Source of the DNA: an uncultured Alphaproteobacteria bacterium
GTDB taxonomy: Bacteria > Pseudomonadota > Alphaproteobacteria > Rs-D84
Length of the DNA: 64,000 bases
Direction of reading: 5' to 3'
Assembly (NCBI GenBank): GCA_951801825.1
Contig: CATOOF010000001.1
Span: 264,936-328,935, forward strand
Part shown: positions 1 to 64,000 of the stretch, piece after piece
How positions within the stretch are numbered: the first letter of the stretch is position 1
How the letters are laid out: the number at the start of each line of letters is the position of its first letter
The notes under the pieces: model-generated
Seen by the model: only the letters and a program-made list of their open reading frames with translations
Database searches by the model: none
Told to the model about the DNA's origin: nothing
Program-made: the position numbers and the translations under genes

Positions 1-37
1 TTTGCAGTCCTCTGCATAACCACTCTGCCACCAGGCC
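1..37 (-). tRNA. tRNA-Cys (GCA), 5' part only
   Basis: On the minus strand the sequence starts with the acceptor half GGCCTGG, continues with a D-arm (GGCAGAGTGGTTATGC) and reaches the anticodon loop CTGCAAA, so the anticodon is GCA (plus-strand bases 3-5). The 3' half (variable loop, T-arm, acceptor 3' strand) lies beyond the left edge of the window. It is divergent from the export operon that follows. Confidence 0.88.
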
Positions 38-103
38 AGTGCAAACATACTAGGCAAAAAAAATTTTTAATTCAACATAAAATTTCGTGATTTTGGACTT
101 TTA

Positions 104-112
104 TGGTATAAT
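104..112 (+). promoter_or_regulatory. Extended -10 promoter of the TolC/MacAB-type operon
   Basis: A perfect TATAAT at 107-112 is preceded by TG at 104-105 (extended -10, TGnTATAAT). No good -35 box is visible at the usual distance. Transcription would start near 119, leaving a short leader that contains the purine-rich ribosome site at 121-129. Confidence 0.6.
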
Positions 113-137
113 ACCCGCCAGGAAGAGAGTTGGTTAC

Positions 138-1472
138 ATGAAAAAGTTATTTTTACTGGCATTTTATATGCCTTTGTCCGCGTTTGCGGCAACAAATGAT
201 TGTCTAAATCGTCAAAATGTCCCGGATGGCAAGCTGTCGCTGCAGGAGGTTATAGAACTGGGGCTGTGCCGCAATCCGCAAACAACATCGGCATATTTAT
301 CGGCCGAATCGGCGCGATTTGCGAAAAACGCCGGCTATGCTAGCTATCTGCCGTCGGTTAGCGGCTCCGCCAGCGCCGGGCGTGATTATCGCAACAAGGA
401 CTGGGGCGATTGGAATTACGGGGCGTCTTTGTCTGCGTCTTATCTGATATTCGATTTTGGTAAACGTTTGGCGGATTTAAATACCCTGGCCGCGACATGG
501 CGTGCAACGGGATTCGATTATGATGAAAGCGTTCAAAACTATGTCTATGGGGTAATCGGGGCATACTATGCGTTGCTTAACGCGGATGCGGACGTTTTAT
601 CGGCGGAAAAACTGCGCGAGGTTGCACAAACCGCACGCGACATGGCCCAGAAAAAGTACAAGGCGGGCTCGGTCGCAAAGGCCGATGTGCTAAAGGCGGA
701 CACAACCCTGGCCAGTCGTGATTTGGCACTGGAGCGTGCACGTAACAACCGCGAGATTGCAAAGGGGACACTGCTGTCAAAGTTGTCTTTCCCCGCGGAC
801 CAGAACATAGAAATCCAGGACATGGGTTCTAATTTCGGGAAATCTACGGAAAACAAAAGCATTGATGAACTAATTGCGGCGGCGCAAAAGACGCGCCCCG
901 ACCTGCTGCGGGCGACGGCGAACAAAGACGCCGCATGGCATCGCCGCAACAGTGCGTTTTTGAAAAATCTGCCGTCTATTTCGGCAACCGGTTCCATTTC
1001 ATGGAATGATACCGAATGGAACAGCTTTGCCAACGACGGACACAAAGTATCGGGCAGTATCGGTATCCGTGCATCCATGCCAATATTTGCAGGTTTTGCA
1101 AACTACTATGGCGTCCGCAGTGCCGAGGCGAACTATGAACGCGCCAAGGAGTCGGAGCGTGCCGCCGCAGATAACGCCACATTGGATATATTTACGGCAT
1201 ACCAGAACTACAAGACCGCACAAAAGGTGTTAACCCAGACGGAAACACTGCTGGAATCGGCAACGGAAAGCGAAAAGGTAACGGCCGGCATGTACAAGGT
1301 GGGGCGTGCCACTATGTTGGATTGGCAGACGGCGCAGTCCGAGTTAGTCGATGCGCAAAAGCAAAATAATGCGGCAAAATATGATTTGTTTACAAAGCGT
1401 GCGGCGGTTGCGCTGGCGATTGGTGAAATCAGAGCCGAACTGGATAACGAGGGGGTGAACTATGAAGAATAA
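138..1472 (+). CDS. TolC-family outer-membrane efflux protein
   Basis: Outer-membrane channel of a tripartite export system; it would form a trimeric beta-barrel plus periplasmic alpha-barrel. I chose ATG 138 (444 aa) because GGAAGAGAG lies just upstream and the product then starts with a clean signal peptide (MKKLFLLAFYMPLSAFA). The in-frame ATG at 87 precedes the -10 box and cannot be used. The body shows the two-fold OEP pattern: LSLQEVIELGLCRNP near the N-terminus, then long Ala/Lys-rich helices and a second half with KTRPDLLRATANKDAAWHRR. Its stop overlaps the MacA-type gene by 11 bases, so the four genes to 4591 form one operon. Substrate unknown. Confidence 0.88.
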   Translation: MKKLFLLAFYMPLSAFAATNDCLNRQNVPDGKLSLQEVIELGLCRNPQTTSAYLSAESARFAKNAGYASYLPSVSGSASAGRDYRNKDWGDWNYGASLSASYLIFDFGKRLADLNTLAATWRATGFDYDESVQNYVYGVIGAYYALLNADADVLSAEKLREVAQTARDMAQKKYKAGSVAKADVLKADTTLASRDLALERARNNREIAKGTLLSKLSFPADQNIEIQDMGSNFGKSTENKSIDELIAAAQKTRPDLLRATANKDAAWHRRNSAFLKNLPSISATGSISWNDTEWNSFANDGHKVSGSIGIRASMPIFAGFANYYGVRSAEANYERAKESERAAADNATLDIFTAYQNYKTAQKVLTQTETLLESATESEKVTAGMYKVGRATMLDWQTAQSELVDAQKQNNAAKYDLFTKRAAVALAIGEIRAELDNEGVNYEE

Positions 1473-2628
1473 AATCGGACGTATATTTAAATGGCTGTGG
1501 CGGAAAAAGTGGTGGATTTTAATTCTGGCTGCGCTGGTTGTGGCAATTATGCTTATTTTCGGCGGGGGCAAGTCTAAAAAATCTGAATTTGTAACATTGC
1601 CTATTAACAAGGGCGACCTGCGCCAGGTGGTAACCGCGACCGGCGAAATTCAGCCTGTAAACACCGTCAGTGTGGGTTCCCAGGTGTCGGGGACTATTGA
1701 CGCGCTATACGTTGATTATAATTCCAAGGTTAAAAAGGGTGACCTGCTGCTGACGATAGAGCCGTCCGTATTACAGGCCTCCGTGGATGAGGCCAAGGCA
1801 TCCCTTATCTCAGCCGAGAGCCAGCGCAACTATGCCAAAAGTGAATATATGCGTAACAAAACGCTGTATAATGACGGCTATATCGCCCGCGCCGAGATGG
1901 AACAGTCCCAAACCGCATACGAACAGGCTGAGCAGTCTGTGGCGCGCGCCCGCTCGCAGTATGAACGCGCGGAAACAAACCTGGGCTATGCGACGATTAC
2001 ATCGCCCGTAGATGGCACTGTTATATCGCGCAAGGTAGATAAAGGCCAGACAGTTGCGGCATCTTTCCAGACGCCTGATTTGTTTGAAATCGCCGAAGAC
2101 CTGTCAAAGATGCAGATTGAAACATCCGTATCTGAGGCGGACATCGGTGTTATAAAAGAAGGCCAGCCGGTATCGTTTACCGTTGACGCGTACCCGACGC
2201 AAACGTTTGAGGGTGTTGTTCGCCAGATAAGACTGTCGCCGACAACAACATCGAACGTGGTTGTTTATACGGTTGTAATCGATGTTGATAATTCTGATAT
2301 GCGCCTGATGCCGGGAATGACCGCATTTGTTACAATTATTGTTTCGGAAAAGCATGACGTATGGAAGGTTCAAAATGCCGCCCTGTTGCTGCGCAGTTTC
2401 GAAGGTATATTGGAAAACCCCGGTGACGCCACACCGAAAACACATTTGGCGATATCCCGCGGCGAGCAGATATCGGTAATTCCGTTCGAAAAGGGTCTGG
2501 TTACCGCAACAGAGACCGAGGTTATATCTGATGAAATCGTCCAGGGTGATAAAATCATCGTCGGTAAAACCGGCCAGCAGTCCAAGGCCGGCGGCAACCA
2601 GCCGCGTCGTGGCCCGGGCGGCATGTAA
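1462..2628 (+). CDS. macA: MacA-type periplasmic adaptor (membrane fusion protein)
   Basis: Links the inner-membrane MacB-type transporter to the TolC-like channel. The 388-aa product has a basic cytoplasmic N-terminus, one membrane anchor (about residues 15-33) and the HlyD/RND order: a first lipoyl half (GEIQPVNTVSVGSQVSGTI), an alpha-hairpin of Ala/Glu/Gln-rich helices, the second lipoyl half (ATITSPVDGTVISRKVDKGQ) and a beta-barrel. The Gly/Arg/Pro-rich tail is short. It overlaps the upstream channel gene by 11 bases and is followed 13 bases later by the ATPase gene. The macA name follows domain order and neighbours; another ABC-linked adaptor is possible. Confidence 0.85.
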   Translation: MKNKIGRIFKWLWRKKWWILILAALVVAIMLIFGGGKSKKSEFVTLPINKGDLRQVVTATGEIQPVNTVSVGSQVSGTIDALYVDYNSKVKKGDLLLTIEPSVLQASVDEAKASLISAESQRNYAKSEYMRNKTLYNDGYIARAEMEQSQTAYEQAEQSVARARSQYERAETNLGYATITSPVDGTVISRKVDKGQTVAASFQTPDLFEIAEDLSKMQIETSVSEADIGVIKEGQPVSFTVDAYPTQTFEGVVRQIRLSPTTTSNVVVYTVVIDVDNSDMRLMPGMTAFVTIIVSEKHDVWKVQNAALLLRSFEGILENPGDATPKTHLAISRGEQISVIPFEKGLVTATETEVISDEIVQGDKIIVGKTGQQSKAGGNQPRRGPGGM

Positions 2629-2641
2629 GGTAGGGGCCGAT

Positions 2642-3361
2642 ATGAAAAAATCAGATATAATCATATCACTGCGCGACATAACAAAAAGCTTTCCTTTGGA
2701 AATCGGCGGCGTTCAGCAGGTGCTATTTGACATCAGCTTTGACGTTCATGCCGGCGAGTTTGTTGCAATCATGGGCCCGTCGGGCAGCGGCAAGTCAACA
2801 TGTATGAATATTGTGGGGGCCCTGGATACGCCGTCGGGCGGAACGTATGAGCTGTATGGGCGCAATATAACAAATCTGGGGCCGGATGAATTGGCCGTGA
2901 TTAGAAACGAACATATCGGCTTTGTTTTCCAGCAGTTTAATTTGTTATCTAAGCGCACGGTTTTGGATAATGTTATGCTGCCGTTGATGTATCGTGGCCT
3001 GCCCATGGCAGAGCGCGAACGCCGCGCCCGCGAAATGTTGCGGCGCGTCGGACTCGAAAAATTTGAAAGCTATCTGCCTACGCAGCTATCGGGCGGTATG
3101 AAGCAGCGTGTGGCGATTGCGCGCGCCCTGGCGGGTGACCCAAAGCTAATTCTGGCGGACGAGCCGACAGGCGCCCTGGACAGTAAAATGGGAAACGAGA
3201 TTCTAAAGTTTTTCAAGCAGCTAAACAAAGAAATGGGCATAACGATTGTTATGATCACGCACGAGTTTGATATTGCAAAGTATGCATCGCGCTTGATTCA
3301 TATTCGCGACGGGCACATAAACTATGACGGTCCAATGCCAAAGACTGACCGAAACCTGTAA
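2642..3361 (+). CDS. MacB/LolD-type ABC transporter ATPase
   Basis: ATP-hydrolysing subunit of the export pump. Start ATG 2642 gives 239 aa beginning MKKSDIIISLRDITKSF; longer in-frame starts would lie inside the adaptor gene. Visible motifs: Walker A GPSGSGKST (about residues 45-53), Q-loop FVFQQFNLL, signature LSGGMKQRVAIARAL, Walker B LILADEPTGALD and H-loop MITHE. The ATPase and permease, fused in classical MacB, are separate genes here, as in many Gram-negative and Gram-positive MacB-like systems. The permease starts 12 bases downstream. Confidence 0.9.
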   Translation: MKKSDIIISLRDITKSFPLEIGGVQQVLFDISFDVHAGEFVAIMGPSGSGKSTCMNIVGALDTPSGGTYELYGRNITNLGPDELAVIRNEHIGFVFQQFNLLSKRTVLDNVMLPLMYRGLPMAERERRAREMLRRVGLEKFESYLPTQLSGGMKQRVAIARALAGDPKLILADEPTGALDSKMGNEILKFFKQLNKEMGITIVMITHEFDIAKYASRLIHIRDGHINYDGPMPKTDRNL

Positions 3362-3373
3362 TCGGGGGATATT

Positions 3374-4591
3374 ATGACATTTAACGATATTTTAAAGGAA
3401 TCCTGGCTGTCGGTGTCGGGGAACAAGATGCGCTCGTTTTTAACAGTGCTGGGTATTGTTATTGGTGTTATGGCGGTTGTTATCATGGTTGCCGTCGGTG
3501 AAACGGTTGAAAAGCAGATTACAGACCAGTTTTCAGCCCTGGGGACGAATACTATCATGATACGCGCGGGCGCGGCCCAAACGGGCGGTGTTCGTACCGG
3601 CAATCGCCAGACATTGACGACAGATGATGCGGAATTTATAGGGCGCCTGCCCGATGTTATGGCGGTAACGCCCGTACAAAACAGTGCCGCCCAGATAGTA
3701 TACGGTAATAAAAACTGGTCTTCGTCAATGGTCGGCGCATATCCCGGATATACCACGGTTCAAAACGTCGAAATGGAAAAGGGAACCTTTTTCGACCAGT
3801 CTGCGGTCAGAAATGCCTCCACTTACGCTGTAATCGGCCCCACAACGGCCAAAGAGCTGGACCTGCCTGCGGACCCTGTTGGACAGGTTATTCGCGTCCA
3901 GAATGTTCCTTTTGTGATTATAGGTATGACCAAGGCCAAGGGGGATTCCGCCATGGGTTCCCAGGATGATATGCTGATTGTGCCGATAACAACACTTAAA
4001 AAGCGTGTCCAGGGCAGCAGATTTCCAAATTCGGTTAGCATGATTGCGCTTAAACTCTACCCTGATGCGGACAATGCGGTTGTTACAAACCAGATAACCG
4101 CCCTGTTGCGTGACCGGCACAAGCTAAAAGACGATGCGGCCGACGATTTCCAGATAATGGATATGAAACAGGTTATGGAAACCATGAGCACGGTCACAGG
4201 CTATATGAAAATGTTGCTGATTGCGATTGCGGCGGTATCGCTGCTTGTGGGGTCTATTGGCATTATGAACATGATGCTGGTATCTGTTGCGGAACGCACG
4301 CGTGAAATCGGTGTGCGCAAGGCAATAGGCGCGCGCGAGCGTCAGATAATCATCCAGTTTCTGTCTGAATCTATATTTATATCGTTTATCGGCTCTATGG
4401 CGGGGTTACTGCTGGGGGTGGGCCTGTCCCAGGGTGTCGGGCGCTTTATATTGGGCTATAACGTGCCGTTTTCAGCATGGCCGGTATTGCTGTCTGTATC
4501 TGTGGCGGTAATTGTGGGGCTGGCATCTGGTGTTGTTCCCGCGCTAAAGGCGGCAAAGCTAAACCCGATTGACAGTCTGCGTTACGAATAG
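3374..4591 (+). CDS. MacB-type ABC transporter permease (FtsX family)
   Basis: Inner-membrane subunit of the pump, 405 aa. An N-terminal membrane helix (about 20-45) is followed by a large periplasmic domain (about 50-275) with the MacB-PCD pattern (GTNTIMIRAG, VIGPTTAKEL, DDMLIVPITT). Three C-terminal helices carry the FtsX signature SIGIMNMMLVSVAERTREIG and end in VPALKAAKLNPIDSLRYE. It is the last gene of the operon. What is exported (peptide, lipoprotein, antibiotic) cannot be read from the sequence. Confidence 0.88.
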   Translation: MTFNDILKESWLSVSGNKMRSFLTVLGIVIGVMAVVIMVAVGETVEKQITDQFSALGTNTIMIRAGAAQTGGVRTGNRQTLTTDDAEFIGRLPDVMAVTPVQNSAAQIVYGNKNWSSSMVGAYPGYTTVQNVEMEKGTFFDQSAVRNASTYAVIGPTTAKELDLPADPVGQVIRVQNVPFVIIGMTKAKGDSAMGSQDDMLIVPITTLKKRVQGSRFPNSVSMIALKLYPDADNAVVTNQITALLRDRHKLKDDAADDFQIMDMKQVMETMSTVTGYMKMLLIAIAAVSLLVGSIGIMNMMLVSVAERTREIGVRKAIGARERQIIIQFLSESIFISFIGSMAGLLLGVGLSQGVGRFILGYNVPFSAWPVLLSVSVAVIVGLASGVVPALKAAKLNPIDSLRYE

Positions 4592-4592
4592 A

Positions 4593-4620
4593 ATAAAAAA
4601 CGCCCCGTGGGAGCGTTTTT
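4593..4620 (-). terminator. Terminator of infC, convergent with the export operon
   Basis: Hairpin CGCCCC-GTG-GGAGCG between an A-run (4595-4600) and a T-run (4616-4621). Read on the minus strand, its one imperfect pair becomes a G-U pair, so it fits infC best, but it could also stop the plus-strand operon. Confidence 0.7.
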
Positions 4621-5174
4621 TATTTTGCGCGTGTCGGCGCAACAATAATCGATTTAGTGCGTTCATCAGGCTTGGATTTGGATTCCAGTGTCCCTTTATC
4701 GCCAATTATTTCCAATATGCGTGCGAATAGTTCCGGAACCGCGTCTTTGCCGCGTGCCAGTACTTTTTTCGAACCGCGCGTCATTACGGCAATTTTTACC
4801 TTGTTTCCGCCGTCCAGGAATTCGAACACCTTTTTCATTTTGATATTCAAATCATTTTCTTCGATAAAAGGCTTTACCCATACTTCCTTCATTTCAACCG
4901 TTTTCTGGTTTTTGCGGGCCTCGTTGGCGCGCTTTTTCTGGTCGTATTTGAATTTTCCGTAATCCATGATTTTTACAATCGGCGGCGTGTTGTTGGCATT
5001 GATTTCAACCAAATCCATCCCGGCGTCCATTGCCATCGCCAACGCCTGGGGGGTTGGCATAATGCCCAAATTCTGGCCGGAATCACTGATTACCTGAACT
5101 GATTTTGCAAAAATCCGATTATTCATGCGCGGACCCATATCGCGGGCCGCGGAACGGTTAAATGGTGGTCTAAT
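4620..5174 (-). CDS. infC: Translation initiation factor IF-3, ATT start
   Basis: IF-3 binds the 30S subunit and proofreads initiator tRNA and start codons. The product contains the family hallmarks ALAMAMDAGMDLVEINANNTPP and KIMDYGKFKYDQKK (linker) followed by the C-terminal KVKIAVMTRGSK domain. ATG starts at 5138 or 5126 lack a ribosome site. Twelve codons upstream, ATT (5172-5174) sits 6 bases after AAAGGAG and adds the N-terminus RPPFNRSAARD leading into GPRMNNRI, matching alphaproteobacterial IF-3. That gives 184 aa. A rare ATT start is the classical device by which IF-3 represses its own translation. rpmI and rplT, often downstream, are absent. Confidence 0.93.
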   Translation of the reverse strand: MRPPFNRSAARDMGPRMNNRIFAKSVQVISDSGQNLGIMPTPQALAMAMDAGMDLVEINANNTPPIVKIMDYGKFKYDQKKRANEARKNQKTVEMKEVWVKPFIEENDLNIKMKKVFEFLDGGNKVKIAVMTRGSKKVLARGKDAVPELFARILEIIGDKGTLESKSKPDERTKSIIVAPTRAK

Positions 5175-5216
5175 GGTATGCTCCTTTTATGTTACAGATA
5201 AAATTATTATTTATTT

Positions 5217-6005
5217 TCAGGCGTTTTTCAACAAGTTTTGCACCACCTGCAGTGCATTCCATGCATCACGTTTTGCCGCCGGTTTCAGCAACAGGTAATT
5301 AGGATGATATATCGGCATTACCGGCCGGCCGTCTATTTCCTGTATTACGCCGTGATTTTTTGCCAAATCAGTCCCCGCGATTTCGTTTGCCGCCAGCGTT
5401 CCCATAGTAATAATAACGCGCGGCGCCAGCAGGTTTATCATGCGGTCGACAAATGGCCGCGCCAGATTCAGTTCGCCGCGTGTTGGTGCCCTGCCCCCTG
5501 GGGTCCGCCAGAACAGTACGGGCATAATAGACACATTTTCGCGTGACATTCCAATCGCGCCAATCATTTTGTCCAACAGTTCGCCCGCCGCCCCGGTCAG
5601 AATTTGGCCCGCGGCGTCATCTTCGGCGCCGGGTATGTCCGTTATAATCATCAGTCCGTTTGGCGCCGGCGCGATATGCGGTGCAACCGTGTTGTGTGCT
5701 GTTACGCGCAACGGATGGTTGAATTCCGATATCATTCGCACCAATGCATCTGCATTGGCCGGGCGTGCAGCGGCCGCGGCGGCCGTTTCCACCGACAGCG
5801 GCGCAATAGACGGCACGACAACGGGGCCCGATGAATATACCGGGGTGCGTTCGTTTTCGGGAATCTGAATTTCGTCGGCTGGCGTTTCCGGCGCCGCACG
5901 CAATTGGGCGGCTGCCGCCATTGCCGCGGCCGCCGCCGTCGGCAGTTCTGTTATTTCCCAGCGTACGCCGGCCAAATCCAGATCGCGCAAAGCAGAGACA
6001 GTCAT
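5217..6005 (-). CDS. Family-4-like uracil-DNA glycosylase without iron-sulfur cysteines
   Basis: Would excise uracil from DNA in base-excision repair. 262 aa; start ATG 6005 follows AAGGGA. About 110 poorly conserved Ala/Pro-rich N-terminal residues precede a recognisable UDG core: ITDIPGAEDD (121-130, place of the GEAPG motif), GELLDKMIGAIG, VLFWRTPGGRAPT, ARPFVDRMINLLAPRVIITMG and the C-terminal HPNYLL motif (234-239). The whole protein has no cysteine, whereas classical family-4 enzymes hold a 4Fe-4S cluster with four. The usual Glu of GEAPG is Asp here. It may therefore be a cluster-free branch or altered in activity. It precedes infC in the same orientation. Confidence 0.75.
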   Translation of the reverse strand: MTVSALRDLDLAGVRWEITELPTAAAAAMAAAAQLRAAPETPADEIQIPENERTPVYSSGPVVVPSIAPLSVETAAAAAARPANADALVRMISEFNHPLRVTAHNTVAPHIAPAPNGLMIITDIPGAEDDAAGQILTGAAGELLDKMIGAIGMSRENVSIMPVLFWRTPGGRAPTRGELNLARPFVDRMINLLAPRVIITMGTLAANEIAGTDLAKNHGVIQEIDGRPVMPIYHPNYLLLKPAAKRDAWNALQVVQNLLKNA

Positions 6006-6080
6006 GTGATTTCCCTTGATTTTTTTAATGTTTTATTATACACTAGACCACGAGCAACAGAAACTCAAGGGAGTATTTTC

Positions 6081-6500
6081 ATGAAAATTAAAAACTTTGC
6101 TATGCTGGCTGGTGTTGCCGGTATTTTGGCCGCTTGCGGTGGTTCTTCTAAAATTACAGAACCGGCCGACCTGAACGACCAGCGCGTATTCTTTGCATTT
6201 AATTCCTCGGAAATTTCCGAAGAAGCTAAAAACAACCTGCTGGGCCAGGCTCTGTACATGAAGAATCACGCAGAGACCAAGATTCAGATTGCCGGTAACT
6301 GCGACGAACGCGGTTCAACCGATTACAACTTGGCGCTGGGCGCACGTCGTGCCAACGCGGCCAAAGAAGTTATCGTAAAAGACGGCATTGATGCAAAGCG
6401 TATTTCCACAATTTCCTATGGCAAGGAACGCCCGTTGGTAAAAGGTACTGGCGAATCCGTATGGAAATGGAATCGTAACGCGACAACAACTGTTAAATAA
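6081..6500 (+). CDS. pal: Peptidoglycan-associated lipoprotein Pal
   Basis: Outer-membrane lipoprotein that binds peptidoglycan in the Tol-Pal system. Start ATG 6081 (139 aa) follows AAGGGAG. The N-terminus is a lipoprotein signal (MKIKNFAMLAGVAGILAACGG, with lipobox LAAC at 16-19). The OmpA-like domain shows RVFFAFNSSEI, then GNCDERGSTDYNLALGARRA and ISYGKERP. tolB and tolQRA, the usual upstream partners, are not adjacent. A possible promoter (TTGATT 6016, TATACA 6037) lies between it and the divergent glycosylase gene. Confidence 0.93.
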   Translation: MKIKNFAMLAGVAGILAACGGSSKITEPADLNDQRVFFAFNSSEISEEAKNNLLGQALYMKNHAETKIQIAGNCDERGSTDYNLALGARRANAAKEVIVKDGIDAKRISTISYGKERPLVKGTGESVWKWNRNATTTVK

Positions 6501-6527
6501 TAGTTTGTTGAAAAATAGCTATTGCTA

Positions 6528-6556
6528 AAAAAACACCGGGGTTTCCCGGTGTTTTT
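6528..6556 (+). terminator. Terminator of pal
   Basis: ACACCGGG-GTTT-CCCGGTGT with a run of T after it, 30 bases past the pal stop codon. Confidence 0.85.
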
Positions 6557-6597
6557 ATGTTCTTTGTTTCTTTTTGCAAATATATTTATCCCTATCA

Positions 6598-6626
6598 AAA
6601 AAGGCCGGCATTTACCGGCTTTTTTG
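6598..6626 (-). terminator. Terminator of parAB
   Basis: AAAAAAGGCCGG-CATTTA-CCGGCTTTTTT, an A-flanked and T-flanked stem immediately after the parB stop (minus strand). It can act on either strand and is the second of two terminators between the convergent pal and parB genes. Confidence 0.75.
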
Positions 6627-6634
6627 ATGTTTTT

Positions 6635-7513
6635 TTATTTACAGATTTTATCAATCAGTTCCTGCATCTGGAGGCGCGTCGTGAATGACAGTACAATCTG
6701 CCCCGCCCCGCCCCGGCGTTCAACCAGTTTTGCCGCGACACCCAATACCGATTTTAACCGGTTCTCTATATCGCGACGGGTATCGTCGTCGATTGTTTTT
6801 GACACATATGCGCGGCTTTTTGTTGTGCGCGGCCCCTGCTTTACTATATTTGCAACCTCTGCCACGGGCAACTTTTCATTTATTATTTTATGGGCCAGTT
6901 CTTCCTGGTTTTCAGCCACCGCGATTGTACGCGCCGCAGATGCTGATAATTCGCCGCGTTCCACCATGGCCTTAACCGAATCGCTTAGGTTGTTCAGGCG
7001 CATGATATTTCGGATATAGCTGTCTGATTTGCCAATAAGGCGCGACACATCGGCCAGTTCATATCCGCACTTTTCCATCAGGTTTTGATAAGCGGCGGCT
7101 TCTTCCATGGGGTTCAGGTTTTCGCGCTGAACATTTTCAATCAGGGCGATTTCCATCGCGTTTTCATCGTTCAGCGTCTTTACCAGTGCCGGAATTTCGG
7201 ACAGACCGGCCATTTTGCTGGCGCGGTATCTGCGTTCACCGGCGACGATTTCGTACATATACGGCCGGCCTGTTACGGCGCGCAATAAAATCGGCTGTAA
7301 TACGCCCTTCTCTTTTATGGATGCAGCCAGCTCGCTTAGTTCCGCCTCTGTAAACGTTTTACGTGGCTGGTCCGGATTTGCGCCTATTTGTGCGATTGGA
7401 ATTTGTTTGACAACCACACGCTCTACGTTTGTTAAAATTGAAATGTCTGGAATCTGACCCATTTCCGCCCGCAGGTCCGCCAGGCCCTTTCCCAAACCAA
7501 ATTTCCCAGACAT
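6635..7513 (-). CDS. parB: Chromosome partitioning protein ParB
   Basis: CTP-dependent DNA clamp that loads at parS and works with ParA to segregate the origin region. 292 aa, close to family size. N-terminus MSGKFGLGKGLADL, then the ParB/Srx nucleotide domain with IGANPDQPRK, the GERRYRASKMAGL CTP-binding motif and IENVQRENLNPMEEA, the helix-turn-helix (DVSRLIGKSDSYIRNIMRL) and a C-terminal dimerisation domain. ATG 7513 lies 1 base past the parA stop, so translation of the two is probably coupled. Confidence 0.95.
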   Translation of the reverse strand: MSGKFGLGKGLADLRAEMGQIPDISILTNVERVVVKQIPIAQIGANPDQPRKTFTEAELSELAASIKEKGVLQPILLRAVTGRPYMYEIVAGERRYRASKMAGLSEIPALVKTLNDENAMEIALIENVQRENLNPMEEAAAYQNLMEKCGYELADVSRLIGKSDSYIRNIMRLNNLSDSVKAMVERGELSASAARTIAVAENQEELAHKIINEKLPVAEVANIVKQGPRTTKSRAYVSKTIDDDTRRDIENRLKSVLGVAAKLVERRGGAGQIVLSFTTRLQMQELIDKICK

Positions 7514-7514
7514 T

Positions 7515-8288
7515 TTATTCTCCTTGTTCTGTGCGTTCTACTACCTCGGTCGCGACGCGCAGGTATGCCTGGGCCCCGGGCGAGTTAAAGTCATAAAATA
7601 ATGCGGGCTTGCCGTGACTGGGGGCCTCTGATACGCGAACATTGCGCGGTATTACCGTTTTAAAGGTGCGTTCCCCGAATGTGTTTCGAATCTCTTCCTC
7701 GACCGCGCGGGTCAGGCTGTTGCGCTTGTCATACATGGTAAGCAGTACGCCCATAATATCCAGCGTCGGATTCCATGTCTTGCGAATCGCTGCAACTGTA
7801 TTGGTCAGCTGTTGAACCCCCTCCAGCGAATAAAACTCGCACTGCATCGGAACTATAACGGAATCTGCCGTGGTCAGTGCATTGATTGTTATATTCCCCA
7901 GCGCCGGCGGGCAATCCAACAGTATATAGTCATAATGCGCCAGCAGTGGCGCCAGCGCATCACGCAGGCGATATTCGCGATTCGGCATGTCATAGAGTTC
8001 AACCTCTGCCTCGGCCAGCTGCTGTGTAGATGGCATGATATGCAACCCCGGTACCGCCGTTGTTAAAATATTATCCGCGGCGTTTGCCGTGCCCATTAAT
8101 ACGCCATAAACACTCTGTCTGTGTGAAGAGCGCACAAACCCCAGGCCTGTGCCGGCGTTGCCCTGCTGGTCCAGGTCGATTAACAGTACGCGTTTTTTTA
8201 TCGCGGCCAGTGATGCGCCAATGTTTATTGCAGTGGTTGTTTTCCCAACCCCGCCCTTTTGATTTGCAAATGCAATGATTTTTGTCAT
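7515..8288 (-). CDS. parA: Chromosome partitioning ATPase ParA (Soj)
   Basis: Deviant-Walker ATPase that binds DNA non-specifically and pulls ParB-parS complexes. 257 aa. Motifs: NQKGGVGKTTTAINIG (deviant Walker A, residues 9-24), LLIDLDQQGNAGTGLG (Walker A') and YDYILLDCPPAL (Walker B). It is co-transcribed with parB. In many alphaproteobacteria rsmG lies immediately upstream; here a plus-strand metalloprotease-like gene separates the two. Confidence 0.95.
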   Translation of the reverse strand: MTKIIAFANQKGGVGKTTTAINIGASLAAIKKRVLLIDLDQQGNAGTGLGFVRSSHRQSVYGVLMGTANAADNILTTAVPGLHIMPSTQQLAEAEVELYDMPNREYRLRDALAPLLAHYDYILLDCPPALGNITINALTTADSVIVPMQCEFYSLEGVQQLTNTVAAIRKTWNPTLDIMGVLLTMYDKRNSLTRAVEEEIRNTFGERTFKTVIPRNVRVSEAPSHGKPALFYDFNSPGAQAYLRVATEVVERTEQGE

Positions 8289-8396
8289 ACTTTTTCCCGA
8301 TGTTTACCGGCCTTTATGGTATAAAATCGCCGTATCTCAGTCAAGATAATAAAGTTAAAAATATAAAAATCCTTTAAATTCAATGTATTGTGTGTG

Positions 8397-8410
8397 ATTT
8401 CATGTGAAAT
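8397..8410 (+). promoter_or_regulatory. parS-like palindrome, left of the metalloprotease gene
   Basis: ATTTCATGTGAAAT resembles the core of the bacterial parS consensus (TGTTTCACGTGAAACA), with one change at the palindrome centre and changes at the outer bases. It lies about 110 bases upstream of parA. The exact reverse complement of these 14 bases recurs at 9505-9518. Binding by ParB is an inference. Confidence 0.4.
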
Positions 8411-8447
8411 AAATAAGTTTTTTATGATTTGTAATAATGATATGCTC

Positions 8448-8475
8448 TTGACAAATATTTATTATGTGCTATTTT
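8448..8475 (+). promoter_or_regulatory. Promoter of the metalloprotease-like gene
   Basis: TTGACA (8448-8453), 16 bases, then TATTTT (8470-8475). The surrounding 8289-8504 interval is AT-rich and otherwise holds only the parS-like site. Confidence 0.6.
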
Positions 8476-8504
8476 TAAATAGGTATAACTAAGGGGGTAT
8501 AACA

Positions 8505-9485
8505 GTGAAATTCAAGAAATTACTTTCTTTATCTGCATCATTCATCGTGCCGATTGTTTTTGTCAGCGGGTTGGCAACGGTCGGAATTGATAAGGGTGTC
8601 GGTTCGCAGGCGCAAAAAGCAAGCGTGCGTACGAATGTTATACCAAAGCAAAAACTAAAGATAAAAAACGATACAATCGTGTTGACGGATGAAAACTTTA
8701 ATACTGCTTTTAAACATGCGGCGGCGGCTTATTTTGTGCCGAATTCCAATACGATTTATGTTAATACATTTGTGGCGGATACGGATAACGATCATATCAG
8801 AAAAACGGTAGAACTGAACAATCTTGGGCGTCCGCTTGTCATGCGTCACGAGATGGAGCATGCTAAAAAGGCGCATATTACAAACAACAATAAAAATCGT
8901 TCGGGATGGCATCGTGCCCGCGTTTCTGTTATGGATGAAATGATGGCGCGCGGCGGCGAGTTTATAGAGGCCATCGAGTATCATATTGAAAACGGTGTGC
9001 CTTGTCCAAGTAACAGGGGCGGGTTTATTTATCACGTCGATAGTCTGGTTATGGCGCGCCATAATGAAATGGCTGGGGAAATGAGTGCTTTCTTGCCGGT
9101 TGATTTTCAGGACCGTCAAATCGCGGATATTATTATAAACAATGCGGCCGACAGATATTTACAAGTGCAAAAAAGTTATTTTTACACCAAAAGAATTAAA
9201 AATGAGCTAAACTGCATCCAGCGCAAGAAATACATTCCGAACGATAGTTGTGAAATAGTGCCCAGTTTGTTTAACTACTCGCCAGAAATTGACCAGTGGG
9301 GTGCCCTGTGGACGTATGATGTAAAATCGCAGTGGACGGTTACGGGCAAAAAGAGAGTAGATTTATGGAACGCGGCCAGTCAATCCACGCGTGATCGGAC
9401 AATCGCCAAAATTGATTCCGTTGTCCGCCAGTCTTTTGCACCCGGCCAAATGTTACTAAAATCTACTTTTTCAAAAACGCACTAA
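8505..9485 (+). CDS. Secreted HExxH metalloprotease-like protein, family unknown
   Basis: 326 aa, GTG start 8505 with AAGGGGG upstream. The first 27 residues are a signal peptide or membrane anchor (basic MKFKK, then hydrophobic). The key motif is HEMEHAKKAH at 115-124, an HExxH zinc site. A possible third ligand is the Glu of DEMMARGGEFIEAIEYH (145-160), which would make it a gluzincin, but I do not recognise the family. There are four scattered Cys in the second half. It is flanked by its own promoter and a palindromic terminator, and interrupts the parB-parA-rsmG order on the opposite strand. AT-richer than its neighbours, so it is probably a later insertion. It would act in the periplasm or outside the cell. 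Confidence 0.6.
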   Translation: MKFKKLLSLSASFIVPIVFVSGLATVGIDKGVGSQAQKASVRTNVIPKQKLKIKNDTIVLTDENFNTAFKHAAAAYFVPNSNTIYVNTFVADTDNDHIRKTVELNNLGRPLVMRHEMEHAKKAHITNNNKNRSGWHRARVSVMDEMMARGGEFIEAIEYHIENGVPCPSNRGGFIYHVDSLVMARHNEMAGEMSAFLPVDFQDRQIADIIINNAADRYLQVQKSYFYTKRIKNELNCIQRKKYIPNDSCEIVPSLFNYSPEIDQWGALWTYDVKSQWTVTGKKRVDLWNAASQSTRDRTIAKIDSVVRQSFAPGQMLLKSTFSKTH

Positions 9486-9498
9486 TATCAAAAAAATA

Positions 9499-9524
9499 CC
9501 GGTAATTTCACATGAAATTACCGG
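9499..9524. terminator. Perfect 12-bp palindrome: terminator and second parS-like site
   Basis: CCGGTAATTTCA-CA-TGAAATTACCGG lies between the convergent metalloprotease and rsmG genes and includes the rsmG stop codon. Its centre (9505-9518) is the exact reverse complement of the parS-like 14-mer at 8397-8410. The A-run on one side suits a minus-strand terminator; the plus-side T-run is weak. Terminator, ParB site or both. Confidence 0.45.
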
Positions 9525-10078
9525 ATGTTTTGTATAATTGTTATAAATCCGTCGCCTGTCTCTGATTTTATTAAATCATAGTCAAATTTGTATTTTGTTT
9601 TAGCAATGTTTATTTCTGATTCAATATCCCGGCCTTTTAGTAGAAAAAGCCGGCATTTTGTTTTTGCGACATAGTCCAATATTTTTATTAATGGTGCAAA
9701 CGCACGTGCGGTAAATACTGTTTTTCCGGCATTTACCGGTGTTTTTTGAATAAAATCCTCTACCCGGCCATGAAATATGGTCAAATTATTCAGCGCCAGT
9801 TTATTTTTTACCTCGTTTAAAAATGCGGCTTTTTTGCCAATTGATTCTATACATGTAACATTATACCCCAGTATTGCCAAAACCACACCGGGAAATCCGG
9901 CGCCACTGCCCAGGTCTATTATTGACACGTCGTTTGGCAAAACATTGGCCAGCTGGGCGCTGTCGGCAAAGTGGCGCGTTTCAATGTCGGTCAGCGTGCT
10001 GGGCGCGACCAGATTCATTTTTTCGGACCATTCGCGCAGCGTCTGCGCATACAAATCAAATTTATCTTTATTATTCAT
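9518..10078 (-). CDS. rsmG: 16S rRNA m7G527 methyltransferase RsmG (GidB)
   Basis: S-adenosylmethionine-dependent enzyme that methylates the 530 loop of 16S rRNA. 186 aa, slightly short. Motifs: EWSEKMNLVAPS, HFADSAQL, the SAM site SIIDLGSGAGFPGVVLAI (about 53-69) and TARAFAPLIKILDY. It is AT-richer than most genes here. It diverges from the TPR gene at 10105 with 26 bases between them. The usual mnmG neighbour is not in the window. Confidence 0.92.
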   Translation of the reverse strand: MNNKDKFDLYAQTLREWSEKMNLVAPSTLTDIETRHFADSAQLANVLPNDVSIIDLGSGAGFPGVVLAILGYNVTCIESIGKKAAFLNEVKNKLALNNLTIFHGRVEDFIQKTPVNAGKTVFTARAFAPLIKILDYVAKTKCRLFLLKGRDIESEINIAKTKYKFDYDLIKSETGDGFITIIQNIR

Positions 10079-10104
10079 AAGGTTTATTGTAGCATAATAT
10101 TGTC

Positions 10105-11721
10105 ATGAGAAAAATAGAAACTTTATTTGTAGGCGCGGGCTTGATTGTCGCGCTGGCGGCGACCGGAACTGTTGTTTGGCGTGCAATGACGCCTGTGGCG
10201 GATAATGTGTCGCATAGTTATCCTGTAACAAAATACGGCGCTTTTTTGGCCGCCCAGCATGCTATTTATATAAATGATTTTGAGCGTGCGGCCGATTTTA
10301 GTCGCAATTTGGACAATATGGAATACGCGGTTGTTTATAATACGCGCATGCTGTCGGAATTCCTTAGCGGAAATTTGCCGATGGACGCAAAGCTGATGCG
10401 TGATGAGAAAAACGCGGCGGCCCGTCTTATATACGACGCATATTTGGTTGACCAGGGAAAATGGGACGAATTGTACAAGCGGCACAAGAAAGACACGTCG
10501 GCCCTGTCTGCGCCGTTGCGGATATGGTCGTCTGTTGCCACAGGCCACAGCGCAGATGCTGTAAAATTTGTGGAAAAACTGCCGACGAACGAGTCGTGGA
10601 AGGCCTTTATGCGCGGCCAGATTTACGCCCAGACCGGCGATGTTAAGCGTGCCGCCAAAGAATTTCAGGCGGTGTCATCCGACTTTATGAACATAAACGA
10701 CTATTTGTACGTCATGTCGTTTTTTAAGGCCAATGACATGGACGCCGCGGCGGCAAAACTGCGTGATGATTTTACATCAAAACCCGGCGGGATGTACATG
10801 CTGGGATATGATGGTATTCCGGATTGGTCCGTTTACCAGGGCGACAAGAATGCATTGGCGTTCAGTCTGATTCAAAGTGTTTCGCACACCCAGATTATGA
10901 TGTATTCTGATTTGGCGCTGTTGTTGTTGCGTTTTGCCCAGATTACGGGCCCGTCTTATTACGGCGACAATGATGCTGTAAATTATTACCTGGGCCAGTA
11001 TTTTTATAATAATGTCGGCGATTATGCCAAATATTTTACCGCGATAAAAAAGGATAGCCCGTTTTATTTGTTCGGTGTTTTGCGCATGTCTGACAAAAGT
11101 GGGGATGTTGATGCGCTGGCGGCGGCGTTTGATGAAAACCCGTTGTTTGTCCCCGGTGCAAACAGTCTGATTGCGCATTATGTTTCGCATGGCGACCGTC
11201 GTTCTGCGATGCGCATCGTGGCGCGTGCACTCGATGATACGAACATAACGCCAATGGGCCGCGGGTATTTTTTAAAGAGCAGGGCGCATATAAATTTTGT
11301 TTTTGATGATTTGGACGCCGCCCAGGCCGATTTGCGTGCCGCATCGGATTTGATGACGGTTGATGGAGAGGTGCTGGCGTTACAGTCCAAAATATGGGCG
11401 CGCCAGAACAGGGAACTGGAAAATGCATATGAATATGCGATGGGATTGGTTCGCCAGAATCCAACTGATGTTGTTGCATGGGATGTTCTGGGGCGTGTTG
11501 TGGCTGTGCGCGAAAGTCCCGCCGCCGCACTGGAGTTGATAGAGCGTGTGGGCGAAGTATCAAATTCGTGTTCGTCGTTGTTTGAACAGCTCGGCGATTT
11601 ATATGTCCAGGCGGGAAATATAAAACTGGCGCGTGATGCATATATGCGTGCGATTGATTTGGCGGGCGACGGTTTGTCGGTTGTTCCGCAGCTGGAAAAA
11701 AAGATAAGGAATTTAAAATGA
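10105..11721 (+). CDS. TPR-repeat protein with N-terminal membrane anchor, function unknown
   Basis: 538 aa. Residues 7-27 form a hydrophobic helix (FVGAGLIVALAATGTVVW), so the protein is probably held in the inner membrane with the rest in the periplasm. The body is alpha-helical with TPR-like stretches, clearest at RGQIYAQTGDVKRAAKEFQAV and LFEQLGDLYVQAGNIKLARDAYMRAI near the end. No catalytic motif was seen. The stop overlaps the gpsA start (ATGATGG), so the two are translationally coupled. A CATAAT at 10093-10098 would place the transcript start at about the ATG. Confidence 0.7.
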   Translation: MRKIETLFVGAGLIVALAATGTVVWRAMTPVADNVSHSYPVTKYGAFLAAQHAIYINDFERAADFSRNLDNMEYAVVYNTRMLSEFLSGNLPMDAKLMRDEKNAAARLIYDAYLVDQGKWDELYKRHKKDTSALSAPLRIWSSVATGHSADAVKFVEKLPTNESWKAFMRGQIYAQTGDVKRAAKEFQAVSSDFMNINDYLYVMSFFKANDMDAAAAKLRDDFTSKPGGMYMLGYDGIPDWSVYQGDKNALAFSLIQSVSHTQIMMYSDLALLLLRFAQITGPSYYGDNDAVNYYLGQYFYNNVGDYAKYFTAIKKDSPFYLFGVLRMSDKSGDVDALAAAFDENPLFVPGANSLIAHYVSHGDRRSAMRIVARALDDTNITPMGRGYFLKSRAHINFVFDDLDAAQADLRAASDLMTVDGEVLALQSKIWARQNRELENAYEYAMGLVRQNPTDVVAWDVLGRVVAVRESPAAALELIERVGEVSNSCSSLFEQLGDLYVQAGNIKLARDAYMRAIDLAGDGLSVVPQLEKKIRNLK

Positions 11722-12578
11722 TGGTTGGTGTAATAGGGGCGGGTGCCTGGGGAACCGCGCTGGCGATAACCGCGGCGCGTGGCGGTGCCGATGTTTCGTT
11801 GTGGTCGTATGACGGCGGGATAAAGGAATTTGACGGCGTTTCCATCCCCGATAGTGTCCGCGTTACCACAAAATTATCAGATTTGTCTGCTGCGGACGTA
11901 TGGCTGATTGTGACGCCTGCGGCGTATTTTCGTGAAACGTTGCGTATCGCGCGTCCGCATTACAACGGGGTTCCGGTTATCATTTGTACCAAGGGAGCGG
12001 AATATTCCACCGGCGATTTCATGTCAGAGGTATTGCGTGCCGAGTTGCCGGAATGCAAAGATTTTGGTGTTTTGTCCGGCCCCCAGTTCGCGGCCGAGGT
12101 TGCGCGTGGTGTTCCGACCGGTTCCACCCTGGCGGGAACGCCTGCGGCGCGTAGTGCCGGTGCGGCGGCGTTAAATCAGCTTTATATCAGTGAAAGTGAC
12201 GACGTTATCGGGACGGAAATCTGTGGCGTGGGCAAGAATGCCGTTGCGCTTATCTGTGGCTATACCAGTGTTGTATCCGGCGAGAACGAGCGTGCCATGA
12301 TATTCACCCGCGCCTGGGGCGAGGTGGTAAACATAGGTCTTGCCCTGGGGTCGGATGTGCGCACATTTTTAGATTTGTGTGGTATCGGTGATTTGTTCCT
12401 GTCTGCGACGTCGCCCACATCGCGTAATTTTTCGGCCGGTATGGCGATTGCCCGCGGGGAAGAGATTGTCGGCACGGTCGAGGGGATATTTGCCCTTGGC
12501 GGCATTTTACGCCGTGCCAATGCATTGGGCGTGGCGACACCGGTGCTGTGTCAGATGCATGAAAAACTAAATATATGA
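11718..12578 (+). CDS. gpsA: Glycerol-3-phosphate dehydrogenase [NAD(P)+]
   Basis: Reduces dihydroxyacetone phosphate to sn-glycerol-3-phosphate for phospholipid synthesis. 286 aa, shorter than the usual 320-340. Motifs: Rossmann GAGAWGTALA (7-16), LSGPQFAAEVARGVPT, catalytic Lys in GVGKNAVALICG and GIGDLFLSATSPTSRNFSAG. The shortening lies in the loops of the N-terminal domain; catalytic landmarks are intact. It overlaps the TPR gene by four bases. Confidence 0.9.
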   Translation: MMVGVIGAGAWGTALAITAARGGADVSLWSYDGGIKEFDGVSIPDSVRVTTKLSDLSAADVWLIVTPAAYFRETLRIARPHYNGVPVIICTKGAEYSTGDFMSEVLRAELPECKDFGVLSGPQFAAEVARGVPTGSTLAGTPAARSAGAAALNQLYISESDDVIGTEICGVGKNAVALICGYTSVVSGENERAMIFTRAWGEVVNIGLALGSDVRTFLDLCGIGDLFLSATSPTSRNFSAGMAIARGEEIVGTVEGIFALGGILRRANALGVATPVLCQMHEKLNI

Positions 12579-12585
12579 ATACTGT

Positions 12586-12611
12586 AATAATCCGGCATTT
12601 GCCGGATTATT
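12586..12611 (+). terminator. Terminator of gpsA
   Basis: AATAATCCGGC-ATTT-GCCGGATTATT, starting 8 bases after the gpsA stop, followed by a weak T-rich stretch. Confidence 0.7.
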
Positions 12612-12673
12612 TATTGATTTTCCGAATTTTATCTTGTATCTTATTTCATAAGAAAATCGAAGGGGTTTTAACA

Positions 12674-12874
12674 ATGGATGCCGAGAAATTATCATTTGAA
12701 GACGCATATAAACAGTTAATGGATTTGGTAAAAAAGATGGAGGGTGGCGAACTGCCGCTGGCGGCGTCTGTTGCCGCGTATGAACAGGGTATAAAGCTAA
12801 AAGCGTATTGCGAGCAGCTGCTGAAAGAGGCGGAGCTGAAAATCGAAACCCTGAAAGTTGGAACAAATCAGTAA
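12674..12874 (+). CDS. xseB: Exodeoxyribonuclease VII small subunit
   Basis: Small subunit that joins several copies to XseA to degrade single-stranded DNA. 66 aa from ATG 12674, the normal family size. Pattern: LSFEDAYKQLMDLVKKMEGG, LPLAASVAAYEQGIKLKAYC and a C-terminal helix EQLLKEAELKIETL. xseA and the usual downstream ispA/dxs are absent; the next gene is mutS. Confidence 0.92.
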   Translation: MDAEKLSFEDAYKQLMDLVKKMEGGELPLAASVAAYEQGIKLKAYCEQLLKEAELKIETLKVGTNQ

Positions 12875-12898
12875 TTTTTTTATCAAACGGATATAACA

Positions 12899-15442
12899 GT
12901 GGCGGATAAAAGTAAACTAAGCCCGGTCATGCAACAGTACGTTGACATGAAGGCCGAAAACCCCGATGCCTTGCTGATGTTTCGGCTGGGTGATTTTTAT
13001 GAGGCGTTTTTTGACGACGCCCGCCAGATAAGCGAAAGTTTGTCCCTGGTTTTAACACAGCGTGGTACGGACGCCTCTGGCGAGAATATTCCGATGTGCG
13101 GTATTCCGTGGCATGCGGCGGATAATTATTTCGGGCGCCTGGTACGGACCGGGTTTAAGGTCGCACTGGTAGAGCAAATGGAAACCCCCGCCCAGGCCAA
13201 GGCCCGCGGCCACAAGTATATCGAGCGAAAGGTCGTTCGCGTTTTAACGCCCGGCACGCTGACGGATGAAAATCTGCTGTCGCCAAAGAATTCGAATTTC
13301 CTGGTTGCTATTGCGCCTGTGGCGGGGGCTTATGAAATCGCGGGATGCGACATATCAACGGGGGAATTTTTCATCGGCCAAAGTGCTAATTTAATTGATG
13401 ACATGGTGCGCATCAACCCGGCAGAGGTTATATATCCGGCCGCCATAGCCGAGGAAGAGACGATAATGCGCCTGCGCGATACGTTTAAAACGACGCCGGT
13501 GTTTGAAAAGCTGTATCTGCGTGCGGACATAGACACAATTGTATCGCGCATATTCGGCGGTGCGGTCCCCGACGGGGCGGATGTAACCACCACGGGGGCG
13601 ATTGCGCTGTTGGCGGGATATTTGTTCAACACCCAGCGCGGTGCAAACATAACGTTTCGTGCGGCGCGCCGTTTTAATTCCGGGGCGCAGTTGTTGATTG
13701 ATTCCGCCACCTGGAAAAGCCTTGAAATAGATGCCCCCATTAACGATGGTGGCACGTGCCTGCTGGATGTGTTGGATAATACCAAGACGGCCGCCGGCGC
13801 GCGTCGTCTGCGTGGGTATTTGCGCTCGCTGACGGGCGATATAAAAGAAATCCATGCCCGCCAAGAGCATATTGGTCACCTGATGCTAAACCCTGATATC
13901 ATGGGGGCGTTGGCGGGGGCATTGGCGTCGGTACCCGATGTCGGGCGCAGTTTGTCGCGCCTGTTGTCAAACCGGGGCAGTCCGCGCGACCTGCGTCATA
14001 TTTCAGATTTTATGATTGAACTGCCCAATGTAAAGATGATGGGTATGCGGCTCGACGGTCGCCTGGCGGCCCAGTTCGCAGACATAGAAACCCATGACAC
14101 GCTGGCGGGGCGTTTGCGGTTTGCGCTGGCGGATTCGCTGCCGACGTTTTTCCGTGACGGCGGCGTTATTCGCGATGGTTTTGACCCGTCGCTGGATAAC
14201 ATGCGCGGCTTGTCCCACGGGGCCAAGGAAACTATTGCCGCGCTTCAGGCGGAATATGCCGCATCTACGGGTGTTAACACGCTAAAGATAAAATATAACA
14301 ACATCCTTGGGTATTTTATAGAGGTTCCATCCGCCCGCGCCGATGCATTGATGCATCCCGAGAGTGGGTTTATCCACCGCCAAACAATGGCGGGCAACAT
14401 GCGCTTTACAACGCCGCGCCTGATTGATTTGGATAACGATGTTCGCAGCGCGGCCGAGCGTGCCGCCGGCATAGAGGCCCAGATAGTCGAAGGCTTTATC
14501 GAAAATATAAAAGAAATCGCGGATTCGTTGCTGGCCGCGGCCGAACTGATTGCGGATGCAGACGTATGGTATTCGCTTGCCACTGTGTCGCAACGCTATA
14601 ACTGGACGCGTCCGGTTGTAACATCCGATTGCGATTTTGATGTGACCGGCGGCCGTCATCCGGTAATTGAATACGTTCTGCGTACGCGTGCGGATAATTT
14701 TGTTAAAAACGACTGTAACCTGGGCGGGTGTCCGATTGCATTGCTGACGGGTCCAAATATGGCCGGTAAATCGACATATCTGCGCCAGAACGCGCTTTTG
14801 GTGGTTTTGACCCATATGGGGTGCTTTGTGCCGGCAACGCGCGCCTGCATCGGAATTTGCGACCAATTATTCAGTCGCGTTGGCGCATCTGACAATCTGG
14901 CGGCGGGCCAATCGACATTTATGGTTGAAATGGCTGAAACGGCAAACATTTTAAACCGCGCCACGGACAAGTCTTTTATTATATTTGACGAGATTGGCCG
15001 CGGCACCGCCACATATGACGGTATGGCGATTGCCCAGGCGGTTTTAGAATACTTAAACACACTGGGGGCGCGTTGCCTGTTTGCGACGCATTACCACGAA
15101 CTGACCGCGCTGTCGGCGGATACCGATGGCGGCCTGGCACGTGTGGCCTGCTTAACGATTGACGTACGCGAGCATAATAACGAAATCGTATTTTTGCATA
15201 AGATAATACCCGGGGTTGCGAACCGTTCATACGGTATTCATGTCGCGCGCATGGCGGGCATGCCTGCATCGGTCGTCGAACGCGCGTCGGCGGTTCTGGG
15301 CGCGCTGGAGGATACGCATGCATCTGTATCGGCGATGCCCGCCGCCACGGCCGGGCCGGCGCCGGCTGCCACACCCGCACCAAAGGCGCACCGCGTGGAA
15401 AGTCCGAAAACAGACGTCCCCCAGCTTAGCTTGTTTGGATAA
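12899..15442 (+). CDS. mutS: DNA mismatch repair protein MutS
   Basis: Recognises mismatches and recruits MutL. 847 aa with a GTG start at 12899. Motifs: the mismatch-reading GDFYEAFFDDA near residue 35, connector and lever domains, Walker A GPNMAGKSTYLRQN, ASDNLAAGQSTFMVEM, Walker B FIIFDEIGRGTATYDG and ATHYHELT, then the GIHVARMAGMP helix-turn-helix. It ends in PQLSLFG, the typical beta-clamp-like tail. Spacing to truB is 3 bases. Confidence 0.97.
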   Translation: MADKSKLSPVMQQYVDMKAENPDALLMFRLGDFYEAFFDDARQISESLSLVLTQRGTDASGENIPMCGIPWHAADNYFGRLVRTGFKVALVEQMETPAQAKARGHKYIERKVVRVLTPGTLTDENLLSPKNSNFLVAIAPVAGAYEIAGCDISTGEFFIGQSANLIDDMVRINPAEVIYPAAIAEEETIMRLRDTFKTTPVFEKLYLRADIDTIVSRIFGGAVPDGADVTTTGAIALLAGYLFNTQRGANITFRAARRFNSGAQLLIDSATWKSLEIDAPINDGGTCLLDVLDNTKTAAGARRLRGYLRSLTGDIKEIHARQEHIGHLMLNPDIMGALAGALASVPDVGRSLSRLLSNRGSPRDLRHISDFMIELPNVKMMGMRLDGRLAAQFADIETHDTLAGRLRFALADSLPTFFRDGGVIRDGFDPSLDNMRGLSHGAKETIAALQAEYAASTGVNTLKIKYNNILGYFIEVPSARADALMHPESGFIHRQTMAGNMRFTTPRLIDLDNDVRSAAERAAGIEAQIVEGFIENIKEIADSLLAAAELIADADVWYSLATVSQRYNWTRPVVTSDCDFDVTGGRHPVIEYVLRTRADNFVKNDCNLGGCPIALLTGPNMAGKSTYLRQNALLVVLTHMGCFVPATRACIGICDQLFSRVGASDNLAAGQSTFMVEMAETANILNRATDKSFIIFDEIGRGTATYDGMAIAQAVLEYLNTLGARCLFATHYHELTALSADTDGGLARVACLTIDVREHNNEIVFLHKIIPGVANRSYGIHVARMAGMPASVVERASAVLGALEDTHASVSAMPAATAGPAPAATPAPKAHRVESPKTDVPQLSLFG

Positions 15443-15445
15443 AAT

Positions 15446-16318
15446 ATGAAAAATTGCTGGATTATTTTGGATAAGACGCCCGGCCTGTTCAGCCGCACCG
15501 CCGGTGGGCGTGTGGCGCGTATGCTGGGGACTAAAAAGTTCGGGCATATCGGCACCTTAGACCCCATGGCGTCTGGTGTTTTAGCCATTGCGATTGGCGA
15601 TGCGACCAAAATGATTCCGTTTGTAGAAGAGCAGGGCGGCCCAGAAAAAGAATATCTCTTTTCCCTACAGTTCGGGTTTGAAACGGATACCCTGGACATT
15701 ACGGGGCGCGAGATGCGCCGCGATGACTTTATCCCAGAGCAGGGGGCCGTCCGCGCCGCGCTGGGCGCGTTTATAGGGGATATTATGCAAACGCCGCCGG
15801 CATATTCGGCCGTGCATATATCTGGCCGGCGCGCGTATGAGGTGGTGCGTGGGGGCGGTGCGCCCGAAATACCGCCGCGGCGCGTTCATATTTCCGAACT
15901 GGAATTTACCGGTTGTAAGGGCCTGTCATGGCATTTTCGCGTCAGGTGCCGGCGTGGTACATACGTGCGCAGCCTGGCCCGTGACATCGCCGCGAAATGC
16001 GGCGCCATGGCGACGGTTGACATGATACGGCGCACGGTATCGGGCCACGCCACGCTTAAATCCGCGGTGACACTTGATTTTTTGGAAAATCTGTTTAATA
16101 ATGGTGGCGATATCGGACAATATCTGATGTCGGTGGACTATGGACTGGGGGACATTCCGGTCTGTAATCTAAGTGATAAAGACGCATCTTTGTATAAAAA
16201 TGGCGGCTTTATTGAAACAGCGGGCGATGACGGTCTGCGCCGTGTCTATGGTGGCGATACATTTATCGGCATCGGCATTATTACGGATGGCATACTGCGC
16301 CCGAAAAGAACAATTTAA
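15446..16318 (+). CDS. truB: tRNA pseudouridine-55 synthase TruB
   Basis: Makes pseudouridine 55 in the T-loop of tRNAs. 290 aa. The catalytic Asp is in GHIGTLDPMASGVLAIAIG (about 36-54); other landmarks are KEYLFSLQFGFETDTLD, TPPAYSAVHISGRRAYE and CRRGTYVRSLARDI. It is followed 19 bases later by rpsO, the common truB-rpsO order. rbfA, often upstream, is missing. Confidence 0.95.
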   Translation: MKNCWIILDKTPGLFSRTAGGRVARMLGTKKFGHIGTLDPMASGVLAIAIGDATKMIPFVEEQGGPEKEYLFSLQFGFETDTLDITGREMRRDDFIPEQGAVRAALGAFIGDIMQTPPAYSAVHISGRRAYEVVRGGGAPEIPPRRVHISELEFTGCKGLSWHFRVRCRRGTYVRSLARDIAAKCGAMATVDMIRRTVSGHATLKSAVTLDFLENLFNNGGDIGQYLMSVDYGLGDIPVCNLSDKDASLYKNGGFIETAGDDGLRRVYGGDTFIGIGIITDGILRPKRTI

Positions 16319-16337
16319 AACAAAAAAAGGAAAAGAA

Positions 16338-16610
16338 ATGTCCATTACAAAAGCAAAGACAGCGGAACTGGTAAAATCTTACAAGACAACTGATACCGAC
16401 AATGGCGGCAGTGCAGAGGCACAGGTTGCAATTTTAACAGAACGTATCCGCAACTTGACGGACCACATGAAGGCTAACCATAAGGACCAGCACTCAAAGC
16501 GTGGCTTGTTGCTGATGGTTAACCGCCGCAAGAAATTGCTGGCCTACATCAAGAAAAACGATGTTGCGAAATACGAAGAACTGATTAAGAAATTAGGTCT
16601 GCGTAAATAA
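16338..16610 (+). CDS. rpsO: Ribosomal protein S15
   Basis: Primary binder of the central domain of 16S rRNA in the 30S subunit. Start ATG 16338 with AAAAAGGAAAAGAA upstream gives 90 aa, the exact family size. Core: GSAEAQVAILTERIRNLTDH, then HKDQHSKRGLLLMVNRRKKL. Longer in-frame extensions would run back into truB. pnp, the usual partner, is not downstream. Confidence 0.97.
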   Translation: MSITKAKTAELVKSYKTTDTDNGGSAEAQVAILTERIRNLTDHMKANHKDQHSKRGLLLMVNRRKKLLAYIKKNDVAKYEELIKKLGLRK

Positions 16611-16614
16611 TATC

Positions 16615-16640
16615 ACGCCGGGTTTCCCCGGCGTTTTTTT
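16615..16640 (+). terminator. Terminator of rpsO
   Basis: CGCCGGG-TTTC-CCCGGCG followed by TTTTTTT, 5 bases after the rpsO stop. Confidence 0.9.
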
Positions 16641-16680
16641 ATGTCATTGCGTGGGGGTGCTGTTGCAACCCAGTTAATAT

Positions 16681-16709
16681 TTGCAAATAGCAAAATAATC
16701 CTGTATAAT
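16681..16709 (+). promoter_or_regulatory. Promoter of structured RNA copy A
   Basis: TTGCAA (16681-16686), exactly 17 bases, TATAAT (16704-16709). Predicted start near 16716. It lies after the rpsO terminator, so copy A is an independent transcription unit. Confidence 0.7.
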
Positions 16710-16715
16710 TATCCT

Positions 16716-16887
16716 TGTATCAGCGTGTTGCGGATATGAGGCTTCTAAACCTCTTGATTCAGAGCGTACCAGCGTACGAAAATGGCTCCAAACTTGGTTG
16801 GAGGGGGTGAATAAATTGAATAAACCCGCTACTGCTCTGAAGGTAGTTTAGAACCTCCAGCCACCCTAAGTTTAGAGGGTGGTTTTT
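16716..16887 (+). ncRNA. Unrecognised structured RNA, copy A
   Basis: No open frame of note. Helices: P1 GAGG(C)TTCTAAA 16738-16749 with TTTAGAACCTC 16847-16857; P2 TTCAGAGC 16758-16765 with GCTCTGAA 16834-16841; P3 GTAC/GTAC 16766-16777; a hairpin CTCCAA/TTGGAG 16786-16803; P4 GGGT/ACCC 16805-16827 with the conserved A/T-rich loop ending ATTGAATAA. It ends in the terminator CCACCC/GGGTGG plus T5 (16861-16887). GGTTGGAGG (16796-16804) can also pair with the CCTCCAGCC just before the terminator, an alternative fold. The same architecture, with compensating base changes, is seen in copies B and C. Family unknown to me. Confidence 0.72.
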
Positions 16888-16902
16888 GCATTTATTTTTT
16901 TC

Positions 16903-16931
16903 TTGCGCTATTCCTATTGATGTGATATTAT
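16903..16931 (+). promoter_or_regulatory. Promoter of structured RNA copy B
   Basis: TTGCGC (16903-16908), 17 bases, TATTAT (16926-16931), starting 15 bases past the T-run of copy A. Predicted start near 16938. Confidence 0.6.
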
Positions 16932-16937
16932 TCATTT

Positions 16938-17144
16938 GCACTAGTGATACTAGTGTGAGGCGTCTAAACCTCTCTTTCAGAGCGTGCCCGAGGCACGTAA
17001 AATACTCTTACCATATCCACATGGTTGGAGGCCAGTGATATATAAAAATAAGCTGGGCTATTTTTCTCTGAAAGCTAGTTAGACCCTCCAACCGCCTAAA
17101 AATATCTTATATTTGTTAAGATTCAATTCTGCGGTTAATTTTTT
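16938..17144 (+). ncRNA. Unrecognised structured RNA, copy B
   Basis: Tandem second copy. A 5' hairpin CACTAGT-GAT-ACTAGTG (16939-16955) precedes P1 GAGG(C)GTCTAA 16957-16967 paired with TTAGACCCTC 17079-17088; P2 TTTCAGAG 16975-16982 with CTCTGAAA 17066-17073; P3 CGTGCC/GGCACG 16983-16997; ACCAT/ATGGT 17010-17025; P4 CCAG/CTGG 17032-17056. GGTTGGAGG (17023-17031) faces CCTCCAACC (17085-17093). The terminator arms are AACCGC 17090-17095 and GCGGTT 17131-17136, then T-run. Every helix differs in sequence from copy A but keeps pairing. No gene follows in this orientation, so it looks like a free-standing small RNA. Confidence 0.7.
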
Positions 17145-17149
17145 GTCTC

Positions 17150-17340
17150 CTGGGATGGAAGGCTCTCTCCTCCGTCTTTTGGCTGGCAAAAAATATGTAG
17201 GGGCCTGTTTTTCCGTCTTCTCATCTCCAATCAAAGAAACGGTGACGGGCCCCGACCTATAAACACGATGCGTTTTCTATATTCTGGCCCGGTGGCACTA
17301 TCCTCGGCTCTGGTGCATAGCCGGGCCGCATTGCAAAAAC
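17150..17340. other. Intergenic stretch with two GC-rich hairpins, possible further RNA
   Basis: No credible coding frame. Visible pairings: GGGGCC 17200-17205 with GGCCCC 17248-17253, and GGCCCGG 17286-17292 with CCGGGCC 17321-17327, the latter enclosing GCAC/GTGC and possibly bracketed by ATGC 17268/GCAT 17328. Strand, promoter and ends are not evident. I looked for 4.5S, tmRNA, RNase P and 6S landmarks and did not find convincing ones. Confidence 0.3.
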
Positions 17341-17344
17341 ATAT

Positions 17345-17372
17345 AAAAACACCGGCATTAGCCGGTGTTTTG
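17345..17372 (-). terminator. Terminator of the minus-strand TPR gene
   Basis: AAAACACCGGC-ATTA-GCCGGTGTTTT, 17 bases past the stop codon at 17388; symmetrical A/T flanks allow action on both strands. Confidence 0.8.
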
Positions 17373-17387
17373 GTTTGTTTTTTTATC

Positions 17388-18392
17388 CTACTGCTGATTG
17401 GCGGAAATGTTATTTAAATCTATAATCAGCCCCTGCAGGCGCTCTACGCTGTCAACATCGTTCAGCGCTGTACCAATCGTCAGCGCGGATTCCAAATCAC
17501 TGCGGGCGGCGTCTATATTGCCTATTTTCAAGTTCAGCGCAGCCGATTTTTCAAAATAGCTCATCGCGCTGGACGATAGTGATTCACGCTCGTCTGCGGA
17601 TGTGGCGCCTTGAATCTGCTCTGAAATTACGCGCACCGCCGATGCATAATCGTTAATTGCCGCGGCATACTGGCCCAGTGCCGTAAATGCCTCGGCCCGT
17701 TCGGCGTAAACATTGGCTGATACCACGCCATCGGGCAGTGCCAGCGAGCTGGTGTAATCTGCGATTGCACCCTCCCAGTTTTTCAGCCACAGGTTCAGCT
17801 GGCCCCGGCGGGCGTACAAGTCACGCATCTGCAGAACGTTGTTCGGGCGTTCTGTGCGCGCGGCCAGGGCGCTGTTGATATCGTTCAGCGCGGCCGTATA
17901 ATTTTCCAGGCGTGTATTCAGCAATGCGCGGTCATAATACGCAACGGAATTTTTGGCATCTTTTTCGATTGCCGCGTTAAAGTCATCCATTGCGGCGGCA
18001 TAGTTGCCGGCCTGCATGTATGCCTCGCCCCGCAGGACCAGCGCATCAATATTTTCATCTGATGCCTCAACCGCGGCGGTTAAATCAGCCACGGCCGCAT
18101 CCAAATCACCCGACAGCAGCTTTGTCTTGCCGCTTTCGTAATAATCACCGGACTGCAACAGGGCTTCTTCTGTTATTTCAACGTTATTTGTGGTCGGTGT
18201 TGTTGTACCGTGACTGCGCCCCAGGATATAGAACGTAGCCGCGATAAAGAACAAAATTATAAACCAATAAATATAAATCGACAGTGACCAAGAACCGCCA
18301 GTTGTCTTTACAGGTGTTGCGCGCACCGCGGATTTTGCGGGCTTTTGAGCCTTTTTGGCCGGAGTGGTCTTTTTAGCAGGTGTTTTTTTCAT
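17388..18392 (-). CDS. Membrane-anchored TPR protein with Lys/Ala/Pro-rich N-terminus
   Basis: 334 aa. The first 30 residues are a basic KKTPAKK-type tail, followed by a single membrane helix at about 36-58 (YIYWFIILFFIAATFYIL), so the TPR part probably faces the periplasm. TPR units are clear: ALLQSGDYYESGKTKLLSGD, DALVLRGEAYMQAGNYAAAM, VAYYDRALLNTRLENYTAAL and VYAERAEAFTALGQYAAAIN. No enzyme motif; likely a scaffold, partner unknown. It precedes no co-oriented gene before the terminator. Confidence 0.72.
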   Translation of the reverse strand: MKKTPAKKTTPAKKAQKPAKSAVRATPVKTTGGSWSLSIYIYWFIILFFIAATFYILGRSHGTTTPTTNNVEITEEALLQSGDYYESGKTKLLSGDLDAAVADLTAAVEASDENIDALVLRGEAYMQAGNYAAAMDDFNAAIEKDAKNSVAYYDRALLNTRLENYTAALNDINSALAARTERPNNVLQMRDLYARRGQLNLWLKNWEGAIADYTSSLALPDGVVSANVYAERAEAFTALGQYAAAINDYASAVRVISEQIQGATSADERESLSSSAMSYFEKSAALNLKIGNIDAARSDLESALTIGTALNDVDSVERLQGLIIDLNNISANQQ

Positions 18393-18421
18393 TGGTAAAT
18401 CTCCCTTCCTTATATGAAATA

Positions 18422-19123
18422 TTAGAGAGATTTTAGCATTTCGTCAATTGTTTTCTGTGGCAGTTCTTTTATTTGCCCGACCGGCATGTTGCCCAAATGT
18501 ACCGGGCCGAACGAAATACGGCGCAGGTGGCGCACGGGGCACTTGCACGCGCGCAGAACAATTCGGACTTCGTTCTTTTTACCCTCTGTCACAATAACGC
18601 GCAGATTGTTGTTCGGCAAAACGTCAATCTGCATCGGGCGGTACTTTATCCCGTCAACCGTAATTCCGCGCCGTGCCGCATCCAGTTGCGAGAAATCGTT
18701 GCTGTTAACCGTGGCGATATATGTTCGCGGAATATGCGAACTGGGCAGGGTCAGTTTCCGCGCCAGTTCCCCGTCATCCGTCAGCAGCAGCAGCCCCGTC
18801 GTCTTATAGTCCAAACGTCCGACATATTTTAATCCGTGATATTCCGGCGCCAAGCAATCGTATATCGTCTTGCGGCCCGCCGGGTCATGCGTGGTTGTCA
18901 TTGTGTTAATGGGTTTATGAAATGCAAACACCCGTGATTGCGTACGCGCCATAAGGGGGCGCCCGTCAATTGTGACAGTATCTTGTTCGGGGTCTATGAA
19001 AACAACGGGCGTATCGATAGCCGTGCCATTTACCGCCACGCGGCCGGCCAAAATCATGTCTTCGGCCGTGCGCCGGGATGCGGCGCCGGTGTCGGCTATG
19101 AATTTTGCAATCCGAACGGTCAT
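18422..19123 (-). CDS. RsuA/RluB-family pseudouridine synthase
   Basis: Pseudouridylates rRNA; most like RluB (23S position 2605). 233 aa: an S4 RNA-binding domain (RIAKFIADTGAASRRTAEDMI, residues 4-24), then FHKPINTMTT, the catalytic Asp in GRLDYKTTGLLLLTDDGEL and the C-terminal EGKKNEVRIVLRAC plus VRHLRRISFGPVHLG. Its start overlaps the rsmE stop by four bases (ATGA), so the two RNA-modification genes form an operon. Confidence 0.88.
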   Translation of the reverse strand: MTVRIAKFIADTGAASRRTAEDMILAGRVAVNGTAIDTPVVFIDPEQDTVTIDGRPLMARTQSRVFAFHKPINTMTTTHDPAGRKTIYDCLAPEYHGLKYVGRLDYKTTGLLLLTDDGELARKLTLPSSHIPRTYIATVNSNDFSQLDAARRGITVDGIKYRPMQIDVLPNNNLRVIVTEGKKNEVRIVLRACKCPVRHLRRISFGPVHLGNMPVGQIKELPQKTIDEMLKSL

Positions 19124-19776
19124 TTGTTGGCAATCCTTGTGATTGCGACGGCCGCGGCCAGTTCCGCGCGCAGTATTGTCGCCCCCAGTGATATTCCCCG
19201 CGCCCCGGCCGCATCCAGTGCGGCGAACTCATCGGGGGCAAAGCCCCCCTCGGGCCCGACAAGAATTGATTTTGTGTCCGCCCCGATTGCACAGTCGCGA
19301 CCATGCGCGGCCCGCTCGTCTGCGAAAACAAGCCCGCTTAAATCCAGGTCGGCAAATTTTATAGGGGTCAATATCTCCGGTACGCTGTTGCGGTTTGATT
19401 GCTCGGCCGCCTCGGTCGCGATTTTGCGCATCCTGTCCCAGTTTATGTGCCCGGCCACCGTGCGCGCGGTAATAACAGGCACAAAGCGTGCCACTCCCAG
19501 CTGCGTTGCCATATTGATTAAATCATCCGTGCGCTTTATCGGGGCAAACATCAGTGTTATATCCCCCGACGGGTCATCGCGGCCCGTATCGCGCCCGATT
19601 ATAAAATTTTTACCGTCGGCGGCCAAATCGGCCAGAAATTCACGCCCCCCGCCAAAGGCGATAAAATCACGCCGCCGCATTACACGCGTTAGATAGTGCG
19701 CGGCATCGCGGCCTGCGGGGATGATGTCGCCTGTTTTTATATCAGGCCCGACAAAAATTCGTGGAATGTTTTTCAT
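19120..19776 (-). CDS. rsmE: 16S rRNA m3U1498 methyltransferase RsmE
   Basis: SPOUT-family methyltransferase. I take ATG 19776 (218 aa, MKNIPRIFVGPD); the upstream in-frame ATG at 19809 would include a stretch that looks like promoter for the divergent gene. Landmarks: YLTRVMRRR near the N-terminus, LGVARFVPVITARTV, EQSNRNSVPEI and the SAM knot ILVGPEGGFAPDEFAAL and LGATILRAELA. First gene of a two-gene unit with the RluB-type enzyme. Confidence 0.9.
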   Translation of the reverse strand: MKNIPRIFVGPDIKTGDIIPAGRDAAHYLTRVMRRRDFIAFGGGREFLADLAADGKNFIIGRDTGRDDPSGDITLMFAPIKRTDDLINMATQLGVARFVPVITARTVAGHINWDRMRKIATEAAEQSNRNSVPEILTPIKFADLDLSGLVFADERAAHGRDCAIGADTKSILVGPEGGFAPDEFAALDAAGARGISLGATILRAELAAAVAITRIANK

Positions 19777-19790
19777 TTTGTCTTTTTTTC

Positions 19791-19799
19791 TGATATAAT
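19791..19799 (+). promoter_or_regulatory. Extended -10 box immediately before the virD4-like gene
   Basis: TGATATAAT: perfect TATAAT at 19794-19799 with the TG of an extended -10. The ATG at 19809 is only 9 bases further, so the mRNA would have almost no leader. Confidence 0.55.
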
Positions 19800-19808
19800 C
19801 ATAACACA

Positions 19809-22007
19809 ATGGCAGAGAAGTTCAAGATTTTATCGGCCGGCGGTTCGTCCAAGGGTCTTAATATTTTCAAATCCAGCGCCTATAAAGAGCATGAGCGCAA
19901 GCCTTTTGCGTCACTGTTCTGGTCGCTGCGCTGGGCGATTGGAATATGGCTGGCGTGCGCACTGGCGTTTGCTCTTTCGTTCATAGCGGAACATTTCTGG
20001 CGATATGGTTTTTCGCCGGCTTCTTGGCGATGGATGTGGATTTATCTGGGCAATGCGGCATCGACGCTGGGGCTGTCGGTGGTGGCAGAGATTCCGGCCT
20101 GGGTTACGCGATGCGTTGCGCGTCCCGATATGGCGTGTATTGCGCCGATATTGCCGGTAATTGCATACTTTTTCCTGGCGGATGCCACATTGGTCAAAGA
20201 ATTTAATCCATATGGCAATGACAAGTTTGCAGAAAAATCGTCAAACAAGGCGACAAAGGAAGATATTGAAAAAATGGGCCTGCTAAAGGGCTTTATGATG
20301 GTGCTGGGCTATTTTAAGAAAAAGCCCCTGATGATGGATGAATGTTTGTCGGCGTTGTGTGTGGCGCCTCCCGGGACGGGTAAAACCCAGGGTGTGGTTT
20401 TGCCGACTATTTTCGATTGTCCCCAGGTGTCAATGATTATCAACGACCCAAAGCCGGAATTAAAACAAAAATCATCCGCATATCGTTCGACGGTGGGGCC
20501 GGTGTTTATCATGAACTGGGCGGGCCAGGACGACCCGGAAAACGGTATTTACTATCCGTCTTGGAATCCGCTGTCGCCGGAGCATGTTCCCTTTAATTCC
20601 GAACAGCGCGATTTGTATATTGATTCAATCTGTAATGTTTTGGTTGCGGACAAGGCCGGATCGTCGGCCGACCCGCACTGGACCATATCAGGCCGCGCGG
20701 CATTGTCGGGGATGGTTCAGTATATAGTGTCCAAGGTGGAAAAGGCCAAGGCCGACGATTACTTCTATTCCCGGCTGGCGGCTGGTACGTTTGATGCCGA
20801 AGACGCCGCGTTGCTGTCCGATTATTATCTGTCGATGATGAACGATCCGAATGCATATGCGGCCAGTGCATTGTTGGCCCGGGGCGAACTTAACGCCATG
20901 AATTATGTCCATGTCGGAACATGGGATAATATACCAGACGCCTGGAAAGGCAAAGAGGCATCGTTTTCAATGATTCTGGATTGGTTGAATGCGTCACAGA
21001 TTGCAATCGCCCAGGAATTGGAAAATCGCCGTCGCCAGGGCGACCAAATGGTTATGATGGCCGACCCCATGAAGGACCTGTTACAGGCCGCCGTGGCCGA
21101 GGCGCGCCAGTACGCATACGCACATCGCGCCGTTTTGGAGTTAACACAGCTGGCCAATACCCCGGACAAGGAACGCGGCAGTATTATTTCGACCGCGCTG
21201 GCCGGAATATCAATATTCCGAAATGCCGCCGTGCGAAACCGGACCAGCCATTCCGATTTTCACTTTTCTGACATGCGCGGCCTGCGCGACCCGCGTGACG
21301 GCAAAATTAAGCCTGTGACGGTATATCTGTCAATTAACATGGTTGACGCTGAGGCATTGAATCCCATTACCGGAATCTTTATTGAACTGATGTCGTCGTA
21401 TCTGCTGGCAAACGCACCAGAGGGCGTGCGCGATGGCAAAAAGCTGGGGCCGTATCCGGTCTTGTTCCTGCTTGATGAAATGCCAAAGATGCAAAAGCTG
21501 CAGGCGGTGATCCAGGGACCTGACCTGGGACGTGGTCAAAAGATTTCATATCTGATTATCGGCCAGGATTTGCACCAGATTGCTGAAAAATATGGCAATG
21601 ATGCGGCCGCAACGATTATATCCACAACCGCGGCCAAGATTGTACTGCGCCAGAATGACCCGGATACTGCAAAACGCTTTTCCGACATGATGGGGTACAA
21701 GATGAAAGTAAAAACCGACAAGGACGGCAAGGAATCCACCAGCGAGGAATTGCTTTATACCCCCATGGATATCATGAAACTGGACAAGAAAAAGCAACTG
21801 GTAATATTCCAGGGTTTCTATAACCGGCCTATTGAGGCCGACCACCAGCAGGCATGGCAGGACCCGCGTCTGGCCGGATATATGGCAATGGGGGAATCAT
21901 CGCCACTGCCTGAATTCTTGATCCCTTCGCATCATGCGGCCATGGGATATACGGGCACCCCACGTGTATATAACCCGCAAACGCATGAGATTAAGGTTCT
22001 GGCCTGA
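19809..22007 (+). CDS. VirD4/TraG-type coupling protein (T4CP)
   Basis: Hexameric inner-membrane ATPase that brings substrates to a type IV secretion channel. 732 aa. Three hydrophobic stretches (about 40-62, 76-98, 108-126) are followed by the nucleotide-binding domain with Walker A APPGTGKT (186-193), VSMIINDPKPEL, an all-alpha segment and Walker B YPVLFLLDEMPKM (about 549-561), then LIIGQDLHQIAEKYG and IISTTAAKIVLRQND, all typical of VirD4/TraG. No relaxase or VirB gene is adjacent. It may serve a secretion system encoded elsewhere. Its start is predicted to be leaderless. Confidence 0.92.
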   Translation: MAEKFKILSAGGSSKGLNIFKSSAYKEHERKPFASLFWSLRWAIGIWLACALAFALSFIAEHFWRYGFSPASWRWMWIYLGNAASTLGLSVVAEIPAWVTRCVARPDMACIAPILPVIAYFFLADATLVKEFNPYGNDKFAEKSSNKATKEDIEKMGLLKGFMMVLGYFKKKPLMMDECLSALCVAPPGTGKTQGVVLPTIFDCPQVSMIINDPKPELKQKSSAYRSTVGPVFIMNWAGQDDPENGIYYPSWNPLSPEHVPFNSEQRDLYIDSICNVLVADKAGSSADPHWTISGRAALSGMVQYIVSKVEKAKADDYFYSRLAAGTFDAEDAALLSDYYLSMMNDPNAYAASALLARGELNAMNYVHVGTWDNIPDAWKGKEASFSMILDWLNASQIAIAQELENRRRQGDQMVMMADPMKDLLQAAVAEARQYAYAHRAVLELTQLANTPDKERGSIISTALAGISIFRNAAVRNRTSHSDFHFSDMRGLRDPRDGKIKPVTVYLSINMVDAEALNPITGIFIELMSSYLLANAPEGVRDGKKLGPYPVLFLLDEMPKMQKLQAVIQGPDLGRGQKISYLIIGQDLHQIAEKYGNDAAATIISTTAAKIVLRQNDPDTAKRFSDMMGYKMKVKTDKDGKESTSEELLYTPMDIMKLDKKKQLVIFQGFYNRPIEADHQQAWQDPRLAGYMAMGESSPLPEFLIPSHHAAMGYTGTPRVYNPQTHEIKVLA

Positions 22008-22009
22008 TT

Positions 22010-22044
22010 AAAAAAATCCCCCCCATATGGGGGGGATTTTTTTA
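22010..22044. terminator. Bidirectional terminator between virD4-like and bamB-like genes
   Basis: AAAAAAATCCCCCCC-ATAT-GGGGGGGATTTTTTT, a strong stem with A/T tails on both sides between two convergent genes. Confidence 0.92.
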
Positions 22045-22770
22045 ATCAATAACCTGGCCGGTTGATGCATTTATTTGTATTTTGCATGCCGTAATGCGGC
22101 CGTCCGCGTATGAAATATTATCACATTTCCCTATTTCGCGTTGCCATACAATGGCGCCATCGGTGTTGCGCACCCCATGCAACATTCCATTGGTTGCCAT
22201 TACAAACGATGCCGGGCCTGCAACTACAAAAGGAACAGATACGCTGATTGGCGTACACCATTTCTTTTTTCCGTTTGACAGGTTTAACCGGCAAAACGCA
22301 TCGCCCATTCCGCCGGCGTATACCGCATCTTTATCAATTATTATCGGTGCCACGATATCCAGAACGGATGCGCCGCCTGTCATGTTGCTTGGGCGGAATA
22401 TGTCCGCAATCCATACTATTTGACGGTTTGCAGGATTAACCTTTACCACTTCGCCCGTGGTCAGGCCCGCAACCACATATTTGCCCGCACATACGGGTTT
22501 TTGGGTGCTTTTGACACTGTTGCTGGTTGGAAAACCGCTGAATATTTTTTTGTCGCCGTTCCATATTACGTTTGATTTATCCTGGGTGTACGGACAGGCC
22601 GCATCATTTGCCGCCACCGCCGCCGCGGGCAGATTTTCAAAGGTTCCGCCGGTAACACTTGCCACATCTTCTTCAAATATGGCCGTCCGTTCGCCCGGTA
22701 ATATGGGGTCGCGTTTTGCACACCCGGACACCAATGCCAGTATTGATAGCGCCGTCGCAATCTTACGCAT
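22042..22770 (-). CDS. BamB-like outer-membrane assembly lipoprotein, short
   Basis: Lipoprotein with PQQ-like beta-propeller blades, probably part of the Bam complex. 242 aa: lipobox LALVSGC (Cys 17), then blades such as PVCAGKYVVAGLTTGEVVKV followed by NRQIVWIADIF, KDAVYAGGMGDAFCRLNLSN and TDGAIVWQREIG. Typical BamB has about 380 aa and eight blades, so this is a reduced form with four or five. The context supports the call: in alphaproteobacteria a YfgM-like TPR gene, bamB and der lie together; here the TPR gene is 20 bases upstream and der is 3.4 kb away. Confidence 0.7.
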   Translation of the reverse strand: MRKIATALSILALVSGCAKRDPILPGERTAIFEEDVASVTGGTFENLPAAAVAANDAACPYTQDKSNVIWNGDKKIFSGFPTSNSVKSTQKPVCAGKYVVAGLTTGEVVKVNPANRQIVWIADIFRPSNMTGGASVLDIVAPIIIDKDAVYAGGMGDAFCRLNLSNGKKKWCTPISVSVPFVVAGPASFVMATNGMLHGVRNTDGAIVWQREIGKCDNISYADGRITACKIQINASTGQVID

Positions 22771-22790
22771 GTTTTCTCTACCTTTATTAT

Positions 22791-23441
22791 TTATTTCAAT
22801 GCCGCCGCGGCCGCCGAAATGGTTGCCGGGGCGTTTTTGTCGCCAATGATTTTATCCAGCCATTTTTGCGCCGCATTTGTATCGCCCGCGCCAAGATGCT
22901 TTTGTGCCACGGTCAACATCCCTACATAGTAGTAAGGCGATGATTTGGTGTTCAGCGGGCTTAAATACTTTTCCACCTCTGCGGCGGTCATATCGTCGCC
23001 CTTTATTCCCACAACGTGCAGGCGTGCCAAATCGCGAAAATCGCGAGTGTTGCCATCCCGGGCCAGTTTTTCTATTTTTGCCACATCATGATCCAGCATA
23101 TATGACTGGAACAGGGCCAAATCCGCTGTTGCGCCGCGTCCGCTGTTTCCAATCGCCCCCAGTGCGCCGACATCTGCGTTCAAAACCGCGGTTTCATAAT
23201 TTGTTGCCATTGCCACTTTTGCGTCACGATGCATGCGCAGGCCGATTTGCAATGCTGTCGCCGCAATCAGTATAGTCAATGCGCCGGCAACCAGATAGCG
23301 GGAATATTTCTTAATAAACCGCTGTGTCTTTTCGTTGTTTACTTCCTCCCATACCTCGCGGTACAGGGCGTCTTCGGCGTATTCTTCACGTGTTTTTTTA
23401 GGTGTTTTGACTTTTTTGTTCCTTTCCAGAATTGATGCCAT
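22791..23441 (-). CDS. YfgM-like inner-membrane TPR protein
   Basis: 216 aa. A charged N-terminal 50 residues (EDALYREVWEEVNNEKTQRFIKKYSRY) leads into one membrane helix at about 51-69 (LVAGALTILIAATALQIGL), then a periplasmic helical domain, as in YfgM, which works beside SecYEG and periplasmic chaperones. TPR-like pairs are seen at LALFQSYMLDHDVAKIEKLA and VGMLTVAQKHLGAGDTNAAQ. It is upstream of, and co-oriented with, the BamB-like gene. Confidence 0.75.
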   Translation of the reverse strand: MASILERNKKVKTPKKTREEYAEDALYREVWEEVNNEKTQRFIKKYSRYLVAGALTILIAATALQIGLRMHRDAKVAMATNYETAVLNADVGALGAIGNSGRGATADLALFQSYMLDHDVAKIEKLARDGNTRDFRDLARLHVVGIKGDDMTAAEVEKYLSPLNTKSSPYYYVGMLTVAQKHLGAGDTNAAQKWLDKIIGDKNAPATISAAAAALK

Positions 23442-23469
23442 GGATAATTCTCCTTGTGTCGTGGGACCC

Positions 23470-23497
23470 TTGATAAATCTTATTTTATTGCTATACT
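23470..23497 (+). promoter_or_regulatory. Promoter of rpoH
   Basis: TTGATA (23470-23475), 16 bases, TATACT (23492-23497). The ATG at 23507 is 9 bases beyond the -10 box, and there is no ribosome site between them. Confidence 0.65.
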
Positions 23498-23506
23498 ATA
23501 AATGTT

Positions 23507-24412
23507 ATGAAAAAGCAAATCAAGAACGCTTTACCGGCAGTGCAATCCGCCGCCCTTGTGTCGGGTGGGGGGGACTCGCTGGCCCGATATATCAGCGAAA
23601 TACAAAAGTTCCCCGTTTTGTCGGCCAGCCAGGAATACGAATATGCCACGCGTTGGGTGCAAAATAATGACATGAGCGCGGGCGAACAGCTGGTTGCCAG
23701 TCACTTGCGCCTGGTTGTGTCGGTGGCGTATGATTTTAAAAATTACGGCGTGCCGGTTGCGGATTTGATTGCCAGCGGTAATCTGGGACTGATGCAGGCG
23801 CTCCAGAAATTCGATCCGGAAAAGGGCTTTCGTTTTTCCACATATGCCATGTTCTGGATAAAGGCCGAAATTTACGAGACGATTCTGAACAATTGGTCTA
23901 TTGTTAAAATCGGAACATCTGCCAATCAAAAAAGAGTGTTTTTTAATTTATCCCGTGCAAAGAGGGCACTGGGGATAATGGACGGCAACATGTCCGATGA
24001 ACAGAATCGTGCCGTTGCGCAATATCTGGACGTGCCTGAAAACGATGTCCGCCGAATGGCGACGCGTATGGGGGCGCGTGATGTTTCACTAAATGCGCCG
24101 GCACATAACGACGATGCGGCGTCTGGTGATGTTCTTGCAAATATGGCTGACACGCACGACAACATTGCCGTTGTTGCAGAAGAGGCCCAGCTGCGTCGTC
24201 GCGGTTATGATATGTTGCGCCGCCATCTGGCCAATTTGAAAGACCGTGACAGGGAAATACTGGTTGCGCGCCGTCTTTCTGATCCGGCCGCAACGTTAGA
24301 GGTGCTGTCGAAAAAATACGGCATCTCGCGGGAGCGCGTACGTCAGATAGAAGAAAGGGCGTATGATAAATTGCGCACCGCCATTCTACAGGAATCAGGA
24401 GAGGGAAAATGA
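23507..24412 (+). CDS. rpoH: RNA polymerase heat-shock sigma factor RpoH (sigma-32)
   Basis: Directs RNA polymerase to heat-shock promoters. 301 aa, family size. Region 1.2 begins SLARYISEIQKFPVLSASQE; region 2 has HLRLVVSVAYDFKNYGVPVADLIASGNLGL, FDPEKGFRFSTYAMFWIKAEI; the RpoH box is seen at NQKRVFFNLSRAKRAL; region 4.2 is LEVLSKKYGISRERVRQIEE. The ATG lies at the predicted transcript start, so translation is probably leaderless, which may matter for how its synthesis responds to heat. Its stop overlaps the porin start by four bases. Confidence 0.94.
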   Translation: MKKQIKNALPAVQSAALVSGGGDSLARYISEIQKFPVLSASQEYEYATRWVQNNDMSAGEQLVASHLRLVVSVAYDFKNYGVPVADLIASGNLGLMQALQKFDPEKGFRFSTYAMFWIKAEIYETILNNWSIVKIGTSANQKRVFFNLSRAKRALGIMDGNMSDEQNRAVAQYLDVPENDVRRMATRMGARDVSLNAPAHNDDAASGDVLANMADTHDNIAVVAEEAQLRRRGYDMLRRHLANLKDRDREILVARRLSDPAATLEVLSKKYGISRERVRQIEERAYDKLRTAILQESGEGK

Positions 24413-25431
24413 TAAAAAAAATACTTTTTGCATCCGCGGCGATTGCATTTGCCGCGCCGACGTCGGCGTTCGCGCTGGGCTGGCAGATGCGTGGGGTTGC
24501 GCTGGACTTGTCGGGTTACGGTACGGCGGGCATGATAGATGCCGATGATAAAAAACCGGATTTTCTGGGTGACTGGCGTCTGCGTGCCCAGGCGTCTTAT
24601 GATATGGGCGCACGTTCACGCATTGGGGCGGTGTACTCAATTGATGCCCAGACCGTGGACAGCGACCAGGCAATTGATGATTTATTCGTATTCTGGCAGT
24701 CGCGTTCATTTGGCCGTATAGAGGTTGGTATGACCGAATCCGCCGCGGGGAAACTGGGGCTGGGGTTGCCGGATGTGGGTGCGCTTAGAATAAATGACAA
24801 TCCGCTGTTTTACAAAAAGATAAATCCCGACGGGCCCGTTATCGCCGACAATACGATTGACACCGGCGACCAGTCGCTGCGCGTCAATGTTGTTTCTAAT
24901 TCCATCGGTGGGGCGCAGTACGGCGTTTCTGTGGCAACGATTGCGGATGGATTTGATTATGCGATGGATGCCGGCATAAAATTTCGCCGGCCCGCCGGCA
25001 AGGTAAAGACGGCTTTTTCTATAGGGGCGTCTTTTATGGAAAATCCGGATAATTTTTCCGATGAACAATACAGCCCCGCGCTGACGGCGGATTGGCGTGC
25101 CCAGGTTGCGGCCGGAATGAATGTGCAGTATAACAGCTGGATTGTGGGTCTTAATGCCCGCGCCATATATGACCGTGATGCGGTGTCGCCGGCATCGGAC
25201 GGCGTTTCTGCCGGCGCCGGTATCAGCTATGATTTGTTGAATTACAGTATGTCGTTGTCTTATGTGCTGTCGTCTGTGGGTATATGGCATGATGGCGACC
25301 GTAGGTATACGGATAATACCGTTGTGGCATCGTTTAGATATAAGTACAGCGCAAACGTAGACGGCTGGACATCGATTGGCGCCTCTTCTAAGACACCGTT
25401 TGTTGCGGCTGGATTAAGGCTGACTTTTTAA
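24409..25431 (+). CDS. Porin-like outer-membrane beta-barrel protein
   Basis: 340 aa with a signal peptide (MIKKILFASAAIAFAAPTSAFA) and then an amphipathic beta-strand pattern: LDLSGYGTAGMID, FGRIEVGMTESAAGKLGLG (constriction-loop-like) and a C-terminal strand ending in Leu-Thr-Phe, the signal for Bam insertion. This resembles Gram-negative trimeric porins. It overlaps rpoH by ATGA, an unexpected coupling of a heat-shock sigma factor with a surface protein. Confidence 0.8.
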   Translation: MIKKILFASAAIAFAAPTSAFALGWQMRGVALDLSGYGTAGMIDADDKKPDFLGDWRLRAQASYDMGARSRIGAVYSIDAQTVDSDQAIDDLFVFWQSRSFGRIEVGMTESAAGKLGLGLPDVGALRINDNPLFYKKINPDGPVIADNTIDTGDQSLRVNVVSNSIGGAQYGVSVATIADGFDYAMDAGIKFRRPAGKVKTAFSIGASFMENPDNFSDEQYSPALTADWRAQVAAGMNVQYNSWIVGLNARAIYDRDAVSPASDGVSAGAGISYDLLNYSMSLSYVLSSVGIWHDGDRRYTDNTVVASFRYKYSANVDGWTSIGASSKTPFVAAGLRLTF

Positions 25432-25435
25432 ACAA

Positions 25436-25463
25436 AAAACCGGGGCGCATGCCCCGGTTTTTA
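25436..25463. terminator. Bidirectional terminator after the porin gene
   Basis: AACCGGGGC-GCAT-GCCCCGGTTTTT between convergent porin and Yip1-like genes; it overlaps the last codon of the latter. Confidence 0.85.
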
Positions 25464-26057
25464 CATCAGGCACGCCAACGTTGCGCCGGCGTTTTTCAGC
25501 ATAAACCATCCAATACGATAATCTGTGGCGTATACTGTTATCAGAAACAGCGCGAAAATAGCAATTACCGCAATAACATTGCCGCGCCGCCCGCGCATGC
25601 AATAAAGTGCAATATTGTAAAACAGGAATAAAACGTATGCATCAACGGCAATGCTGATAATCCACATGGACGTACAGTTAAACGCCAGTGCATTCATAAC
25701 AAGTATCACCGGATATATAAAGAATACGGACGCCAGTCCCTTTATCGCGATTTCCCAGTCGCGTTCGCCGCCTGTTATTTCCGACACCAGCATCATCAGG
25801 CCGCCCATAACGAACAACAGCGCCACCGCCAAAACAGGAACGATAACAATTGCAGAAAACACCGCCCCCAGTGTTACCGTCGCACCGCCCATCAGGCGCA
25901 GGCCCAACACCATTATACCCCCGACCAGGCCGTACATGAATGCCTTTAACATGGCTTCCTCCATGTTGCCGTCTGCGACTATTTTTGTGAAAAAGCGCCG
26001 CGGTTTGATAATTATGTCGCGAATGCTTTTCATCCATTTTGTTACTTTTGATTTCAT
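25461..26057 (-). CDS. Yip1-like multi-span membrane protein
   Basis: 198 aa. A basic N-terminus (KWMKSIRDIIIKPRRFFTKI) is followed by five hydrophobic segments at about 40-58, 62-88, 105-125, 130-152 and 160-180. The W..I..P..FF pattern at the start and the spacing fit the bacterial Yip1 domain. Function unknown; it is divergent from der, with the der promoter between them. Confidence 0.65.
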   Translation of the reverse strand: MKSKVTKWMKSIRDIIIKPRRFFTKIVADGNMEEAMLKAFMYGLVGGIMVLGLRLMGGATVTLGAVFSAIVIVPVLAVALLFVMGGLMMLVSEITGGERDWEIAIKGLASVFFIYPVILVMNALAFNCTSMWIISIAVDAYVLFLFYNIALYCMRGRRGNVIAVIAIFALFLITVYATDYRIGWFMLKNAGATLACLM

Positions 26058-26075
26058 GTAATGTGACCCTTGGGT

Positions 26076-26103
26076 TTGATTATTTATATTTTTGCTTTAT
26101 AAT
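26076..26103 (+). promoter_or_regulatory. Promoter of der
   Basis: TTGATT (26076-26081), 16 bases, TATAAT (26098-26103). Predicted start near 26110 gives der a leader of about 18 bases. Confidence 0.65.
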
Positions 26104-26127
26104 TATAAAAAATCAATGGAAAAAACG

Positions 26128-27474
26128 ATGATAAAAGTAACTATTGCTGGGCGCCCGAATACGGGAAAATCAACATTGTTCAACGGTCTGACCGGCACGC
26201 GTGATGCGCTGGTTCACGACCGTCCCGGTGTTACGCGCGACACTATATCTGGTACTTTTGCGGCGCGGCCTTATTCACTTTATGATACCGCCGGTCTGGA
26301 AAAGGCGCGTTCTGGTATTGCGGCCGATTCTACGATAATGGCGACCCGCGCAATAGAACAGGCCGACGCTATTTTGTTTGTTGTAGACGGCCGGGCGGGC
26401 CTGACCGGCGAAGACATGGAATGGGCGCGTATGGTCCGTCGCAAAACCAAGGCGCCTGTATTACTGCTGGTAAACAAGGCGGAATCGGCACGTCGCATGG
26501 CCGATGTACATGATTTTTACAAGTTGGGTTTTGGTGCGCCTGTTCTGATTGCGGCCGAGCATAAGCGGGGTTTTGACCAGATTTATGAATTTTTGGACGG
26601 CATTTCTGGTTTTAATGCGGCCGATGATAATTGCGATGACAATCCTGGGGCGCCGACCGATACACGGATAAAAATTGCCATCCTGGGCCAGCCGAATGTG
26701 GGAAAGTCAACATTGGTTAACCGTGTTTTGGGTGAAAATCGCCAGATAGTTCGTGATGCGCCCGGCATTACACGCGATACGGTAAAAATTCCGGCGCATT
26801 TTTACGGCCGCGACATAGTTTTGATGGATACGGCCGGCCTGCGCCGCAAGGCCGGTGTAACCGACGATGTTGAAACACTCTCGGCGCTAAAGTCATTGGA
26901 TGCGATTGAAAAGTCTGATGTGGTTATACTGGTTGTTGACGCCACGCGCAATATTGAAAACCAGGCGCTGGGGATTGCGGCGCGTGTATTTGACGCAGGC
27001 AAGATTTTATGTGTCGCGTTAAACAAGTGGGATTTGGTGGAACCCGAGCTGCGCGATGAAAAACTGCTTAAACTCAAACACCAGTTCTCTAATTCGTTTC
27101 ATCAGATTATAAAGCCGATGATATTGGCGATATCTGCGGAAAAGGGTACCGGCGTACAGAATTTGTTTAAACGTGTTTATCAGCAGTGGGATATATCCGA
27201 CGCATCTGTTCCGACCAGCCTGCTGAACCGCATTGTGGAACGCCTGGTCGCATTGCGCCAGCCGCCGATGTCGCGCCTGAAACGCCCGATGAAGATAAAG
27301 TTTGCGCGCCAGACCGGACGGCATCCGATGAAGATAACAATAAATGTCGGTGGTGCATCGGACATACCGGAATCATATACGCGGTATCTGCGCCGCGGAA
27401 TTGCAACACAACTGCACTGGGAACACTTGCCTGTTGTAATAGAGTATGAAAAATCTGATAATCCATATGATTGA
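26128..27474 (+). CDS. der: Double-GTPase ribosome assembly factor Der (EngA)
   Basis: Essential GTPase in 50S subunit maturation. Start ATG 26128 (448 aa, MIKVTIAGRPN) uses GGAAAAAACG as ribosome site; ATG 26116 and 26092 are in frame but lie too close to or before the promoter. First G domain: GRPNTGKSTLF (Thr where Val is usual), YDTAGLE, VNKAE. Second: GQPNVGKSTLVN, LMDTAGLRRKAGV, NKWDLVE. C-terminal KH-like domain ends KITINVGGASDIPESYTRYLRR in two parts. Confidence 0.95.
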   Translation: MIKVTIAGRPNTGKSTLFNGLTGTRDALVHDRPGVTRDTISGTFAARPYSLYDTAGLEKARSGIAADSTIMATRAIEQADAILFVVDGRAGLTGEDMEWARMVRRKTKAPVLLLVNKAESARRMADVHDFYKLGFGAPVLIAAEHKRGFDQIYEFLDGISGFNAADDNCDDNPGAPTDTRIKIAILGQPNVGKSTLVNRVLGENRQIVRDAPGITRDTVKIPAHFYGRDIVLMDTAGLRRKAGVTDDVETLSALKSLDAIEKSDVVILVVDATRNIENQALGIAARVFDAGKILCVALNKWDLVEPELRDEKLLKLKHQFSNSFHQIIKPMILAISAEKGTGVQNLFKRVYQQWDISDASVPTSLLNRIVERLVALRQPPMSRLKRPMKIKFARQTGRHPMKITINVGGASDIPESYTRYLRRGIATQLHWEHLPVVIEYEKSDNPYD

Positions 27475-27490
27475 CAGGCCTGCTGTCAAT
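27470..27490 (+). repeat. Perfect 8-bp inverted repeat at the der stop codon
   Basis: ATTGACAG-GCCTG-CTGTCAAT; the left arm contains the der stop. It has no T-run and is 50 bases before the real terminator. Possible operator or mRNA stabilising hairpin. Confidence 0.45.
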
Positions 27491-27541
27491 CTGTGGTTGT
27501 CGCGTGCTGTTTGTGCTCTATACGTCAACCGTGTGCAATAC

Positions 27542-27568
27542 AAAAAGGCGCGATTTTCGCGCCTTTTT
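27542..27568. terminator. Bidirectional terminator between der and skp
   Basis: AAAAAGGCGCG-ATTTT-CGCGCCTTTTT between two convergent genes. Confidence 0.9.
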
Positions 27569-27586
27569 GTGTGTCTGCATGACTTT

Positions 27587-28261
27587 TTAGAAACCTTTTG
27601 GTTTTTCCATGCGTACGTTTGAAACCTTTTTGTTCAAGGCGTCTATAACCTGGTCTGTTATGTCCAGATTTTCTGCATCCTGGCCAACGCGTGCAAATCG
27701 GCCGTCAATTACCAACGACAGTTTCTTTTTTGCAATCGTGCTTTCGATAATCGGATCCAGATGATTTGCCTGAACATCGTTCAGTGCTTTCTGAAAGGCC
27801 ACATCAATACTCTGTGCGCGTTCGGTCAAATCCTGTTGCAGTTTTGCAACGCGGTTTTGATAATCGACCACGCGGCGCTGCAACGCATCACGGGATAAAA
27901 TATCCTGGGATTTTTCAATTTCAGCTTTTTCTTTTTCCAGTGCCTTTTGATCGCGTGTCAGTTCATCGCGCAGTTGTGACTCGTATGCTTCTTTTTGCTT
28001 GCGCAAATCCTTCAGCGCGTTTGCACCGCTTTGAATTGCGTCCATGCGTATAACCGCCACGCGCAGGTTTGCACCATTGGCGGCATCGCTGGAAATAACC
28101 TCCATCGCGGCGTCCAGATTGGATGACTTTTTATTGTTCAGGCTGGATACCGCGAATATGCCTATAACACCAACCGCCACAACCGCGGCCGCGATTATGC
28201 CGGTTTTTTTATAGTTGCGCACCGCCGGATTGGCCGCCGTGTTTGCATTCTTGTTTGCCAT
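27587..28261 (-). CDS. Skp/OmpH-like periplasmic chaperone, membrane-anchored
   Basis: 224 aa. A polar 18-residue head and a single hydrophobic helix (about 20-42, TGIIAAAVVAVGVIGIFAV) replace the usual cleavable signal peptide, so the protein may stay anchored. The body is the OmpH pattern: VAVIRMDAIQSG, a long charged coiled coil with EKEKAEIEKSQDILSRDALQ and RVVDYQNRVAKLQQDL, then LDITDQVIDALNK at the end. Expected to hold unfolded outer-membrane proteins. Usually beside bamA, but not here. Confidence 0.78.
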   Translation of the reverse strand: MANKNANTAANPAVRNYKKTGIIAAAVVAVGVIGIFAVSSLNNKKSSNLDAAMEVISSDAANGANLRVAVIRMDAIQSGANALKDLRKQKEAYESQLRDELTRDQKALEKEKAEIEKSQDILSRDALQRRVVDYQNRVAKLQQDLTERAQSIDVAFQKALNDVQANHLDPIIESTIAKKKLSLVIDGRFARVGQDAENLDITDQVIDALNKKVSNVRMEKPKGF

Positions 28262-28340
28262 ATTTTTCCTTCCTTTGTTTTGTTGATGAATTCAGTATAA
28301 CAATAAAAAAATAAAATGAAAAGTTGATTTTTTGCGACTT

Positions 28341-29018
28341 TTACCGTGCCGGGGCGATACGAATTTCAATACGTCTGTTGGTCAGACGGCCAATGTCGTC
28401 CTGGGCGGCGATGGGGCGTGCCGCACCGCGCCCGACTATAAACATTCGTGCCGGCAATACCTTGTGGCGTGCCAGAAAAACAGCCGTTCTCATTGCCATA
28501 TCAGATGACAGTGCGCTGGCGGCGCGGGTATCGCGCATGGCGTCGGTATACCCGGCAATTTCTATGAATGTTGCATCGTATTTGTTTAATATTTTTGCAA
28601 TCGTGGCCAGTGTGTCTGCACCTGTTGGGGATATTTCGGCCACATTTATTTCCATTATTGCATCACGTACCAATATGATAACGACGTCTGTTCCGGCCCT
28701 CTGTACCGATATGCCGGGTTTGCGCAGGGCGTCGTATAATGCAAATTCCAGTTTCGCCATGTACTGCATTGCGGCGGCATTGTCATTTGCTATTTTGTCG
28801 CCGTATTCTGCGCCGCTGGCCATTTGTACGGCATCGCCCACCAGGCGCCCACCCGCCCCCAGATAGACCGGCCGTTTGGCAACACGGGCGGCATCGGTCA
28901 TGTCAGACATGCTGGCGCCTTGTATATAATACCGCCATGTGTCGCGTGGTCCGCTGGTGTATGCCGTGCATGCGGATAACAACAGTGGTAAAAAAAGCAG
29001 TCCTAAGTATCGCTTCAT
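28341..29018 (-). CDS. OmpA-domain lipoprotein
   Basis: 225 aa. Lipoprotein signal ending in LLLSAC (Cys 16), an Ala-rich middle and a C-terminal OmpA-like peptidoglycan-binding domain: FIEIAGYTDAMRDTRAASAL, MRTAVFLARHKVLPARMF, VGRGAARPIA and TNRRIEIRI. It starts immediately after the stop of the PilS-like gene and belongs to the dnaX/pilS unit. It could anchor a surface structure to the cell wall. Confidence 0.8.
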   Translation of the reverse strand: MKRYLGLLFLPLLLSACTAYTSGPRDTWRYYIQGASMSDMTDAARVAKRPVYLGAGGRLVGDAVQMASGAEYGDKIANDNAAAMQYMAKLEFALYDALRKPGISVQRAGTDVVIILVRDAIMEINVAEISPTGADTLATIAKILNKYDATFIEIAGYTDAMRDTRAASALSSDMAMRTAVFLARHKVLPARMFIVGRGAARPIAAQDDIGRLTNRRIEIRIAPAR

Positions 29019-29477
29019 TTATTGTGCTATGAAAGATATTTCATTTGTACGTGATGAAAAACAGCTGTCTGCGGTGGAATCAGCTGGCATGCCGTTTACA
29101 CGAACCTGGCTTGCCCATTTGGGCATTGCGGTTATAAAGTAATCACATTCCCCCACCGACAGTTCGGTTAGGTTTATTGCAAATGTTTTTCCATCGGCGG
29201 ATGTGGTAACCGACCATGGCCCGCCCAGCGGGGCGCGTTCTGACTTCAGTGCGCCGGCCTTGATTAAATATTCGACGGAAATTCCGGAATAATCCCCGCG
29301 CATACCCATCAGCATCTGAGTATCGCGTGCGATTTGTTCCAGCTGGGCCGATGCGATGGCGCGTATCTGGTTTCCGCGTATCATGTTATAGAGTGATACC
29401 GCGCTGACCGTCATGATGGCGCCGATTGCCATTATGCCTATAACCTCAACAAGGGAACGTCCTGATTCTTCGCACAT
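29019..29477 (-). CDS. PilS-like type IVb major pilin
   Basis: 152 aa from ATG 29477, with GGAGGA 8 bases upstream. The N-terminus MCEESGRSLVEVIGIMAIGA is a type III (prepilin) signal: cleavage after Gly 6 leaves Arg-Ser-Leu-Val-Glu with the conserved Glu 5, followed by a hydrophobic helix. The rest matches PilS-type pilins: GDYSGISVEYLIKAGALKSE, LGGPWSVTTSADGKTFAI and paired Cys near CDYFITAMPKWASQVRVNG and DSCFSS. It lies 22 bases after dnaX. Together with the PilV-like genes at 31.6-35.4 kb it suggests a type IVb pilus. Confidence 0.78.
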   Translation of the reverse strand: MCEESGRSLVEVIGIMAIGAIMTVSAVSLYNMIRGNQIRAIASAQLEQIARDTQMLMGMRGDYSGISVEYLIKAGALKSERAPLGGPWSVTTSADGKTFAINLTELSVGECDYFITAMPKWASQVRVNGMPADSTADSCFSSRTNEISFIAQ

Positions 29478-29499
29478 GGTATGTTTCCTCCGTATTGTT

Positions 29500-31068
29500 T
29501 TAGTTTGATACGCCAACAATCTGGGCGTCTGCGAAAAGATTCATTGCGCTGGCCACCAGCGGGTCCGCCTCCAGCTCTTCTTGTTTCTGCTCTGTTATAG
29601 TGTGTGTGTTCTGAGATTGCGTTGCGCGTTCCAGGCGCCATTCATGTCCTGTGGCCTGTGCCAGCCATGCCGCCAAACGCGGTGCGAAATCTGCATCTCC
29701 TTTGCGGTCGAAATATTTTATGCATCCATCTGCAAAGTCGCATATCTCTATATTGCTGCTATAGTACGAATACAACAGAATTTCGCGCGCCTCTTGTAAT
29801 GCCGCCCCCAGTGCGGCCGCACAGGTAATGTCGCATACCTTTTGTTTTGGGGCCGCCGCGGCCGCGGGTGCCGCCGGGGCGGGGCGGGGCGTGTTGCGTT
29901 CTTTGTTTCCGGCTGGTTCGGCCGCCTGGGCCTGTTTCAGCAATTCTGAAATAGGTGGTATTTCCGCAATATGCATGCATCGCACAATCAGCATGTCAAA
30001 ACACTGTTTTTGATTCCCCGCGGCCTGCATTTCGGATATCGATGCGACCAATACCTGCCATATGCGCGACAGGGTGTTCAAACTGACATTTGCGATGATT
30101 TTTTGCATTTGTTCGCGCATGTCGGCGGTATATGGCGAATTTATACATTCCCCTGCATGCAGTGCCGGATGCATGCGCGTTGCCCAATGTGTCCATTCCA
30201 TCATGTCGGACAACAGCATGGTCAAATCTGCGCCGTTAGTGTAAATCTGGTCGGCTTTTTCCAGTGCCGCCGCCACGTCGCCGGACAACAGCGTGCGCAT
30301 AAAGTCGACAACAACGCCGCGGTCTGCGCGTTTCAGCATGGCCAGTACGGCCGCCTCGTCTATGTTGCCGCCTGTCTGGGCGATGGCCTGGTCCAACAGG
30401 GACAGTCCGTCTCGTACGGAGCCGTCGGCGGCGCGTGCCAGCAGTTCGTTCGCGGCATCGGCCAGTTTAACGTTTTCCTGGTCTGCAATCCATGCAAAGT
30501 GTTTCTTTAATGTTTCAACAGGCACGCGAACCAAATCAAACCGCTGACAGCGGGATAAGATTGTAACGGGAACCTTTCTTATTTCGGTTGTTGCCAGAAT
30601 AAATATTACATGTGCCGGCGGTTCTTCGAGTGTTTTCAGCAATGCATTGAATGCCGACGTGGACAGCATGTGAACTTCGTCTATGATATATACCTTGTAC
30701 CGGCCGTTTGTTGGTCTGTACTGTGCGGCGTCCAGAATATCGCGCATATTGTCGACGCCCGTATGTGATGCGGCGTCTATTTCAAGAACGTCTATATGCT
30801 GGCCGGCGGCAATTGCCCGACAGTTTTCACATGTTCCGCATGGTGTTGCCGTTGCACGGTCGGCAGAAAGACAGTTTAACGCCTTTGCCAGAATGCGTGC
30901 GGTACTGGTCTTGCCGGTTCCGCGTATTCCGGTAAATATGTATGCATGTGCAATGCGACCTGTATTAATCGCGGTGGTCAGTGTTTTTACCAGCACATCC
31001 TGGCCGATTAATGATTGAAAATCCTGGCTGCGATATTTGCGGGCCAAAACGGTATAGTTCGTATCCAT
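29500..31068 (-). CDS. dnaX: DNA polymerase III subunit gamma/tau
   Basis: Clamp-loader ATPase. 522 aa, start ATG 31068 with AAAGGAAG upstream. N-terminal YRSQDFQSLIGQDVLV, Walker A GIRGTGKTSTARILAKALNC (about 47-66), zinc Cys in TPCGTCENCRA, Walker B VYIIDEVHMLS, sensor 1 IFILATTEIRKVP and RCQRFDLVRV, then domain III. The tail after residue 370 is Ala/Pro-rich with a short tau-like region. No frameshift site producing gamma was identified. Confidence 0.95.
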   Translation of the reverse strand: MDTNYTVLARKYRSQDFQSLIGQDVLVKTLTTAINTGRIAHAYIFTGIRGTGKTSTARILAKALNCLSADRATATPCGTCENCRAIAAGQHIDVLEIDAASHTGVDNMRDILDAAQYRPTNGRYKVYIIDEVHMLSTSAFNALLKTLEEPPAHVIFILATTEIRKVPVTILSRCQRFDLVRVPVETLKKHFAWIADQENVKLADAANELLARAADGSVRDGLSLLDQAIAQTGGNIDEAAVLAMLKRADRGVVVDFMRTLLSGDVAAALEKADQIYTNGADLTMLLSDMMEWTHWATRMHPALHAGECINSPYTADMREQMQKIIANVSLNTLSRIWQVLVASISEMQAAGNQKQCFDMLIVRCMHIAEIPPISELLKQAQAAEPAGNKERNTPRPAPAAPAAAAAPKQKVCDITCAAALGAALQEAREILLYSYYSSNIEICDFADGCIKYFDRKGDADFAPRLAAWLAQATGHEWRLERATQSQNTHTITEQKQEELEADPLVASAMNLFADAQIVGVSN

Positions 31069-31140
31069 GCAATTCTTCCTTTGGAGGAAAGCATAGCACG
31101 CACAGTCTAAATTTCAACAATTAAAAGTTCGGTTTTTTCG

Positions 31141-31437
31141 TTATTTCAGGTTGGAAATAAAGTCCGGGAAAGTATTCTCGTCTTCGTCGCCGTCGGCCGC
31201 GTCTTCTGGTGCGGGTACCGGTGCAGATTTGTCGCCTGGGGTGCGCGTGGAATCAATTTTTCCCTGTTCGGCGGCAACGATGCGGCCATAATGTTCTGCG
31301 GTCTGCATCAGGCGTTCGCGTTCAATTTCGTCCGCGGTTTGACGTGCCTGGTCCATGTACTGCTTGCGCTTTTGGCGCCATTTGTGACAACGCTGAATCA
31401 TCAGCCCGACCGAGGATTGGTTTTTCTTATTCTGCAT
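31141..31437 (-). CDS. Small DUF4167-like protein
   Basis: 98 aa. MQNKKNQSSVGLMIQRCHKW is basic; a helical segment KQYMDQARQTADEIERERLM leads to QTAEHYGRIVAAEQG, which matches the end of the alphaproteobacterial DUF4167 domain (repeats ending in EHY-R). The tail is Pro/Asp/Glu-rich and acidic. DUF4167 proteins have a basic N-terminus and may bind nucleic acid; function not known. Assignment rests on a short motif. Confidence 0.55.
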   Translation of the reverse strand: MQNKKNQSSVGLMIQRCHKWRQKRKQYMDQARQTADEIERERLMQTAEHYGRIVAAEQGKIDSTRTPGDKSAPVPAPEDAADGDEDENTFPDFISNLK

Positions 31438-31543
31438 TTAGTTTTTCTTTATTATCAGGAAATACTTTTTTCTCTTTTGCCGACGGATTTTTTGTTTTTC
31501 TACATCGGCGTCCGACGCATAGGTTAAAGCATCCTAAAACTGA

Positions 31544-31572
31544 TTGCAATATTTTTTTTGTGTTGCTATGCT
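31544..31572 (+). promoter_or_regulatory. Promoter of the PilV-like gene cluster
   Basis: TTGCAA (31544-31549), 17 bases, TATGCT (31567-31572). The ribosome site GGAGGG (31583-31588) and the TTG start follow. Confidence 0.6.
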
Positions 31573-31596
31573 GGAACAACGTAGGAGGGACGGATT

Positions 31597-32949
31597 TTGT
31601 CACGGCAAAGTGGAAACTTTTTATTACAGGCCCTGCTGGCATTGTCCCTGATTTTTGCATTCATACCATTTTTTGCCGACCGGCTGGCGCGTCGTGATAC
31701 CGACGCCCAGATGTATTCTGCCACGCGTCAGGTTGATGTTGCATCCACCGCGGCCCGCATTTTTATACGCGAAAACGCATCGCACATACAATATGACAAG
31801 ACTGTCGTCACGGGAAACGATTTTGCCGACCTGTTGGAACCGTATGGCCTGCCGCTGGGGTTTGTGCCACGAACGGCCCTGGGCCAGGATATTGCGCTGG
31901 TTATAAACAAAACCCCGCAAGAGATATCTGCGTATCTGGAACTGTCGGGGGGCGATTTGTCGGCGGTTCGTGCGGCGGAACTGGCGCGGCGTATCGGGTT
32001 TTATGCGGTGTCGCGCGATGGCGTTGTAAATGTGGGCATCCCCCTGGATGAGGGGTTTTCGGACGTTGTTCGCCGAAACGAACCCAATGTTGATGCCAGT
32101 GCATTTTTGACCGATTTGGATATGGGCGGTTTTGTGTTTGATAGTGCGGCCTCGTCGGTTGCGCGCACGGGCGGTTTTGATACGGCGATTATTTCAACTT
32201 TGTCTGTGGCGGGCGTTGAAAACGGGCGCAAGGTTCGCAACCAGATAGACAGTCTGTCCGCCACGCTCGCCGTGTTCCAAAGCCAGAGCGGCGAGGCGGC
32301 ATTGTCCCTGGCGCGTGGTACGCTTGTCGCGGACAGTGTCGATGCCCGTACTGTTGCGCGTTTTGGCGATACTGGTAACTTTTCGGCCGCCACTGGATCG
32401 ATGTATGATTTTTCAATGACCGCCGGCCGCACCGGCTTTACCGGCCCCAGTATATGGAATATACGCGGCAACGTGTTGGCCGACAGAATTAATTTCAGTG
32501 TAGAGCGTCTGGATGTTTCGTCATATATAAACGTATCGCGCGGCCAGGACGTATTTATAAACGACGATTTGGAATACAGCTCGCGCAGTGGCATAGAAAC
32601 AGACACTCTTATCGCGTCAAATGTTACGATGCGCGACCAGACGTCGGATGCGCTGTCGTCCGGGGACAGTGGCGCCGTTATTCTGGATGTGCGTCCGGCG
32701 GGCACGTCTTATCTGCCCGATGCATATGTTAATTCTGTTGACAATGGCGCGTTTGAGATTATCGCCGATCCGGCGGATCCTGACGGCAAGACGGTTGACT
32801 GTAAATCCGTTGTTGTCGGTTTGGATGGTGTTTATAACCAGCGCAGTCTGTCGCAGTATTTGATATGCCAATACGTCTTCTGGCAGCGTTTGGAACAAAG
32901 AATAAATATATTGCAGTGCTTACAGGATGGCCGTGATGACTGTATATAA
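31597..32949 (+). CDS. PilV-like minor pilin / pilus-tip protein 1
   Basis: 450 aa with a TTG start at 31597, 8 bases after GGAGGG. The N-terminus SRQSGNFLLQALLALSLIFA is prepilin-like: Gly followed by a hydrophobic helix, but with Gln instead of Glu at mature position 5, as in some minor pilins. After about 170 residues comes FLTDLDMGGFVFDSA, a short motif shared with the next two proteins and like the LxMGGxxI element of PilV tip adhesins. A C-terminal Cys pair (CKSVVVGLDGVYNQ..., QYLICQY) follows. First of three overlapping paralogous genes. Confidence 0.65.
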   Translation: MSRQSGNFLLQALLALSLIFAFIPFFADRLARRDTDAQMYSATRQVDVASTAARIFIRENASHIQYDKTVVTGNDFADLLEPYGLPLGFVPRTALGQDIALVINKTPQEISAYLELSGGDLSAVRAAELARRIGFYAVSRDGVVNVGIPLDEGFSDVVRRNEPNVDASAFLTDLDMGGFVFDSAASSVARTGGFDTAIISTLSVAGVENGRKVRNQIDSLSATLAVFQSQSGEAALSLARGTLVADSVDARTVARFGDTGNFSAATGSMYDFSMTAGRTGFTGPSIWNIRGNVLADRINFSVERLDVSSYINVSRGQDVFINDDLEYSSRSGIETDTLIASNVTMRDQTSDALSSGDSGAVILDVRPAGTSYLPDAYVNSVDNGAFEIIADPADPDGKTVDCKSVVVGLDGVYNQRSLSQYLICQYVFWQRLEQRINILQCLQDGRDDCI

Positions 32950-34153
32950 AAGTGCAATTTTCAAAGACGATTGTTCGGGCGCCGGGCTGACAGAGGCGTT
33001 GCTGGCCATGGCCGTTGTGGCAATTGCGGCCCCGTTTGTTTATAACCAGGTTGTTGCAACGACCCGTACGGCATCTGATATTCGCATGGCCCAGCGGATA
33101 ATTGCAACACGTGGTTCGGCATTAAATTTTGTTCGCATGCATGGTGACGCATGGCCGGATATGGCCCAGATTCGCCTGGCCCCCGAAGAACTGGAACAGA
33201 TTGCATCCGAACCGTCGGCCGGCTTTATAGATAAATATAGCATATCCGGCGGGGTCGTTACGGATGTCTATTTGGCGTTTGATTTGCATGATACCCCGTT
33301 GCGTGCGGCCTCGATTGCACGCCATATTGGCCTGGATGCCGCGGTTGTGGGCGAAGACGGTGTGGCATATGGCGCATCATGGGCGGTGACCGCCCCGGAT
33401 TTTCTGCCCGGTGATTTGATATACCGAATATCGCGTGACGTCGGCGGCCAGGATACGGCGAAATATCTGCATCGCGGCACCTCTGGCGAGGATAAGCTGA
33501 ACGTGATGCAGCGTGATTTGAACATGGGCGATCACAACGTTTACGATATAGGCGGTGTTTCTGCAAAATCCGCAAAAATGTCCTCTGCGACGGCAATGTT
33601 TGTGGAATCTAAAAAAGTCGTTACGTCTGCGGCATATTTTTCCGCCGGCGCAAATATCGACGGCGGGACGGCATCAATGGGGGCACTGCGCGTGACGGGC
33701 GACATTACCGGGTTTAGAAATATTGCGGCCGCATCGTTAAACGGGTCCGGATATACCACTGCGGGGCGCGTTATCGCCGACCGTGCATCGGTATATCACA
33801 GTGTTAACGTCGCACGTGATTTGACTCTAAAATCTGACACCAGTCGCACCATCAGCGGTTTTGACGGCATCACGGTCAGTTCTGTCGCCGCGCCGTTTAT
33901 ATCTGCAGATGAAATAATTTTTTATGACAATTTTGGTCTGACGCTGTCGGGCGAGCTACTGATGTCGACCACGGCGCCACTGCGCATAGGGTCATGGACA
34001 TTCCCGTCGACCACGCCGCCAAAATTTACGAAACTAACACTCCGGCGTGCGGAATATCCGGCCGCTGTGCGAAAAAACGAATTCGCGCCGATAATTCGCC
34101 GCGGATGGATGGATGGATATGAAACAAATGAAACCGCGCCAAAGATTTTTTAG
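32936..34153 (+). CDS. PilV-like minor pilin / pilus-tip protein 2
   Basis: 405 aa from ATG 32936 (AGGA 9 bases upstream); ATG 32927 is an in-frame alternative. It overlaps the previous gene by 14 bases. The prepilin-like segment CSGAGLTEALLAMAVVAIAA has Gly before Ala-Gly-Leu-Thr-Glu, with Glu 5 in place. The shared motif is QRDLNMGDHNVYDIGG at about 190, close to the PilV type LNMGG-hydrophobic repeat. The C-terminal half is Ser/Thr/Ala-rich beta-type sequence without cysteine, unlike proteins 1 and 3. Confidence 0.65.
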   Translation: MTVYKSAIFKDDCSGAGLTEALLAMAVVAIAAPFVYNQVVATTRTASDIRMAQRIIATRGSALNFVRMHGDAWPDMAQIRLAPEELEQIASEPSAGFIDKYSISGGVVTDVYLAFDLHDTPLRAASIARHIGLDAAVVGEDGVAYGASWAVTAPDFLPGDLIYRISRDVGGQDTAKYLHRGTSGEDKLNVMQRDLNMGDHNVYDIGGVSAKSAKMSSATAMFVESKKVVTSAAYFSAGANIDGGTASMGALRVTGDITGFRNIAAASLNGSGYTTAGRVIADRASVYHSVNVARDLTLKSDTSRTISGFDGITVSSVAAPFISADEIIFYDNFGLTLSGELLMSTTAPLRIGSWTFPSTTPPKFTKLTLRRAEYPAAVRKNEFAPIIRRGWMDGYETNETAPKIF

Positions 34154-35435
34154 TTCCCCGTCCCAAGGCGGCGGGATGCTGGTTGAACTGATGCTTAGCG
34201 TGGCATTGGCGATGATTGTCATACCCTTTATTTTTAATTATCACCAGCGCGCCGTTCGTCGTTCGCAAAATATTGCCGTCGCCCGCCAGATGCAGGGTGT
34301 CCAGTCGGCACTGGAGCGCTATATTGTTGCGCGCCGCGATGAATTGCTGGCGCCGGTGGGAAAAAATATTGTTCGCGTTGAGCTATCGGATTTGATTCCG
34401 TTTGGCGTTTCCCAGGACCTGGTGGCGGCCCGCGGCGATAAATACCAGCTGCGTGTGTTAAAGTCGGCCGATGCGGTCCGGGGCGCCACCCTGCAGGGGG
34501 TAATAGTATTGGCTGATGATGAAATAAGTCCCATGCGCACGCGTGAGATTGTAAATATCGCCGGCGACAAGGTTGGTTTCTTGGACAATGGTCGTGCATA
34601 TGGCGCGTTTGGCACATGGCGTTCGGCCGCGTTGGATTTGGGCGTTGGGTCCGCTGGCGGAATAGTAGAGACAACATCCGCCCTGCGTGACAATGCAAAA
34701 TATTTGTGGCGGGTGCCGTCAAATGACGTGTCTGATGCAACAATGCTTTCCGCGCTTAGTTTGGGTGGGCATGACATTGTGGGGGCGTCATTTTTTAACA
34801 GCCGTACCGCGCGTTTCGACGAAATGCTGCGCATTGGGGAAATTGCCGCTGATAATGTAATTTTTCAAAACAGAACTTCGATTGATAAACAACTGAGCGC
34901 CGGGTCTTCAACTGTTTCCGGAACATTGTCGTCGGATTCTAAAAATATGGAGGTTTCAGGCCGGTTTTCCCTGGCGGACACGGCAAAGTTTTCAAATTTT
35001 TCCGTCGATGACATGTATGTTACGAATATGACCCTGTCGGGATTAAGCATTACAGACACAGAAAAAGTTTCCACATTAAAGATAAACCAGGCCCTGGATA
35101 TGACATCGGGGCGCATTGATGCAATGTTTGTAACTGTTGGTTTTGCCGGTTCTATAACGCCGCGCCTGGTTGTGCGCAGCCGTATAGAGGATTCGGTAAA
35201 CCCTGCCTATTATTGGGATGCGTCGGCGGGTGTTGCAAACTTTTCGGATGTATCGTTTGCAGAATTGTCGCATATGGCGCGTATTGCGCTGGCCAAAGAG
35301 GGCGGCGCAACAACGGCGTCCCAGATTTTTGGTGCCGTTTCGGCAAACAAGAATGCAACTGTTTCCGACTATATGAACGCAATAACGGAAATTCAGGAAA
35401 AAGTTCGCGCCAAATATCGCGGGTTGAAATTGTAA
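34113..35435 (+). CDS. PilV-like minor pilin / pilus-tip protein 3
   Basis: 440 aa, overlapping the previous gene by 41 bases; start ATG 34113 or the second ATG 34119. Prepilin-like segment QGGGMLVELMLSVALAMIVI: Gly, then Gly-Met-Leu-Val-Glu. The shared motif appears as LSALSLGGHDIVGASFFNS near 215. The C-terminal half is beta-rich, ending in a helix. Together the three form an operon of divergent paralogues, probably giving different tip or minor subunits to one pilus. Confidence 0.65.
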   Translation: MDMKQMKPRQRFFSSPSQGGGMLVELMLSVALAMIVIPFIFNYHQRAVRRSQNIAVARQMQGVQSALERYIVARRDELLAPVGKNIVRVELSDLIPFGVSQDLVAARGDKYQLRVLKSADAVRGATLQGVIVLADDEISPMRTREIVNIAGDKVGFLDNGRAYGAFGTWRSAALDLGVGSAGGIVETTSALRDNAKYLWRVPSNDVSDATMLSALSLGGHDIVGASFFNSRTARFDEMLRIGEIAADNVIFQNRTSIDKQLSAGSSTVSGTLSSDSKNMEVSGRFSLADTAKFSNFSVDDMYVTNMTLSGLSITDTEKVSTLKINQALDMTSGRIDAMFVTVGFAGSITPRLVVRSRIEDSVNPAYYWDASAGVANFSDVSFAELSHMARIALAKEGGATTASQIFGAVSANKNATVSDYMNAITEIQEKVRAKYRGLKL

Positions 35436-35451
35436 CTATTTATGCTATAAG
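35424..35451 (+). promoter_or_regulatory. Promoter of the zinc-ribbon gene
   Basis: TTGAAA (35424-35429), 16 bases, TATAAG (35446-35451). ATG 35460 follows after 8 bases, predicting a leaderless mRNA. The -35 box overlaps the end of the preceding gene. Confidence 0.5.
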
Positions 35452-35459
35452 ATAAAAAT

Positions 35460-35978
35460 ATGAAGACAACATGTGATTTTTGCAAAACGGAATACAATCT
35501 GGATGCATCAACCCGCGGTCGCGTTCAATGTGCCGTTTGCGGTTATGAATGGATTATATCGCCGGCATCCCGGCGCGGGGCGTGGCTGACATTTATTGCG
35601 GCGGCAACGGCGGCGCTGGCGGCGATTGTTTTTTCTGTGGCGGTTATTACCCGGCACCAGGCGCGTGCGGCGGCGGATGCCCGGCCATTGGTTGCAACGA
35701 TAACTGATATTCGTTCGGTTATAGATGCGGCCGGCGTTTCGCATTTTGTGGTGTCTGGGCGCGTCACGAACCAGTCGGCCGAGATATATGGCGTGCCTGA
35801 TTTGATAATTGTTTCCCGTGATGAATCAGGGGCGGAAATTGCCCGTCAAAAATTTATGCCATCGGCAACATTGCTCGATTCTGGAGCCTGGGCGGAGTTT
35901 TCCCATACATTGTCCGCCCCCAGCGACGGTGTTAAAAAAATAACAGTCGAATTAAAAGACCAGGCGGGGGAAATATGA
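35460..35978 (+). CDS. MJ0042 zinc-ribbon / DUF3426 membrane protein
   Basis: 172 aa. The N-terminal zinc ribbon has two Cys pairs: CDFCKTEYNLDA and CAVCGYEW. It is followed by one membrane helix (about 42-64, WLTFIAAATAALAAIVFSVA) and a beta-rich DUF3426-type domain (VVSGRVTNQSAEIYGVPDL, DSGAWAEFSHTL). Such proteins are common in alpha- and betaproteobacteria, function not established. Its stop overlaps the next gene by four bases. Confidence 0.8.
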   Translation: MKTTCDFCKTEYNLDASTRGRVQCAVCGYEWIISPASRRGAWLTFIAAATAALAAIVFSVAVITRHQARAAADARPLVATITDIRSVIDAAGVSHFVVSGRVTNQSAEIYGVPDLIIVSRDESGAEIARQKFMPSATLLDSGAWAEFSHTLSAPSDGVKKITVELKDQAGEI

Positions 35979-36454
35979 TAAAACGCATTTCTTTATTCAT
36001 ATCCGGATTGTTTGTGTGCATGTATTGTGCACATGGTGCAACCACCACTGCAACGCCGCCGCGCCCGCGTGTCAGTATTTTTTCCACCAGCACCGACTGG
36101 GAGGCTGTGACAGGTCTGACCCTGCACGAATATCGCGGTGAATTTACCTACAAGAATAATGATAAATTAATTGGTCGGGGGTTGGTTTTGTATTATTTGG
36201 ACGGTTTTCCGTGCTATGGCCTGGGCGAGGGGGTGCGCGTATGGCTGGGGCCGCGCGGCGAACATGACGGCGAATTGCGTATCGCATGCGTCCATGCCCC
36301 GACCCAGATAAAGTTTGCATGGCGCAACGCCACCCGTGATGCGGACCAGGCTGTGACAGAGGGTATTTTAACATGTCCCGTTGCCGGTGATCGGGATTTA
36401 ACAATTGATTTGTCGCAATGCACACGCGGCGCAGACTGGAAGAGCTATAAATAA
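35975..36454 (+). CDS. Secreted protein of unknown function
   Basis: 159 aa with a signal peptide (MIKRISLFISGLFVCMYCAHGA). The mature part has Cys at YLDGFPCYGLGEGV, ELRIACVHAP and GILTCPVAGD plus a final DLSQCTRGADW, so two disulfides are possible. No family recognised. It shares its stop base with the start of the pseudouridine synthase gene (TAATG) and sits in the zinc-ribbon operon. Confidence 0.6.
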   Translation: MIKRISLFISGLFVCMYCAHGATTTATPPRPRVSIFSTSTDWEAVTGLTLHEYRGEFTYKNNDKLIGRGLVLYYLDGFPCYGLGEGVRVWLGPRGEHDGELRIACVHAPTQIKFAWRNATRDADQAVTEGILTCPVAGDRDLTIDLSQCTRGADWKSYK

Positions 36455-37419
36455 TGACTGATATGCGCAGATTTAAAGTTGACGATGCATCTGCTGGGTT
36501 GCGCCTGGATAAGTTTCTGGCGACTCAGATGCCACAGTTCTCGCGCAGCGAGATACAGGAATTTAATGTATGGCGTAATTACCGCCTTGTAAAGTTCTCA
36601 GAGCGCGTTCGCCCCGGGGAAGAATTTTTGGTTGAATTGACAGAGCGTGCATCCGCCTCTGATGTGGCGGCCGACAATGTTTCATCGGATTTTGATTTGG
36701 ATATCTTGTTCGAAGATGATGATATCATTGTTATTAACAAGCCGCGCGGGGTTGTGATGTATCCGTCTGCGGGGAACAAGACGGGGACTTTTGTTCAAAA
36801 TATTTTGGCGCATACACCGTTGTCGACACTTGGGGGGGCGACGCGTCCCGGTGTTGTCCACCGTCTGGACAAGGACACCAGTGGCGTCATGGTTTTTGCA
36901 AAATCGGATGCGGCGTTCCGCGGCCTGGTAAAGATATTTTCCGAACACGACCTGACGCGCAAATATGTTGCGTTTGTATGGGGTGTTCCAAATTGGACCG
37001 GGGCCGATATTACTGGCAACATTGCGCGTTCGTCACGCAATCGCCAAAAGATGAGCATGGTAAAAACCGGCGGCCGTCCGGCCCATACGATTGTAAACGT
37101 AATGGATGTTTGGCCGCGTGTGGGCGTGTCGGCGTTGCGCTGTACACTGATGACCGGCCGCACGCACCAGATACGCGTTCATTTGTCTGCCCATGGTTTT
37201 CCGGTATTGTGCGACCCTGTCTATGGTCGTGGTGCATCGCGTTTGGGCTCGGTCAAGAATCCGGATTTGCTTGATTTTATAAAAACGCACGACGGCCAGA
37301 TGCTCCACGCCGAGGTTTTAGAATTTATTCATCCCACAACCGGCGCCCAGATGCATTTTCGCGCACCCTTGCCGGATGATATGGCGACACTTCGCTGTAT
37401 CTTGGACGAGGCTGAATAA
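36454..37419 (+). CDS. RluC/RluD-family 23S rRNA pseudouridine synthase
   Basis: 321 aa. S4 domain RLDKFLATQMPQFSRSEIQE (about 17-36), then DDIIVINKPRGVVMYPS, the catalytic Asp in HRLDKDTSGVMVFAKSD, RKYVAFVWG, and TGRTHQIRVHLSAHGFPVL near the end. The S4 domain and length fit RluC (positions 955, 2504, 2580) or RluD; I cannot decide which. Confidence 0.9.
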   Translation: MTDMRRFKVDDASAGLRLDKFLATQMPQFSRSEIQEFNVWRNYRLVKFSERVRPGEEFLVELTERASASDVAADNVSSDFDLDILFEDDDIIVINKPRGVVMYPSAGNKTGTFVQNILAHTPLSTLGGATRPGVVHRLDKDTSGVMVFAKSDAAFRGLVKIFSEHDLTRKYVAFVWGVPNWTGADITGNIARSSRNRQKMSMVKTGGRPAHTIVNVMDVWPRVGVSALRCTLMTGRTHQIRVHLSAHGFPVLCDPVYGRGASRLGSVKNPDLLDFIKTHDGQMLHAEVLEFIHPTTGAQMHFRAPLPDDMATLRCILDEAE

Positions 37420-37445
37420 AACCGCCACATATTTGATTATTTTAT

Positions 37446-37473
37446 TTGTCTGAATTTCTTTTTATGATATAAT
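37446..37473 (+). promoter_or_regulatory. Promoter of the cysteine-repeat protein gene
   Basis: TTGTCT (37446-37451), 16 bases, TATAAT (37468-37473), with TG at 37465-37466 making an extended -10. A ribosome site GGAGCGAG lies before ATG 37500. Confidence 0.7.
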
Positions 37474-37499
37474 AAAATATAAAATATGGAGCGAGCAGA

Positions 37500-40400
37500 A
37501 TGAGTCTCTTTACAAAATCTATTAGTTTTTTGGCGGTTTTGGCGGTTTGTCCGGCATCCTATGCATTGACGGCACGCCCCAGTGTTATTGGCACTGCATC
37601 GGCGCGTATGCCGACAATGACGGCCATAATAACAAATGGCGGCAACTCGGTCAGCGGTACAACGACAACAACATCAAACCTGTTGGCGAATGCTGAGTGC
37701 ATTGATGCATACACATCCTGTATGAAGGGTGGCGATGCCTGCGGCAGTGATTTTGAAGAATGTACGACCAAGGTTCTGTTCCACGGCAAAATGCCCCAGT
37801 GTTTATCCACATTGGCACAGTGCAGCACGGCCGGTGTAACCAGCCTGTTTGGTACGGGAACTGTATCGGCGCTGTCTGCTGTCGCTACAAAGAACAGCTA
37901 TGGTGAGGTAACAGACTACACATACCCCACCGACGGCAGTGTTCTGGGCCAGATGATAACCGGTGCGGCAATTTCTAATAAATACGACACATCAACCTGT
38001 ATCCGCCGCTATACGTCCTGTCTAAAGAAAGACAATGTCTGCGGAAATGATTTTGAGCTCTGCACCACCGACAAAGAATTTAGAAAACAGCGCGTATTCT
38101 GCGATTCCACTCTGGCACGTTGCCAGTCTGATGGCCTGATTGAACTGTTCGGCAGTGCCAGCACATCCGGCACACCGTCTGGGACATCGCGCATTGGCGA
38201 AATGATTACAGAGGGTGCGGCGTTGGCGGCGGTAAATGCGGTCTCTACATGCTATAAGGTTGTTGACCAGTGTATCCTTAACGCCTGTGCGGCAAACCCG
38301 TACAAGTGCTTTGAAAACAGCACAAACGAAACAGTTAATTTGGTTGAGTTGATAAATGCCGGCACCGCAACGGCTGAAAACACGGCCGCGTCAACAATCG
38401 CCGCCGTTACCAGCGGAATGGATATTGTAACAAAATCCAATGTTGCGTCTTATATTAAAAATAACTGTCTGGACACAATCGGTTCAAACAAATATTGCTA
38501 TGCGACATTCATTGGCAACGGCCAAATGCCGACCTCGTCTCAGTTAAAAGATGAAGATAACCAGGAAGAAATCTATGACGAAGCCTACAGCGCCCGTATG
38601 AGCAGCGCCATGAAGGCCAAGATTGCAGACCTGGTTGATAAGTTTGATACCAAGGCAAAGCAAAAGTGCACCGAAACAATCAAGACATGCGTAATGCGCG
38701 TATGTGGTTCGGGTTCTGGTGCGGCCTGCTACAGCCAGGTATTTGGCAATCGTGACAAGTCTATTAACAACAGTGCGACCTATCCGGAGCTTCAGACCGG
38801 TTGCGCCGCGGTTGTAAACACGGATGCATATTGTAAATATGCGGCGGCAAATCCGAACTCGACCGGTGGTTATACATATTCATATATAAATAATGATGCG
38901 TTTAGCATTTTGTTCCCGGAATACGAAGAAGGCGGTAACGACCCCATTGGCGTAGTATCCAGCCTGAACGCTGCGCTGGCTAATAACTATAGCGATGCTG
39001 CAATCGCCACGATGAAACGTCAGTGCCAGGCGGTCGCAACCAGTTGCGTAAAATCCATGTGTGGTGCCGATTACCAGAATTGCTATCGCAACCGTACGGA
39101 TGTTTACTCATCCCTGACCCAGACTGGTGACTCTTCGTTCGATAAGTCTATGAACAAAGTTGGCGGTGTTTTGGATTACACGATTGTATTGGGGCTGTGC
39201 CTGGATACAGTCAAGGGCGCATCTGTATGTGAGGAACATCTGGCGATAGAGCGCAACAAGCTGAAGCTGGCTAATAATTCCAAGGCATCCAGCTGGGGCT
39301 CGGCGGGTAACGTACGCGAGGGCTGGATTGACGCCGGCGCGGCGACCGCTGTTACCGCCAGCACAGAGCAGGTCGCTGCAACCGACGAAAACGGCAATGC
39401 ACTGTGCACGTCAAAGGGTGGCACAGACCAGGGTGTCTGCTACAGCGTTGATGCCGCGGGCAATATTTACGACCAGCCTGTATATATCTCTTACACCACG
39501 TATGTGGAATCACAGGCCGCATCAACATTGTTCAAGGACCTGATTTACGACCTTGAAAAAGAAGCGCAGGCGAAGTATAACGCAAAGCTAACGAAACAGC
39601 AGAATATGTGCATGTCTTCGAACAATGGCGGTATTATAGGCAAACGCGACATGGGCAGCACTTTCCAGTGGGTAAAGTTAAAGTCCAATACGGTGCCAAA
39701 GGCGTATCCGGTATCGGGCCTAAAGCCGTCACAGTTCGCCGCCAGCAATGACCTGTATGGTTCTTTCTGCCGCGTTCGTGTAACACTGCAGTCTGATGAT
39801 AAAAAGATTCAGGACGTAATCGCCAAGGGTACAGATTGGGCCACGGCTTACTTTGCGGCAGGTGATACATTCACATGCGGCTCCTGGATTCCGGGCGATA
39901 AATTAGAGGAAATGGCCAATAGTGTTGCGGATGAGGCACGCGACAAAGCGTCCATAGGAAACAGCCGTGTAAAGAACTGGATGGCTGTATTGGGTACTAT
40001 CGGGGGCGCCGGTGTGGGTACGGTTGCCGGCAGTAAATTTGCCGACAGCAACTTCCTGGGCGGCCTGACAGGGCAGACTTCTGTAAAGGACAACAACACT
40101 AACGCGGAAAACTGTGTAAAATACGGTGAATATTATGCCAGAGAGCGTAATAGTGACTATTTAACACGTATGCTTACCGCTGCACGTAAGATAGATACAT
40201 CTAAGGATACTGGCAAGAAAGAGGATTTGGATAGCGCGATTTCCAAACTAAGACAGTCAATGATGAATTCGAATATGTCTTACAGCACGAATAATTCTGC
40301 TAGCACCAATGGTAGTGTTGCTGATATCTATGAGTGCAATATTGTCAAGGTAATCGGAACCAAAAGAAATGGTGTATCAGCCGAGTGTGGCACTATGGGA

Positions 40401-41003
40401 ATAGAGGCCAATGGTGCCTGGACTGCGAATACTACTGGTACAGTTGATGCCTGTACATATTCACATAACGGTAAAGGATCATTTATCAGATCTGTTAACG
40501 GATCAGCTAATATCAACAACCTGACAAAAGACAATATAGGTGAGTTATTAGTATTCTGTAATCAAAGCGGTACTGATGTCACAAAAGCTGTAAATACAGC
40601 ATTTACGAACTGGAGCAATGTAACAGAAGGTGTAATATACATAAACAACAAAGGAGAGGTTGTTTCAGAGCGAGCAGGCAAGGCGTACAGCGATAATGTT
40701 ATGGCGGCAGATCTGAACGATAATGTCAATAACTTAATAGACGCCTGTAGCTCATATATTAGCAATAAATCTAATCAAACTGCTAAACTGTGGTCTACTG
40801 TTGGTGGTGCGGTAATAGGTGGAACGGCCGGCGGTGTACTGGCATACCAGGCGACACGCAGCATCCAGAATGCTAATCTGGACAAGGTTCAGCAGGCCGC
40901 CTATAACGAATGGATGGAAGGTGTCGGAAAACATATCCGCTGTTTCATCGGTGGCGAAGAGGTTGGTATGTACGGCGAAATGATCAGTACAGCTATGGAG
41001 TAA
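37500..41003 (+). CDS. Large secreted cysteine-repeat protein, lineage-specific
   Basis: 1167 aa with a signal peptide (MSLFTKSISFLAVLAVCPASYA). Residues 67-118 and 167-218 are a tandem repeat with six Cys each, exactly 100 residues apart (Cys 67, 74, 81, 88, 101, 108 and 167, 174, 181, 188, 201, 208). Later modules start CYKVVDQCILNAC, CTETIKTCVMRVC and CQAVATSCVKSMC. Two Gly-zipper segments (GTIGGAGVGTVAG and VGGAVIGGTAGGVLAY) near the end could insert in membrane. Likely a disulfide-rich surface or envelope component; no known family recognised. The segment about 40090-40800 is AT-richer with different codon use (AGA, TTA, ATA), like a swapped-in module. Confidence 0.7.
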   Translation: MSLFTKSISFLAVLAVCPASYALTARPSVIGTASARMPTMTAIITNGGNSVSGTTTTTSNLLANAECIDAYTSCMKGGDACGSDFEECTTKVLFHGKMPQCLSTLAQCSTAGVTSLFGTGTVSALSAVATKNSYGEVTDYTYPTDGSVLGQMITGAAISNKYDTSTCIRRYTSCLKKDNVCGNDFELCTTDKEFRKQRVFCDSTLARCQSDGLIELFGSASTSGTPSGTSRIGEMITEGAALAAVNAVSTCYKVVDQCILNACAANPYKCFENSTNETVNLVELINAGTATAENTAASTIAAVTSGMDIVTKSNVASYIKNNCLDTIGSNKYCYATFIGNGQMPTSSQLKDEDNQEEIYDEAYSARMSSAMKAKIADLVDKFDTKAKQKCTETIKTCVMRVCGSGSGAACYSQVFGNRDKSINNSATYPELQTGCAAVVNTDAYCKYAAANPNSTGGYTYSYINNDAFSILFPEYEEGGNDPIGVVSSLNAALANNYSDAAIATMKRQCQAVATSCVKSMCGADYQNCYRNRTDVYSSLTQTGDSSFDKSMNKVGGVLDYTIVLGLCLDTVKGASVCEEHLAIERNKLKLANNSKASSWGSAGNVREGWIDAGAATAVTASTEQVAATDENGNALCTSKGGTDQGVCYSVDAAGNIYDQPVYISYTTYVESQAASTLFKDLIYDLEKEAQAKYNAKLTKQQNMCMSSNNGGIIGKRDMGSTFQWVKLKSNTVPKAYPVSGLKPSQFAASNDLYGSFCRVRVTLQSDDKKIQDVIAKGTDWATAYFAAGDTFTCGSWIPGDKLEEMANSVADEARDKASIGNSRVKNWMAVLGTIGGAGVGTVAGSKFADSNFLGGLTGQTSVKDNNTNAENCVKYGEYYARERNSDYLTRMLTAARKIDTSKDTGKKEDLDSAISKLRQSMMNSNMSYSTNNSASTNGSVADIYECNIVKVIGTKRNGVSAECGTMGIEANGAWTANTTGTVDACTYSHNGKGSFIRSVNGSANINNLTKDNIGELLVFCNQSGTDVTKAVNTAFTNWSNVTEGVIYINNKGEVVSERAGKAYSDNVMAADLNDNVNNLIDACSSYISNKSNQTAKLWSTVGGAVIGGTAGGVLAYQATRSIQNANLDKVQQAAYNEWMEGVGKHIRCFIGGEEVGMYGEMISTAME

Positions 41004-41009
41004 TAAACA

Positions 41010-41035
41010 AAATCCCGGCAATGCCGGGATTTTTT
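41010..41035 (+). terminator. Terminator of the cysteine-repeat protein gene
   Basis: AAATCCCGGC-AAT-GCCGGGATTTTTT, 7 bases past the stop. Confidence 0.9.
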
Positions 41036-41070
41036 ATATCGCGCAAATTCGCACGGCCTTTTTTACATAT

Positions 41071-41355
41071 TTATCGTGTCATAGTACGTAATGCCTGCAT
41101 CGCGGCGGCTGTATATTTGATTTTGTTTCGCATGTCATAGTATGCGCCGTATGCGGTGATAAATTTATTTGCCGCGTGTTTGAAATCCCCGCCAGGCCAG
41201 ATGGCGTCGCCGTTTGCCAAATCGGTCAACAGGCGAATTCCCGCAATCGGGCGCCATTCAATCGGCATTTTCAGGATATCGGCAATTCCGCGTTCTTTTG
41301 CCGCGCGGTAACAGGCGTTCGTCATATATTCCAGTTCATGTGTCGTGATTTTCAT
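41071..41355 (-). CDS. Small cytoplasmic protein of unknown function
   Basis: 94 aa, no signal peptide or membrane helix, helical: MKITTHELEYMTNACYRAAK, WRPIAGIRLLTDLANGD, KFITAYGAYYDMRNKIKY. Its start overlaps the rlmN stop by four bases (ATGA), so it ends the lptF-lptD-surA-rlmN operon. No family recognised. Confidence 0.6.
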   Translation of the reverse strand: MKITTHELEYMTNACYRAAKERGIADILKMPIEWRPIAGIRLLTDLANGDAIWPGGDFKHAANKFITAYGAYYDMRNKIKYTAAAMQALRTMTR

Positions 41356-42461
41356 TTGTTGTCTTTCCTTGCATTATTCAGGCGCAGTTGGCCGCAGGCA
41401 CTGCCGATATCGGTGCCGCGTTCGCGACGTATGCGCGTATGAATACCATTGTTGATAAGTACATCTTGGAATCGATGTACCGCATTACCCGACGGCGATG
41501 CGAAATCGCGTTCATCCACGGCATTCCATGGTATCAAATTTACCATGCAATTTTTCCCCCGCAACAGCGCGGACAGTTTTTCAGCATATTCTGGCGTGGC
41601 ATTAAACAACTCTGTCTGGCCGTCCGAATTTTTGCGCCCCAACAGTATATATTCAATCATCAGCTGGCGATTATGCAGTGCGGTAAAGTCATCGGCCGCG
41701 GCCATGACATCCCCCAGGTGGTATTTATTGTTTATTGGCATTATTTGGCCGCGCAACTCGTCCGTGGGCGCATGCAGTGATATCGCCAGATTAATCGGCC
41801 GGCCCCATTCAATCAGTCGGCGGATTCCGGGTACAATACCGCACGTGGACAATGTTATTCGGCGCCACCCGATACCCAAATCCTTGTTCGCGCGTTCAAT
41901 AAAATCTATTACGTTTTCCGTATTCTGCAGCGGTTCGCCCGTACCCATGATAACGATATGGGACACATCGCCATTATTTGCGTCGCCGTTGGGCCGTATG
42001 TTGGTTTTATCAGCGCGCGTCCGACGCAGTTCCCACTGCGCACACAGCACCTGGGCAAATATTTCATTCGCGGTCAAATTACGCTTTAGCCCCAGCAGCG
42101 TACTGGCGCAAAAGCGGCATCCCATTGCGCATCCTGCCTGGGAACTGACACAGACGCTGTTGCCGTATGTCGTGCGCATTAAAACGCATTCAATCTGTTC
42201 CCCGTCCGTCAGTTCCAGCAGGAATTTTGTCGTTTCCCCGTCCGCCGAATCCAGTCGTCTGATAATTTTTACCGGCAGTGTCTGGGCCGATGCGTCCAAA
42301 TCCCGGCGCAACGTTTCAGGCAGATTTTTCATCGACATAAAATCTGGTGCCCCGCGTGACAGCCACTCTCGTATTTGTGCGGCGCGAAATTTGGGCAGGC
42401 CGCGCGACACGACAAACTGGGCCAGTTCGGCCTCTGTTAAATTAAATAAAACGGGTTTCAT
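41352..42461 (-). CDS. rlmN: 23S/tRNA m2A methyltransferase RlmN (radical SAM)
   Basis: Methylates C2 of A2503 in 23S rRNA and A37 of some tRNAs. 369 aa. Motifs: the radical-SAM cluster CAMGCRFCASTLLGLKRNLT (CxxxCxxC), CVSSQAGC, MGTGEPLQNTENV, the mechanistic Cys near GIVPGIRRL and ISLHAPTDELR, VNLIPWNAV, and RRERGTDIGSACGQL with the second essential Cys. Starts four bases inside the end of surA. Confidence 0.96.
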   Translation of the reverse strand: MKPVLFNLTEAELAQFVVSRGLPKFRAAQIREWLSRGAPDFMSMKNLPETLRRDLDASAQTLPVKIIRRLDSADGETTKFLLELTDGEQIECVLMRTTYGNSVCVSSQAGCAMGCRFCASTLLGLKRNLTANEIFAQVLCAQWELRRTRADKTNIRPNGDANNGDVSHIVIMGTGEPLQNTENVIDFIERANKDLGIGWRRITLSTCGIVPGIRRLIEWGRPINLAISLHAPTDELRGQIMPINNKYHLGDVMAAADDFTALHNRQLMIEYILLGRKNSDGQTELFNATPEYAEKLSALLRGKNCMVNLIPWNAVDERDFASPSGNAVHRFQDVLINNGIHTRIRRERGTDIGSACGQLRLNNARKDNK

Positions 42462-43279
42462 AGCTTGTACCTGTCGTCGTTGATTACAATTACGGCTTTG
42501 CGGCGCAGTTGTTTTAATTGTTGGTCGGCGATAAACATTGCCTGTTTGAACATTGCGTTTTGCTTTATAATTTTATCCAAGTCGCCGTATTCTTTGGTCT
42601 TTTTTGTTTCGCACACCAGCAATACGGAATTATCCACGCGCGGTGACCATTTCAGTTTTGGCAGGCCCGCGACCCGTTCGCGTATGTCTGCCGATAATTC
42701 GTACTGCAGTGCGGTAAACTTTTGTGGTGCCCCCCCCAGTTTGGATGCGATTTCCATTGCATCGTCACAGCTCTTGGGTTTGGCTAATTTATTTGCGATA
42801 TCTTCTGGAATATCGACCAGTCGCACGATTGTCATTTCAATCGGCAGGCCATGCTGGCGCGCCAGGGCATTCCTTTCGGCCGTAATATCTTCATCCGATG
42901 CGGTTATTGTCGGCAGTACGGTTCGTGCCACAACAATCTGCCATGCAATGTCTGCACGTGTGGCGTTCATTGCCATTTCGCGTTCTGATGCGGACAAATC
43001 CCCCAGGTTCATGCGCTTAAGCTCTTTCTTTACATCGTCATCGGACGGTACGGCGTTAAAGTTCTGGGCATATGCCAGCTTTACATTATCGTCGATAATA
43101 TTTTGCAGTGCGATGCGTCTGTTGTCGGTCGCAGTATTTCCCTGGCGTGCCATCAGTTTTACGCGCGCGGTAATATCCGTATCCGTTATAGGTGTTCCGC
43201 CAACCGATGCAACCACAGATGCCGCCGACAACGGTGACGCCGTAACCAGCAATATCCCGATGTACAGATGTTTTAACAT
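42458..43279 (-). CDS. SurA-like periplasmic chaperone, short
   Basis: 273 aa from ATG 43279 (GAGAGGAAAAA upstream); signal peptide MLKHLYIGILLVTASPLSAA. The N-terminal SurA domain is recognisable: VASVGGTPITDTDITARVKL, RRIALQNIIDDNVKLAYAQ, SDDDVKKELKRM. Only about 120 residues follow, with a degraded parvulin-like region (IVRLVDIPEDIANKL) lacking the clear catalytic pattern, so it is probably a chaperone without prolyl isomerase activity. Between lptD and rlmN, the position of surA in the lptD operon of many proteobacteria. Confidence 0.75.
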   Translation of the reverse strand: MLKHLYIGILLVTASPLSAASVVASVGGTPITDTDITARVKLMARQGNTATDNRRIALQNIIDDNVKLAYAQNFNAVPSDDDVKKELKRMNLGDLSASEREMAMNATRADIAWQIVVARTVLPTITASDEDITAERNALARQHGLPIEMTIVRLVDIPEDIANKLAKPKSCDDAMEIASKLGGAPQKFTALQYELSADIRERVAGLPKLKWSPRVDNSVLLVCETKKTKEYGDLDKIIKQNAMFKQAMFIADQQLKQLRRKAVIVINDDRYKL

Positions 43280-43313
43280 TTTTTCCTCTCTTTCTTTTCC
43301 GTATGATTTATTT

Positions 43314-45329
43314 TTAATATTGTTGACCGTCAATGCTCATTCCAAATCGGAACTGAAACGTGGTGGTTCCCACATAGTCGTCTTTGATTGAATTATCACG
43401 GCGATACTGGGCCGACATGTAATAGCATGGATGCGTATAGAATATTCCGCCGGTATGGCTGTGGAATGCGCTCTCTGTCAGGTTGTATATGCCGTTCCAT
43501 TGCAACGCCCATCTGTCAGACAGTTTTATGCCCACACCGACCATTGCCTCGTTTATATCGTCGTCCAGGGTTTGTGCATCGATAAAGCGCTGTGACCAAA
43601 TATGGCCCGCAGACACATATGTTCCGGCGGTACCAATGCGTCCTGATGTTTCAACGTGACGCAGGGAAAAGTCGGTTCTGTCCACGCGGAAACGTGACGC
43701 TATGTCAAACCACTTCATATTATTGTATCCGATGCGGCCGACATAATCGGATGCGCCGTTGTGGAAACCACTGTTTGGGTCGGTGTCGGCGCGGTCGTTA
43801 AAATCGTACGTCTGCCCCAGGAATATCTCAACTGTTTTTCCGTTGATGTTGTTAAACGCGGCCCATCGCATGCCGTAATCGGCATATGTCCCGTTTTCCC
43901 ACAGGTCCAGTCCGGCAAAACGCTTGTCAGAAAACAGGGTTAAATCCGACAGAAACGCCCCGGCAGAATCATTGTTAAGCGCGAACTGGTCCTTTGATGT
44001 GTGTGTCATTGCAGTAATGCGTGCCCGCGGTTCCAGTACCTGGGTCCATGTGGTGGCGGGCCGGTACAGCGGCAATGCCCATTCCAAATATCCGCTGGGC
44101 AGGAATCTGTTTTTTAGTCCGGTAAATGTTTCGCCGTCTATCATGTCGGCGTGATCGAAATTATATACGTCGTATCTGGCGGCCATGCTGGCGGTGATGC
44201 GGTTGCCGCCCCATATTGTCCATGGCGAGGTTATGCGTGCATCGCCAACCACGCGCTGTGATGCGGTCCCGGAACCAGATATTCCCAGCACATCTGCACC
44301 GAATGTCAGATATGTTTCGCCGTAAATTGGTGCGGTCTGATAAACACCACGTATGTTTGGCAATATGTCGCCCGACGGTGTGGAATATCGGCCGCCCGTA
44401 CTGCGCAGTTCCTGGAACACATGTGCGTCGGCCACAACATATCCAGACTGGCCGAACAGTTCCAGGCGCGCACCTGAATCCAAGTATGGCTGGGAGTTAT
44501 AAAATCCGTACTTCTGCAGGTATGTTTTATCCGACGTGCGTTCTAAAAATATTGTCGCACGCGCGTACTCGCCCAGCTCTATTACGTCGTTGTTGAATAT
44601 ATGCCAGCGATTTTCGCCGTCCTTGTTTCGTGTGAACGACCCGCGGGTCCTGTATTGCGAATGTTCGGCATTAAGTCTGTGTTCCAGCTTGAACAAGGGG
44701 TTTTCCTGGGTCAGATATGCCAGCGTGAACGTAAGGTCCTGGGTCTCGGACAGATAAACATAAAAAGGAATGTTTATCATCGTACCCATTTTGTTGGTAG
44801 ACTCAAAATCCGGCATTAAAAAACCGGTCTTGTGTTTTACGCCCGGATCCGGCATTTCAAATATGGGAAACCAAAACGCCGGAACGCCATATATCCAGAA
44901 TACAGGATTATAAAAACGCAGCATGCGCGTTGCCATGTTATGGCGCACGGTTGTCGCCGATATCGTCCATGCATCGCCGTACGGGTCACATCCGTCGCAT
45001 GCGGTAAACGTAGCGTCGTGTGCGATGGTCAAATCGTTTTCGCGGGTTATGCTTTCCGCGTCCAGATACACATGCCGCCCCAGCCAGATTTTTATATCGT
45101 CGCCGGCCAGTTCACTGCCGTCTTTTGAAATGTATGAATCGCGCAGAGTCATGCGCTGGCCAGATTGGTTGATTATCTCGGTGTTGCCGGACGTCTGAAT
45201 GGATTCAGATTTTATATCGTATTCAATTTTATCGGCGATAATTGTTTTTGGTGCCGACATATCAACGGATGCGGCGTTTGCCGTAACACATGCCAGCGAT
45301 GAAAAAATCAAGGGACATATTTTTTTCAT
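43314..45329 (-). CDS. lptD: LPS-assembly outer-membrane protein LptD
   Basis: Outer-membrane translocon for lipopolysaccharide. 671 aa with signal peptide (MKKICPLIFSSLACVTANAA). The N-terminal OstA/jellyroll domain (APKTIIADKIEYDIKSESIQ, SGNTEIINQSGQRMTL) is followed by FYNPVFWIYGVPAFWFPIFE and KHKTGFLMPDFESTNKMG, characteristic of LptD, then the beta-barrel (RFLPSGYLEWALPLYRP). The final strand ends FQFRFGMSIDGQQY. Starts four bases inside the lptF gene end. Confidence 0.92.
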   Translation of the reverse strand: MKKICPLIFSSLACVTANAASVDMSAPKTIIADKIEYDIKSESIQTSGNTEIINQSGQRMTLRDSYISKDGSELAGDDIKIWLGRHVYLDAESITRENDLTIAHDATFTACDGCDPYGDAWTISATTVRHNMATRMLRFYNPVFWIYGVPAFWFPIFEMPDPGVKHKTGFLMPDFESTNKMGTMINIPFYVYLSETQDLTFTLAYLTQENPLFKLEHRLNAEHSQYRTRGSFTRNKDGENRWHIFNNDVIELGEYARATIFLERTSDKTYLQKYGFYNSQPYLDSGARLELFGQSGYVVADAHVFQELRSTGGRYSTPSGDILPNIRGVYQTAPIYGETYLTFGADVLGISGSGTASQRVVGDARITSPWTIWGGNRITASMAARYDVYNFDHADMIDGETFTGLKNRFLPSGYLEWALPLYRPATTWTQVLEPRARITAMTHTSKDQFALNNDSAGAFLSDLTLFSDKRFAGLDLWENGTYADYGMRWAAFNNINGKTVEIFLGQTYDFNDRADTDPNSGFHNGASDYVGRIGYNNMKWFDIASRFRVDRTDFSLRHVETSGRIGTAGTYVSAGHIWSQRFIDAQTLDDDINEAMVGVGIKLSDRWALQWNGIYNLTESAFHSHTGGIFYTHPCYYMSAQYRRDNSIKDDYVGTTTFQFRFGMSIDGQQY

Positions 45330-46384
45330 TTTCTATACAGTGCGAACAGTATGCCCCCCAGTAAGACAAATATAGCCACCCCCAGCAATGCAAAATGCGT
45401 AACACTGGAAACCATGTTAGATGCAGACATGAATGCGGCCATAACCACGGCCATTGCGGCAACCGCGACGGCGGGTGCAAAACTGGCGCGCCGCCGCAAC
45501 AGAGATGAACGCAACAGTATTGCCGTACACAGCACCGCCAACACAAGATTCATAATAGGCCCGTAAATACGTGAGCATAATTCCGACAGCACCGCCTTGT
45601 GCTGTTTTGCACTGGGGGCGTCAAACAGCGTCTTTACCAACTGCATCGTTGGGACGCGTCGAACGCGGAATGTACCGCTCATCCCCTTGTCGGCCACGTT
45701 CAGGTCCATGTCAAAACTCTCGAACGTGCCAACAGTGGTTGCACCGCCGGCCGACATCAGCGAACCGTTTGTCATTACTATTGACAATCCGCGCATCGTC
45801 GACACCAGTTTTCCTTTTTCTGCAAATATGGTTATCTGATTGTCCGGATTGCGTGTATCCGACAGCATTACCTGTGACAGGTCATGGCCCGACACCTTGT
45901 CCACATAGACCACCAGACCGTGTGACATTTCTGTAAACGCGGATTCCTGCAGTTTCATATGCGCCAGACCGTATCGCAGGTTCCATTGGGTGTCGTAAAA
46001 AGTTCCCTGGGATGCGGGTACAATCCACAGATTCAGCACAAAGTGCATCGCGGTCAGCACCGCCGCCAGAATTAATGCCGGGCGTGCAATTTGCCGCGGC
46101 GACAGGCTGGATGCGGCCAGCACGGTAATTTCATTGTCTGAAATCATTTTGTTGTATACGAAAATTATGGCGATAAACGTGACGAACGGTACGATTATGG
46201 AAACAATAAAGGGCACCATCAGCATAGTCAGCCCCAGAAAGTTCGTCAGCTGTATTCCGTAATTCAGCAGGAATTTCATCATCGACATTATCTGCACCAT
46301 CCAGGCCAGGCCCGTTAAAACCAGCAACAGCATTATGAATATCATTATCAGCTGGCGCAAAAAATATCGGTTTATAATTTTCAT
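45326..46384 (-). CDS. LPS export permease LptF/LptG family
   Basis: Inner-membrane permease of the Lpt bridge. I choose ATG 46384 (352 aa, MKIINRYFLRQ), which lies exactly where the promoter predicts transcription to start; ATG 46387 is adjacent in frame. Six hydrophobic segments in a 3+3 pattern flank a periplasmic beta-jellyroll. VYNKMISDNEITVLAASSLS (LptF/G signature) and YGPIMNLVLAVLCTAIL are visible. Only one of the pair is present in this operon; its partner and LptB must be elsewhere. First gene of lptF-lptD-surA-rlmN-41071. Confidence 0.88.
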   Translation of the reverse strand: MKIINRYFLRQLIMIFIMLLLVLTGLAWMVQIMSMMKFLLNYGIQLTNFLGLTMLMVPFIVSIIVPFVTFIAIIFVYNKMISDNEITVLAASSLSPRQIARPALILAAVLTAMHFVLNLWIVPASQGTFYDTQWNLRYGLAHMKLQESAFTEMSHGLVVYVDKVSGHDLSQVMLSDTRNPDNQITIFAEKGKLVSTMRGLSIVMTNGSLMSAGGATTVGTFESFDMDLNVADKGMSGTFRVRRVPTMQLVKTLFDAPSAKQHKAVLSELCSRIYGPIMNLVLAVLCTAILLRSSLLRRRASFAPAVAVAAMAVVMAAFMSASNMVSSVTHFALLGVAIFVLLGGILFALYRK

Positions 46385-46391
46385 CATGCTC

Positions 46392-46420
46392 AGTATAAAG
46401 CCCAAAAGGGTAAGCGTCAA
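46392..46420 (-). promoter_or_regulatory. Promoter of the lptF-lptD-surA-rlmN operon
   Basis: On the minus strand TTGACG (46420-46415), 17 bases, TATACT (46397-46392). The ATG at 46384 is 7 bases beyond the -10 box. Confidence 0.65.
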
Positions 46421-46547
46421 ATTTTTCTTGCATTTTTACGATTCGCACAGCATAATAAAAATGTTCTTAAAAGTTTTTTTAAGGGCGGGGTTGAAAGACC
46501 CCGCTCTTATCATAAAGGCATCATAAAACAACATAAGGAGAATACGA

Positions 46548-48086
46548 ATGTCTTTTGTTTCAATGCCGCGCCAGGATTTGCTGTTGGCGATTGACTCGTT
46601 GGCCCAGGAAAAGATGATTGACCGCGAGATAGTTATTGACTCGTTAGAGGCTGCAATTGCCAAGATTGCCAAACATAAATACGGCGAAGAATTCAATATC
46701 GTTGCGAACATAGACCGCAAAAACGGTGCAATTTATGTAAAGCGCCTGTTTGATGTTATTGAATCCCCGGCGGCGGTTGGTGATGAATATGATGCCGGCA
46801 CTATGCTGACGGTTGCCCAGGCAAAAAAGTATGCAAAAAATCCGGCGGTCGGCGACGTTGTCGAAGATCCTCTGCCGGAACCGGAATTCGGCCGCATGGC
46901 GTTCCAGACGGCAAAACAGATTATGACGGCCCGCGTACGTGATGCGGAAAAAGGCCGCCAGTATGAAGAATTCAAAGACAATATCGGTGATATCGTATCT
47001 GGTGTGGTAAAGCGTATAGAGTTCGGCAATGTATTTGTCGATATAAACGGCAAGGCAGAAGGTTATATCAAGGGAACAGAACTGATTCCGGGCGAACGCC
47101 TTAGCGTTGGTGACCGCGTGCGTGCGCTGATTATGGACGTTGCGCGCAGCAATACCGGTCCCCAGATTTTCCTGACCCGCACCCATCCGATGTTTATGGA
47201 AAAACTGTTCGTTCAAGAGGTTCCGGAAATATACGAAGGTGTTATCAAAATCAAATCCGTGTCACGCGCGCCGGGTTCTCATGCGAAAATCGCGGTTGAA
47301 ACCCAGGATCCGTCCATCGACGCGGTCGGCATGACGGTCGGTATCAAAGGAACTCGTATCCAGCCGGTTATCAACGAATGCCACGGTGAAAAAATCGATG
47401 TTATATTGTATTCAGACGACCCGGCGGTGTTCATCGTTAACGCGATGCAGCCGGCCAAGGTGGCAAAGATTATCGTCGACGAAGACACACGCACGGCCGC
47501 CGTTGTCGTAACCGAAGACCAGCAGTCACTGGCAATCGGCCGCCGCGGCCAGAACGTCCGTCTGGCGTCCCAACTGACAGGCTGGAACATCGATGTCATG
47601 AACGAGGCCCAGGAACAGGAACGTCGCGCCAAAGAGTTCAAGGAAAAGACGGAACTGTTTATAAAGGGTCTGGATGTTGATGAAATGATTGCGCACCTGC
47701 TGATTACAGAAGGTTTCCGTACAATCGAAGAAATTGCATTCGTTGACAAAGGCGAACTGGAATCGATTGAGGGCTTTAACACCGAACTGGCGTCAGAACT
47801 GCAGACCCGTGCCAAGTCATATCTGGACAAGATAGAACAGGATTATATGGATGCCGGCCACAAAATCGGCATGTCAGACGACCTGTTGAATTTTGACTTT
47901 ATAAAGCGTCCTGTTATCATGAAACTTGGCGAAAACGGTGTAAAATCTCTGTCTGATTTGGCGGATTTGGCATCGGATGAATTGGTTGAAATCCTGGGCG
48001 AAGATATGATGAGTCCCCGCCTGGCCGCCCGTGTTATCATGAAGGCGCGTGAAATCGCATATGATATCAAGCAGGACGAAGAATAA
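46548..48086 (+). CDS. nusA: Transcription termination/antitermination factor NusA
   Basis: Binds RNA polymerase and nascent RNA. 512 aa, start ATG 46548 with AAGGAGAATACG upstream. N-terminal domain (LLLAIDSLAQEKMIDREIVI), S1 domain (GDIVSGVVKRIEFGNVFVDI), KH1 and KH2 (GMTVGIKGTRIQPVINECHG; LAIGRRGQNVRLASQLTGW) and two C-terminal acidic repeats (FRTIEEIAFVDKGELESIEG and GVKSLSDLADLASDELVEIL). rimP, usually upstream, and the small YlxR protein, usually between nusA and infB, are both missing. Confidence 0.96.
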   Translation: MSFVSMPRQDLLLAIDSLAQEKMIDREIVIDSLEAAIAKIAKHKYGEEFNIVANIDRKNGAIYVKRLFDVIESPAAVGDEYDAGTMLTVAQAKKYAKNPAVGDVVEDPLPEPEFGRMAFQTAKQIMTARVRDAEKGRQYEEFKDNIGDIVSGVVKRIEFGNVFVDINGKAEGYIKGTELIPGERLSVGDRVRALIMDVARSNTGPQIFLTRTHPMFMEKLFVQEVPEIYEGVIKIKSVSRAPGSHAKIAVETQDPSIDAVGMTVGIKGTRIQPVINECHGEKIDVILYSDDPAVFIVNAMQPAKVAKIIVDEDTRTAAVVVTEDQQSLAIGRRGQNVRLASQLTGWNIDVMNEAQEQERRAKEFKEKTELFIKGLDVDEMIAHLLITEGFRTIEEIAFVDKGELESIEGFNTELASELQTRAKSYLDKIEQDYMDAGHKIGMSDDLLNFDFIKRPVIMKLGENGVKSLSDLADLASDELVEILGEDMMSPRLAARVIMKAREIAYDIKQDEE

Positions 48087-48148
48087 TAATAAAAGAACAA
48101 AATCGGGCGCATTGCCCGGGCACGACAAAACAAAGCGAGGATAAGTTT

Positions 48149-50539
48149 ATGGCAACACTAACACTTGGGAAATCTGTAACAATAGACCAGGTCGCAAGCA
48201 AAAAGGGCGATGCCGTTTTTGTTGAACGCCGTCGTCGCGTCGTGGCGCCGGGCACACGCGAACTGCGCGAGGAACCGTCTGCACCATCCGCACCGCGCAA
48301 TGCGGCGGATGAAAAGCTGCGTGCGGTCCTGGAGGCGGCGCGTGCCCGCGAAGAACAGCGCCGTGCCCGCGAAGCGGCCGAGGCGGCCGCCGCCGCGGCC
48401 CGTGCCGCCGAGATAGAGCGTGAAACGCGCGAGTATGAACAGGTAAAAGAACAGCTGGCCGCGCGTGAAAGCGCCGCCGCCGATGCGGTCGAAGAAAAAG
48501 CGGCCCCTGAAACGCCAAAGGCCGCCGCGCCCCAGAAAACGTTTTCAACGCCGGCCCCGCGTGGCAATCGCGGTGATGACGATGACAACGCCCGCGGTCC
48601 GTCGCGTAACAACCACAATAAAAAAGACTTTAAAAAAGGTGGCAAGATATCGCTGCACGATATTGTTATCGGTGGTGGCGACGATGATGATGAAATCGCA
48701 CTGCGCGGTGCAAACCGCCGCCGGTCCGAGGCATCGCTGAAGCGTTTCCGCGAAAAAGCGCGCGCAATGTTTACCGCCCCGCAAAAGGTCGCGCACGAGG
48801 TTGTTCTGGGCGATACAATTACGGTCAAAGACCTGGCCGCGGCAATGGCGGAAAAGGTCGGGAACGTTGTTAAAAAGTTAATGGAAATGGGCATGATGGC
48901 ATCCCAGAACCAGTCGATTGACGCGGATACCGCGGAACTGGTTGCGGCGGAATTCGGTGCGACGGTAAAGCGCGTTGATGTAAAGCCGTATGCCGATATT
49001 TTGGAACGTGCGCCCAATCCTGAAAACCTGACGCCGCGTGCGCCGGTTGTAACGGTTGTGGGTCACGTTGACCATGGTAAAACATCGCTGTTGGATGCGT
49101 TCCGTAATGCGAACGTCGCCGCGCGCGAGGCCGGCGGCATAACCCAGCATGTTTCCGCGTACGAGGTTAAATCGAAATCAGGTGCGATGATAACATTCCT
49201 GGACACGCCGGGCCATGAAACATTTACGGCCATGCGTGCCCGCGGTGCCCAGATGGCGGACATTGTTGTTCTGGTTGTTGCGGCCAACGATTCAATCATG
49301 CCCCAAACGATAGAGGCGATTAATCACATCCGCGCGGCCAAGGTTCCGTTTATTGTCGCTATCAATAAAATTGACCTGCCGGAGGCAAACCCCACCCGCG
49401 TAAAGACCGACCTGCTTCAGCAGGAGGTCCAAGTAGAAGACATGGGCGGCGATATTCAGTGTGTTGAAATATCCGCGACCAAGAAAATAGGTTTAGACAA
49501 GCTTGAAGACGCCATATTGCTTCAGGCGGAAATGATGGAATTAAAAGCTGATGCGGACATGCCGGCCGTCGCATACGTGGTAGAGGCGAAAATGGAAAAA
49601 GGCCTGGGCTCGGTCGCGACCGTCCTGATGCGCCAGGGTACATTAAAAGTTGGCGATGTATTCGTTGTCGGTGAAACATTCGGTCGCGTTCGTGGTCTGA
49701 TTAACTCGGCCGGTGTGCGTGTGAAATCTGTCAAACCGGGCCAGCCGGTCGTGGTTTTAGGTCTGGATGCGGTGCCGAACGCGGGTGATGAACTGCGCGT
49801 AATGGAAACCGACGCCCAAGCGCGCGAGGTTGCCGCCTATCGCATACAAAAGGCCAAGGACAAGGCGAACGCGATAAAGCGCTCTTCGTTAGAAGAGTTG
49901 TTTGCAAAGCGCGATGAAAATAAAAAGCTGACGCTGCCGGTGATTTTGCGTGCCGACGTTCAAGGGTCTGTTGAGGCGATAACCGACATGCTAAAAGACA
50001 TTAACACGGACAAGGCCGGGGTTGAAATCCTGTCGGCTGGCGTGGGTCAGATAACAGAGGGTGATATCCGCCTGGCCACGGCCAGTGGCGCCGTAATAAT
50101 CGCGTTTAACGTCCGCGCCGATGCGGCCGTACGTGACATGGCGCGCGCGGGTAATGTTGATATCCGCTATCACAGTGTTGTGTACCGCATCACGGACGAG
50201 CTAAAAGAAATCCTGTCGGGTAAACTGGCCCCCGAACGCCGCGAGAACTTTATAGGCTATGCCGATGTTATCGCACTGTTTACCGTGGGCAAGGGCGTAC
50301 GCGTTGCCGGTTGCCGCATGTCAGAGGGCACCATAAAGAAAGACGCGTTTGTGCGCCTGTTGCGCAACAATGTTGTTATCTACGATGGCAAGATTGGCGA
50401 ACTGCGCCGTGAAAAGAACGAGGTAAAGGAAGTATCCGGCGGTGTAGAGTTTGGTATGTCGTTTGATAAATACAACGACCTGAAAGAGGGCGACCGCGTA
50501 GAATGTTATGAGGTCGAAGAAGTCCGCGCCAAACTATAA
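48149..50539 (+). CDS. infB: Translation initiation factor IF-2
   Basis: GTPase that places initiator tRNA on the ribosome. 796 aa. The N-terminal 270 residues are low-complexity Ala/Arg/Glu (coiled coil). GTPase motifs follow: [12 protein letters not shown] (about 308-319), [21 protein letters not shown]. Then EFG-like domains [34 protein letters not shown], ending with [14 protein letters not shown] hairpin without T-run (48101-48118) lies between nusA and infB, so the two are probably co-transcribed. Confidence 0.97.
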
Positions 50540-50560
50540 GATTGTAAAATCAGAAAACAA

Positions 50561-50591
50561 AAATCCCCGCCATATGGCGGGGTGTTTTTTT
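50561..50591. terminator. Terminator of infB
   Basis: ATCCCCGCC-ATAT-GGCGGGGTG then TTTTTTT. It lies between convergent infB and the OmpA-like gene. Confidence 0.9.
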
Positions 50592-50602
50592 GTGAACACA
50601 GA

Positions 50603-51250
50603 TTACTTGTTCGGTATGATTTTGATTTCAACACGACGATTCTGGGCACGGCCCGCCGCATCAGCGTTCGATGCAATCGGATTGGAAGAGCCCATACCGA
50701 TTATTTCGAATCGTTTGGCCGCGACACCCTGGCCCTGGAGATATGCCGCCACGGCCGCCGCACGATTGCGTGACAGGCTCTGGTTATATTCCGCGCTACC
50801 TGTGCTGTCGGTATAGCCGGACACCATTACGGTTGAATTGCTGTATTTATTCAAAACCTTTGCTACGGAATTCAATGTCGCATAAAAGTTTGCATTGATA
50901 TCCGCAGAATCGGTTTTAAACGTGATATTACCCGGCATAATCAGACGAATGCTGTCATTATCGCGAACAACGCCAACACCGGTCGATGCCAACTCTGCGC
51001 GCAGTTCCGCCTCTTGGACATCCAGATAGTATCCAACGCCACCACCAACGGCCGCACCCGCCAAGGCCCCAACCAGGGCGCCCTTGCCACTGTTGCCGGC
51101 AACCAGTGCACCCGTTCCGGCGCCAACGGCCGTACCGATTGCGGTGCCCCATACGGCCTTGGACGTCTGTGACTGGCCCGTATAGGGATTTGTTGTCGTA
51201 CAGCCGCCCAAAAATGCCGCCATCAGCGCAAATGTTGCGAATTGTTTCAT
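50603..51250 (-). CDS. OmpA-like lipoprotein with glycine zipper (YiaD type)
   Basis: 215 aa: lipobox FLGGC (Cys 17), a Gly-zipper region (AIGTAVGAGTGALVAG, GALVGALAGAAVGGGVGYYL, about 36-80) and a C-terminal OmpA domain (NITFKTDSADINANFYATL, VSGYTDSTGSAEYNQSLSRN, GMGSSNPIASN, QNRRVEIKI). The Gly zipper may associate with membrane, the OmpA domain with peptidoglycan. Third protein in the window with this domain, after Pal and the lipoprotein at 28.3 kb. Confidence 0.88.
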   Translation of the reverse strand: MKQFATFALMAAFLGGCTTTNPYTGQSQTSKAVWGTAIGTAVGAGTGALVAGNSGKGALVGALAGAAVGGGVGYYLDVQEAELRAELASTGVGVVRDNDSIRLIMPGNITFKTDSADINANFYATLNSVAKVLNKYSNSTVMVSGYTDSTGSAEYNQSLSRNRAAAVAAYLQGQGVAAKRFEIIGMGSSNPIASNADAAGRAQNRRVEIKIIPNK

Positions 51251-51296
51251 AGCTTTCTCCTTTCCGATTTATATACGCCGGGTATTTTACAATATT

Positions 51297-51524
51297 TTAG
51301 CGAACCTTGCCACTGATATTGCGAACCAACGAATTGCGGGCGGCAATTGTATCCGCGGCGGCATTGATTACTTTTGCATTAGGCGTACGTTCTGTGGGCT
51401 GGGGCTCTTTTTTACGCGAACAGCCATAGTTCATATGAAATACCAACATTGCGCTAAACGCGGTGTATCCCAACAGTTCAAAAATTTCTTTTATTTCTTT
51501 TTTCCAGTCTGTTTTGTTTTTCAT
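51297..51524 (-). CDS. Small membrane-associated protein, unknown
   Basis: 75 aa, ATG 51524 with AAGGAT upstream. Charged start MKNKTDWKKEIKEIFELL, one short hydrophobic stretch (GYTAFSAMLVFHMNYG) then a polar tail. Not recognised. It lies just downstream of the tRNA-Val terminator on the same strand. Confidence 0.5.
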   Translation of the reverse strand: MKNKTDWKKEIKEIFELLGYTAFSAMLVFHMNYGCSRKKEPQPTERTPNAKVINAAADTIAARNSLVRNISGKVR

Positions 51525-51553
51525 ATTCTTGTATCCTTTTTAGTATATATCCA

Positions 51554-51576
51554 TAAAAAACCGCCCGTATGGGCGG
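51554..51576 (-). terminator. Terminator of tRNA-Val
   Basis: On the minus strand CCGCCC-ATAC-GGGCGG followed by TTTTTT, 7 bases after the tRNA CCA end. Confidence 0.85.
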
Positions 51577-51583
51577 AAAATCT

Positions 51584-51660
51584 TGGTGGATGTTGAGGGA
51601 CTCAAACCCCCGACCCTCTCGGTGTAAACGAGATGCTCTAATCAACTGAGCTAAACATCC
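51584..51660 (-). tRNA. tRNA-Val (TAC)
   Basis: 77 bases on the minus strand. Acceptor GGATGTT/AACATCC, D-arm GCTCAGTTGATTAGAGC, anticodon stem TCTCG/CGAGA with loop TTTACAC (anticodon TAC), T-arm GGGGG-TTTGAGT-CCCTC and an encoded CCA end. Confidence 0.95.
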
Positions 51661-51715
51661 ATACACTTAAGCGAGATGCATATTAAAGTATTTTTTCCCG
51701 TTTGTCCAGAAAATT

Positions 51716-52687
51716 TTAACGATTATACGACTGATTATTGCGATTGTTACGATTATACTCGTCTTTGGCCGCGCGCAGGTTAGCACTATGCGCCGTCAGA
51801 CATTCCTGCATGCCTGTACGCTGGGCCATGGAACGATCGCTCTCGCACTTGTTGTTATATCCGTTGGAATTGCGCGGCTGTTTTGATGTATCTACTATCA
51901 AACCGGTGTTTATCAGCAACTTAAAATCCGTCGCCAGTTGTTTGCGTGCCTCAGACGATACTGTTTGGCCTGTATTGGTTGCCTCTGTTATAATCGCATA
52001 GTTGTTCCCCAGACAGTTTATCATTTCCAGAGTATCCAATTTGGATGCACAGTTTTCTGCCCCGGCGAGATACACATTTGTAATGCGCTCTTTATTGGCC
52101 CCAGAGGTATACGAACCGCCGCTATACGCCCCGGACGCACTTGCGGTATTGGGGTTGTTGGTGCCCGCGCCTGCGGCCTGCAGCTTGGTGGTCAGTATCG
52201 CCTTTTCCAGCTGTGTTTTAAAGCGGCGAATCATGGCATCCATGTACTCGTACTGTTTGTTCATCTGTTGGGTAATTACCGTCGTTTTTAGCGCAACAAC
52301 GTCCCGCATCAGCTGTTTGTCGGCCCCGCTGGGGTTTTCCTGTTCGCCGATGTTATATGCATGCACGCTGCACAGCGCCAGTTCCGGCGTTATTCGGTCA
52401 TTGTTTTCATCGTCACAGCCGTCGCTGGCACTGCGTGCCGCGGCCGCGGCGGTGGTTGCCGCCTGCTGTGCCTGGTATTGTGCCGCGGCCTGCCCGGCTT
52501 CATATCCTTGCATATAGTTGTTTAGACCATAGCTAGATGATGTTTGTTGGCTTAAAAAAGAGGGGGGCTGATACGAAAAAGCATTAAAAGATGCAGAAGT
52601 CGCGTAACACGGCATATTCAGGCCCGCCACTGCCGATATGCCCAGTGCAAATAATGATGTTTTAAAGATTTTATTTACTGTTTTCAT
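51716..52687 (-). CDS. Secreted protein of unknown function, lineage-specific
   Basis: 323 aa from ATG 52687 (MKTVNKIFKTSLFALGISAVAGLN..., signal peptide ending near MPCYA). The mature part has a Tyr/Gln/Ala-rich start, an Ala run, then DGCDDENNDRITPELALCSV, a helical middle (KTTVITQQMNKQYEYMDAMI), a GAENCASKLDTLEMINCLGN segment and a final CESDRSMAQRTGMQECL. Cys are in pairs, as in the neighbouring secreted proteins. It starts 7 bases after the 602-residue protein ends, so they are co-transcribed. Helical mid-part could suggest a VirB5-like role, but that is speculation. Confidence 0.6.
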   Translation of the reverse strand: MKTVNKIFKTSLFALGISAVAGLNMPCYATSASFNAFSYQPPSFLSQQTSSSYGLNNYMQGYEAGQAAAQYQAQQAATTAAAAARSASDGCDDENNDRITPELALCSVHAYNIGEQENPSGADKQLMRDVVALKTTVITQQMNKQYEYMDAMIRRFKTQLEKAILTTKLQAAGAGTNNPNTASASGAYSGGSYTSGANKERITNVYLAGAENCASKLDTLEMINCLGNNYAIITEATNTGQTVSSEARKQLATDFKLLINTGLIVDTSKQPRNSNGYNNKCESDRSMAQRTGMQECLTAHSANLRAAKDEYNRNNRNNQSYNR

Positions 52688-52694
52688 TATTAAT

Positions 52695-54503
52695 TTATTT
52701 TGGTTCGCATATGAACAGATTGGCATTCCATTGCTTGTTGGATGGCACCTCACAGTTACCATTGCCGGTATTATATTGGCACTGGATTGACTCACAACAT
52801 TTTTGATTGTTGTTACAATCCGCGACCGAACTGCCCCCGGCAGTCCCCAGCAATCTGTCAAATCCGGCCGACGTGATACGCCCGTCGGTGTTAATGATAG
52901 AAGACAGCATTGCATCCTTTACACAAACCTTGGCCGGCAGTTTTTTTGTCGCAACCGCGCGCTCCAGATTGCTATACCCGCGTGATGTCAGCGCACAGTA
53001 CTTGTACCGTTCTTCGGGGGACGAAGAGGCCCCACCCGTGTATTTGTTTCCGCCAATTACTGTGGGGGCATCCTGGGCTATCATGCGTTGCAGTGTTTCG
53101 ATATCAATCGTTGACTGCTTTTTACGGTTTCGGAATAATTTAGAGCTTTCCAGCGCACTTGACGCGCATCCGATACGCACATGCTCGTCCAGGTCGCCGG
53201 CATCCGCGAACAGAAAGTTGCGCTGAACCTCTTCCATGTCGGTCAGCGTGCGGTTAAGCGTACATGCCGGCGAATCTTCAGGCGGGATTACCGAGCTCAC
53301 CGTACAATCCATGCCGCCCCTGCTATATTGCGTACTAACAGATTTTCCATTCGGACAGCTGGTTGCGTCGTACTGGGCCCAGGAAACGGTCTTGCCCTGT
53401 TTCAGCTTTCCATTTTCATAGTATGTGCCTATAACCTCTTGCATGCCACCGTAACACAGATATTCACCCCAAACATTACAACTGCCGTTCAGCATCATGT
53501 AAATATCCGTGATGTCAACACCAACCGACTGGGCGGTAATAAGGGCGTCGTAGAGTTCATCTAATACCGCATCATACGGGTCGAAAAATTCCAGTGCCTT
53601 TTGGCGGAATACAGATACGCGCTTTGGCCCTGTACAGTTATCGCCGGATTTTGTGCATCCCGCATAAGTAAATGCACGCTGCATTGCGGCATAGGCCGTG
53701 TTAAGATTTTGCTGGGCGTTTTCCAGTGAGGCCATAATCTGGCCGGAAACCTGTTCGCGCGCCAAAATATCAACGGGAACACCATTGTTTGCGGCGATGC
53801 GCTGAGCCTCTGACAGGCCCTCCATAACCGTTGTGGCTGTCTGGCCCCCGGTGCCGGCGGTGGCGTTTTGTGCCGCCGGGGGGGCGGATTGTACAGACGC
53901 TTGTGCGGCGGCCGCCGCGGCGGCGGCCTGGGCCTCAACCCGGGCGGCCTCAGCGGTGCGCTGTTGTTCTTCCAGGGCGGCCTGTAACTGGGCAATCTGC
54001 TGGGCGTTCTGGCTGGCCATTTCCTGTTGCATTTGTTGCATCTGGGCCTGCATCTGTTGCATTTGTTCGGCCGACTGTTGTGCCGCCGCATCGGCGGCAG
54101 CCGCCATTTGGGCATTCGCCTTTGCCGTAGAGCTTGCAACCAGCTGGGCCGCAATATACTGGGTCAGGTCGTCGCCATATTGCTTACATGCCGCGTTTGA
54201 TGCAACGCATCCGGCAACAATGGGCGTCGCCACATCAATTGATGTACAGCCGCCATTTGCACACTTTGGCGATGCACAGCGTAAAATAACCGAATTGCAA
54301 TTTCCGAAATCCGCGGTTGCCGCATTTCCAGATCCACTGCGGCTGTTCATCATGGCGTTCCACTCGTTATTATTCATGGCACCGCCGTTGGGATTATAGG
54401 CGGTTAAATTACTGCCCGCCGTGCCGGACAAAGGGGCCGCCGCATTCCCAGCATATGGCGCCATTATCAGCGCCGCTATTAAAACATGAGTAAAGGATTT
54501 CAT
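52695..54503 (-). CDS. Secreted coiled-coil cysteine-rich protein, lineage-specific
   Basis: 602 aa with signal peptide (MKSFTHVLIAALIMAPYAGNAAA). N-terminal Cys module (FGNCNSVILRCASPKCANGG), a long Gln/Met/Ala coiled coil (about 125-205, AEQMQQMQAQMQQMQQEM), a middle domain with paired Cys (GSCNVWGEYLCYGG) and a C-terminal KCCESIQCQYNTGNGNCEVP module. The layout (Cys modules around a coiled coil) suggests an assembled envelope structure. Related in style to the 37.5, 51.7 and 56.7 kb proteins. No known family. Confidence 0.65.
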   Translation of the reverse strand: MKSFTHVLIAALIMAPYAGNAAAPLSGTAGSNLTAYNPNGGAMNNNEWNAMMNSRSGSGNAATADFGNCNSVILRCASPKCANGGCTSIDVATPIVAGCVASNAACKQYGDDLTQYIAAQLVASSTAKANAQMAAAADAAAQQSAEQMQQMQAQMQQMQQEMASQNAQQIAQLQAALEEQQRTAEAARVEAQAAAAAAAAQASVQSAPPAAQNATAGTGGQTATTVMEGLSEAQRIAANNGVPVDILAREQVSGQIMASLENAQQNLNTAYAAMQRAFTYAGCTKSGDNCTGPKRVSVFRQKALEFFDPYDAVLDELYDALITAQSVGVDITDIYMMLNGSCNVWGEYLCYGGMQEVIGTYYENGKLKQGKTVSWAQYDATSCPNGKSVSTQYSRGGMDCTVSSVIPPEDSPACTLNRTLTDMEEVQRNFLFADAGDLDEHVRIGCASSALESSKLFRNRKKQSTIDIETLQRMIAQDAPTVIGGNKYTGGASSSPEERYKYCALTSRGYSNLERAVATKKLPAKVCVKDAMLSSIINTDGRITSAGFDRLLGTAGGSSVADCNNNQKCCESIQCQYNTGNGNCEVPSNKQWNANLFICEPK

Positions 54504-54627
54504 TTTCTCTCGCTTTCCTTAGATTTTATCATAAAAATTTACCAGGTTAAAGTCAAATCTTTCTACCGCTTTGCGGGGCCGAGTTGGCCAGAGTTACGAA
54601 TTTTCTTTTAATTTCTTTTTTTGTCGG

Positions 54628-54633
54628 TATAAT
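54628..54633 (+). promoter_or_regulatory. -10 box of lpxD
   Basis: TATAAT with no convincing -35. ATG 54640 begins after 6 bases, predicting a leaderless lpxD mRNA. Confidence 0.5.
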
Positions 54634-54639
54634 CGCGGC

Positions 54640-55689
54640 ATGTTGAAAATAATAAAGTCTTTGATGATGCCTGCCGCGACCAAGGTTACGGCCGGCGAAC
54701 TGGCCGAAAAATTTGGCCTGCGCCTGCAGGGGGCGGCCGATACGATGGTTGGGGGCGTGGCACCGATTGCGGATGCAAAACCGGGCCAGCTGGCCTTTTA
54801 TTCCACAGAGCAGAACAGTGCGGCCTTTAAAATTTTACCGATAGAGGTACTGCGCAACACGCGCGCGTCTGTAATCCTGTTACAGCCAGAGCAGATAAAG
54901 GATGCGCCGGCGGGTGCAACACTGCTGATAACGGATAGTCCGCGCGGCAATATTGTAAAAATTCTGGGCGAGATTTATAAGCAACCGCCACGCTTTGGCA
55001 TCAGTCGTCGTGCATCCGTTGCACGCGGCGTATTTTTCCGCAAAAAGAAAACTGTCTATGTGGGCCAGTATGCCACGATAGAGCGCGGCGCGGTAATAGA
55101 GCCGGATGTAAAGATTTTCCCGGGCGCCTATATCGGGCCAAATGTAACGATTGGCCGCGGTACCATAGTGCAGACAGGCGCACATATTGAAAATGCAACA
55201 ATCGGGGCCGATTGTGTAATAAACGCCGGCGCCGTAATAGGCAAGGACGGCTTTGGCTATACCCGCCAGGACGGCCACAACGTATTTATCCCGCACACGG
55301 GTCGCGTGGTTTTAGGCGACCGTGTGTCTGTTGGTGCAAACACATGCATTGACCGGGGCGCAATGACCGACACCCGTATCGGTGACGGAACAAAAATAGA
55401 CAACCTGTGCCAGATTGCACACGGTGTTGTTGTCGGGTCCGAATGCTTTTTGGCATCCGGTGTGGGCCTGGCCGGGGGAACGGTTGTTGGTGACCGTGCT
55501 TTGCTGGGCGGGCATGTTGGTATTGCAAACGGGGTAAAGATAGGAAACGACGCAGAGGTTGGTGCAAACAGCGGCGTTTTCCGCGACGTTCCAGACGGCG
55601 CGCGGCACATGGGTTATCCGGCCGGCCCTGGGACTGAATTCATGCGGCATTATGCCATATTGCGCCGCATGGCAAAAACAACGAAATAA
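54640..55689 (+). CDS. lpxD: UDP-3-O-acylglucosamine N-acyltransferase LpxD
   Basis: Third step of lipid A synthesis. 349 aa from ATG 54640 ([20 protein letters not shown]). N-terminal UDP-binding domain ([20 protein letters not shown]), then left-handed beta-helix hexapeptide repeats with the LpxD signature [31 protein letters not shown] and the catalytic His in [12 protein letters not shown]. The first three bases of the ATG lie 6 bases after the -10 box. Followed 15 bases later by fabZ; bamA upstream and lpxA downstream, usual neighbours, are not here. Confidence 0.95.
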
Positions 55690-55704
55690 GAGAGGTAAGG
55701 AAAG

Positions 55705-56157
55705 ATGTTAGGGGCCAAAGAAATAGAACAGGTTATTCCGCATCGCGGGCACATGCGCCTGGTTGATGAAATTCGTGAATACAATGAAAACAGCGGCGTG
55801 GGCATTCACTATGTCCGTGATGATGAATTTTGGTGTGCGGGCCATTTCCCGGGCAAGCCGATTATGCCGGGCGTATTACAGATAGAGGCACTGGCCCAGA
55901 CGGCGTGCTTTATCGCGCTGTCGCGCCTGGGCTATACAGACGGCAGTGCGCTGGGGTACTTTACCACAATGGAAAAGATTAAGTTTTCCCACATGGTATT
56001 GCCGGGCGATGTTTTAGAGTTGCATGTGGAACTGGTTATGTCCAAAATGCGTATGTTTAAATTCCACGGTATTGCCATGGTTGGCGGTAAAAAAGTGGCA
56101 GAGGCAACCTTTACCGCAATGATGGATTTCCGTGACAAGCCGGAAAAATCAGAATAA
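55705..56157 (+). CDS. fabZ: 3-hydroxyacyl-ACP dehydratase FabZ
   Basis: Dehydrates 3-hydroxyacyl-ACP in fatty-acid synthesis, supplying acyl chains also used by LpxD. 150 aa, normal size. Active site His 47 in GHFPGKPIMPG and Glu 61 in LQIEALAQ, the canonical 14-residue spacing. N-terminal IPHRGHMRLVDEI, C-terminal GKKVAEATFTAMM. Confidence 0.95.
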   Translation: MLGAKEIEQVIPHRGHMRLVDEIREYNENSGVGIHYVRDDEFWCAGHFPGKPIMPGVLQIEALAQTACFIALSRLGYTDGSALGYFTTMEKIKFSHMVLPGDVLELHVELVMSKMRMFKFHGIAMVGGKKVAEATFTAMMDFRDKPEKSE

Positions 56158-56158
56158 A

Positions 56159-56190
56159 AAAATCCCCGCCACATGGCGGGGTGTTTTTTT
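56159..56190. terminator. Terminator of fabZ
   Basis: AATCCCCGCC-ACAT-GGCGGGGT then TTTTTTT, immediately past fabZ and before the convergent small HTH-like gene. Confidence 0.9.
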
Positions 56191-56434
56191 ATTTCGCCTC
56201 AATCCCGGGCCAGTTGCATTTTGCCACCCTGTCCGGTGATACAATCCGCGTAAACAGATATAATTGGTACGCGGATATCGGTGCCTGGGCGTGTTCAAAC
56301 GCCTGGTACAGCGACCAGCCGATATGCATATTACGCGCGATCCAGTATGGGCTGATGTCGCCATTTCTGCGTGCGCGCCGCATCAGGCGGCCGATGGTTT
56401 CGTAAAACTCATGCTCTGTTTTTATGTGTATCAT
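56189..56434 (-). CDS. Small HTH-like (XRE-type) protein behind RNA copy C
   Basis: 81 aa from ATG 56434, with GGAGCG upstream. Sequence IGRLMRRARRNGDISPYWIA, then MHIGWSLYQAFEHAQAPISA and YQLYLFTRIV follow the XRE/Cro helix-turn-helix order (helix, turn at GD, helix, 'E-A-P' after helix 4), though divergent. It may bind DNA. It lies 23 bases downstream of the terminator of structured RNA copy C in the same orientation, so read-through of the RNA would include it. Confidence 0.5.
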   Translation of the reverse strand: MIHIKTEHEFYETIGRLMRRARRNGDISPYWIARNMHIGWSLYQAFEHAQAPISAYQLYLFTRIVSPDRVAKCNWPGIEAK

Positions 56435-56457
56435 TTTTCGCTCCATTGTTTTTAAAA

Positions 56458-56611
56458 TTAAAAACACCGCCTTGATGAAGGGCGGTTGGAGGTTCAAAAC
56501 TACTACGAGAATAGCGTTGCTTATTCAATATATTCGCAACCCTCCAACCGGTTGTGGAGTTTAAAGCTCGTAAGAGGTTTTGAAGCCTCACATCGGTAAT
56601 CACCCGATGCA
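56458..56611 (-). ncRNA. Unrecognised structured RNA, copy C
   Basis: Third copy, on the minus strand. 5' hairpin CATCGG-GTGATTA-CCGATG (56608-56590), then P1 GAGG(C)TTCAAAA pairing with TTTTGAACCTC; P2 TACGAG with CTCGTA; a weaker inner hairpin TCCA/TGGA; P4 GTTGC/GCAAC enclosing GAATATATTGAATAA; and GGTTGGAGG facing CCTCCAACC. The terminator ACCGCC/GGCGGT (56486-56466) plus T-run follows. P1, P2 and P4 all have base changes on both sides that preserve pairing relative to copies A and B; the P3 hairpin is lost. It lies directly upstream of the small HTH-like gene. Confidence 0.72.
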
Positions 56612-56617
56612 GTATGA

Positions 56618-56645
56618 ATTATATCAGACGTGTTAAGATATGCAA
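56618..56645 (-). promoter_or_regulatory. Promoter of structured RNA copy C
   Basis: On the minus strand TTGCAT (56645-56640), 16 bases, TATAAT (56623-56618). All three copies have a TTGC-type -35 and their own promoter. Confidence 0.7.
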
Positions 56646-56649
56646 ACAA

Positions 56650-56675
56650 AAAACGCCCCGTTCGGGGCGTTTTGT
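56650..56675 (-). terminator. Terminator of the 56.7 kb secreted-protein gene
   Basis: AAACGCCCC-GTTC-GGGGCGTTTT adjacent to the stop codon at 56677. It lies just upstream of the copy C promoter. Confidence 0.85.
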
Positions 56676-56676
56676 T

Positions 56677-58047
56677 TTACGGGCACTGGGCCAGCTGGTT
56701 CAATACATTTTGTACGTCGTTGTTGATAGATACGGTTATCTCGCGCTGCAGGCCGTCTATATATGTATAATCAAACTTCGATTCGGCAAATTCCGGTGCC
56801 GCCGCATATGCATCGCGGAACGGGGCCAGCATGGCCGTAAACCATTGCCGCCCGCGGCACAGGCATCCGTTGCGAACGTCGGCCGCAACCGCCGCGGTTG
56901 CGGTATTGGGATATTTTGTGTCAAATTCTGCGTCCGTCATCATCAGACAGCGCCCCCCCAGACCGTAAAAGTTCGCATCATCGGCCAGGAACTTGTAAAC
57001 CAGGCCATCAGATGCCCCGGCCTTTTTCAAAGAATATGCCATTCCGTTGGTGCAGCATGCCTGGGCACTGCGCATCAGCATCTTGTAACGGTCGAGCAGT
57101 GGCGCCGCCGTCGGGTCGGATGCCTTGATTTCCTTGTTGCACTTGGCCTTAGCGATGAATGCATCCAACAGTTCCGGGCGAACCTTGGGACTGCGCGGGG
57201 ATACTGTTTCGCGTACCAATGGCTTGCGCCGCCATATTTCGCATTCTGTTTCCGAATCGAACGGACAGCCGTCGCCCGCCCCAAAGGCAATGGCGACAAC
57301 TTCTGTCATATCTTGGGCCACGTATTCAGGGCGCGGCGCCGGAATTGCCGGTAAATCAACATTGTTAACGACCAATGTGTCCGTCCACAGATTCTCTGCC
57401 GGCTTGTTCGGCATCAGTAATTCTTCGACACGTGCGCGTGTCGCGGCCGCATCGCTCATGTTTTGGTTATATAGCGCCACCGCATCAATCGATTCGGTTT
57501 CTTCTATAAGCGCCGGCGGTGTCCCATACCGGGCCATAACCGATTCGGCCGGGCTGTCTATCTCGCGCAGGTAAATCTCCGGCGCGGGCTCCAGATACCA
57601 ATCCGAAAAGTCTTTCTTTTTATAATTAACAATAGAATCGTCCCAAATAGGCACGCCGTCGCGCCAATCTACGGTTTTGTCAAAGCCGCGCGTCTTGTAA
57701 TTGCCGTTTGTCCCGTCGTACAGTGGGGGGCGGGTGTCTTCGGGCACTGGCTTTACGCTTATTGTCTTTATATTACGCATCGGCACGGCGCCGGCATATA
57801 TATATTGCGGCTCTGTACTATATGCGGGTACCGCCGGCACCATACGTGCGGTCGGTGCCGCCACAGGTGTTGCGACAACAGATGTCTCCTCAACCACGCC
57901 CAGTACCGTTGGCGTGCCAACATTATTAGATATCGGCGCCACGTCACAGCCCGCACCAATACATTCAGAGCCCATGGCCCCCGCGCCCGGGCACATCAGC
58001 ACCAAGGACGTCAAAATAACAATTCTTCCTTTCATAATACGAATCAT
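56677..58047 (-). CDS. Secreted Cys-containing protein of unknown function
   Basis: 456 aa from ATG 58047 (ATG 58035 four codons later is equally likely); no clear ribosome site. Signal peptide MIRIMKGRIVILTSLVLMCP up to GAGAM. A Pro/Val-rich low-complexity part with Asp/Tyr-rich motifs (DWRDGVPIWDDSIVNYKKKD) fills the first half. The second half has Cys-bearing helices: FIAKAKCNKEIKAS, MRSAQACCTNGMAYSLKKAG, GGRCLMMTDAEF, VRNGCLCRGRQWF and the end LNQLAQCP. No known family. Same architecture (signal peptide, low-complexity, Cys pairs) as the other three secreted unknowns. Confidence 0.6.
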   Translation of the reverse strand: MIRIMKGRIVILTSLVLMCPGAGAMGSECIGAGCDVAPISNNVGTPTVLGVVEETSVVATPVAAPTARMVPAVPAYSTEPQYIYAGAVPMRNIKTISVKPVPEDTRPPLYDGTNGNYKTRGFDKTVDWRDGVPIWDDSIVNYKKKDFSDWYLEPAPEIYLREIDSPAESVMARYGTPPALIEETESIDAVALYNQNMSDAAATRARVEELLMPNKPAENLWTDTLVVNNVDLPAIPAPRPEYVAQDMTEVVAIAFGAGDGCPFDSETECEIWRRKPLVRETVSPRSPKVRPELLDAFIAKAKCNKEIKASDPTAAPLLDRYKMLMRSAQACCTNGMAYSLKKAGASDGLVYKFLADDANFYGLGGRCLMMTDAEFDTKYPNTATAAVAADVRNGCLCRGRQWFTAMLAPFRDAYAAAPEFAESKFDYTYIDGLQREITVSINNDVQNVLNQLAQCP

Positions 58048-58091
58048 ATCACAAACTGGGGGCTTTTTAAAATATAAAAATGCCAAAAGCA

Positions 58092-58156
58092 CGATTCGTA
58101 TGTCCGAATCAGTCGTTTTTTTATGACTGGGACATGAATCAGAATCGGTTTTTTTT
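58092..58156 (+). other. Extended imperfect hairpin with T-run before the rRNA operon
   Basis: CGATTC 58092-58097 with GAATCG 58142-58147; ATGTCC 58100-58105 with GGACAT 58130-58135; AGTC/GACT inside; T8 at 58149-58156. It looks like a terminator that could shield the rRNA operon from upstream transcription. Copies of the word CCGAATC recur nearby (58104, 58162). Confidence 0.5.
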
Positions 58157-58306
58157 GCCCAATCCGAATCATTTTTACCCTCAAAAAGGCATTTTCAGAA
58201 AAAAAATTAAAAAAAATCCATAGGTAAAAAAGCCCGGATTTCCGGCGGTTTTTCCTAAAAATAGGGTTTTAGATAAATTTTTTTGAAATTATTTTTGAAT
58301 TATCGC

Positions 58307-58335
58307 TTGACTTTTTCGGACTTTGACCGCATACT
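58307..58335 (+). promoter_or_regulatory. rRNA operon promoter
   Basis: TTGACT (58307-58312), 17 bases, CATACT (58330-58335), followed by a GC-rich start (GTGCGGGCC). It lies about 320 bases upstream of 16S. An AT-rich run (58190-58305) upstream could be an UP element. Confidence 0.65.
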
Positions 58336-58344
58336 GTGCGGGCC

Positions 58345-58655
58345 TTCAAGTTGAGAGCAACCGAAAAAGAAACTCCCAACCCCTGAAATTCTGCGGCTTA
58401 CAGGTAACTCTGATAACACCGCAAACATTGTGAATAAAAGCAGCTCATCAAAAATTCAAGAAGGGATGTGCAGGCAGTTGAATTTGGAAATATCCAAACT
58501 TTGACTAAGTCAAATGTGCATATCCTAGACAGGTAGTAGGTTTACATATTAAACCTCGTTAAAAACTTGTCTTGCGAATAATTATATGTAAAGACGAACT
58601 GATATTATATGTCAGCTTTGTTTAATGCACGGGACTTAAACCACAAGTTTTTTAG
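58345..58655 (+). other. rRNA operon leader
   Basis: Non-coding leader of about 310 bases. Local palindromes TTTGGA-AATA-TCCAAA (58485-58500) and TTTGACT-A-AGTCAAA (58499-58513) are seen, the second joined to the first. No tRNA gene and no clear boxA were found. Confidence 0.6.
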
Positions 58656-60156
<1,501 letters not shown>

Positions 60157-60241
60157 ATAGAGAATACCGTTTCCACGAAAACGGTCAAATCCGAATGCGA
60201 CTGTCTGAACATCTCTTTTTGAAAATGGGTAAATTTCTGCT

Positions 60242-60318
60242 GGGTCAGTAGTTCAGTTGGTTAGAATGCCGCTCTGATACAGCGGAGGTCGAAGATTCGA
60301 GTTCTTCCTGACCCACCA
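60242..60318 (+). tRNA. tRNA-Ile (GAT) in the 16S-23S spacer
   Basis: 77 bases: acceptor GGGTCAG/CTGACCC, anticodon stem CCGCT/AGCGG with loop CTGATAC (anticodon GAT), T-arm GAAGA-TTCGAGT-TCTTC, CCA encoded. The tRNA-Ala normally following it in alphaproteobacterial spacers is absent. Confidence 0.97.
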
Positions 60319-60335
60319 CTTATCTTGATGAGGTT

Positions 60336-60367
60336 GGAATCAAAAACAATAACTTGTTTTTGATTCC
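60336..60367 (+). repeat. Perfect 14-bp hairpin in the rRNA spacer
   Basis: GGAATCAAAAACAA-TAAC-TTGTTTTTGATTCC lies 17 bases after tRNA-Ile, where tRNA-Ala would be expected. Probably an RNase III or processing hairpin. The rest of the 60319-60625 spacer is AT-rich with no gene. Confidence 0.6.
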
Positions 60368-60630
60368 AGATGTTCTGATGAATATCTTCGGAATCTGCTT
60401 TTATTAGCAATACATTGTAAATCGGTTTTTAATGTCGCAAATCGAACTTTATAGAAATATAACTTTTGATTTGTTGAACATCGTAATAATCTCAAAAATC
60501 TTTCTAAATAGAGTAATCACGTAAAGTGATAATTCAATTAGAGAAGCAAGAATCAACTTAAATGCTTAAAAAACTCATTAAGTTCTTTTTAATGTTTGAA
60601 GACTTTCTCTTCAAGCATAAGATAAAAAGT

Positions 60631-63365
<2,735 letters not shown>

Positions 63366-63458
63366 TTTATCTTATCGTTTGACTTATGTCAGACGATTGC
63401 TTGAAGAGAACGTTGACATTGATTCTTGAATCATGTATTATGATGTTCGCTGGATTTA

Positions 63459-63574
63459 TTCTGGTGATTATTGAGCGGGAGCCACCCTCTGTTCCATCCC
63501 GAACCAGACAGGGAAACCCCGTATCGCCGATGGTACTTTGGCTTAAGCCACGGAAGAGTAGGTCGTCGCCAGAG
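63459..63574 (+). rRNA. 5S ribosomal RNA
   Basis: About 116 bases with the core GAGCGGGAGCCACCC, CCCGAACCAGACAGG and GTAGGTCGTCGCCAGAG. The flanks TGGATTTA and TAAATCCA pair. Ends approximate. Confidence 0.92.
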
Positions 63575-63608
63575 TAAATCCAGTTATCGATATTAAAAAC
63601 CGATTCCG

Positions 63609-63634
63609 CCGCCCCATGTGGGCGGTTTTTTTTT
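63609..63634 (+). terminator. Terminator of the rRNA operon
   Basis: CCGCCC-CATGT-GGGCGG followed by TTTTTTTTT, 35 bases past 5S. Confidence 0.9.
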
Positions 63635-63729
63635 GTTTCTATATGCAATTTTGGTTGGCCGATAAAACCGCTGTTATAAAACCCTTGCGGGACTGGGCGC
63701 TTAGAGATACTTACAAATCTATAACGGTC

Positions 63730-63751
63730 GCCCCATGTGGGCAATTTTTTT
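63730..63751 (+). terminator. Second terminator-like hairpin with the same core
   Basis: GCCC-CATGT-GGGC and a T7 run, repeating the GCCCCATGTGGGC core of the first hairpin about 120 bases downstream. Possibly a back-up terminator. Confidence 0.55.
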
Positions 63752-63824
63752 ATTGCAATGCGCATAATCTGTTATAAACTAGATTGCATACGGAGAGGGG
63801 GAACGGTAAACAAAGGTATACAAG

Positions 63825-64000
63825 ATGAAGAAAGTAACCCTCGTTGCGATTATTGCGGCCTTAACCAGTGGCGCTGCAAATGCATCAGACTATTATGAAA
63901 CAACAATTCGTGATTGTAACCCGGCCGCAATGCGTGCGGCCCTGGACAAGGCGTCTTTTGAAGAGCGTGCGGTTATCACGGTTGTAACATGCAACAACGG
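63825..64000 (+). CDS. Start of a secreted-protein gene (cut by window end)
   Basis: At least 58 codons from ATG 63825 with AAAGGTATACAAG upstream. Signal peptide MKKVTLVAIIAALTSGAANA, then SDYYETTIRDCNPAAMRAAL and TVVTCNN, so it carries cysteines like the other secreted unknowns. Incomplete; family not determinable. Confidence 0.65.
   Translation, partial: MKKVTLVAIIAALTSGAANASDYYETTIRDCNPAAMRAALDKASFEERAVITVVTCNN

Follow-up and report, generated by a model that had tools for sequence, protein, structure and literature searches.

The gap between rpsO and a TPR gene in the window (the whole 64,000-nucleotide stretch of DNA that was analysed) contains two tandem, strongly structured RNA units, both on the forward strand, which we refer to as A (16680–16888) and B (16903–17145). 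The TPR gene is convergent, and no convincing open reading frame was found in either unit. Direct reading of the sequence bears out the preliminary description, in which these were two non-coding RNAs each with its own promoter and terminator. The promoter of A (16680–16709, +) has a TTTGCA/TTGCAA -35 and a TATAAT -10 element (TTGCAA-17-TATAAT, 10/12 in a promoter scan), and TTTGCA..TATAAT is also present in sister units; the promoter of B (16903–16931, +; TTGCGC-17-TATTAT) scores 8/12, which is under the scan threshold, yet the same boxes are conserved at sister units that, like A and B, are orphans with no gene downstream. The intrinsic terminator of A (16859–16888, +) has a 9 bp stem at 16859–16884 and shares 4 nt with the 3' end of the core described below, and that of B (17090–17145, +) is longer and interrupted, with AACCGC..GCGGTT followed by AATTTTTT; both the promoter and the terminator of B are weak.

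Unit A starts with a hairpin (16717–16738, +) that is evident in the sequence and has homologues in sister units, followed by a GAGG..CCTC hairpin (16738–16753, +) bearing the segment a1 (TTCTAAAC, 16743–16750), a b1 site (16758–16766, +; TTCAGAGCG) and an element u (16785–16793, +) able to base-pair with the 5' side of the core's closing stem. The core itself (16796–16862, +) is formed by the closing stem (16796–16804/16854–16862), a first hairpin (16805–16808/16824–16827) and a second hairpin (16829–16832/16843–16846), with a segment b' in the loop of the second hairpin (16833–16841) and a segment a' immediately 3' of it (16846–16853), all on the forward strand. Unit B is laid out in the same way, with a GAGG..CCTC hairpin (16957–16972, +) bearing a1 (GTCTAAAC), a b1 site (16974–16982, +; CTTTCAGAG) and a core (17023–17093, +) containing b' at 17066–17074 and a' at 17079–17084. 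The guides a' and b' match the leader segments a1 and b1 over 8 and 9 bp in A and over 6 and 9 bp in B, in which a' has lost one base (GTTAGAC versus TCTAAAC). The two units share a single guide specificity (a1 TCTAAAC, b1 TTCAGAG), and a genome search for the TCTAAAC..TTCAGAG pattern returned solely the A and B leaders and a complement inside A, with no third place. The A/B region differs from that of the nearest relative at one position in 706 bases, and the two are too alike to test selection.

A conserved hairpin, nearly identical over 34 nt in its inner part (TTTACCGTCTTCTCATCTCCAATCA.AGAAACGGTA), is present at 17200–17253 (no strand assigned) and again at 17286–17327. Hairpins of this type lie 3' of orphan units in all seven places where they were found, and the loop has the sequence CTCCAA, complementary to the 5' strand of the core.

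Seven places in the genome were recovered by a DNA search. From 13 copies we built a covariance model of the core, with its closing stem and two hairpins, which matches A with 62.1 bits, B with 63.4 bits, and the 897 kb host genome at 41 places in all; the units are not a product of chance. A third copy is present in the window, with its core at 56484–56549 on the reverse strand; it has a leader and a terminator and lies ahead of a small regulator-like gene whose 81-aa product (56189–56434, −) is similar to the small HTH proteins encoded next to sister units but has no Pfam match. Orphan units with the same 3' element as A and B are found at three further places in the genome. We also observed three tandem short units (C2:62468-62680) that have no leader and look like bare cores of the sRNA-Xcc1 type.

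The core model matches 42 of 59 genomes in a sample of relatives, the host genome counted. Nearly all of these belong to the same genus, with up to 44 copies per genome, and fewer occur in the order's other families; of 289 genomes sampled across the class, 12 match. The named records carrying the core are mostly metagenome-assembled genomes from the gut, Candidatus Enterousia among them, and, as placed through its relatives, the host genome (0.9 Mb) is Ca. Enterousia-like. Candidatus Enterousia genomes are under or near 1 Mb (PMC12306168).

Compensatory changes, which had been advanced as evidence of selected structure, are abundant in the core. When 100 distinct cores taken from other genomes are aligned, 93.7% of the cells pair, a figure to be read with the alignment having been fitted to the core model, which favours pairing (slid controls are below 50%), and 16 of the 18 core pairs show two-sided changes, which 0 of 500 shuffles attained. 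The helices named in the preliminary description all exist, but the fold proposed from them combines leader–guide helices and core helices in one structure and lacks the family-defining closing stem (GGTTGGAGG/CCTCCAGCC). Its helix P1, GAGG/CCTC plus TTCTAAAC/GTTTAGAA (16738–16750 with 16846–16857), is real but is no part of the core, corresponding instead to an a1:a' leader–guide helix extended by GAGG/CCTC; P3 is a leader hairpin (16765–16778) and P4 is the first core hairpin. The closing stem and the GAGG–a1 helix are mutually exclusive and covary equally well.

Full units have a hairpin upstream of the core with a1 in its loop and then the b1 segment, with a1 complementary to a', 3' of the second core hairpin, and b1 complementary to b' in the loop of that hairpin. 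Guides fit their own leaders better than those of other units, both for the 41 units of the host genome (p<=5e-5) and for 158 clade units (mean -18.9 versus -13.9 kcal/mol, z -24, p<=5e-5), and likewise for 16 units in other alphaproteobacteria (p<=5e-5). The 5' strand of the closing stem (m) is also matched by u, the third segment upstream of the core (u:m, z -13), and consequently has two alternative partners.

The core commonly adjoins or overlaps an intrinsic terminator. In 139 of the 158 clade units a terminator starts in, or directly at, the final bases of the core, compared with 1.4 in shuffled sequences. A gene lies downstream in 119 of the 158, its start a median of 51 nt past the core, and the products are mostly small HTH regulators or secreted or surface proteins. 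By a simple hydropathy rule (and not a signal-peptide predictor), 87% of the downstream proteins of at least 100 aa have a hydrophobic N-terminus, compared with 37% of background ORFs (Fisher p 2e-13), and 24 of 57 short downstream proteins match a single HTH family. One clade unit precedes a Bro-N anti-repressor gene, plausibly a trace of phage origin. For the 21 gene-linked units of the host genome, matches of the guides to a2/b2 segments at the unit's own downstream ribosome site are not beyond chance (p 0.45), or p 0.057 when the closing strand is included; in other alphaproteobacteria a weak match is detected (p 0.004), and three units there precede short proteins with a pilin-like N-terminus of the GRSMVEMLG type. 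In seven host-genome units with GTCAGGAGG cores, located before genes for secreted Cys-rich proteins, the closing stem contains CAGGAG, which is also the downstream Shine–Dalgarno site in five of the seven.

The arrangement of these units is that of the C4 antisense RNA of phages P1/P7 (Rfam RF01695, in clan CL00128 with c4-a1b1, RF03163), an RNA switch by which phages control an immunity gene. In phage P1, a1 (TTGACAG) and b1 (GTTAGTGC) are followed by the core and then by a2/b2 at the start of icd, and the core carries b' in a hairpin loop with a' beside it. According to the summary in PMC5320573, RNase P cuts C4 at the closing-stem GG, and the RNA blocks the ribosome sites of its target. 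In the window family, as in C4, a1 and b1 precede a core made of a closing stem and two hairpins, b' occupies the second loop, a' is placed between the second hairpin and the closing strand, and the core begins with GG after a leader hairpin; a'/b' are complementary, in that order, to a1/b1 of the leader in the same transcript. It differs from C4 in having an intrinsic terminator directly after the core, in having no detectable a2/b2 at downstream genes in this genome (A and B have no gene, and p is 0.45 for the gene-linked units), and in the genes themselves, which encode HTH or secreted proteins, or are absent, in contrast to icd/ant. No RF01695 match to units of the window family was obtained in any search, relaxed limits included, the core model does not match phage P1 C4, megablast returned no phage record, and our literature search found no report of C4 in Alphaproteobacteria. 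In the phage P1 leader sequence examined (318–412 of that stretch), a sub-threshold match to Rfam isrK (35 bits) coincides in part with the c4 leader carrying a1/b1, which suggests that IsrK RNA is a C4-type leader.

No Rfam family is matched at the gathering cut-off in the A/B region, and only to this extent is the first impression that the RNA belongs to no known family right. The architecture is that of C4, and a relaxed search matches sRNA-Xcc1 (RF02221) to A over the full model (31.1 bits, E 0.002, against a gathering score of 53 bits), making it the nearest model; the best other host-genome copy seen scores 35.6 bits. Marginal matches to tmRNA and snoR27 were set aside, being on the opposite strand or having E >1. 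We retrieved twenty sRNA-Xcc1 loci from other members of the Pseudomonadota; four of them are matched weakly by our own core model (E 8e-5 to 5e-4). The two families share the closing stem (GGNNGGAGG), a first hairpin with an AAUA/AAUAA internal loop, the second hairpin, the leader layout at genomic loci, and these weak, reciprocal model matches.

RF02221 covers the core alone and is outside the C4 clan; at its loci a C4-type leader is conserved, along with targets downstream. Among the fetched loci, those read individually have the C4 layout, and in the 15 with enough flank for guide tests the guide matches both its own leader and its own downstream region (both p<=5e-5). Ten of the proteins encoded downstream were scanned, and eight of these proved to be Bro-N-like, KilA-N, P22_AR_N, Rha or SymE. 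On the sequence of its loci, then, sRNA-Xcc1 is C4-like; one paper in the literature we searched names both families, and we found no report there of a link between them. The tested Xcc1 loci retain a2/b2 and have no terminator overlapping the core (0 of 15), whereas units of the host genome share the leader part alone. Amplification of C4-type RNAs in a single genome has a parallel in the Group 1 C4-like sRNAs of Acinetobacter baumannii, with 21 copies in one genome and apparent RNase P-like processing at the closing-stem GG; those match Rfam C4, which the window family does not, and the parts of that report consulted mention no linked target genes or terminators of the kind seen here (PMC5320573).

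We consider it very likely, from these sequence comparisons, that A and B are orphan members of the C4-like antisense RNA family, on its sRNA-Xcc1 branch. The window family has a C4-like layout and is probably homologous to Xcc1, but because of the outcomes for a2/b2, RF01695 and the RF02221 cut-off it is filed in neither RF01695 nor RF02221. The main competing possibility, which is compatible with this assignment, is that A and B are decaying duplicates with no function, as the lack of a downstream gene and, in B, the one-base loss in a', the weak promoter and the interrupted terminator might indicate. We think this unlikely, as A keeps guide matches of 8 and 9 bp and B a 9 bp b match, each unit scores above 60 bits, and three more genomic sites have orphan units accompanied by this 3' element.

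Less probable still is a leader attenuator that senses a ligand or protein in the manner of a riboswitch, with A and B as gene-less remnants and the guide–leader helices as mere internal structure. The terminator overlap and the exclusive u:m and m:d helices do resemble an expression platform, a2/b2 is not significant in this genome, and the guides vary between copies yet match their own leaders. Such fast guide–leader co-variation is nevertheless unlike a ligand pocket, and homologues of the same layout match their own downstream gene and are organised like phage C4. That the units are an unrelated novel RNA, with the long GAGG–a1 helix as a static fold, appears very improbable: the helices first described are real and covary, and no Rfam family is matched at cut-off, but the closing stem and the second hairpin covary strongly and compete with that helix, and the order of elements matches C4 and Xcc1 loci. 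A mobile DNA repeat (MITE or REP-like) whose hairpins have no RNA function is scarcely credible despite the approximately 41 dispersed copies and the tandem arrays, one of them of three short units, as most units have a promoter before them, a terminator after them and a fixed distance to the start codon, and long-range guide–leader complementarity would be purposeless in a DNA hairpin. Among other identities, an integron attC site was rejected on inspection of the sequence, the core sites being wrongly oriented, and retron, IS605/omega RNA and CRISPR tracr were rejected as no partner protein was seen beside A/B or the other loci read.

As C4-like RNAs, A and B are probably a trans-acting, terminator-coupled variant, and a plausible scheme can be outlined. 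By analogy with phage C4, RNase P would cut at the G with which the closing stem begins on its 5' side and release a guide RNA of about 70 nt. The nascent leader would adopt one of two exclusive folds: in one, a1:a' and b1:b' form together with u:m; in the other, the closing stem m:d forms. Since the terminator stem overlaps d, the fold adopted would determine read-through into the downstream gene, and a free guide RNA made by that copy or another could tip the balance by binding a1/b1. Having no gene, A and B would act in trans alone, or serve as dosage copies; most likely they target each other or sites that match over a shorter length, or are kept as spares.

sRNA-Xcc1 has been investigated in plant pathogens, as an sRNA related to virulence. 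Because Xcc1 loci carry a leader and downstream targets, the RNA probably acts naturally on the neighbouring antirepressor or SymE gene. Genomes of less than 1 Mb are expected to shed regulation, and here a lineage with such a genome spends about 41 loci on one RNA device. It is conceivable, and we propose it tentatively, that in these genome-reduced gut alphaproteobacteria a phage immunity RNA has become a multi-copy, terminator-coupled family of switches over a regulon of secreted or surface proteins and small HTH regulators, with orphan tandem units of the A/B type giving trans cross-talk between loci. If the units work as proposed, an RNA of the phage lysis–lysogeny decision would have been adopted by common gut bacteria for programmable control of their surface proteins.

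Follow-up and report, generated by a model that had tools for sequence, protein, structure and literature searches.

RNA A, on the plus strand of the window (the whole 64,000-nucleotide stretch of DNA that was analysed), is interpreted as one copy of a multi-copy leader of the C4/sRNA-Xcc1 type that would act by transcription attenuation, with the helix S1 as the antiterminator and the helix P3 together with an intrinsic terminator as the default. The probability of this interpretation is estimated at about 0.55. As judged from the comparison of copies, the competing pairings themselves are real; they are conserved and belong specifically to the form that the C4/sRNA-Xcc1-type RNA takes in this lineage. 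If the interpretation is true, an RNA core familiar from phage immunity would serve here as a new expression platform, multiplied into dozens of leaders in a gut lineage that is host-associated and has undergone strong genome reduction.

The source genome comprises 897 kb in 4 contigs, and its GTDB genus includes Candidatus Enterousia intestinigallinarum and Ca. E. merdequi. Enterousia is placed in the order Rs-D84, with genomes mostly smaller than 1 Mb, and a partner-dependent life was suggested for it (PMC12306168, in part).

Anatomy of the RNAs in the window

A promoter-like sequence of RNA A (TTGCAA - 17 nt - TATAAT) was read from the sequence at positions 16681-16709. It is followed by P0 (16718-16736), a 5' hairpin (TATCAGC-GTGTT-GCGGATA) at the presumed transcript start, whose stem sequence varies among copies, and by H5 (16738-16753), a GAGG-loop-CCTC hairpin, which carries P1a in its loop. 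P1a (TCTAAAC, 16744-16750) and P2a (TTCAGAGC, 16758-16765) are the partners of P1b (GTTTAGA, 16846-16852) and P2b (GCTCTGAA, 16834-16841), respectively, as indicated by the conservation of P1 and P2. The three-way junction is composed of S1a (GGTTGGAGG, 16796-16804), the S2 hairpin (GGGT/ACCC, 16805-16827) with the conserved unpaired core GAATA..AATAA, the S3 hairpin (CTAC/GTAG, 16829-16846) with P2b inside its loop, the linker P1b, and S1b (CCTCCAGCC, 16854-16862), which closes the junction. The last bases of S1b are the start of the stem of the intrinsic terminator (CCACCCT..AGGGTGG and a T run, 16861-16887), and its CCTC is able to extend P1. Comparison and covariation point to S1a as the pivot, which pairs with either S1b or the upstream strand P3a (CTCCAA, 16786-16791). 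P3a, supported by comparison, covariation and folding, is a competitor that the earlier, sequence-only reading of this DNA had overlooked.

That reading had placed GGTTGGAGG in three RNAs, and this was reproduced: besides A, it is found at 17023-17031 in RNA B, a second tandem copy (16954-17140, plus strand), and at 56541-56549 in RNA C, a leader copy with a terminator after S1b (56450-56620, minus strand). The partner, CCTCCAGCC in A, is CCTCCAACC in B (17085-17093) and in C (56484-56492, minus strand), also as described there. The general order of the elements from 5' to 3' is TATAAT, P0, H5 with P1a in the loop, P2a, sometimes an extra hairpin, P3a (CTCCAAC), S1a (GGTTGGAGG), S2, S3 with P2b in the loop, the linker P1b, S1b (CCTCCAACC), and the terminator. 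The downstream strand CCTCCARCC had further been regarded as half of P1; its CCTC part does lie in that helix, but the remainder lies outside. The long P1 including GAGG/CCTC, considered as the main alternative to S1, was demoted to a minor extension because copies with GGG/CCC hairpins still retain CCTCC in S1b.

CCTCCARCC occurs 6 times on both strands of the window against 0.61 expected, and 0 of 100 shuffles reached 6. GGTTGGAGG with one mismatch is not enriched alone in the window (9 versus 9.6), and the evidence therefore rests on pairing. RNA A and RNA B are much more stable than shuffled sequences (z of -4.3 and -5.9, respectively), and the junction of A alone reaches -25.4 kcal/mol (z -3.65).

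Conservation and covariation of the competing helices

Of the 183 genomes of the GTDB family, 145 contain the exact pattern GGTTGGAGG..CCTCCARCC, which is thus represented in 12 of 13 genera and reaches up to 37 copies per genome; the reversed pattern, used as a control, had 0 matches in all 183. A search of the source genome with R1, a covariance model of the three-way junction, returned 43 matches, 2 of which are the antisense reading of listed modules, leaving about 41 modules; R1 was positive in 48 of 59 genomes of the order. The class 1 set contains 134 modules from the genus and family of the source genome (Candidatus Enterousia, Rs-D84), entered by an exact S1, the correct orientation and the presence of 100 nt upstream; the variant modules E1-E4, m10a, m12a and m14a lie outside the class 1 counts. 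Modules E1-E3 stand in a row at C2:62468-62679 (L029) with neither their own promoter nor a 5' half, and their outer stems covary.

At a threshold of at least 7 Watson-Crick base pairs, P1 was found in 120 of the 134 class 1 modules and P2 in 102 of 126 (8 of the 134 were left out of this test), and P3 reached at least 7 bp in 86 of 134, against swap controls of 1.9%, 1.4% and 0.9%, respectively, which leave the kinship between copies in place. The S3 loops are nearly all different, with 128 distinct loops among the 134 modules. H5 is not clearly over its swap control in class 1 modules. In 127 of 134 class 1 modules, the last five bases of S1b contain the start of a terminator-like hairpin with a T run. 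By a stricter count, requiring 5 or more T within the 8 nt that follow the best hairpin, terminators were recognized in 90 of 134 class 1 and 29 of 36 class 2 modules, and the strong T run is missing in 44 of the 134.

Class 2, defined by GTCAGGAGG/CCTCCTGAC, is present in 59 of the 183 family genomes, including the source genome. Its upstream strand is CTCCTG where class 1 has CTCCAA. The class 2 upstream strands pair with their own S1a in 27 of 36 modules at 7 bp and in 36 of 36 at 6 bp, versus 0 of 36 with the class 1 S1a at 6 bp; reciprocally, the class 1 upstream strands match their own S1a in 86 of 134 modules at 7 bp and the class 2 S1a in 2 of 134. The terminator starts within S1b in 35 of 36 class 2 modules. 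In 13 further modules of the source genome, all 9 of 9 S1 pairs are kept in 11, several of them with changed sequences, and 8 of 9 in the other two.

P3a, S1a and S1b were thus seen to change together, as would be expected if a single strand had to take part in both helices. The comparison of the modules shows that S1a is complementary to both P3a and S1b, that the 3' end of S1b is common with the terminator, and that these complementarities co-change. From the three RNAs of the window, it had been proposed that helices sharing GGTTGGAGG and CCTCCAACC exclude one another and overlap the terminator; such helices proved to be conserved and covarying. Independent drift of GGTTGGAGG and its partner, which had been named as evidence against the proposal, was not seen among the copies, the strands changing together instead.

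Outside the family, 41 places were collected, of which 31 gave a usable row. At least 7 bp of P1 were found in 26 of 31 (control 8%) and of P2 in 23 of 29 (control 3%). P3 is weak there: 14 of 31 have 8 bp with G-U allowed, versus about 20% of swapped pairs. The outside rows and the phage rows described below were picked by S1 complementarity and provide no independent test of S1. A plasmid search with one outside copy gave no match.

Relationship to sRNA-Xcc1 and C4 RNAs

The junction resembles sRNA-Xcc1 (RF02221) in its three-way arrangement of S1, S2 with a GAAUA..AAUAA-like core, S3, and a linker before S1b, all in the same order. The RF02221 model aligns end to end with RNA A at 31.1 bits, below the gathering score of 53. 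Against 20 loci of the family, it gave 5 matches at 35-40 bits, and 15 loci had no match at E 0.5. sRNA-Xcc1 is the only Rfam family that matched the modules repeatedly, always under the cut-off, and none of the known cis-regulatory families scored above threshold when the window was searched against Rfam. Among 289 sampled Alphaproteobacteria, RF02221 matched 44 at E 0.01, 5 of them over the cut-off, versus 0 of 14 control genomes. One of these relatives, a 1.4 Mb alphaproteobacterium, has 13 sRNA-Xcc1-like copies (L183-L190); the downstream genes begin some 30 nt past S1b, no clear terminator is seen, and the S3 strand CTCTTT could pair with AAAGAG at the ribosome-binding site (RBS).

In Xanthomonas, sRNA-Xcc1 was mapped to an RNA of 88 nt (PMC2996969, in part); it was also found upstream of symE in integron cassettes (PMC12444791, in part), and is expressed in RNA-seq of E. 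coli O157 (PMC5331693, in part). The Rfam model lacks the upstream half (P1a, P2a and P3a), which suggests that sRNA-Xcc1, in the literature a trans-acting, virulence-linked small RNA, has been described without its upstream partner strands.

In C4, the a1/b1 target lies upstream. The Enterousia RNA is similar to C4 (RF01695, with c4-a1b1, RF03163) in having antisense strands in a compact three-stem RNA and a target copy upstream, and the upstream copy complementary to the antisense strands is present in the proportions given above for P1 and P2. RNase P, cutting at a GGW motif, releases the C4 antisense RNA of phages P1 and P7, which consists of three stem-loops; target mRNA is bound by loops a' and b', the latter of which covers the RBS, and Acinetobacter baumannii has many C4-derived RNAs with variable a' (PMC5320573, in part). 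The motif c4-a1b1 is listed in PMC2864571 (in part). The c4-a1b1 model gave one weak match on the upstream half (28.7 bits, cut-off 46.7), and the C4 model did not match positions 16600-17400 at E up to 5. Unlike C4, the Enterousia genes have no second target at the RBS, and the Enterousia RNA has the terminator and P3 in addition.

Phage copies were collected by a scan of IMG/VR (loci L378-L457), which gave at least 82 phage matches, 62 of them distinct with flanks and 59 with S1. Among the matches listed, 19 of 20 loci are over the cut-off and are thus true sRNA-Xcc1, and 9 of 9 scanned copies precede antirepressor-type genes (KilA-N, AntA, Bro-N, Rha, P22_AR or ORF6N). Also among the matches listed, P1b pairs with the upstream copy at 7 bp in 54% (control 15%) and with the downstream RBS region at 7 bp or more in 71% (swapped 15%), and P2b pairs with the RBS region in 49% (swapped 11%). 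In the Enterousia modules, the pairing of the linker with the downstream region at 6 bp or more is near the control (class 1, 23% and, when swapped, 18%; class 2, 28% and 15%), and class 1 P1b/P2b pair with the RBS at 7 bp in 7% (control 5%). A hairpin with at least 5 T in 8 nt was found in 3 of 59 phage relatives among the matches listed. P3 of at least 7 bp is present in 64% of class 1, 75% of class 2 and, among the matches listed, 0% of phage copies. Among the matches listed, the sRNA-Xcc1 members of phages are followed by an RBS copy and mostly lack an intrinsic terminator, whereas the Enterousia copies have the terminator and P3 instead. Because P3 is weak outside the family and absent in the phage copies listed, the layout of the proposed switch is specific to the lineage.

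These pairings suggest that many phage sRNA-Xcc1 copies are C4-like control elements, toggling antirepressor genes. In the mostly open-access literature, no description was found of this toggle or any other link of sRNA-Xcc1 to antirepressor RBSs, of the upstream half of sRNA-Xcc1, or of Enterousia leaders of this kind.

The main rival to attenuation is an antisense role of the same core, which is possible, especially for A and B, at a clearly lower probability. RNase P would release the three-way junction at an acceptor-like S1, and P1b and P2b would silence mRNAs in trans or in cis, with the terminator only ending the RNA and P3 acting as a folding aid. The core plan shared with sRNA-Xcc1 and the pairing of phage P1b and P2b with the antirepressor RBS region, as in C4, are in its favour, and the tandem copies that stand alone, A and B among them, are in keeping with a small RNA. 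The trinucleotide [AG]C[CT] follows S1b in 116 of 134 class 1 modules, which is at most compatible with RNase P processing. An antisense role is opposed by the absence of an RBS copy behind the Enterousia leaders, and it leaves the change of the P3 strand together with S1a and the regular spacing between terminator and gene unexplained.

Attenuation, downstream genes and other explanations

In terminator/antiterminator attenuators and T-box-like multi-copy leaders, the pivot is common to the anti-antiterminator, the antiterminator and the terminator, and many such leaders occur per genome. The Enterousia RNA resembles this class in its shared pivot strand and its many leaders per genome. In the attenuator reading, the variable 5' segment (P1a and P2a) pairs with the linker and the S3 loop (P1b and P2b) of the S1-closed junction. 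With P3 formed, S1b would be free and the terminator would form (OFF state); in the ON state, S1 would occupy the bases of the terminator and the polymerase would enter the downstream gene. In leader copies such as C, the switch would set the expression of a small HTH or secreted-protein gene. RNA A, not followed by any gene, probably either ends as a terminated small RNA or leads into B. The unpaired core of S2 would be the likeliest site for a signal.

An open reading frame (ORF) follows 115 of the 134 class 1 leaders and 34 of the 36 leaders of class 2, at a median distance of 51-52 nt, and the class 1 distance is 40-60 nt in 99 of 115. Most leaders precede genes for small HTH or secreted proteins, the signal peptides being counted by a home-made heuristic; in the source genome, most single class 1 leaders sit before small HTH protein genes. 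Among 107 scanned downstream proteins, HTH_31 was found in 20 and HTH_3 in 12, with overlap, and the other listed families in at most 11 each. Behind RNA C, a small ORF of 81 aa (56189-56434, minus strand) encodes a protein related to an HTH protein that follows another copy (34% identity over 59 aa), with no Pfam match of its own at 0.001. None of the tandem copies (A, B, and the D and E arrays) is directly followed by a protein gene. A 0.8 Mb genome has 37 copies of the pattern (L141-L159), and 21 of 22 leaders examined there precede one secreted protein family (..HIATTAYVKGAYN..), possibly a surface repertoire.

For the energy calculation, 14 of the 134 class 1 modules were left out, and the pseudoknots of P1 and P2 with S1 are outside the model. 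P3 with the terminator folds better than the best S1 fold in 116 of 120 transcripts. Calculated without pseudoknots, the S1 fold lies a median of 12 kcal/mol above the minimum (5.4 in A and 7.0 in C), and the population of S1 exceeds 50% in a single transcript of 120, even when transcripts stop at S1b. Of the properties expected of an attenuator, conserved, covarying alternative helices that exclude the terminator were found, whereas the two folds are not of comparable stability in this energy model without pseudoknots. Since S1 is rarely populated, an equilibrium switch is not predicted, and a factor, pseudoknot energy or kinetics would be needed. The computed energies favour a terminated default and speak against a simple two-state equilibrium. 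Of the terminator/antiterminator switch originally proposed, the conserved competition of helices stands, but the predicted predominance of the terminated fold and the lack of a gene behind A weaken the switching part.

A further-reaching version has a low probability: an RNA of the C4/sRNA-Xcc1 plan, by which phages control antirepressors, may have become in Enterousia an addressable attenuator that works across the whole genome. About 40 RNAs in a 0.9 Mb genome would have their own P1/P2 addresses and a common GGUUGGAGG pivot. The leaders would set the expression of entire groups of secreted proteins and of small HTH regulators, and RNAs A and B, together with the CUCCAAUC loop that follows B, would act in trans on the common pivot.

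A metabolite riboswitch, in which the S2 core would bind a small molecule, stabilise the three-way junction and block termination, is unlikely. The core GAATA..AATAA is almost invariant and outside every conserved pairing found, and a single architecture with a terminator output is shared by many leaders, which speaks for this explanation. However, a similar core is coupled to a different output in the phage copies, and the downstream genes (HTH, secreted, and unrelated ones) have no common pathway.

It is very improbable that GGAGG and CCTCC are Shine-Dalgarno (SD) and anti-SD elements, the second idea of the sequence-only reading. The GGAGG of S1a has a start codon in reach with at least 15 codons in only 19 of 134 modules, 5 of them ATG, and GGAGG is missing from many relatives outside the family. 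What speaks for a role in translation is that the downstream SDs follow the class: CAGGAG was found in 17 of 34 class 2 versus 2 of 115 class 1 genes (p 3e-11), and TGGAG in 16 of 115 class 1 versus 0 of 34 class 2 (p 0.02), and the SD of the gene could accordingly be covered by P3a or S1b. Such masking is possible as an added layer only, at which the class 2 CAGGAG hints. In class 2 leaders such as L284-L287, L298 and L299, the downstream SD is often this CAGGAG, which is complementary to the class 2 P3a/S1b. A leader peptide was considered and rejected; an open GTG frame was seen by eye in A alone, and start codons are not conserved. Chance repeats without function are refuted by the conservation and by the controls for enrichment, pairing, covariation and the reversed pattern.

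A further structured RNA lies behind B (17170-17345, plus strand), with a frozen loop TTCTCATCTCCAATCA (17218-17233, plus strand) complementary to the GGTTGGAG strand. A conserved protein behind B, E5 and D2 was rejected, as no open frame is shared and a structured RNA is found instead. The 16-nt complement of TTCTCATCTCCAATCA has 4 exact places in its own genome, all of them its own antisense, and 4 with 3 mismatches, with none closer. The RNA with this loop was found at 19 places in 7 of 183 genomes, with R1 modules close by in the checked loci; with only 7 genomes, TTCTCATCTCCAATCA as a general trans-acting loop cannot explain the frozen pivot elsewhere and was discarded. The same structured RNA is also present at C2:61764-61974 and C2:81842-82007, after tandem modules, and its stems covary around the invariant loop.

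Follow-up and report, generated by a model that had tools for sequence, protein, structure and literature searches.

A candidate two-state transcription attenuator with a phage C4/sRNA-Xcc1-like core, upstream of an HTH-like regulator gene in an uncultured alphaproteobacterium

The window, a stretch of 64,000 nucleotides, contains a real structured RNA on the minus strand at 56458-56611, followed by a gene for a small HTH-like regulator (Table 1). All motifs listed in an earlier note on this DNA are found on that strand, including the pairings TACGAG/CTCGTA (its P2) and GTTGC/GCAAC (its P4), and the start codon agrees with the 23 bases given there as the distance from the end coordinate of the element to the gene. 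The RNA, 154 nt long, has a folding energy of -52.3 kcal/mol (z = -4.7), equalled by none of 200 shuffled sequences, and the window contains five occurrences of GGTTGGAGG, the 5' strand of the closing stem, versus 0.25 expected. Copies set side by side have the same order of parts: -10 box, H1, H2, a1, anti-arm, arm5, P4, P5, b', arm3, terminator, Shine-Dalgarno sequence and gene.

Table 1. Parts of the element and its next gene, with the two other copies in the window.
Feature	Position	Strand	Basis or remark
-10 box TATAAT	56618..56623	-	sequence
H1 hairpin GCATCGGGTGATTACCGATGT, predicted 5' end of the RNA	56590..56610	-	sequence; carried with changed pairs by other copies
H2 hairpin GAGG-CTTCAAAA-CCTC, with b1 (TTCAAAA) in its loop	56574..56589	-	covariation, 20 copies
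a1, TTACGAG (pairing part TACGAG), complementary to P5 loop a'	56567..56573	-	
Anti-arm CTCCACAACC, partner of arm5 in the terminator-permissive fold	56550..56559	-	
arm5 GGTTGGAGG, 5' arm of closing stem	56541..56549	-	
P4 hairpin GTTGC-GAATATATTGAATAA-GCAAC, loop conserved	56516..56540	-	
P5 hairpin, loop a' = CTCGTA	56500..56515	-	
b' strand TTTTGAA, pairing partner of b1	56493..56499	-	
arm3 CCTCCAACC, 3' arm of closing stem; last 3 nt double as terminator stem	56484..56492	-	
Intrinsic terminator ACCGCC...GGCGGT and T-run	56460..56486	-	
Shine-Dalgarno TGGAG of next gene	56441..56445	-	sequence
81-aa HTH-like regulator gene, downstream of element	56189..56434	-	ATG at 56434
Second copy, with -10 box and terminator of its own, not directly followed by a gene	16718..16889	+	R1 69.2 bits
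Third copy, in tandem with the second, no gene directly behind	16939..17141	+	R1 50.7 bits

The helices were examined in 20 full-length copies. Overall, 98.4% of cells are paired, a percentage biased upward because the copies were selected by a required H2 and b1-b' pattern. Of the 31 pairs, 17 are changed on both sides. The pairing and covariation of the set were not reached in any of 500 shuffles, and slid controls paired at 29-62%. These both-sided changes, together with the between-locus tests described below, are stronger evidence than the percentage paired. More locally, both sides are changed in four of the five pairs of P4, whose loop is more conserved than pairing needs, and in five of the six pairs of the b1-b' helix, which joins the loop of H2 to the strand before arm3. 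H2 itself is 98.8% paired, with two pairs changed on both sides, and in other copies it takes the forms CAGG/CCTG and GCGAG/CTCGC independently of arm3, which identifies it as a local hairpin. The long-range helix P1 of the earlier note is therefore retained in part. Since the best partner of GAGG is the nearby CCTC, only the TTCAAAA/TTTTGAA portion forms a long-range helix in all copies, and GAGG/CCTC as part of a universal P1 was replaced by H2; the computed fold T of the window copy (see below) does contain it.

The earlier note had taken this element for the third copy of a structured RNA family. The family is confirmed, and the element is one of about 48 members in its genome. The element alone, used as query, found 24 places in its own genome, the weakest at chance level. 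The covariance model R1, which was derived from 21 copies and covers the closing stem, P4, P5 and the terminator, returned 48 matches at E<0.01 in the 897-kb genome, a few of them overlapping within tandem arrays; about 48 copies in 0.9 Mb correspond to roughly one copy per 19 kb. A -10 box lies 60-150 nt upstream of arm5 in 42 of 46 own copies, versus about 20 expected after shuffling. The element was matched in 37 of 40 relatives, with up to 62 copies per genome in the genus, and in 15 of 190 genomes across the class, where matches outside the genus are weak (about 35-52 bits). The matches to the core pattern that bear a name come from MAGs of uncultured Alphaproteobacteria, among them Candidatus Enterousia intestinigallinarum; most derive from gut or faeces, and some carry the label Rickettsiales. 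They suggest that the host genome belongs to the Candidatus Enterousia group. The element was also observed on three viral contigs, two of which carry Mu/P2-like tail genes as judged by eye, and it may accordingly be prophage cargo or host flank there. On two viral contigs (L312:12104-12195 and L313:8519-8615), with Mu/P2-like tail genes by eye, it lies beyond the structural genes.

In its own genome most copies are followed by a Shine-Dalgarno sequence and a gene, typically 18-36 nt behind the end of the model, and a sizeable minority have no gene; for the most part these are orphans or stand upstream in a tandem array. In relatives, a Shine-Dalgarno sequence and gene stand close behind the terminator in more than 80 of 90 copies. 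The suggestion that the copy at 56458-56611 is alone in having a co-oriented gene is thus correct within the window and incorrect for the genome and for relatives. The downstream products are either small HTH proteins or proteins whose N-termini resemble signal peptides by eye; six of ten tested gave matches to HTH_3 or related Pfam families, some sub-threshold. A Pfam search of the 81-aa protein returned no match, and a homologue in the same genome gave a weak HTH_3 match (E 1.7e-4) that narrowly misses the curated cut-off. The earlier note had named absence of the element upstream of the HTH-like gene in relatives as evidence against its proposal; the element in fact lies directly upstream of the gene for this protein or a homologue (E<1e-5) at all eight of eight loci in three genomes, the window locus included. 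At an orthologue of 78% identity, both the a and the b helix have been replaced, with compensation. In another genome (L094:4837-4926), a nearly identical RNA with the same a and b sequences precedes a different HTH gene, which suggests that RNA and gene are shuffled relative to each other.

A kinship with phage-associated RNAs, which the earlier note had missed, became apparent from searches of Rfam. No family matched the element at curated thresholds. The window copy aligns end to end (model positions 1-87) with RF02221, sRNA-Xcc1, at 35.1 bits, below the gathering threshold of 53, and the same model finds ten places in the genome at 28-41 bits (best 41), all below that threshold. A hit to CRISPR-DR32 on the other strand (26.9 bits versus a gathering score of 48) covers the terminator region and was treated as chance. 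The secondary structure of RF02221 and, as compared by eye, its conserved inner-hairpin loop motif are both present: the RNAs have in common the closing stem, two inner hairpins, the strand before arm3, the P4 loop motif GAATA...GAATAAGC, a 5' half with complementary segments and a position before a gene. The P4 loop of the Enterousia copies resembles a shortened GAATACAA..GGGGAATAAGC of RF02221 copies. At E<=0.001, RF02221 itself was found in 51 of the 299 Pseudomonadota genomes searched, with 35 of these above the cut-off. The next genes at its loci include those for Bro-N, KilA-N, P22_AR_N, Phage_pRha (Rha) and SymE proteins, and symE is located behind sRNA-Xcc1 in Xanthomonas integron cassettes (PMC12444791). 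In many prophage RF02221 RNAs (L217-L246), a conserved terminator-like hairpin, CCGC-ACCCGNCAG-GCGG-TTTTT, is located upstream of arm5, between the 5' half and the core.

The P5 loop and the b' strand were scored for complementarity against the 5' half and the downstream leader of their own locus, with all other loci as control; a previous test by total duplex energy had been diluted by the GC-rich P5 stem. By this segment test, which was chosen after the sequences had been seen, a'/b' match their own 5' half over at least 12 bases in 42 of 46 own copies (2.6% between loci) and in 82 of 90 copies of other genomes (1.8% between loci). The a' segment reaches at least 7 nt with its own 5' half in 70% of own copies versus 6% of other-locus pairs. 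Against the downstream leader, a'/b' are at chance level, both in own copies (8.74 versus 8.57) and in those of relatives (8.71 versus 8.51), and a direct antisense action on the downstream ribosome site was rejected for the Enterousia copies. The 5' half is present at prophage RF02221 loci too, where 42 of 49 reach 12; here, however, the P5 loop and b' are in addition antisense to the Shine-Dalgarno region of the next gene in 24 of 49 (2% between loci). An example is L243, with RNA CTTGTTGC / TTTTCGG and mRNA CCGAAAA-GGA-GCAACAAG. In about half of the RF02221 loci the ribosome-binding site is thus a second target, which the Enterousia copies lack. The recognition sequences are diverse: 46 own copies have 43 different a loops and 31 different b sequences. 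Trans targets defined by the a+b rule were rejected, as no excess of sites was found in the genome outside the elements (298 versus 258-302 in controls). A general cross-talk network among copies was likewise rejected, because 13 pairs scored at least 13, against 8.2 +/- 2.9 in the control, and several of these are tandem neighbours.

C4 RNA, by which phages shut down genes of the lysis switch, is encoded upstream of the gene it controls. In phages P1 and P7 it comprises three stems with loops a' and b', is cut by RNase P at a GG and occludes a ribosome site (PMC5320573). As judged from sequence, the prophage RF02221 loci appear to follow this same logic, with complementarity to the downstream ribosome-binding site in about half of them. 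For RF02221, presented in the literature as an sRNA that acts in trans and has links to virulence regulators, this would offer a testable cis function, namely C4-like silencing of the adjacent phage or SymE gene. The Enterousia copies have in common with C4 (RF01695) the three-stem core, segments a' and b', the position upstream of a gene and the GG that opens the closing stem, seen in most copies at the start of arm5; they differ in that the target in C4 is the ribosome site and the arrangement here is terminator-based. The 5' half may correspond, judging by the name, to the 'c4-a1b1' motif. The RF01695 model gave no match at E<=10 in the genome and none at RF02221 loci. A 'c4-a1b1' motif is listed in PMC2864571. 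No paper linking sRNA-Xcc1 with C4 was found in a search of the open-access literature. C4-like Group 1 sRNAs of Acinetobacter baumannii, processed small RNAs whose targets were not known in that work (PMC5320573), similarly place many C4-type RNAs with a variable recognition loop in one chromosome, although they are not described as terminator-coupled leaders of adjacent genes. A sub-threshold c4-2 RNA (34.8 bits) was observed at L224:2890-2958 (-), on the same strand within a prophage with a P22_AR_N antirepressor.

The distinguishing features of the Enterousia copies are the terminator and the anti-arm. A terminator is present in 87% of own copies and 94% of those in relatives, versus 10-13% after shuffling, and its stem takes on average 3-4 nt of arm3. 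The anti-arm directly before arm5 scores 16-19 against 10-11 in shuffled sequence, and it tracks arm5 over three arm classes: the scores are 17.4, 19.8 and 18.8 with the arm of its own class and 8.6-11.6 with foreign ones, except for class II against the class III arm (17.4). In contrast, RF02221 loci have neither an arm3-overlapping terminator (6% versus 4%) nor an anti-arm (11.7 versus 11.6) beyond chance. In the Enterousia copies, then, conservation extends to two pairing partners of arm5 and to two uses of arm3. Computed energies, which leave out pseudoknots and kinetics, are -52.3 kcal/mol for the fold of the window copy with anti-arm and terminator (fold T) and -46.7 kcal/mol for the C4-like fold (fold A); before the 3' strand of the terminator is made the values are -42.5 and -41.5 kcal/mol, and over 125 copies the mean difference of 6.8 kcal/mol favours termination. 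This gives two predicted, mutually exclusive folds, of which one would break the terminator and the other would permit it. Two exclusive conserved folds, one with an intrinsic terminator, in front of a gene are what characterizes a transcription attenuator. As in attenuators and terminator riboswitches, terminator and antiterminator have a strand in common; here, however, a C4-like antisense core is the antiterminator, each copy carries a recognition pair of its own and there is no known ligand.

We consider that the element is probably a cis-acting leader RNA, working as a two-state transcription attenuator on a phage C4/sRNA-Xcc1-like core. In fold T, the a1-a' and b1-b' pairings would join the 5' and 3' halves and arm5 would be held by the anti-arm; arm3 is then free, so that the terminator could form and the gene would be off. 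In fold A, arm5 and arm3 would close the core with P4 and P5 and take 3-4 nt from the terminator stem, so that RNA polymerase could read through into the HTH or secreted-protein gene. We infer that the RNA changes between the folds in the cell, with fold T as the default, and that the gene is turned on by a core-stabilizing factor, which may act at the conserved loop of P4 or may be a matching RNA. Sequence and covariation support both sets of helices, the dual use of arm5 and arm3, the placement of the element ahead of genes and the lack of a ribosome-site target. The earlier note had left an attenuator and an independent small RNA side by side; the former is favoured by the near-constant gene spacing, the eight HTH-like loci and the exclusive folds that share arm5 and overlap the terminator. 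Counting against an attenuator are the gene-less copies, mostly in tandem arrays, which keep the structure and fit an independent RNA better. Moreover, as the overlap of arm3 with the terminator amounts to 3-4 nt, the closing stem might weaken the terminator and not abolish it.

That the element is instead an independent, trans-acting C4-like small RNA, with the gene read by leakage and its regulation incidental, seems rather unlikely. Its own -10 box and terminator and the orphan and tandem copies would suit such an RNA, as would the detection of sRNA-Xcc1, by Northern blot and RACE, as an RNA of ~88 nt (PMC2996969), a size close to that of the closed core, which would be compatible with processing; the near-fixed spacing of most copies before a Shine-Dalgarno sequence and gene, and the lack of excess a+b target sites, speak against it. 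A riboswitch, in which a metabolite at the conserved P4 loop selects the fold and commands a regulon of regulators and secreted proteins, is improbable. It would account for the conservation of that loop in excess of pairing needs, for the terminator overlap and for the occurrence of one RNA class before many genes of few kinds, as with second-messenger riboswitches, and it fits poorly with the promoter-like boxes of tandem copies and with a similar loop motif in prophage RF02221 RNAs, which follow a ribosome-site antisense logic without a terminator. Classical C4 action, with a processed RNA occluding the ribosome-binding site of the gene behind it, agrees with the prophage RF02221 loci that reach the threshold and is made very improbable for the Enterousia copies by their chance-level complementarity to the leader. 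Even less probable is a unit of the type III toxin-antitoxin kind, with RNA antitoxin, leaky terminator and small toxin gene: the order of promoter, RNA, terminator and small gene agrees, and yet short tandem repeats of the ToxI type are absent and the genes behind the terminator encode HTH regulators or secreted proteins. No ToxN-family nuclease was found behind the terminator, the Pfam results for ten downstream proteins being HTH, nothing, or one sub-threshold unrelated match.

A further reading, which we put forward tentatively and regard as doubtful, is that a phage immunity RNA of the C4/sRNA-Xcc1 type was domesticated and multiplied into genome-wide, RNA-addressed switches at some 48 loci. 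As each locus has a nearly private recognition pair, a matching RNA, whether processed from a leader, supplied by a tandem copy or brought in by an invading phage, could compete for the internal pairing and toggle a single regulator or surface gene. Should the attenuator reading hold, it would illustrate how a ribosome-blocking antisense RNA can be rewired into a transcription switch by the addition of an anti-arm and a terminator, and the genome would hold an unusually dense leader-RNA regulon.

Tandem arrays of three to five copies are located at C2:62009-62680 (L207), C2:82042-82560 (L215) and C1:472236-472728 (L209). Most of the copies in arrays have their own promoter-like box, and neighbours can have recognition sequences in common, as at C1:472444 and 472641. 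Behind the orphan pair of the window, at 17195-17275 (+), lies a hairpin GGGGCC...CCGTCTTCTCATCTCCAATCA...GGGCCCC. It has four copies in the genome, each of them following a gene-less element or the final copy of a gene-less array, and its loop CTCCAATC can pair with arm5 (GGTTGGAG); this hairpin may be a partner or sponge of the element.
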